Source: a virus. Taken from it: a stretch of 22,915 nucleotides of DNA. Shown piece by piece: positions 1 through 22,915 of this stretch (position 1 is the first letter of the stretch; the number at the start of each line of letters is the position of its first letter). The stretch lies in the IMG/VR virus record IMGVR_UViG_3300017714_000190, positions 1 through 22,915 of that record; one strand, written 5' to 3'. The notes under the pieces were generated by a model. The model was given only the letters and a program-made list of their open reading frames with translations, had not been told where the DNA came from and searched no databases. Both the position numbers and the translations under genes were made by a program.

Positions 1-51
1 AAAGATATACCGCAGGGTCAGATTAATCATGCCATTAACACGTCTGGATAA
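1..51 (+). CDS. C-terminal end of an upstream gene (partial)
   Basis: Frame 1 is open from the left edge to a TAA at 49-51 and encodes the tail KDIPQGQINHAINTSG. If real, this is the last 16 residues of the preceding gene, overlapping the giant gene's start by 23 nt. Overlapping junctions are common further along the window, which supports it. Sixteen residues are too few to name a family, and the frame could be open by chance. By position it would be another tail or baseplate gene, but that is inference only. Confidence 0.35.
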   Translation, partial: KDIPQGQINHAINTSG

Positions 52-3000
52 CCTTATCAGCAGCAAAACTGGTAAGTATCTTTATGTTTCTCCTGATGAT
101 TTCAACGCTACAGATGCGTTATCGAATAGAGGTAACTCACCTGTAACGCCATTCAAGAGCATCCAACGTGCTTTTCTAGAGATTGCCAGATTCTCATATC
201 TGCCTGGTCCAGATAATGATCGCTTTGACCAGTTCAGCATCATGCTGATGCCTGGTATTCATTATATTGATAACCGTCCTGGTTTGGGTGATACTGCTAA
301 TATTGCAGAATTTGGTTTTGCTAATAATGCATGGAATGATAATTCCATCCTTGATATCTCTAATCCAGATAACATTCTTTATAGGTTTAATAATACTGAG
401 GGTGGTGCTATCATCCCTAGAGGTTCATCGCTAGTAGGTTATGATCTTCGCCGTACTGTTATTCGTCCTCTATATGTTCCTGACCCTGCGTCAGTAACTG
501 TTCCTCGCTCTGCTATCTTTAACGTAACAGGTGGTTGCTACTTCTGGCAGTTTACTATTAAGGATGGTCAGACAACTTCAGAGTCTCCTCTCTATAATGG
601 TGGTATTGGCACTGGTGAGGTTTACTATGACCCTAATGACTTTACCAAGTTAACATCACCTAACTATTCTCACCACAAGCTAACTGTATTTGAATACGCA
701 GACACAGAAGAGTTGTCTCTATTCTACAGAAAGATTGCAAAAGCTTTCAAACAGTATCAACCAACAATTGACCAACCAGGTGAATTTGATTTCAACGTTC
801 AGGAGAATAGAATTGTTGGACCTCTATCTGACTCTAGAGTTATTGAAAGTCTAGAATTTCTTGATGCTACTACTGATCCTAGCATTTCTGCTTCTACATC
901 AGAGATTACTGTAACAACAAAAGTAGACCACGGTTATTTCGCGGGTCAATTTGTTGCTGTCTCTGGTACAGAGATTGATAGTGTACTTGAAGGATTCTTC
1001 TCGATCAAAGAGATCGATTCTAATGATCCTCGTAAATTTACTTACGAAGTTCCTGTTGTTGTTAGTGCAATTGGTACGGGTATTGCTTCCGGAGATATTC
1101 TTAGTGTAGAAACAGCTGTTTCACTCGGTCAAAACGCACAGACATTAGCAGAGGTTGACTCTGTTGAATCTGCATCACCATATGTCTTTAACGTATCGAT
1201 TAGATCTACGTGGGGTATTTGTGGTATCTGGGCGAACGGTCTTAAGGCGACTGGCTTTAAGTCAATGGTTATAGCTCAATATACGGGCGTTTCGCTTCAG
1301 AGAGATGACAGAGCATTCATCCGTTATGATGAGTATTCTAACACTTGGAACCAAGCATCACTATCAGATGCATTTGCAACTGTTCCTTATCACGCTAAAG
1401 GCGATTCTTATTGGAAGGACGAGTGGAGAAACTTCCACGTTAGAGCATCGGATGATGCTTTCATTCAGAACGTTTCTATCTTCGCTGTTGGTTTCGCAGA
1501 TCACTTCCTAATGGAAAGTGGTGGTGATATGTCAATCACCAACTCAAACTCTAACTTCGGTAACACATCTCTACATGCTATTGGTTTCAAAGGTTTCGCC
1601 TTTAACCAAGACAAAGGTGGTTTCATTACTGACATCATTCCACCAGAGCAGGTAGTATCCAGTTCTTTCAATGTAGAGAAAACAAATTATTATACTGTTG
1701 ACATTGTAGGAACTGTTGGAATTCCAAACAACTACACTAAGCTGTTCTTGGGTAGTGAGGATATTTTAACACCAAGAGATCGTCCTGCTGTTTCTATTGG
1801 TGGATACCGACTTGGTGCTAAATCTGACGAAAAACTATATGTAAAACTTGATAAAATTTCTACTTCTGGTGAAATTTTTAATGCTACTCTAAGTAATACG
1901 GGATTCGTAAAGTATATTGCTAAGGGAAGTGTATTAAATCCATCTGGTATTGCTGTTAATAGTATCTTCGCAGATGCTGCTAACTTGATTGAAAGTAACC
2001 GTCGCCTGATGCAGGAGGAAGTATTTGGTTACATCCTAGAGAAGTATCCTAAACTTCAAAATATTTCTTATGTCAATCCAGGACAAAATCCTAATGCAAA
2101 CCGTTACTTTGACGCACGTAATTTAGTTCTTGCTAATCGTCAAGAGATTGTAAATGAAGCATATGCTTCCATGTTGGAGACGTTCCCCAACTACGATGGT
2201 AACAATGGTAATACATATGGCGACAAGTGTAAGCGTGACATTGGTATCATTGTTGACGCTGTTGCAGAAGATCTTAGAGATGGTGGTAATGCTAATATTA
2301 TTGCCGCTACTAAAGAGTATTTTGATGGTGCTGGAAATCCAATCACTAACGGTTTGGTTGGAGAAGAAGATCCTGCTATCTGGGCTTTCAATGAAGCAAG
2401 AGATCTATGCAAGAAAGCAATTGCTAACCTGCTAACTGTTAAGGCAGACCTCTATGATGTAGGTACTCCTGATGGCAGTGGTGGATTCAATAGTGTTTTC
2501 TTTACTGGTAACACTAATAACTACTCTGCATTTATTGCTGGAAAAGGTAAGACAGGTTCTCAAGCAGAACTAGATGGTGATACAACTAATGGTGTAACAT
2601 ACGATCCTTCTGGTGTTAAAGATCCAGCTGGTCGCAACAAACAATCTCGCAACCGTATTGTTGCTAACCGTGAGTTTATTCTTGATGCAGCACTAGCAGA
2701 AATTACTGTTTATCATCCAGATTTTTATATTCCTGGTGATGTAGCAAGCGGAGAACATTCACGTTATGCTGATGGATTTAGATTAATTCGCCGTAATAGT
2801 AAAGAAATTGCAGACAAAGCTCTTGCAGCAATTGCTTTAAACCATGAAGATTTCTACTTCCCTGGTGACGCTCAGACTGACACTGGTTCTAGATTTGCTG
2901 ATTCTTACAGATTAATTCAGTTGAATAAGACTGAGATTGTGAACGCAGCATTTACTGCGATGAATACCAATCAACCACCAGCAACCCCACCTGCAAATTA

Positions 3001-6000
3001 TGAGTCTAAGTGTAAGCGTGACTTAGGAATCTTTGTTGATGCTATCTCTCTCGATATTTTCTTGGGTGCAAACGAGTATACTTACAGATTTGCTGCTGAA
3101 TACTTTGATGCTAATGGAGCTCCATTAACAAATGGATTAACTGGTGAGATCGTAGCTTCTCTTTATGCATTCAACGAAGCAATCAACCAGATGAAGTTGG
3201 CAATCACCAACCAACTTGGTGTATCTGACCTTACGATTACTGCAGATCCACTTACCGGATCTAATACTGATCCAAATTCTTGTGCTAACGTCAAGTCAGC
3301 AATGGATACTTTGTATGGTATTGTTGATACTATTCTAACTGCTGGAAATCTAAGTAGTCTCCCTGTAGAGATCAATAAAGGTACTCTTGTCAATGGAGAA
3401 CTTAAGTGTTACAGAGACATTAATTACTTTATTGATGCTATCTCTGTTGATATGTTTATTGGTGGTAATAAGCACACCAGAACTTTCGTACAGCAATACT
3501 TTAGTAATACTACTACACAACTACCTGATGGTTTATTAGGTGAAGAAGCAGAAAGTGTAACTGCTTTTGATGCTGCCTCTTTAGTAATGCAGCAGGCAGT
3601 TAGAAATGCTTTATACTACAAAGATCTTACCGTAACTCCTGGTGAGTCTGCATATGGTGATGGTAACGGTGTTGTTCCTAATACTGATCCAACTGCATGT
3701 GCTGACGTTGTTAGTGCTATTTCTAACTTAGTATCCATCGTAACTGATGTATTCCAAGGTCAACCAAACCCAACTTTAGCTCTACTACCAGCAGAAAACA
3801 CAGGAACTCTCCTTGCTGGTGAGATTAAGTGTCGTAGAGATATCGGTCATATTGTTGACGCTGTAGCGCAAGATATTTGGTTTGGTGGTAACGATTTTAC
3901 TATCGCTGCGACTAAAAAGTACTTCAATAATAATAGTTTAATTGGAAATGGTGTTGCTGGTGAAGTTGCTCCTTCTATTACTGCATTTAGAAGAGCACAG
4001 GATCTGATGAACCGTGCTACTAATAACCAATACTATGATCGCGATCTTAATATTACATTAGATGCTGTAGGTGATCCCCCAGTATTCTCTGATATTCATT
4101 CAAATGCATATCAGCAAGTCTTAGGAAATAAAGAGTTCATTGCTAAAGAAGCATATGAGCGTATGAAGGCAGCATATCCTTCATATAATCCTCAAGCAGG
4201 CAACACAGAACAAGATTGTCTGGATGACGTTTATAACGTCTTGGAAGAAGTAATGTATGATGTTAAGTTTGGCGGTAACGCTAAGACTTACGATTCTGCT
4301 AACATCTATATTACTAATGAGTTTTCTCCGTCTGGATATAACTTGATATATCCATCAAATCCTGTCGTCGGAAGAACAGAATCTGATCCAAATGCTACTC
4401 CAGACACACTAGGATTCTACACTGAGAATGGTCCTAGAGGTGAAATTACCTGGGCGTGGGATGGAACTGCATGGAAGGTTGAGACATTTATTGATGCAGA
4501 ACGTGATGAAGCTGCTAGAGTTTTTACGGAAGTTAAGAATATTGCATCTCAAATTATCACTAGCGAAACGGTAACTGTTTCTTCTGGCAATCCTCTCACT
4601 CAATATATCGATCCTACAATCACAGATGATTGGGACGCTGATGAAAATCTACCCAAATGTGCTTCTGCTGTTTCTGCAACGGACACACTTCTAGACATTA
4701 TCATTCAAGCAATTGGTACTGATGCCGGTGTTGGCAACTTAACTAATATCACGAGAAATGTTCCAGCACAACCCACTACTTATGCCTTAGGTAATTGTTC
4801 TGATGTTCTTGCTAATATCGATACTCTAGTTAGTATTGTTTGCGACAATCTAAATGCAGGAAACTTAAATGATCTTCCAATTTTAAACAATGGTAACTGG
4901 GATTGCGCTAACGTTCGTAGTTCTATTGAAGTTCTGTTTGATATTCTTACTGATGCAATCAGTGGTGGTACACTTGATGATCTACCGGTCATCAACACAG
5001 GTGATTTTACTGTCAATAATGAGGCGTCTAAGTGCTTCCGTGATGTTTCCTATGTTGTCGATGCTCTAGTAAATGATCTTAGACTTGGTGGTAACATCAA
5101 TAGTATCCAAGTTGGTGAAGCATATTACGTTGGAACTAATTTAGATTATATTGATGGAGAAAAATTAGAAACATTAGATGCTTGGAATTATGTTGGTAAG
5201 ATGGCAACAGCTGCCATGAGAAATTTCGACTTCCTTGCATACAACTGTACTACAACTGCTGGTTCTAATATTGTAGATGTAAATGATACTAGAGGTATTG
5301 TTATTGGTATGAAGGTCGAGGAGTATTCAAATACCTCCTATACCTATGGAACTCTGAATGCTGGATCTACTCCAATCTACACAACTATTCCAGAAGGAAC
5401 ATATGTTAAGAAAATTTTAACCAACACTACTATTGAACTTGGTGTAGAAAATTCTAGAATAAACGAAGGTATTTCTGTAAATGCACTTCTCTCTAGCACC
5501 ACTATCAATCTTCACTTTGAGTTTGCAAAAGGTGTTTGGGCTGATACATTACCAAAAACAAAAATTATTGGTCCTGCAAATGATCCAACAACTGAAGTTA
5601 TCTGGGACACCACAACCTCTGCTAGTAATGCAGAATGTGCTTCTACTGCAGCTGCAATCGATCAATTAATCGATGCCTTAACTACAGTTATTGATGTTGG
5701 ACCTGGAAGTGTAACTAGACAAGAACAAACTGTTACTACTGCTCTATTAGCATCTAGAGCAACTTTATTTACTATTGACACTACTGGATCTGGCGGTAAT
5801 TCATCTCACAATTTTGAGACTGGAACTCCAGTTAGACTATCTCCACGTCCACGTTTTGATACTGTAACAGGCAAATATGTTGATGTTGATAAGCGCCTTG
5901 TTAGACTACCTAATGGATTTGAGACTAATAGAAAATATTATGTCATTGCTCCTGGTAGAAGAACTATAGAGGGTGGAAATGAATATTCTGGTACTACAGT

Positions 6001-9000
6001 CTTTAATGGAGCAGCAGCAACACAAAACAAATTGATGTTGGCAACTTCTCCAGAGAATGCTGCAGCAGGTATTTACATCTACTCATCCGAGACTGATACT
6101 ATTGATCCAAATGTAGAGATTGATATCTATCAATTTGTTAAAGATATTTCCTACGATCTACACAATTACACTGTTAATATTACTAATGTTACTAGTGGTG
6201 GAATTGAAACAAATATTTCTCACATTTTTGATATTCCTGCTAGTAATGTAACTCCACAGAAAGTATTTTTCAGAGCATTAGAAGGATCTCAATTGCCATT
6301 ACTTGGTGGCACATATGCTTCTAATGCAAATATTGCAATAGTTGATCCTAGTGATCCTGATAATGGCAGAGTCAATCCTCAAAAAGAAGTTTATGCTCGC
6401 TATTATACCAGTAAAGTGTTTACTATTCACGAGAGTGAAAGTGATGCATTAGCTGATAGAGATCCAATTGTTTTCGAGCCAGGTCAAAACAATTTGAAGT
6501 TTGAGGTATTTGCTGATAAGCGTGTCTCTCCTGTGAAGTTTGATCCTAGTATTGGAAATACTGGTAAGTGGTACATTGAGTGTATTGATGAAGTTTCTTC
6601 TCAACCAAATCAAACTAATCTTGAAAATATTCTATGGAGAATCAAGCAAAGTGATTATGGTGATAAACAAAAAACAACTGATACGTGGTTTGAACGTTTA
6701 AAAGATGATAGAGACAAGGATGATAGAACATATAAAATTCGTTATGTCATTCCTAAGTATCTTGAGAACGCTAGAGATCCTATCAATGGTTTCGTTCTTA
6801 AGACGAGAACTGACGATACTCGTAAGTTAGTACCACAAAAAATTCTACTAAAACCTGTATCTGGATCTGTATATGGTGCTCGTTTTGAGAACCCAAGACA
6901 GTCTGGTGAATTTATTGGTTATACTGAATCCGATTTTAAAAATAATAGTCTTAACTTAGCAGCTGCATATGATCCATATGGAAAAGACCTAACAGGTTCT
7001 GGAACTGAATATAGAGCATTTGTTAAATTTGCTTCGGGTATTCAGTCTACTATCCAATCAGGTCGTTATGTAGAAGATGAGTTTGATCCTACAGTTAAGA
7101 AATATCTAGAATTAACTTTGTACGATCATGGAGTTGATACTCTCAACTATCCTGGTCTAAGAAATGAACTCTTTACTACGGTTAAGATTGAGTCTCCTCA
7201 GGGTGGTTCATTTGTCGCTAATAAGACACAAAATATCACATCTAACCAAATTGAGTTCACTGGAAACTCTTCTGGTATTGCCAATATTCATGCATATATG
7301 AATGTTGGTGGAGATCACTACCTAATTATCAAGAATATTCGTGGTGGTAGTCTCGAATTTAGTGAGTATACTAGCACTGAGTTTAGACAAGGTAATGTTT
7401 TTGCTACCATGCTTGAAGATCAAGACATGGGTAAATCACTACCTCTAAAAACACTAATCAGAAAAAATTATCCTGAGTATTTTTACAAGCAAAAAGGCGC
7501 TAATGTTTACACTATCACTCCAGGTGATCGTGTTACTGATGGTGCTGGTGTTGAATACTATGTTGATAAAGTTGAAGATGTTGGTGTTATTGAAGATACA
7601 TTCTATATCTTTGATAGTCAAGAATTACAGAGACGTATTTCAGGTCAGCAAGACGGTATTTACTACTTAACTGCTCTTCGTGGCAATGTTTCCCCATTCC
7701 CACAAGGTGCTGGTGTAGCAGAAAACTTCAAGAAATTTAAGTTCTCTCAACCAGTTAGTAAGCTATATCCTCTCAACTACAAAAATGACCCTCTTTGGTT
7801 CCAGAAAAATGGTACGTCTATTGAAGAGAAGAACTACTATTCTCAGTTAATTGATCCACCTTCTGCTTTCTCTGCAGCAGATAACTATATTCATGGTCTT
7901 GTTACAGTCAATGACTTTAAGAATTCTACAACCAGAGAGATGGTTGCGGACTTGACTCAGCAACCTGCATTTATCAATAATGACTATACTAATAGCACTA
8001 GTGATTTTGATGGTAATGTAATTGATAATAGAATTAGAGCTCAGCAAGGTAATGCAACTTCAGGTTCTGAAGATCGCCTCATTCCGATTGCAGGTGATGG
8101 TGGAATTATTTCTACTCAACGTTACTATGTTGAACTTAGAAGACCTTCTATTGCTCGTGCTGGTAACCACACGTTTGAGTATCTTGGATTCGGTCCAGGA
8201 AACTACTCTACTGGTCTCCCTGCGCGTCAGGAGATCGTCTTAACACCTACTGAGGACTTCTACGCCCAAAGTAAGAAACAAGACGGTGGTATCGTCTTCT
8301 ACACTGGTATCAACTCACAAGGTGACTTGTATATCGGTAATAGAAGAATCAACGCCATCACTGGCGAAGAAACATTTATCGATGCTGCAATTCTTGCAGA
8401 TGATGACGATGATGAGGATGTAATTGCAGGTCTCGTTACGACGTTTGATACGCCAGTAACGTTTAACAAATACATTAACGTTATTGGTGGTGATGGTGAT
8501 CTTGTTAGTACTTTTGAATCTCCAATTCTACTTGCTATTCAAGACGAAGATTTAACCAATCAAAGAGATTGTTTAATTATTAGATCTAATGTATCATCAA
8601 TTGATCCTGTTACCAACTTACAACAGGATGAAATTCTTGATAGACTTGGATGGGCTACTTCTTCACCTCTCGATGGTGATATCAGAATTAGTAAGAACCG
8701 TATTGATGCAGCTATTTTCTCCTTTAATTCTAGAGGTAACGGACAAAAGTATAAGTTCCAGACTCATTATGCAGCAGGTGGTCCATCGAATCTCACACCA
8801 AATCAGAGTGGACTTCCCACATCTGGCGGTAATGCTATTGACTCAAATCAGGTAATTAATTATCAGGGAGTCATTCCGGATCAAGGAGATATTTTACTTA
8901 AAGGTGCTGAAATTGGTAAGAGTGGTTCTCTTGGATGGATTTTAACAAACTTCTATACATTCATCAATAATAACAACATTTCCACCATTACAACTGATGG

Positions 9001-11893
9001 ATCTAATGTTGTTAAGATTACATTTATTGATACTACCACTGGATTGGATGTACCTGTAACAAATCTGGGAATCACTTCTGGATCACTGATTAGATTTGTA
9101 GATTATCCTGATTCAAACTTCAATCTACCAACAGGTTGGACCATTTACTCTCCTAGTGGTGATCCATTTAATGTTAATAATAACTATCTGCATATTCAGA
9201 TTTCTAATCCCAAGGTAGCAAATGTTGTAAGTTGGTCTACAGTAATTGGTTCTAACAATCCTGTTCCATCATTAGAATTCTCAAATTCTGTATGGAAAGA
9301 AACTGGTGTTATTGGTGCTGAAGCACTTAGAACCGAAACTACGGAATTTGGAAACTTTAAACTTGGTATTAATACCATTTCTAGAGCATCTCATGATTCG
9401 GTTAACAATGCATTTGTAGAACAAAATTCGACCGATGCTAATAGCAGAGTTCAAGGAACGGAACCAGTAGCAAACTTGGATGTTTGTGGTACTACATTTA
9501 TTTCGGGTAGAACCCTTATTCAACCTTCCTTCTTATCAAATGATAACGGTTATAGTCGTTATAATAACAATATTAAACAAGATAATGCTTTAGTTGTCGG
9601 TAGTGGTACTCCTGGTGATCTCGGTGCATTATCGGTCTTACGTGTTTCTACAACTCCTGGTCCTCTAGGTGGTAATTATGGAAGACTTGGTGTTAATGTA
9701 ACCACCACTGAAATGAATGGAACTTTAAGTTCTTATGATAATGCAATCAGAGGCGCTACATTTAATGATGGAGCTCTTACTGTTAGTGGTAGATTAGATA
9801 TCTTTACTGGTATTCTTGATACTACTAGTTCAACTATTGATTTGATGAATTCATCGACAACGGTGAGATTCGCAATGGCAGCGGAGAATTTGCAAATTGC
9901 AAATGGAACTACTAACAACGCTCCAAACACAATCAACATTGCTAATTATGCATCTCAGTCATCTTATAATCTTGGTAATGTTGCTGGAATAACTTCATTT
10001 AATATTCACAGAGGTGCTCAACAAGCTGAGGTTAAAATTGCTACAGTATCAAATAACGATGATACTTATGATTGTAATATTACACTTGGTGGTGCATTCT
10101 TAAATAGCGGTTCTTTAACTGAGATTAAGACAAGAAACACAAACCTAGATGGTGATGTTCAAATTGGTAGTGGAATCACTGCAGGTTCTGGAACAGGTAA
10201 ATTGTTCTCACTGAATAGCAGTTTTGAGCTACTTGCCGCCAGTGGTGGTCCTAACACAGTTGATTTTGCTACATCAGCATCTACTCTGAATATTGGTTCT
10301 CAGGGTGGTACAACCAGAGTTAGAAATGCTTTACGTGTTAATGCAAGAGCAGACTTTGATGGTGATATTGAACTACATGGTGGCATCAATGCTGGTGGTT
10401 TTGAGGTTGTTAGAAACGTCTTTGGAACTACTAGCGTAAATCACCCTGCAGGAAGTCTAGAAGACTTTAACATTGACCTCTATAAGAGAATCAATATCAG
10501 TGATAAGCAATTAGACTCTGTTGGTGCTTCTGAAATTACAGCAGCAGAAGAATTCATTGCATTTAATGAAGTTGTCACTCCTGGTGAAATTTCTACCGGT
10601 GACTTCTTACTTCTTGATAGATCTGCAACTGACGAAGATAACTCAGAAATCGTAAGAGTTCTAGAACTTACTAATCTAACAGATCAAACTGATCCTGCAG
10701 GTATTCGTGTTAAAGTTGCGCGTGGATCTGAAGGAACTACAGCACAAGTTCATCCAGATAATACTCCAATCTTTAGACTTGACAAGTCTGATAATGCAAG
10801 TTATCTAACTACTGGAATTAATACGACAATAACTCAAGTACAAACTGCTGAATTTGGAGGATCAATTAATGCTAATGATTATCTAAGAATATCTGATAAC
10901 GAGTTTGTTCGTGTTGTAACTGTTCTTTCTGCATTAACATCGATTCAAGGACTTAGAATTAACAATGGTGCAGAACCTACTTCAACCAAGACATTTGAGG
11001 TACTATCAACAACTGGTAATACCTTCATTCTTGGCGAGTTAGAAGTCAATAAGACTATTCTACTCAAAGGATCTACATCTGTTGGAACTGAGTTCCTTAG
11101 AGTTACAAATGGAACTACATCTGGTACAATTGCATTTGAAGTTGATAGCGCAAATGGAGATACTAAGATCCGTGGTGATCTAAGTGTTGGTGCTGGATTC
11201 AATAAGTTCCTTGTGGACGGATCTAATGGCAACACTATTATTAATGGTGGCAACTTTACTATTAAAGATAGTGTAGGAACTAATAATAAGTTAAGATTAG
11301 AAAATAGCACTGGCAATCTAACAATTTCTGGACTATTTGTAAGTGAAGCAACATCTGGAACCAGTAGCTTTGCTAGTGATTTAACTGTTAATGGTGGTGA
11401 TTTTGCTGTTAGAAACGGATCAACTGATATCTTTAAGGTAAGTAATAATTCTACAATTGAACTTGGTGGAATTGATTACTTCTATGGTCCTACTGGTGCA
11501 AAACGTTGGGACTATGTAAGTCAGTCTTCTGGTGGTGCTGATGTTATTAGTAATATTAATTACTTTGTAAATGTCACTGGCGATCTTTACATTAGATTAC
11601 CAGAATCACCTAAGCATGGTGACATGATTAGATTTGTTGATATTGGTGGTGCTCTGTCTTATAATCTCAAACTTGTAATTCGTGCAGCAACTAATCAAAG
11701 AATCCAAGGAGATAATACAAATATCGCTCCAACAGTAAGTGGTATTAATCTTTCCAACCATAATGGTGGAGAATTAAACGTAACCACTCCAAATGCGGCA
11801 TTTGGACTGATTTATGCGGGTGATCTAAATAGTGATGGAACGTCATCTGGCGTACCGAGTTCTAAACGTGGTTGGTGGTTAGTAGAAATCTAA
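29..11893 (+). CDS. Giant virion structural (tail/baseplate fibre-like) protein, 3954 aa
   Basis: Probably a virion appendage protein exposed on the tail or baseplate. Residues about 40-545 look like a right-handed beta-helix of the pectate-lyase type: PFKSIQRAF followed by FSIMLMPGIHY, then IPRGSSLVGYDLRRTVIRP near 129. Residues about 650-1880 hold helical cysteine-led repeats, described separately. Residues about 1880-2780 are beta-rich and not recognised. An acidic run, DDDDDED, lies near 2790. From about 2800 to the end short glycine- and asparagine-rich beta repeats resemble a fibre shaft. The tip, from about residue 3850, contains RLPESPKHGDMIRFVDIGG and ends GWWLVEI. The first ATG with the MPLTRLDNLISS terminus was chosen; the frame is open to the left edge, so an earlier start is not excluded. 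A weak AGGGT lies about 10 nt upstream. No signal peptide or membrane segment is visible. It is far longer than any T4 tail-fibre protein. A virion role is well supported by context; the exact position in the particle is unknown. Confidence 0.93.
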   Translation: MPLTRLDNLISSKTGKYLYVSPDDFNATDALSNRGNSPVTPFKSIQRAFLEIARFSYLPGPDNDRFDQFSIMLMPGIHYIDNRPGLGDTANIAEFGFANNAWNDNSILDISNPDNILYRFNNTEGGAIIPRGSSLVGYDLRRTVIRPLYVPDPASVTVPRSAIFNVTGGCYFWQFTIKDGQTTSESPLYNGGIGTGEVYYDPNDFTKLTSPNYSHHKLTVFEYADTEELSLFYRKIAKAFKQYQPTIDQPGEFDFNVQENRIVGPLSDSRVIESLEFLDATTDPSISASTSEITVTTKVDHGYFAGQFVAVSGTEIDSVLEGFFSIKEIDSNDPRKFTYEVPVVVSAIGTGIASGDILSVETAVSLGQNAQTLAEVDSVESASPYVFNVSIRSTWGICGIWANGLKATGFKSMVIAQYTGVSLQRDDRAFIRYDEYSNTWNQASLSDAFATVPYHAKGDSYWKDEWRNFHVRASDDAFIQNVSIFAVGFADHFLMESGGDMSITNSNSNFGNTSLHAIGFKGFAFNQDKGGFITDIIPPEQVVSSSFNVEKTNYYTVDIVGTVGIPNNYTKLFLGSEDILTPRDRPAVSIGGYRLGAKSDEKLYVKLDKISTSGEIFNATLSNTGFVKYIAKGSVLNPSGIAVNSIFADAANLIESNRRLMQEEVFGYILEKYPKLQNISYVNPGQNPNANRYFDARNLVLANRQEIVNEAYASMLETFPNYDGNNGNTYGDKCKRDIGIIVDAVAEDLRDGGNANIIAATKEYFDGAGNPITNGLVGEEDPAIWAFNEARDLCKKAIANLLTVKADLYDVGTPDGSGGFNSVFFTGNTNNYSAFIAGKGKTGSQAELDGDTTNGVTYDPSGVKDPAGRNKQSRNRIVANREFILDAALAEITVYHPDFYIPGDVASGEHSRYADGFRLIRRNSKEIADKALAAIALNHEDFYFPGDAQTDTGSRFADSYRLIQLNKTEIVNAAFTAMNTNQPPATPPANYESKCKRDLGIFVDAISLDIFLGANEYTYRFAAEYFDANGAPLTNGLTGEIVASLYAFNEAINQMKLAITNQLGVSDLTITADPLTGSNTDPNSCANVKSAMDTLYGIVDTILTAGNLSSLPVEINKGTLVNGELKCYRDINYFIDAISVDMFIGGNKHTRTFVQQYFSNTTTQLPDGLLGEEAESVTAFDAASLVMQQAVRNALYYKDLTVTPGESAYGDGNGVVPNTDPTACADVVSAISNLVSIVTDVFQGQPNPTLALLPAENTGTLLAGEIKCRRDIGHIVDAVAQDIWFGGNDFTIAATKKYFNNNSLIGNGVAGEVAPSITAFRRAQDLMNRATNNQYYDRDLNITLDAVGDPPVFSDIHSNAYQQVLGNKEFIAKEAYERMKAAYPSYNPQAGNTEQDCLDDVYNVLEEVMYDVKFGGNAKTYDSANIYITNEFSPSGYNLIYPSNPVVGRTESDPNATPDTLGFYTENGPRGEITWAWDGTAWKVETFIDAERDEAARVFTEVKNIASQIITSETVTVSSGNPLTQYIDPTITDDWDADENLPKCASAVSATDTLLDIIIQAIGTDAGVGNLTNITRNVPAQPTTYALGNCSDVLANIDTLVSIVCDNLNAGNLNDLPILNNGNWDCANVRSSIEVLFDILTDAISGGTLDDLPVINTGDFTVNNEASKCFRDVSYVVDALVNDLRLGGNINSIQVGEAYYVGTNLDYIDGEKLETLDAWNYVGKMATAAMRNFDFLAYNCTTTAGSNIVDVNDTRGIVIGMKVEEYSNTSYTYGTLNAGSTPIYTTIPEGTYVKKILTNTTIELGVENSRINEGISVNALLSSTTINLHFEFAKGVWADTLPKTKIIGPANDPTTEVIWDTTTSASNAECASTAAAIDQLIDALTTVIDVGPGSVTRQEQTVTTALLASRATLFTIDTTGSGGNSSHNFETGTPVRLSPRPRFDTVTGKYVDVDKRLVRLPNGFETNRKYYVIAPGRRTIEGGNEYSGTTVFNGAAATQNKLMLATSPENAAAGIYIYSSETDTIDPNVEIDIYQFVKDISYDLHNYTVNITNVTSGGIETNISHIFDIPASNVTPQKVFFRALEGSQLPLLGGTYASNANIAIVDPSDPDNGRVNPQKEVYARYYTSKVFTIHESESDALADRDPIVFEPGQNNLKFEVFADKRVSPVKFDPSIGNTGKWYIECIDEVSSQPNQTNLENILWRIKQSDYGDKQKTTDTWFERLKDDRDKDDRTYKIRYVIPKYLENARDPINGFVLKTRTDDTRKLVPQKILLKPVSGSVYGARFENPRQSGEFIGYTESDFKNNSLNLAAAYDPYGKDLTGSGTEYRAFVKFASGIQSTIQSGRYVEDEFDPTVKKYLELTLYDHGVDTLNYPGLRNELFTTVKIESPQGGSFVANKTQNITSNQIEFTGNSSGIANIHAYMNVGGDHYLIIKNIRGGSLEFSEYTSTEFRQGNVFATMLEDQDMGKSLPLKTLIRKNYPEYFYKQKGANVYTITPGDRVTDGAGVEYYVDKVEDVGVIEDTFYIFDSQELQRRISGQQDGIYYLTALRGNVSPFPQGAGVAENFKKFKFSQPVSKLYPLNYKNDPLWFQKNGTSIEEKNYYSQLIDPPSAFSAADNYIHGLVTVNDFKNSTTREMVADLTQQPAFINNDYTNSTSDFDGNVIDNRIRAQQGNATSGSEDRLIPIAGDGGIISTQRYYVELRRPSIARAGNHTFEYLGFGPGNYSTGLPARQEIVLTPTEDFYAQSKKQDGGIVFYTGINSQGDLYIGNRRINAITGEETFIDAAILADDDDDEDVIAGLVTTFDTPVTFNKYINVIGGDGDLVSTFESPILLAIQDEDLTNQRDCLIIRSNVSSIDPVTNLQQDEILDRLGWATSSPLDGDIRISKNRIDAAIFSFNSRGNGQKYKFQTHYAAGGPSNLTPNQSGLPTSGGNAIDSNQVINYQGVIPDQGDILLKGAEIGKSGSLGWILTNFYTFINNNNISTITTDGSNVVKITFIDTTTGLDVPVTNLGITSGSLIRFVDYPDSNFNLPTGWTIYSPSGDPFNVNNNYLHIQISNPKVANVVSWSTVIGSNNPVPSLEFSNSVWKETGVIGAEALRTETTEFGNFKLGINTISRASHDSVNNAFVEQNSTDANSRVQGTEPVANLDVCGTTFISGRTLIQPSFLSNDNGYSRYNNNIKQDNALVVGSGTPGDLGALSVLRVSTTPGPLGGNYGRLGVNVTTTEMNGTLSSYDNAIRGATFNDGALTVSGRLDIFTGILDTTSSTIDLMNSSTTVRFAMAAENLQIANGTTNNAPNTINIANYASQSSYNLGNVAGITSFNIHRGAQQAEVKIATVSNNDDTYDCNITLGGAFLNSGSLTEIKTRNTNLDGDVQIGSGITAGSGTGKLFSLNSSFELLAASGGPNTVDFATSASTLNIGSQGGTTRVRNALRVNARADFDGDIELHGGINAGGFEVVRNVFGTTSVNHPAGSLEDFNIDLYKRINISDKQLDSVGASEITAAEEFIAFNEVVTPGEISTGDFLLLDRSATDEDNSEIVRVLELTNLTDQTDPAGIRVKVARGSEGTTAQVHPDNTPIFRLDKSDNASYLTTGINTTITQVQTAEFGGSINANDYLRISDNEFVRVVTVLSALTSIQGLRINNGAEPTSTKTFEVLSTTGNTFILGELEVNKTILLKGSTSVGTEFLRVTNGTTSGTIAFEVDSANGDTKIRGDLSVGAGFNKFLVDGSNGNTIINGGNFTIKDSVGTNNKLRLENSTGNLTISGLFVSEATSGTSSFASDLTVNGGDFAVRNGSTDIFKVSNNSTIELGGIDYFYGPTGAKRWDYVSQSSGGADVISNINYFVNVTGDLYIRLPESPKHGDMIRFVDIGGALSYNLKLVIRAATNQRIQGDNTNIAPTVSGINLSNHNGGELNVTTPNAAFGLIYAGDLNSDGTSSGVPSSKRGWWLVEI
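1990..5690 (+). repeat. Diverged cysteine-led helical repeats inside the giant protein
   Basis: Three interleaved repeat families are visible in the translation. Family B has a K-C-x-R-D-like start, then VDAVAEDL and GGN, then a YF and a NGLxGE segment before an amphipathic helix. Its lead cysteines are residues 734, 995, 1127, 1268, 1397 and 1669, spaced near 130 residues or about twice that. Family C reads C-A-N-V-x-S-A-x-D-T-L-x-x-I-V, with lead cysteines at 1085, 1224, 1544, 1590, 1626 and 1870. Family A reads N-R-x-E-I-V-N-E-A-Y. The copies are diverged at the DNA level, so the repetition is old and retained as protein structure rather than as a recent DNA expansion. Confidence 0.8.
2666..2980 (+). 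repeat. Tandem 43-residue repeats inside the giant protein
   Basis: Units start at asparagines 880, 923 and 966, exactly 43 residues (129 nt) apart. The first two units share the pattern N-x-x-x-I-x-x-x-A-L-A-x-I, H-x-D-F-Y-x-P-G-D and S-R-(Y/F)-A-D-x-(F/Y)-R-L-I. The third copy stops after its helix (NKTEIVNAAFTAMN). These are the tightest tandem repeats in the giant protein and probably the most recent duplication in the helical region. Confidence 0.75.
11824..11831 (+). promoter_or_regulatory. Possible T4-type late promoter octamer
   Basis: TCTAAATA differs by one base from the T4 late promoter octamer TATAAATA. It lies 63 nt upstream of the first collar gene, inside the end of the giant gene. 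The same ten bases, TCTAAATAGT, recur just after the last adhesin gene at 18251. It codes for part of DLNSDG, so chance is a real possibility. Confidence 0.2.
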
Positions 11894-11894
11894 A

Positions 11895-13247
11895 ATGGCA
11901 AATTACGGATACCTAAAAACCATGAGAGCGGCAGCGATTGGTACAATCCTGCCGTGGACTGGTGATTTAACAAGAGTTCCTCCAGGGTGGATTATCTGCT
12001 CTGGAGACAATGTTTTAGCAAAAGATTATCCTTTATTAGCACAAGCTATTGGAGATTATTATGGAGGATCTTCTAGTTTTAATATTACCAATTTTCCTTG
12101 GAATACATCATCAACAGAAAGTCAAGAATTTTCTTTACCAGATTTAAATCAAAAACCTCTAGCTGATTTGGATTCTGCATATTTTGGAGGTGGTGCTCCT
12201 AATAGTGAAATTGATACCGCAGAAGCTTCTACAGCAGTAGCTAGTTTCATCGGATCAGATCAAGATAATGGAACTGCAGATAGAACTAGCGATGCATATG
12301 CGGATATTTTATTTTCGTATACAGCAGAAAATGATTTCTCTGGTACTATTACAGGTAATACTTTAGACCCCGGTTTTGGATCTCGGACAGTATATACAGG
12401 CGCAAGAAAATTAGGAAGAAATCACACACCTATTCACGCTCATGAAACTTCTTTCCCTACAATTTACGGACAGGGGTTGAACCAACCAGGATCTGGTGTT
12501 GCCTGTTCCCGAGAGATTACTTATAATATCAATCAAGCTTCATTTGACGAAATTCTTGATGGAACACAAATTGACGGCAGGATTACTATCCCAATTCAGA
12601 ACTTTTCTGGAGGTGCTCCAAATCGATTAATTAATGGTAATGCTTTTGGTAATGGTACTGATGGTGTCGTATTAGGAAATATTGCATCAGAACAACCTGG
12701 ACCAAATTTAAAAGCTCAGTCAGCAATTTCTCATGGTATTTCAAATTGGATTGGCATTACTGATAGTTTTCCAGCACCGCATCCTGAAGGTGGTAATGTT
12801 TCCTCTGGGACTAATAGGCATAATAGAAAATTTGACCCACAAGTTTTAGATGGTGATCCAAACCACAATGGAGAAATGCCTTATGCTATAGGTGGAGGAA
12901 CAATTGAGGTTCCAAATAGAAACTGGGATCCTGGAGACGGAAATGCTGGTTCTGGACTCTCTGGTGACTCACATCTCCCATATAAAGTTTTCTTTAATCA
13001 CTCTGGTATTGATTTTGCTAAAATTAATAATACTGCCGGAAGAACTGATATAATTCAATCGCATGATCATGCAAGTTTCCAAGTTAATTTAGATAGAGAC
13101 TCTTCTTCTTTGAGAATGCCAGGACAATTAACATTTTCCGATGTTACTTCAAATGTTGTTCCAGATAATTTACCACAAGCACTAAATATTACTGTTACTG
13201 TACCTACTCCAAAAGTAGTTATATTGTACATAATTCGAGCATACTGA
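11895..13247 (+). CDS. Phage tail collar domain protein (short-tail-fibre-like), 450 aa
   Basis: Likely a tail-fibre or adhesin subunit contacting the host surface. Residues about 14-55 carry the tail collar signature (family PF07484): G-T-I-L-P-W-T-G-D, then V-P-P-G-W-I-I-C-S-G-D, then D-Y-P-L-L-A-Q-A-I-G and Y-Y-G-G, followed by the F-S-L-P-D-L motif near 80. Two H-x-H motifs are visible, H181-A-H183 (with H177 nearby) and H390-D-H392, of the type that coordinates metal in T4 gp12 and gp37 tips. The protein ends VVILYIIRAY, a terminus echoed in the next two genes. It starts 1 nt after the giant gene stops and shares one base with the next start (TGATG), so the three are probably co-translated. 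No clear Shine-Dalgarno is seen. Metal binding and receptor contact are inferred from the family. Confidence 0.9.
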   Translation: MANYGYLKTMRAAAIGTILPWTGDLTRVPPGWIICSGDNVLAKDYPLLAQAIGDYYGGSSSFNITNFPWNTSSTESQEFSLPDLNQKPLADLDSAYFGGGAPNSEIDTAEASTAVASFIGSDQDNGTADRTSDAYADILFSYTAENDFSGTITGNTLDPGFGSRTVYTGARKLGRNHTPIHAHETSFPTIYGQGLNQPGSGVACSREITYNINQASFDEILDGTQIDGRITIPIQNFSGGAPNRLINGNAFGNGTDGVVLGNIASEQPGPNLKAQSAISHGISNWIGITDSFPAPHPEGGNVSSGTNRHNRKFDPQVLDGDPNHNGEMPYAIGGGTIEVPNRNWDPGDGNAGSGLSGDSHLPYKVFFNHSGIDFAKINNTAGRTDIIQSHDHASFQVNLDRDSSSLRMPGQLTFSDVTSNVVPDNLPQALNITVTVPTPKVVILYIIRAY

Positions 13248-14116
13248 TGGCAAATTACGCAGTACAAAAGGCGAAATATGGTGGGATGGTTGGAACTATT
13301 CACCCATTTACTAATCAGTTGCCTGCAGAAAATGATCCAAATTCTGGTAATTTTAGATCTCAACTACCTGCAGGATTTTTGCGATGTGACGGATCAATAT
13401 TTAAACAAAGAGATTATCCACAACTAGCAGAAGTTTTGGGGATCGGTGAAAATTGTAAATTCGCTAAAGGTGAACTACAAGAAGATGAATTCCAATTGCC
13501 TGATATAGGATCAAAATATATTGTTCCTGGAGGAGCAACAGGAACTTACTTATCTCAAAATTTGTCTGACGGCACCACTCCTCATGTTGGAGCGGAGTTT
13601 GAAGTTACTTCAAATCGTGGTACATCTGCTTCAGTTAAATATGCTGGAAATTTTACTATTACTGGAAAAACTGGTGATGTATTAGGAAATCCTTTTTACG
13701 CTTCACCAGAAAATTCATTTACTGGAATTGTCACAGCTAATCATTTTCAAGGTCACGGACATGGCAGTAACGCTCAGGTTTTGAATTGTACGGGAAATTA
13801 TTTTGTTTCTCCTGCGCAAGGACCCGAAGGAAGCGATAGTCATAGTGGCAATAATTGTAGACCATTTGCAGGAAATACTCTTTATAATATTGCAACTCCT
13901 ACTGATACTAGTGCTATTTCAGCGCAACATGATCATTTGATTGATATGCCAGTATCTCAAAATGATTACGATCAAAATTTTCAGTATACATATCCAACAG
14001 TACAAGTTCCTGCGACTAGTCTTGAAACAACGGTAAATATTATTACACAAGATGTAGATACCTTTGATGAAACTGTTGCTCCATTTATTTTAGTAGAATA
14101 CATTATCAAATATTAA
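13247..14116 (+). CDS. Phage tail collar domain protein, 289 aa
   Basis: A second stand-alone collar protein. After MANYAVQK the sequence has M-V-G-T-I-H-P-F, an insertion, then L-P-A-G-F-L-R-C-D-G-S, R-D-Y-P-Q-L-A-E-V-L-G and F-Q-L-P-D-I-G by about residue 90. This is the same motif order as the preceding gene. Two H-x-H motifs are present at H170-G-H172 (with H166) and H228-D-H230. The C-terminus, ILVEYIIKY, resembles that of its neighbour. Both genes start with the identical 13 bases ATGGCAAATTACG, and the layout suggests tandem duplication followed by divergence and shortening here. The start overlaps the previous stop by one base and the next gene begins 5 nt downstream. The role is probably a fibre or collar subunit; what surface it recognises cannot be read from the sequence. 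Confidence 0.88.
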   Translation: MANYAVQKAKYGGMVGTIHPFTNQLPAENDPNSGNFRSQLPAGFLRCDGSIFKQRDYPQLAEVLGIGENCKFAKGELQEDEFQLPDIGSKYIVPGGATGTYLSQNLSDGTTPHVGAEFEVTSNRGTSASVKYAGNFTITGKTGDVLGNPFYASPENSFTGIVTANHFQGHGHGSNAQVLNCTGNYFVSPAQGPEGSDSHSGNNCRPFAGNTLYNIATPTDTSAISAQHDHLIDMPVSQNDYDQNFQYTYPTVQVPATSLETTVNIITQDVDTFDETVAPFILVEYIIKY

Positions 14117-14121
14117 TACCA

Positions 14122-17100
14122 ATGGCAATAGTAACTCAGACATTTGATGTAGCTGGACTAACAACTTTTACTCTACCTAGTGGAGTAACAGAATTTGATT
14201 ACGAAGTTCATGGCGGCGGTGGCGGTGGATCGGGAAACGATGCCGGATCTCCTGGTGGTTCTGGTGGAAATGGCAGTCTAGTCGTAGGAAAAGCTATTGG
14301 TATTACTGGTGGAACTACTTTACAAATTTTTGTTGGTGAAGGTGGTTTTGGTGGAACAACTGGAGGTGGAGGTGCTGGAGGACCTGGTGGCACTAATGGT
14401 GGTAGTGTAAGTGGTGGTGGTAGTGGCGGTAATGCAGGAAATTCTGGATCCTCAGGCGGCGGTGGCGGTGGCGGTGCTGCATCCTATATTACAATTGATC
14501 CTGGTTCTCCTGCTGGTGGCACAATCAATTATAATCAACTATTTGCGGTTGGTACATCAATTACAATTCCAGCTGGAATCTCTACAGTAAACTATACCAT
14601 AAAAGGAGCACAAGGTGGACATGGTGGAGCTAGCTTAGGGATATTTGAAGGTGTCGGTGCAACTACAATTGCTCCAAGAGGACAGGGAGGTCAAATTATT
14701 AGTGGAACATTATCAAATGTTGCTGGTAAAGCTCTCAGTATTATTGTTGGAACTAGAGGACAAAATGGCGCACAAGGGGCAGGTTCTACTCCTGGTGGAG
14801 CTGGTGGTGGTGGAGTTAAACTTGGTGGAGTAGGAGCAACAGGTGCAGCATCGGGTGAAACTTGGCAAACCAGTGCTGGTGGCGGTGGCGGTGGTGGAGA
14901 CACTGCTATTCGTGTTGTAAATGATGGAAATGCTATAGCGGTTCTGGCAGGTGGTGGCGGTGGATCAGGTGGTCAGCAATTTAATAGTCCCCTTGATTAC
15001 ACTACAATATATCCAGCTGATACTAGGTTATCATCTTCTTTGAATAATACTAACGGTGACAATTCAAATGTTCCTTCAGCGACAGCGGGTAACTCTGGCG
15101 GCGGTGGAGGTGGTGCAGGCAATCCTGGTGGGGCATTGGGGATCGTGGGTGCTGGATATAGTTATACTGCAGGGAATCATGGCGCTGGTAATACAGGTCA
15201 AGGCGGCGGCGGATACTATAATCCAAGTTACACTACAGATGCTTCTTTAGGTGATACTAACGGTCATAGAAGTGAGAGTGATCAAGCTATAAACGGAAGA
15301 ATTTCTATCAGTTATACAAATGTTATTTCTGGGGATGCGATTGTCATCGCAGGTGGTGGCGGTGGTGCTGGTGGTGCAGGAAATGATGGATCTGGTCCAT
15401 CTCCATCTCAGCGTGGATTTGATGGTGGTGTTGCCACCACTACAACTCAAAATTTAACTTCAGGATCTAATGCCCCCAATCATGGCAGTGACGGCGGTGG
15501 AGGCGGCGGTGGTGGCGGTGGCAGTCCTGGGGGTAGTCCAGGATTTACCCCTAGCAGTGATGTTGATGCAGGTGGCGGTGGTGGTGGAACATCTTTTCAT
15601 AACCTTGGATACCATGGTGCTGCTCCATCTTTTAGTCAGTCTTCATATTCTACAGGAGGAGGACAATCCACCAATGGCAATCGTGGTAAAATTGTAATTT
15701 CTTATAATAATGAGGATGCAGCTCCAGATTCTCCTGGCAACTTCTCTGATAAAACTAATGCCCTGCTTAATACTGCTTATTTTACTACTGAAGAAAAAAC
15801 AGTTGCTGGAATTAATGTTAGTGTGCCTGCATCCGCTGTAAATGCAGTAATTGTTAAAAATGACAGTAGCATGATTGGGGATACTACCTTTGTTAATGGG
15901 GATAGATTTAAATTACTCGTCACATCTTCTTCGGCATATAATGCTGAAGAAATAGGAACTATTTATTACGGAGAAATTGGATCTCAAGTTACCGCATCTT
16001 TTAAGGTTACTACAATATCAGTACCACCAAACATTCCAGATCCTTTCTCATTTACTGATGTAACTAATCAACCATTATTGACTTATGTTGATAGTAACGA
16101 AGTAACTATTTCTGGTTTAAATGCAGGTTCTGGCGCATTAGCTAGTGTATCTGCAATAACTGGGGGAAATATTACGGAAGCAGCAGTTGTTATTAATGGT
16201 GTGGAACAAGGAGCAAGTGGCGCAATTAGTAATGGTGACACATTAAAACTAAGAGTATTGACTTCTGGCATTCCAAATCTCACGACAGTTGCATCAGTTG
16301 TTGTCGGAACAGGATCTCCAGTTATTTGGAATGTAGGCACACTATTAACAGTTGATACTGGCGTAGACCCATTTAACTTTACTGACATATCAGGTGGAGT
16401 TGCTAATACACAATATGCTAGTAATGTAGAAACTATCACAGGTATCAACAGTCCTGCCGTAGTTTCAGTTACTACTAATTTCCAAGTTAATGTTAATGGA
16501 ACCGGTTGGGTTACTCCAACTAGTACTACTACTATTAGTAATAATCAAACATTGCAAGTTAGAGGAACTTCTGGACCTAGTGATGGTGATGTTGTTACTG
16601 CTTTAGTTCAGATTGGCGGTGGGGCAGCTGGAGTTGTTACAGATGAATGGAGAATTGCCACAGGAACAGCAGCAGATTTTACTCCAGACGCATTTAATTT
16701 TGTAGATAGAAATAATCAGCAAGGATTTGTTACTGTATACAGCAATACAGTAGTTCCTGGTGGATTTGATTCAACAACTTCTTTTTCTGCTAGTGTAACG
16801 AGTGCTGGTAATACTAGTAGTCAAGAGGTATCTTTTGACACCGGTAATACATGGAATCCTTTACCATATGCAATCACTGATTATGTACCAGGAACTCCAG
16901 TGCAGTTAAGATTAGTCACTGGATCTTATGCATCAACTGGTGCAACTCTATCAGTTACCATTGGTAGTGTTACTGATACTTGGACAGTTACTGTACTGTC
17001 TGCACCACCTGCTGCTGGTGGTGAAGGAACTTGGATGTCAAAAAGAAAGAAAGAAGATGGATATGCTTTAGGAACAGTTATCACAATTTTTAGACAAGCA

Positions 17101-18255
17101 GATGGTAATTGGGGTAATTTAACAGGATCAAATACTTCTAGGTATCCTGGATTTATTGAATGTGATGGAACTTCATTGCAAGCAAGTCAATATCCAGATT
17201 TATTTGATGTTATTGGCAATACATATGGTGGTGGTGGATTCAGGAGTGCTGCTGTAACATCAAGAGTTTATAGTGGCAGTTTCAACATACCGGATTTCAG
17301 AAATAGAAGAGTATTTGGAACTGGTACTGTAGATGGAAATTCTCCAGCAAGTCCAAGTGTTGTTACTAGATTTAATGCTGATGATAGCGGGACTGGTGAC
17401 TCTACTGAAGTGGGGTCTGAAGGTGGTAACTGGTACATTGCAAAAGTTGATGCTGCTGGAACCCCACCATTAGAACAAATTCAAGGAACTGGTAATGAAG
17501 GAACCGCTGGTATATTCTATGCACTTGGCACAGTTAATACTACTGGTTATGAGGAAATTAGTTCTAGAGTTAGTTTTAATATTGCAGGAAATATGAATGC
17601 TGATGTTGGACCTATGATAGAAACTTTAGTACCAATTCCAGGGCATACACATTCAGCTGGAAGTGCTAGATCTTTGAATGTGCCTATTGGTTTGATGGCA
17701 TGGGGTATTAGAGCTATGAGATGGGTCTATGAAGATAAGTTTGAGAGAGTATCTAATGATAACTGGGCTAACAATATTCCTCAGGGTCCAAGTGATGTCA
17801 ACCCCGGCACTAGTTACACTAAAACATATACTAATTTTTGGCCTTCTCCTAGAGATAATAGTTTACAGTTAGATAATAATAAAAATGCTGGAAACTATCA
17901 ATATATGGGAGCATTGGATGTCTTTACCGGTGCTGCAAATTCAAACTTGTTTACTCCCGCTGGTGGAATGTTGCAACATAATCATACATTATCTACCACT
18001 GAGTATGGAGATCAAAACAACGCATTTACATATGGAAATAATAATGGAGTAGGTACATCTTTTGGTGGAGCTGCTACTAATAATACAGTTGCAGTTGCAT
18101 TTAGTTCTTCTGAAATTGGTATTAGAGCTAACTTTGGGACATTCCAATTAGATAGTTCAAAAGCATTAATTCCTGAGGTGTCTATTCGACCAAATAAAAT
18201 AATTCCTTTAATTCAACCATTCTTTAGAGCGAAGTACCTAATTAAAGCATTCTAA
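14122..18255 (+). CDS. Mosaic glycine-rich tail adhesin with beta-sandwich repeats and C-terminal collar domain, 1377 aa
   Basis: Residues 1-530 are glycine-rich. At least two units follow the order T-F-T-L-P-S-G-V-T or S-I-T-I-P-A-G-I-S, then GAQGG or GGGGGG, then a VG-x-x-G strand, a glycine run, and A-x-A-G-G-G-G-G, closing with G-R-I-S-I-S-Y (392) or G-K-I-V-I-S-Y (522). This resembles the ALK/LTK glycine-rich domain (PF12810). Residues about 535-970 contain four beta-sandwich repeats of 103-110 residues. Residues 984-1377 are a collar module: G-T-V-I-T-I-F, P-G-F-I-E-C-D-G-T, Q-Y-P-D-L-F-D-V-I-G, F-N-I-P-D-F, and the H-x-H motifs H1175-T-H1177 and H1286-N-H1288, ending FRAKYLIKAF. It starts 5 nt after the previous gene without a clear ribosome site. 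Methionine 972 sits at the module junction behind GAAGGA, hinting that a separate collar gene was fused on. A host-recognition adhesin is the best reading; the receptor is unknown. Confidence 0.88.
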   Translation: MAIVTQTFDVAGLTTFTLPSGVTEFDYEVHGGGGGGSGNDAGSPGGSGGNGSLVVGKAIGITGGTTLQIFVGEGGFGGTTGGGGAGGPGGTNGGSVSGGGSGGNAGNSGSSGGGGGGGAASYITIDPGSPAGGTINYNQLFAVGTSITIPAGISTVNYTIKGAQGGHGGASLGIFEGVGATTIAPRGQGGQIISGTLSNVAGKALSIIVGTRGQNGAQGAGSTPGGAGGGGVKLGGVGATGAASGETWQTSAGGGGGGGDTAIRVVNDGNAIAVLAGGGGGSGGQQFNSPLDYTTIYPADTRLSSSLNNTNGDNSNVPSATAGNSGGGGGGAGNPGGALGIVGAGYSYTAGNHGAGNTGQGGGGYYNPSYTTDASLGDTNGHRSESDQAINGRISISYTNVISGDAIVIAGGGGGAGGAGNDGSGPSPSQRGFDGGVATTTTQNLTSGSNAPNHGSDGGGGGGGGGGSPGGSPGFTPSSDVDAGGGGGGTSFHNLGYHGAAPSFSQSSYSTGGGQSTNGNRGKIVISYNNEDAAPDSPGNFSDKTNALLNTAYFTTEEKTVAGINVSVPASAVNAVIVKNDSSMIGDTTFVNGDRFKLLVTSSSAYNAEEIGTIYYGEIGSQVTASFKVTTISVPPNIPDPFSFTDVTNQPLLTYVDSNEVTISGLNAGSGALASVSAITGGNITEAAVVINGVEQGASGAISNGDTLKLRVLTSGIPNLTTVASVVVGTGSPVIWNVGTLLTVDTGVDPFNFTDISGGVANTQYASNVETITGINSPAVVSVTTNFQVNVNGTGWVTPTSTTTISNNQTLQVRGTSGPSDGDVVTALVQIGGGAAGVVTDEWRIATGTAADFTPDAFNFVDRNNQQGFVTVYSNTVVPGGFDSTTSFSASVTSAGNTSSQEVSFDTGNTWNPLPYAITDYVPGTPVQLRLVTGSYASTGATLSVTIGSVTDTWTVTVLSAPPAAGGEGTWMSKRKKEDGYALGTVITIFRQADGNWGNLTGSNTSRYPGFIECDGTSLQASQYPDLFDVIGNTYGGGGFRSAAVTSRVYSGSFNIPDFRNRRVFGTGTVDGNSPASPSVVTRFNADDSGTGDSTEVGSEGGNWYIAKVDAAGTPPLEQIQGTGNEGTAGIFYALGTVNTTGYEEISSRVSFNIAGNMNADVGPMIETLVPIPGHTHSAGSARSLNVPIGLMAWGIRAMRWVYEDKFERVSNDNWANNIPQGPSDVNPGTSYTKTYTNFWPSPRDNSLQLDNNKNAGNYQYMGALDVFTGAANSNLFTPAGGMLQHNHTLSTTEYGDQNNAFTYGNNNGVGTSFGGAATNNTVAVAFSSSEIGIRANFGTFQLDSSKALIPEVSIRPNKIIPLIQPFFRAKYLIKAF
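14212..15710 (+). repeat. Glycine-codon repeat tract
   Basis: GGN-rich low-complexity DNA encodes runs of six to ten glycines, for example six at 14212-14229, seven at 14455-14475, seven at 14878-14898 and ten at 15493-15522. GGC, GGT and GGA alternate, so the runs are not perfect microsatellites, but unequal exchange between them could change the length of the domain in frame. Seven X-Pro-Gly triplets (S, G, D, T, N, S and S before Pro-Gly) are scattered through it. Confidence 0.85.
15725..17010 (+). repeat. Four tandem beta-sandwich repeats in the mosaic adhesin
   Basis: Repeat starts are at about residues 535 (PGNFSDKTN), 638 (PFSFTDVTN), 748 (PFNFTDISG) and 855 (AFNFVDRNN). The second to fourth units then have a V-x-S-N-x-V/E-T/V stretch and the first three a V/I-x-G-I/L-N motif. 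Units close with a strand such as VIWNVGT, DEWRIAT or DTWTVTV. The pattern fits Ig-like or cadherin-like beta-sandwich modules acting as spacers between the glycine-rich head and the collar domain. The fold is inferred from strand patterning only. Confidence 0.75.
17023..17037 (+). other. Possible internal ribosome site and start (Met 972) in the mosaic adhesin
   Basis: GAAGGA at 17023-17028 lies 6 nt before an in-frame ATG at 17035, exactly at the junction between the last beta-sandwich repeat and the collar module. Starting here would give a 406-residue collar protein beginning MSKRKKEDGYALG, close in length to the 450-residue stand-alone paralogue. The site may be a relic of gene fusion or may still be used. 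GGA and GAA codons are common here, so chance is not excluded. Confidence 0.35.
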
Positions 18256-18258
18256 ATA
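18251..18258 (+). promoter_or_regulatory. Possible T4-type late promoter octamer
   Basis: TCTAAATA spans the stop codon of the mosaic adhesin gene and lies 28 nt upstream of the first oxygenase ATG, in the only gap of more than 15 nt between 11893 and 22189. It matches the T4 late octamer TATAAATA at seven of eight positions. Placement at the start of the accessory gene string favours function, but AT-rich DNA yields such octamers by chance. Confidence 0.35.
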
Positions 18259-18286
18259 GTTATATCGTTTTAACATGTGAATAATA

Positions 18287-18958
18287 ATGCCTTCTGTACC
18301 TATTAAACCGCTTGAATTGATGCAGGATCCTAAACTCACTAAGTTTGAGTTTAAAGATTTTATTGGTCTCTGGGAAAACTTTGTTCCTGCATATATGTGC
18401 GAACAAGTTATAAATCATTATGAAGAATATATGTGTAATGGAAGTTTTATTAATTCTAGTGCTGAAGAACAACCTGTAGATAATGGCAAAACTACCGTTA
18501 TGGACGGTGGTACTCAATTTGCAAATGGTAAACTGGGAAGAAAAGATACCGCTATCCTATTAAATGATTCTAATCCTGTTTTGGGATCACAAATAAATCA
18601 ATATCTTACAGCATGTACTCAACAATATGTTGAGAAATATAGTCAGTTAAAAAATGCTAGATATGTTTCTGGTGATATGAAACTTCAAAAAACAGAACCC
18701 GAAGGTGGGTATCATGTTTGGCACTATGAAACGGGTGGATATCATTATAGTTATCGTGAATTAGTTTGGGCGATTTACTTAAATGATATGCCAGAAGGAG
18801 AAGCAGAAACAGAATTTCTCTATCAAAGAAGAAGAATCCAACCAAAACAAGGCACTTTAGTTATTTGGCCTGCTAGTATGACTCACGTTCATAAAGGTAA
18901 TACTGTGTTTACTCAAGATAAATACATTTTGACTGGATGGTACATTAAGGTTCCGTAA
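18287..18958 (+). CDS. Prolyl-4-hydroxylase-like 2OG/Fe(II) oxygenase, 223 aa
   Basis: Probably a cytosolic non-haem iron dioxygenase that hydroxylates a protein side chain using 2-oxoglutarate and oxygen. The double-stranded beta-helix core runs from about residue 125 to the end. Iron ligands appear to be H146 and E148 (WHYE), an H-x-E variant of the usual H-x-D, and H202 in T-H-V-H-K-G. K212 in DKYILTGW fits the 2-oxoglutarate-binding lysine. The segment WAIYLNDMPEGEAETEF followed by I-Q-P-K-Q-G-T-L-V-I-W-P is typical of the P4H branch. The start is the first ATG after an in-frame stop; no Shine-Dalgarno is evident. It lies 31 nt after the adhesin gene and 1 nt before the chaperone-like gene. 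The family call is strong. The substrate is unknown, with the glycine-rich adhesin upstream the obvious candidate by position. Confidence 0.88.
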   Translation: MPSVPIKPLELMQDPKLTKFEFKDFIGLWENFVPAYMCEQVINHYEEYMCNGSFINSSAEEQPVDNGKTTVMDGGTQFANGKLGRKDTAILLNDSNPVLGSQINQYLTACTQQYVEKYSQLKNARYVSGDMKLQKTEPEGGYHVWHYETGGYHYSYRELVWAIYLNDMPEGEAETEFLYQRRRIQPKQGTLVIWPASMTHVHKGNTVFTQDKYILTGWYIKVP

Positions 18959-18959
18959 G

Positions 18960-19883
18960 ATGCAAGTAAAAGCTCCAATAATCGAAGTTAATTTCGATGA
19001 AAAGGTGATTGTTTCACAATCACAGCATACAGTTATGCCCCGTGATGAAGCATGGGACAAATTTGTTCTGGATTATTTACAACCTTTGTGGCATGATCCT
19101 GGCAAAGATGAAATGCAATTTTTTGCATACTACACTGATGGATCTTACATGTGTCAGCGTAAGAAAAAAAGAGTTGATTTTCAAAACCAATCTTCATATT
19201 GGCAGACATATCAATTCAATATATTAGGAAAAGAAGAAGCAGAAAAAATTTCTCTATTATTTGATACTGTTTTCTTTTTGGAAAAAAGTGCTAAGAAAGA
19301 ATCATTCAAAGAATCTGCTAAAGAATTTTATGATAAAGCATTTTATCATGAAAAGAAATATATGAAGATGGTTAAAGAGATAAGAGGAATGTTGTTATAC
19401 AGTGACTGGAGGATGTGTGTAGATTATGAAGAAGAATTTGATGGTGAACAAGAAATGTGGAAAACCTGGAGAAAAGCATTAAGAAGAGTTCTTCCTAAAT
19501 TTGACACTTTTGAAACTGCGTTCGATGCATTTAAAGCTGCATGTGTTGCAAAATATCCTGTTGACCCTAACCAATATTTCAAACAATATCCAGACGGAAA
19601 AGATTCTGATGGAAATGTGGTAGAATACATGAGTACAGAAGATCAATTTACTAAAATGGACTTTATAGCTTCTGGCGATTTTGTTGCAGCAAACATGGAA
19701 GGTGTTGTTGAATACTTAGAACAAGTTAAAAATGATGAAATTGAAGTTGAGTCTAAAATGTATGAACTGATGGATACTTTGGAAACTAATTTGATTTATC
19801 CAGAGTTGAAAGGAAAACTATTCAAACAAGATCCAACAGGTGGTGATGTAGCAGAACACATTGGAAACATCGAAACAGATTAG
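18960..19883 (+). CDS. Tail assembly chaperone-like protein, 307 aa
   Basis: Residues about 142-179 carry the signature of phage tail assembly chaperones (PF16778-like): R142, L145-L146, S148-D149-W150, then after a short acidic loop W167, W170-R171, A173-L174-R175 and P179. In that family the usual pattern is R-x-x-L-L-x-x-S-D-W followed by W-x-x-Y-R-x-A-L-R-x-x-P, and members help fibre proteins fold or trimerise. A charged, probably coiled-coil segment (about 90-140) precedes the motif. The N-terminal 90 residues and the acidic C-terminus are not recognised. The protein is longer than typical members. TAAGG at 18946-18950 gives a 9-nt spacing to the ATG. It lies between two hydroxylase genes directly after the adhesins, which fits a role in fibre maturation. 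The motif is visible; the chaperone function is inferred. Confidence 0.65.
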   Translation: MQVKAPIIEVNFDEKVIVSQSQHTVMPRDEAWDKFVLDYLQPLWHDPGKDEMQFFAYYTDGSYMCQRKKKRVDFQNQSSYWQTYQFNILGKEEAEKISLLFDTVFFLEKSAKKESFKESAKEFYDKAFYHEKKYMKMVKEIRGMLLYSDWRMCVDYEEEFDGEQEMWKTWRKALRRVLPKFDTFETAFDAFKAACVAKYPVDPNQYFKQYPDGKDSDGNVVEYMSTEDQFTKMDFIASGDFVAANMEGVVEYLEQVKNDEIEVESKMYELMDTLETNLIYPELKGKLFKQDPTGGDVAEHIGNIETD

Positions 19884-19897
19884 ATTTAAATTTTATT

Positions 19898-20542
19898 ATG
19901 TTTGATACTTTTAGAATGTTGGGTGATGAAGATCTCAATGAAATTATGGAATATTATAGTTTCTGTAAATTTAGAGACGGATCTGCATCTGGAGACAATA
20001 ATAAATTAAAAAAATATAATTTAGAATTGTCTGATACTGAAGAAAATGAAACAAGCTTGCATAATCTGACAGAGAGTGCTATAAGAAATTGCACTGAGTT
20101 TGGATATGTTTACACACCAAAGTGTTGGAATTCTCCCATGTTCTTAAAATATGAGAAGGACATGCACTATGCGTATCATAACGATTATTATCAGATGAAT
20201 GGTGTTAGAACTGACTTTAGTGTCAGTTGTTTTTTAAATTCTCCTGATGAATATGAGGGAGGAGAGTTAATGCTCCACCTAGGTACACATGAAGTATCAT
20301 ATAAATTAGATCCTGGCATGTGTGTAATTTATCCAACAGGTACATTACATAAAGTAAATCCTGTTATTTCTGGGGAAAGGAAAGTGATGGTGTTTTGGGT
20401 GCAATCTGTGATTAATGATAGTAGGGTTCGCTCTTCTGTCATTGATATATCTAAAACAGTTTGCAAACATAGAGATTTAATACATCCTGTTGCTGCTGAT
20501 TTTGAAAAAATCAGATATAATTTAATTCGAGAGTTTTCGTGA
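19898..20542 (+). CDS. PKHD-type 2OG/Fe(II) hydroxylase (YbiX/PiuC-like), 214 aa
   Basis: A second non-haem iron dioxygenase, of the PKHD type. Iron ligands are H94 and D96 (YHNDYYQM) and H151 (T-L-H-K-V-N-P-V). R161 in SGERKVMVFWVQS fits the 2-oxoglutarate arginine, and VRTDFSVSCFLNSPDEYEGG contains the characteristic R-x-D-x-S and Y-x-G-G-E-L elements. The family tail D-S-R-V-R is also present. At 214 residues it is near the usual length of about 225. It begins 14 nt after the chaperone-like gene with an AT-only leader and no Shine-Dalgarno, and its TGA shares a base with the next ATG. PKHD proteins are widespread in cyanophages and bacteria with mostly unproven substrates, so only the chemistry, not the target, can be stated. 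Confidence 0.88.
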   Translation: MFDTFRMLGDEDLNEIMEYYSFCKFRDGSASGDNNKLKKYNLELSDTEENETSLHNLTESAIRNCTEFGYVYTPKCWNSPMFLKYEKDMHYAYHNDYYQMNGVRTDFSVSCFLNSPDEYEGGELMLHLGTHEVSYKLDPGMCVIYPTGTLHKVNPVISGERKVMVFWVQSVINDSRVRSSVIDISKTVCKHRDLIHPVAADFEKIRYNLIREFS

Positions 20543-21057
20543 TGTTTACAGCAAAAGATATAAAAACGTATCATAGAACATTTTCTAAGACAGAGAGAGA
20601 TGTGATACAAACTCACCTAGCTAGTGGTAACTGGTCTTATGGAAATGTTTCATCGTCACGCTCATATAACAACGCTCCTCCATTTTGGAGAATGAACCTG
20701 ATAGATGAAGAGTTCTTTACTAAACATTTGTTTAAAAAGGTACAAGAAACTGTTGGAGAAGAATTGGTTCTTGAAGACTGTTATTGTAATGGATCTGTAT
20801 ACGGTACTGGTGGACAACCACATGTTGATGCATTTGATGAGCGTGGTAGGACTTTTTTATGGTATGCAAATGAAGGATGGGATATTAGATGGAATGGCAA
20901 AACAGTAATACTATTTGATGAAGGTCCAGAGTTTATTGTACCTGAAATAAATAAGTCTATATACTTCCCAGGGATGGTAAAACATTTCTCTGAAGAAACT
21001 ACCAGAACATTTGGTGGAATGAGAAAAACTCTAGTCTGGAAAACGCAATTAAAATGA
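20542..21057 (+). CDS. 2OG/Fe(II) oxygenase, 171 aa
   Basis: A third, compact 2OG/Fe(II) dioxygenase. Numbering from a GTG that lies one codon upstream, the ligands are H95 and D97 (GQPHVDAF) and H149 (M-V-K-H-F-S), with R162 (RKTLVWK) as the likely 2-oxoglutarate contact; subtract one for the ATG start used here. The cofactor-fold strands F-I-V-P and S-I-Y-F-P-G precede the distal histidine, as in the 2OG-FeII_Oxy_3 group. The ATG at 20542 is preferred because it overlaps the previous stop as TGATG, with GAGAG about 8 nt upstream. The last bases overlap the next start (ATGA). The substrate is unknown. The protein is shorter than the other two hydroxylases and lacks an extended N-terminal domain. 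Confidence 0.82.
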   Translation: MFTAKDIKTYHRTFSKTERDVIQTHLASGNWSYGNVSSSRSYNNAPPFWRMNLIDEEFFTKHLFKKVQETVGEELVLEDCYCNGSVYGTGGQPHVDAFDERGRTFLWYANEGWDIRWNGKTVILFDEGPEFIVPEINKSIYFPGMVKHFSEETTRTFGGMRKTLVWKTQLK

Positions 21058-21407
21058 TATTCGCTGACACCCACGTAATTCATGATGTCTTTGAAAACTA
21101 TGCACGTTCTCTCGATAAGTGCGTAATCATTGTTGATAGAATTGGCATCAATGCTTCATCGGATCAAGATGCTATTGACAATGCTCTAGCATTTTATGGA
21201 GAGGTGTTGCCAGGAAATGTTCTTCCAACATTTAAAGTACAAAAGTTTTTTGTACTTGTGTCTGATGATAAACAAAGATCAATTGAATTTGCAAAAGAAC
21301 ATTTCCCTAAATCTGGCGATGATTTGTCTTATCCAGAAATGAAGGTAAATGTAAAAGTTTATGATAATACTGGATTTCTTGCCTACACGAATGGTTTAAC
21401 ATTATGA
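21054..21407 (+). CDS. Unrecognised protein, 117 aa
   Basis: I do not recognise this protein. It starts in a 4-base ATGA overlap with the third oxygenase gene and ends in another ATGA overlap with the next gene, so it is almost certainly translated as part of the same unit. The sequence looks alpha/beta: a strand CVIIVDRIG near 23-31, a helix after DQDAIDNALAFYG, a strand KFFVLVSDD near 64-72, a helix RSIEFAKEHF and a closing strand VNVKVYD. No catalytic motif, signal peptide or membrane segment is seen. By position it may serve fibre assembly or modification, but that is a guess from neighbours. Confidence 0.8.
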   Translation: MIFADTHVIHDVFENYARSLDKCVIIVDRIGINASSDQDAIDNALAFYGEVLPGNVLPTFKVQKFFVLVSDDKQRSIEFAKEHFPKSGDDLSYPEMKVNVKVYDNTGFLAYTNGLTL

Positions 21408-22189
21408 GAGACTATTTTGGTGGATATAAAGTAATCGATCTTCCCTCTGGAATACAGACTGCATATGGGAAATCGATTATTTACAAGTATTTTAATCCTG
21501 CAGACGCAGAAATTGTTGATCTTTGTGCCGCTATGGAAAGTGGTCTTGCTGAAAAACGTGTAGATGGTGCTAAGATAATTGAAGGTGTAATTACATACAG
21601 GGATGGCGATGAAATTCTTGGTAATCGTGTTAATATTTCTACAACTAAGTATCACACTATCCAGTCATTTCCTTTTGTTTATAAGGAACCAGACAAGCTA
21701 AAAGAATTCAGAAAAAACGGCAATGAGATTGCTATTCATGCATTTTATGCCAATCAAAATTCTGATATTGAATGGGTGCTTGCTGGCATGAGAACTATAA
21801 ACAAACCTATACATGAATTCGATTCATATCAATATTTTAATGATACGAGACAAAGATTGCATAATGCATATCAAGGTTACACTAATATAACATATTGGTT
21901 TAACGTTAATGATGATAAGATAGTTACTGAAATTAGTGATAGAACACCACTTGCACTTAGAGATGGGGATATCATCTATAATCGTGATGTAAGTTATTAT
22001 GAAGCGTTAAAAGCGGAATATTACGGTCATCTTGTAGATTCTAGACTATTAACACAAGATGAGTTTGACATAATCATCAACAATGCACCTAGATTACAAC
22101 AAACCTCCGTTAGATTTACTTGGGATTCTGGTGAGTTAGTGAAAAAACAATTGCAAGTACGAGATGTATTTGAATTTGAAGATGTTTAA
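21404..22189 (+). CDS. Unrecognised protein, 261 aa
   Basis: I do not recognise this protein. It closes the overlapping gene string, starting in an ATGA overlap with its neighbour and followed by a promoter-bearing gap. Visible elements are an N-terminal domain with KVIDLPSGIQTAYG, two similar R-D-G-D turns (YRDGDEILGNR near 66 and LRDGDIIYNRD near 185), a W-F-N-V-N-D-D strand and a helical segment SYYEALKAEYYGHL with a following T-Q-D-E-F-D helix. It is rich in Y, N and D and has no membrane segment. The two R-D-G-D turns could reflect a duplicated subdomain. A role in the virion or in fibre maturation is possible from context only. Confidence 0.82.
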   Translation: MRDYFGGYKVIDLPSGIQTAYGKSIIYKYFNPADAEIVDLCAAMESGLAEKRVDGAKIIEGVITYRDGDEILGNRVNISTTKYHTIQSFPFVYKEPDKLKEFRKNGNEIAIHAFYANQNSDIEWVLAGMRTINKPIHEFDSYQYFNDTRQRLHNAYQGYTNITYWFNVNDDKIVTEISDRTPLALRDGDIIYNRDVSYYEALKAEYYGHLVDSRLLTQDEFDIIINNAPRLQQTSVRFTWDSGELVKKQLQVRDVFEFEDV

Positions 22190-22192
22190 ATG

Positions 22193-22221
22193 TTGACCCT
22201 TCATACCTTGTGTGGTACAAT
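22193..22221 (+). promoter_or_regulatory. Strong sigma70-type promoter with extended -10
   Basis: TTGACC (22193-22198), a 17-nt spacer and TACAAT (22216-22221) form a near-consensus promoter. TGG directly before the -10 box gives the extended -10 TGn. Transcription would start near 22228, about 20 nt before the ATG at 22248. It lies in the 58-nt gap after the overlapping gene string, where a new unit would be expected. This is the form of promoter that T4-like phages use for early transcription by unmodified host polymerase. Confidence 0.7.
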
Positions 22222-22247
22222 GGTAAAACAATGTAAATGGTAATTTG

Positions 22248-22514
22248 ATGAAAGTTCCCACACAGTATGAACTAACACACTATCAATTGCAAGCAATGTT
22301 GCGAGATAATAATATTCATGAAAGTGAATTGAAATATCTTGGTGATCGTGTGTATCCTGAAAGCTTTAAAGCACATCCAGAGTATCATGGTGTTGTAATG
22401 CCATGGTATCTTGTGGGAGGAGATAATGAGGTGCCAGTTGCTGACATCGCATCTGTAGATCAGGTGGATGATGACGATATTGTACCAGAGAACGACGGTT
22501 GGGGACAACAATGA
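22248..22514 (+). CDS. Small acidic protein of unknown function, 88 aa
   Basis: I do not recognise this protein. It begins MKVPTQYELTHYQLQ; a TTG one codon upstream is possible but the ATG is preferred. The N-terminal half is likely helical (QLQAMLRDNN, SELKYLG), a P-W-Y-L-V-G-G motif sits near residue 52, and the C-terminal third is very acidic (D-D-D-D-I-V-P-E-N-D). It lies directly downstream of the strong sigma70-type promoter, so early expression is likely. Small acidic early phage proteins often bind host enzymes or mimic DNA, but nothing here proves that. Its end overlaps a ten-codon frame. Confidence 0.78.
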   Translation: MKVPTQYELTHYQLQAMLRDNNIHESELKYLGDRVYPESFKAHPEYHGVVMPWYLVGGDNEVPVADIASVDQVDDDDIVPENDGWGQQ

Positions 22515-22543
22515 ATTATAAAGAGATTGTGAAGAAACTGTAA
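22511..22543 (+). CDS. Ten-codon open frame, possible leader peptide or gene remnant
   Basis: ATG at 22511 overlaps the previous stop as ATGA and follows a G-rich GGGGAC stretch about 5 nt upstream, so it is well placed for coupled translation. It encodes only MNYKEIVKKL before TAA. It may be a short peptide, the stub of a truncated gene, or chance. No homology can be judged at this length. Confidence 0.3.
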   Translation: MNYKEIVKKL

Positions 22544-22549
22544 CAACCC

Positions 22550-22578
22550 TTGCGTCAACACGGTTGATCGTCTAAAAT
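22550..22578 (+). promoter_or_regulatory. Possible sigma70-type promoter
   Basis: TTGCGT (22550-22555), a 17-nt spacer and TAAAAT (22573-22578) precede the ATG at 22601 by 22 nt, matching the layout of the stronger promoter at 22193. The -10 box is good; the -35 box keeps only TTG. It lies in the 57-nt stretch after the ten-codon frame, where no other feature is seen. Confidence 0.4.
22555..22567 (+). repeat. Short inverted repeat in the promoter spacer
   Basis: TCAAC-ACG-GTTGA is a perfect 5-base palindrome around a 3-base centre, placed between the -35 and -10 boxes of the possible promoter. There is no following T-run, so it is not a terminator. It could be an operator, or chance. Confidence 0.25.
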
Positions 22579-22600
22579 AACAAAGTCAAGCAAAAAACCC

Positions 22601-22798
22601 ATGGATTGGAACAGCACCACGAAACATGAGAAACGTAAAGATGCGTTCTATATCTTCTATGAGAGTGTTTTAAAACCAGATCATCAGCTACGTCAGGACG
22701 CTCATGATCAGCAATGCTATCATGAACTGTTAGAATGGCGTAGTGAGATCATCGAATACCTTGACAAACGTCGCAATGAAGACTTTAATGACAACTGA
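22601..22798 (+). CDS. Small charged protein of unknown function, 65 aa
   Basis: I do not recognise this protein. It starts MDWNSTTKHEKRKD and is highly charged and probably helical throughout (YHELLEWRSEIIEYL). It shares a W-x-x-x...K-x-R-K-D pattern near its start with the next gene, suggesting the two are distant paralogues. A possible sigma70-type promoter lies just upstream; no good Shine-Dalgarno is visible. It overlaps the next gene by 11 nt. Its position points to the early, small-gene part of a T4-like phage genome, where many genes of this size act on the host or are dispensable. Confidence 0.72.
   Translation: MDWNSTTKHEKRKDAFYIFYESVLKPDHQLRQDAHDQQCYHELLEWRSEIIEYLDKRRNEDFNDN
22761..22789 (+). 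promoter_or_regulatory. Possible sigma70-type promoter inside a gene
   Basis: A perfect TTGACA (22761-22766), a 17-nt spacer and TTTAAT (22784-22789) fit the consensus, but the element lies in the end of the 65-residue gene and its -10 box overlaps the next ATG. A transcript from it would lack that start codon and could only serve genes beyond the window edge. TTGACAAACG is also ordinary coding sequence for LDK, so chance is possible. Confidence 0.25.
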
Positions 22799-22915
22799 AA
22801 TCAACTGGAAAAATGAGTATTCAAAACAGCGTAAAGATCGTATGCAAGATGCGATCGATGATTACCTCAACGATGATAAAGTATCAGCACGACAAACGTA
22901 TGAAGAGATGCTATC
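22788..22915 (+). CDS. Small charged protein, cut by the window end
   Basis: The frame opens at ATG 22788 (MTTEINWKNEYSKQRKDR) and is still open at the last base, giving 42 full codons. GAAG about 6 nt upstream is a plausible ribosome site. The visible part is polar and probably helical (QDAIDDYLNDD, QTYEEML). The W-x-x-x...K-x-R-K-D pattern resembles the start of the previous gene, so the two may be paralogues. Function is unknown; the C-terminus is not in the window. Confidence 0.68.
   Translation, partial: MTTEINWKNEYSKQRKDRMQDAIDDYLNDDKVSARQTYEEML

Follow-up and report, generated by a model that had tools for sequence, protein, structure and literature searches.

A chaperone and three 2OG/Fe(II) oxygenases encoded directly behind the tail-fibre genes of a cyanophage: a candidate fibre-maturation module

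Introduction

What do three different 2OG/Fe(II) oxygenases do directly behind the tail-fibre genes of a phage? The 2OG oxygenase genes of cyanophages are usually classed as auxiliary metabolic or repair genes. Here, we analysed a whole stretch of 22,915 nt (positions 1-22,915 of IMG/VR record IMGVR_UViG_3300017714_000190, hereafter the window) from an ocean cyanobacterial virus. We consider it fairly probable that its oxygenase cassette is a late tail-fibre maturation module, wherein the chaperone H folds the fibres and the enzymes A, B and C hydroxylate them.

Results

A six-gene string directly behind three fibre genes

An ORF check of the window recovered six plus-strand genes at 18287-22189 in the order A-H-B-C-D-E (Table 1), in exact agreement with the ORFs of an initial annotation that had described a six-gene string downstream of three adhesin genes. 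The cassette comprises three intact 2OG/Fe(II) oxygenases (A, B and C), the tail-assembly chaperone H and two uncharacterised proteins (D and E). A and H are 1 bp apart and H and B 14 bp, followed by 4-bp overlaps between B and C, C and D, and D and E. Three collar-domain fibre genes lie directly 5' of the cassette, the third of which stops 31 bp before A. The 1377-aa product of this third gene consists of a glycine-rich N-terminal part, a collar domain and a conserved C-terminal motif with proline, and is most likely the substrate or client of the cassette. No collagen repeat, scored as a GXY run of 7 or more, was found in the window, the fibres of which are glycine-rich instead.

CTAAATA occurs at 18252-18258 as a candidate late promoter before A. 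However, the window shows no enrichment of TAAATA, which in those relatives that we inspected mostly lies within the final codons of the fibre gene. Therefore, we do not claim a conserved late promoter. Terminator and promoter scans of the window performed no better than shuffles.

Table 1. Fibre genes and cassette genes of the window, with their profile matches
Feature	Position	Strand	Matches
Collar-domain tail fibre, 450 aa, candidate substrate	11895..13247	+	PF07484 4e-11; phrog_4591 short tail fiber 1e-84
Collar-domain tail fibre, 289 aa, candidate substrate	13247..14116	+	PF07484 7e-7; phrog_4714 tail collar 7e-75
Fibre, 1377 aa	14122..18255	+	PF07484 4e-9; Gly_rich_2 4e-4; phrog_4924 3e-111
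A, P4H-like 2OG/Fe(II) oxygenase	18287..18958	+	PF13640 3e-9; phrog_61 4e-47
H, tail-fibre assembly chaperone	18960..19883	+	phrog_4697 'tail assembly chaperone' 9e-59
B, PKHD/PiuC-type 2OG/Fe(II) hydroxylase	19898..20542	+	PF13640 3e-13
C, compact 2OG/Fe(II) oxygenase, GTG start	20539..21057	+	phrog_274 8e-21
D, conserved 117-aa protein, place of S-PM2 T4-GC742	21054..21407	+	phrog_4883 1e-12 (function unknown)
E, fast-evolving 261-aa protein, place of S-PM2 T4-GC743	21404..22189	+	

A, B and C resemble different protein hydroxylases

A and B score 38 and 51 bits against PF13640, above the Pfam cut-off of 27 bits, and C scores 21.6 bits, below it; orthologues of C pass the cut-off in Syn1, S-RSM4, S-PM2, S-H9-2, S-RIM32 and others. 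A carries an HxE..H..K signature (H146, E148, H202 and K212), and B and C each carry HxD..H..R (H94, D96, H151 and R161 in B; H95, D97, H149 and R162 in C, where R156 is invariant too). The iron and 2OG ligands of all three enzymes are invariant in 14 genomes, including the HxE triad of A in 14/14, and are kept in nearly every full-length copy among 80 IMG/VR cassettes. The closest PDB relatives of A are the bacterial P4Hs 5hv0 and 3itq (1e-5), with the difference that P4Hs carry an HxD triad in place of HxE. In profile comparisons with the PDB, B matches the PKHD Sbal_3634 (3dkq, 6e-40) and PiuC (1e-35) over nearly its full length, and C matches weakly, with OGFOD1 and PHD2 nearest (0.002-0.01). 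Judged by sequence, the nearest solved relatives of A, B and C are thus protein hydroxylases or members of their family. The same profile matches bear out the earlier assignment of the three to different subgroups, with A P4H-like, B PKHD/PiuC-like and C compact.

Could the enzymes instead serve DNA repair or nucleic-acid demethylation in the manner of AlkB? The family of C is labelled 'DNA endonuclease V' in PHROGs and RefSeq, and a repair role has been proposed for the 2OG genes adjoining uvsX/uvsY in Syn9 (discussed in PMC2984593). We considered C as a T4 endonuclease V of the denV type and rejected this assignment, as the HxD..H..R signature and the PF13640, OGFOD1 and PHD2 matches denote a 2OG fold; on this sequence evidence C is apparently mislabelled. 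Cyanophage genomes are without a denV homologue according to the same review (PMC2984593). Moreover, A, B and C match protein hydroxylases, with no AlkB chain among the PDB matches listed, and the cassette neighbours fibre genes, not repair genes. We regard a repair function as extremely unlikely.

Another proposal, put forward for cyanophage 2OG enzymes at large, is a drawdown of 2OG that acts on NtcA (Sullivan 2010, PMC3037559). A, B and C would then be auxiliary metabolic genes that lower 2-oxoglutarate and so affect nitrogen signalling, or that supply succinate. However, uncoupled 2OG turnover requires neither fibre nor chaperone neighbours, and it would not call for enzymes from three diverged subgroups that each conserve a pocket of their own, which makes this explanation very unlikely here.

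The chaperone H and the proteins D and E

H carries the APC-type motif DW...W..R...R in common with Phage_tail_APC and T4 gp38-type fibre assembly chaperones, and differs from them in its length of ~300 aa and an additional beta-rich N-terminal part. PF16778 (Phage_tail_APC) is matched by the H orthologues of S-RSM4 (50 bits) and Sf-FR1, and was not detected in the window copy by a Pfam profile search; by profile, H matches PDB entry 2kz6 at 4e-5. Confidence in the structure model of H is limited to roughly its first 240 residues (pTM 0.48), and a fold search with it returned nothing at E <= 0.001.

For D, 15 orthologues were aligned. E matched no sequence family, and by position, HMM and fold it belongs with the T4-GC743 protein of S-PM2 and Syn1. 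The AlphaFold model of E (pLDDT 88.8) superimposes on cyanophage GC743 proteins with TM scores of 0.66-0.71, and its best Foldseek matches in the PDB are all ABBA aromatic prenyltransferases (E 5e-5, with TM scores of only 0.4-0.54). E is predicted to adopt an aromatic prenyltransferase-like ABBA barrel. Conserved active-site residues were not found in the E family, where F258 is the sole invariant residue among 39 homologues. A prenyltransferase-like barrel without conserved catalytic residues fits client binding better than catalysis.

The cassette accompanies fibre genes among T4-like cyanophages

The S-PM2/Syn1 block T4-GC 240-741-28-166-742-743 (Kyanoviridae) has the same order as the window, behind a gp12-like fibre; existing annotations call the first and third genes 2OG oxygenase (the third PiuC), the second tail assembly chaperone, the fourth 'DNA endonuclease V' and the last two hypothetical. 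The window proteins are about 13-48% identical to those of the block (to S-PM2: A 47, C 41, B 31, H 29 and E 13%). No paper proposing fibre hydroxylation for this block was found in a literature search without most subscription journals.

The cassette set is present in 13 T4-like cyanophage isolates examined, with the same order in 12; S-RSM4 has one additional small gene between H and B. A fibre followed by A-H-B-C occurs in every one of these cassette-bearing isolates (13/13), and the adjacency proposed by the initial annotation thus extends to other cyanomyoviruses.

We also recruited 80 IMG/VR loci by the chaperone alone. A lies directly 5' of H in 80/80, and the A-H-B-C order is kept in every contig of sufficient length other than L086, L093 and L104, which retain A-H and have neither B nor C. 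In the A tree, these exceptions fall on two branches apart from each other, one with L086 and L104 and the other with L093. A and H are thus the stable core, and B and C are optional. We sought a substrate domain whose loss tracks that of B and C, and rejected the fibre C-terminus, which is still present in all three loci. A long ORF ends at A in 92/95 loci screened; in the other three, the sequence breaks off at the end of the contig or locus. An HMM of the fibre C-terminus matches 79/80 IMG/VR cassette loci, and the one that it misses, L083, is truncated. Regular occurrence of the cassette away from fibres, named by the initial annotation as a refutation of its reading, was thus not observed.

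Conservation across the 80 IMG/VR loci excludes chance. The loci are not independent, since the cassette phages share descent: their A copies form one clade, and the phages look like one related group. Gene order might therefore simply have been inherited within one clade, with enzyme substrates unrelated to the neighbourhood. Nevertheless, the order persists down to ~30% identity between chaperones even as B/C and D vary in presence, and a Roseobacter phage, P-SSM2-type phages and S-SSM7-type phages show the pattern again with other enzymes, so that we find a functionless neighbourhood quite unlikely.

Neither partner is confined to this arrangement. Sf-FR1 and S-WAM2 have a fibre plus the chaperone without neighbouring hydroxylases, and A-family relatives without a chaperone adjoin capsid/head, neck, nucleotide-sugar, talC or hli (photosynthesis) genes in other cyanophages. 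Cyanophage genomes have 3-14 matches each to PF13640 or phrog_274, and some adjacency of 2OG and fibre genes is expected in phages so rich in 2OG genes.

A similar pairing at collagen-like fibres in other lineages

Phage_tail_APC chaperones and 2OG enzymes adjoin collagen-like fibres in P-SSM2/5, S-8S53, Roseobacter phage CRP-6 and IMG/VR contigs. In P-SSM5, five consecutive collagen-like ORFs precede a 107-aa protein, the APC chaperone and a 2OG gene; S-8S53 has a collagen-like fibre, 2OG enzymes and APC; and CRP-6 combines a collagen fibre (3e-46), APC (59 bits) and a GT25-PLOD-2OG fusion. Locus L262 of IMG/VR holds a collagen fibre, APC, A-like and B-like 2OG enzymes and GT25-PLOD-2OG, and in L198 an A-like 2OG gene and APC are flanked by two GXY proteins. 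Immediately after the S-SSM7-type APC gene comes a 2OG/DUF6445 gene in 36/37 loci. Searches of IMG/VR with the P-SSM5 and S-8S53 chaperones yielded one and seven loci, respectively, too few for statistics.

A set of 115 collagen-fibre loci was recruited by a GQK-collagen DNA pattern. Within 3 kb of the fibre, the density of 2OG ORFs in these loci is 24 times that farther away (101 within, 4 beyond), and 104/105 lie downstream on the same strand. Half of these loci form one large DNA cluster; with one locus per cluster the bias persists (9 vs 2, p ~0.005).

These data bear on whether the enzymes have host targets. OGFOD1- and PHD-type enzymes act on ribosomal or regulatory proteins, and A, B and C could likewise modify such host proteins, or components of the host surface, their place in the late fibre operon serving only the timing of expression. 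The weak proximity of C to OGFOD1/PHD2, the likeness of B to bacterial PKHD/PiuC and the relatives of A far from fibres agree with such a role. It leaves unexplained, however, the tie between A and the chaperone in 80/80 loci, as well as the position of 2OG genes immediately 3' of collagen fibres in unrelated phages, and we judge it unlikely.

Discussion

Taken together, we favour fibre maturation as the function of the cassette. Gene content, gene order, intact catalytic residues, conservation, fibre adjacency and the recurrence at collagen-like fibres are observations, from which we infer an action of A, B and C on the fibres, as well as any residues hit and any benefit. H would hold the neighbouring fibre proteins and assist their folding, while A, B and C, drawing on host 2-oxoglutarate, iron and oxygen, would hydroxylate fibre side chains before or during trimer folding, each probably with its own target residue or motif. 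This modification may stabilise or tune the fibres through hydrogen bonding, trimer stability or receptor contact. D and E may be further fibre-specific factors, with E a client binder rather than a catalyst. Of the initial proposal that the enzymes mature fibres by hydroxylation, the recurrence of APC/2OG pairs at collagen-like fibres in unrelated lineages strengthens the core, and exclusivity to fibres is not supported, given the A-family relatives elsewhere and the unaccompanied chaperones of Sf-FR1 and S-WAM2.

As in the window, fibre, Phage_tail_APC and 2OG genes are adjacent on one strand in the modules of CRP-6, S-8S53 and P-SSM2/5. In contrast to the window, their fibres are collagen-like, and CRP-6 and S-8S53 have a GT25-PLOD enzyme; the GT25-PLOD-2OG fusion of some collagen-fibre loci resembles collagen lysyl hydroxylase/glycosyltransferase. 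Because the window fibres are without collagen repeats, the collagen analogy is not directly transferable. The cassette may also be likened to 2OG hydroxylases that viruses encode for surface or fibre proteins of their own, namely the Mimivirus collagen lysyl hydroxylase/glucosyltransferase L230 (PMC4691112) and the prolyl 4-hydroxylase that PBCV-1 encodes according to a passage of PMC9301287. Those are eukaryotic giant viruses with collagen substrates, whereas the window belongs to a tailed phage whose fibres are of the collar/glycine-rich kind and whose three hydroxylases are separate proteins, accompanied by a phage chaperone and without a fused glycosyltransferase.

Similar gene sets beside collagen-like fibres in related viruses suggest that phages finish their fibres chemically, much as animals do collagen. 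More tentatively, and with somewhat less than even confidence, we hypothesize a general, unrecognised fibre modification in phages, wherein an APC chaperone presents new fibres to 2OG hydroxylases and, at collagen-like fibres, GT25/PLOD enzymes; the cassette of the window would be the non-collagen, glycine-rich version, with E a repurposed prenyltransferase barrel. Literature searches without most subscription journals found no paper joining phage, tail fibre and prolyl hydroxylase or hydroxylation, and none joining phage, PLOD, collagen and tail fibre.

If fibre maturation is correct, part of the cyanophage 2OG class would move from host metabolism to virion maturation, and the labels 'DNA endonuclease V', 'ferrochelatase' and 'minor coat protein' would conceal a hydroxylase system. 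Phages would perform collagen-style hydroxylation, whereas a study of phage-borne collagen holds that bacteria and viruses cannot hydroxylate proline (PMC3368898). The receptor-binding fibres of these viruses would then be linked to the oxygen, iron and 2-oxoglutarate of the host.

Results

The sequence, from an IMG/VR virus record of 22,915 bp, belongs to a T4-like cyanophage whose best matches are Synechococcus myoviruses (Kyanoviridae). The initial annotation placed three 2OG/Fe(II) oxygenases and a chaperone after the fibre genes, and ORF analysis together with domain and family matches confirmed its coordinates and family calls. The cassette comprises six genes that start 31 bp after the last fibre gene and are separated by gaps of 1 and 14 bp, then by 4-bp overlaps. 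Two other IMG/VR contigs (L029, L030) encode a chaperone 100% identical to H and a third (L031) one with 84% identity, indicating that this phage lineage recurs across separate metagenomes. CTAAATA, similar to a T4-type late promoter, lies 28 bp before A and overlaps the stop codon of the last fibre gene, with no convincing conservation at other loci.

Positions of the cassette, its neighbours and related loci
Feature	Position	Strand	Description
Fibre genes	last ends 18255		three collar-domain genes, upstream of A
CTAAATA	18252-18258		late promoter-like
A	18287-18958	+	P4H-like 2OG oxygenase
H	18960-19883	+	tail-assembly chaperone
B	19898-20542	+	PKHD/PiuC-type 2OG oxygenase
C	20539-21057	+	compact 2OG oxygenase
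D	21054-21407	+	phrog_4883 family; T4-GC742 in S-PM2
E	21404-22189	+	predicted ABBA-like barrel
Likely misannotated 2OG-type genes	20539-21057 and orthologues; L027:5658-6317; L011:5652-7013
Extra 2OG genes, Sf-CH1b	L003:15952-18401
Collagen-like fibre locus, S-8S53	L154:2-6228
Collagen-like fibre locus, CRP-6	L282:4128-7740

The proposed fibre adjacency holds in other cyanomyoviruses: 12 isolates share the order fibre-A-H-B-C-D-E, S-RSM4 carries a close variant, and ACG-2014h has fibre, 2OG, chaperone, 2OG. An IMG/VR scan with the chaperone as sole query gave 274 relatives, from which 80 loci were retained. A lies immediately 5' of H in all 80, and the cassette is not regularly found away from fibres, since a fibre C-terminus was detected at 79 (the exception is a truncated contig). 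B and C follow downstream except in L086, L093, L104 and contigs ending too early. L086 and L093 occupy separate positions in the A tree, which suggests two joint losses of B and C, with A-H retained each time. Sf-FR1 and S-WAM2 have fibre and chaperone without adjacent hydroxylases. Sf-CH1b, the isolate closest to the window, carries three further 2OG genes directly 3' of the cassette, and extra 2OG genes also follow it in IMG/VR relatives (such as L043-L051).

Judged by their catalytic residues, A (H146-x-E148, H202, K212), B (H94-x-D96, H151, R161) and C (H95-x-D97, H149, R162) are intact. These residues are invariant in 14 genomes, and the motif pattern fits 77/80, 70/72 and 67/69 IMG/VR copies, respectively, the remainder being mostly truncated, broken or one-residue variants. 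HxE instead of HxD marks the A subfamily, including collagen-associated relatives in L198 and L262. The closest solved relatives are protein hydroxylases or belong to the same family, A being nearest to P4H, B to PKHD/PiuC and C, weakly, to OGFOD1/PHD2, in agreement with the earlier assignment to different subgroups. The database label of C, "DNA endonuclease V" (phrog_274), is contradicted by its sequence. Besides this label, that of S-SSM7 SSSM7_119 ("minor coat protein") and, for some genes in the S-SCSM1 gp124 region, "ferrochelatase" are likely misannotations, as the genes give 2OG-oxygenase signals.

Were fibre maturation the role of these enzymes, the pairing would also be expected in phages whose fibres are of another type. 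In P-SSM5, a P-SSM2 relative, a run of five collagen-like ORFs is followed by a 107-aa protein, then by a Phage_tail_APC chaperone (45 bits) and a 2OG enzyme (2e-16). The S-8S53 fibre contains 37 GXY triplets, GQKGQKG among them, and after it lie 2OG enzymes along with a GT25-PLOD protein and an APC chaperone. In Roseobacter phage CRP-6, whose 45 kb genome makes it unrelated in build, the gene for a collagen fibre (3e-46) is followed in turn by those for an APC chaperone (59 bits) and a GT25-PLOD-2OG fusion. The IMG/VR contig L262 encodes a collagen fibre, APC, A-like and B-like 2OG enzymes and a GT25-PLOD-2OG protein, connecting the window's enzyme families to collagen. A 2OG/DUF6445 gene lies directly downstream of S-SSM7-type APC genes in 36 of 37 loci (L110-L151), and DUF6445 (PF20043) may be a fibre-associated family of 2OG fold.

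Recruitment of IMG/VR by a GQKGQKGQKG DNA pattern, blind to 2OG genes, yielded 120 loci, 115 with a GXY ORF. A 2OG ORF lay within 3 kb of it in 58 of these 115, with 101 2OG ORFs (some of them GT25-PLOD-2OG fusions) within 3 kb (0.27/kb) versus 4 beyond (0.011/kb). All but one of the 105 were downstream on the same strand, upstream sequence being almost equally abundant. Redundancy among the loci was reduced by keeping one per DNA cluster, which left 9 near versus 2 far (p ~0.005).

Proteins that combine GT25 with a PLOD-type glycosyltransferase, usually with a C-terminal 2OG domain, lie directly 3' of GQK-rich collagen-like tail fibres in CRP-6, S-8S53, L162, L163 and L262, with homologues in S-CAM9 and S-PRM1. 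The Pfam 2OG domain scores above cut-off in L163 and below it in L162, L262 and CRP-6; Pfam found none in the S-8S53 protein.

E is so divergent that tblastn reaches one phage only; a profile built from its positional equivalents recovers it. Its AlphaFold model (pLDDT 88.8) matches predicted GC743 proteins of ACG-2014e, S-CAM1, S-RIM44 and S-CAM3 (TM 0.66-0.71). The top PDB matches are all ABBA aromatic prenyltransferases (E 5e-5, TM 0.4-0.54), and the five beta-hairpins with helices between are compatible with an ABBA barrel. Across 39 homologues, no conserved catalytic residues were found and F258 is the sole invariant residue; we therefore infer a repurposed prenyltransferase-like barrel, probably client-binding.

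Discussion

The best-supported reading of these sequences, which we consider rather probable, is that H would assist fibre folding and A, B and C would hydroxylate fibre side chains. It would account for why these genes sit beside fibres, why A and H are almost always paired, why the active sites differ, and why similar modules recur at collagen-like fibres, for which Mimivirus L230 provides a proven viral precedent of the chemistry (PMC4691112). However, the fibres encoded in the window are not collagen but of a glycine-rich, collar-domain type, and A-family enzymes in other cyanophages also occur away from fibres. Roles in DNA repair (PMC2984593) and in 2-oxoglutarate/NtcA signalling (PMC3037559) have been suggested for cyanophage 2OG enzymes.

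At the sequence level the block was already known: its genes are T4-GC 240, 741, 28, 166, 742 and 743 in S-PM2 and Syn1. P4HA genes of viruses, along with collagen tail fibres, were noted in a metagenome study that termed their use cryptic (PMC9301287); the literature searched, which leaves out most subscription journals, held no earlier proposal of a phage fibre-hydroxylation module. The phage GT25-PLOD proteins at collagen-like fibres, which resemble collagen lysyl hydroxylase/glycosyltransferase, are arguably more striking than the window's block itself.
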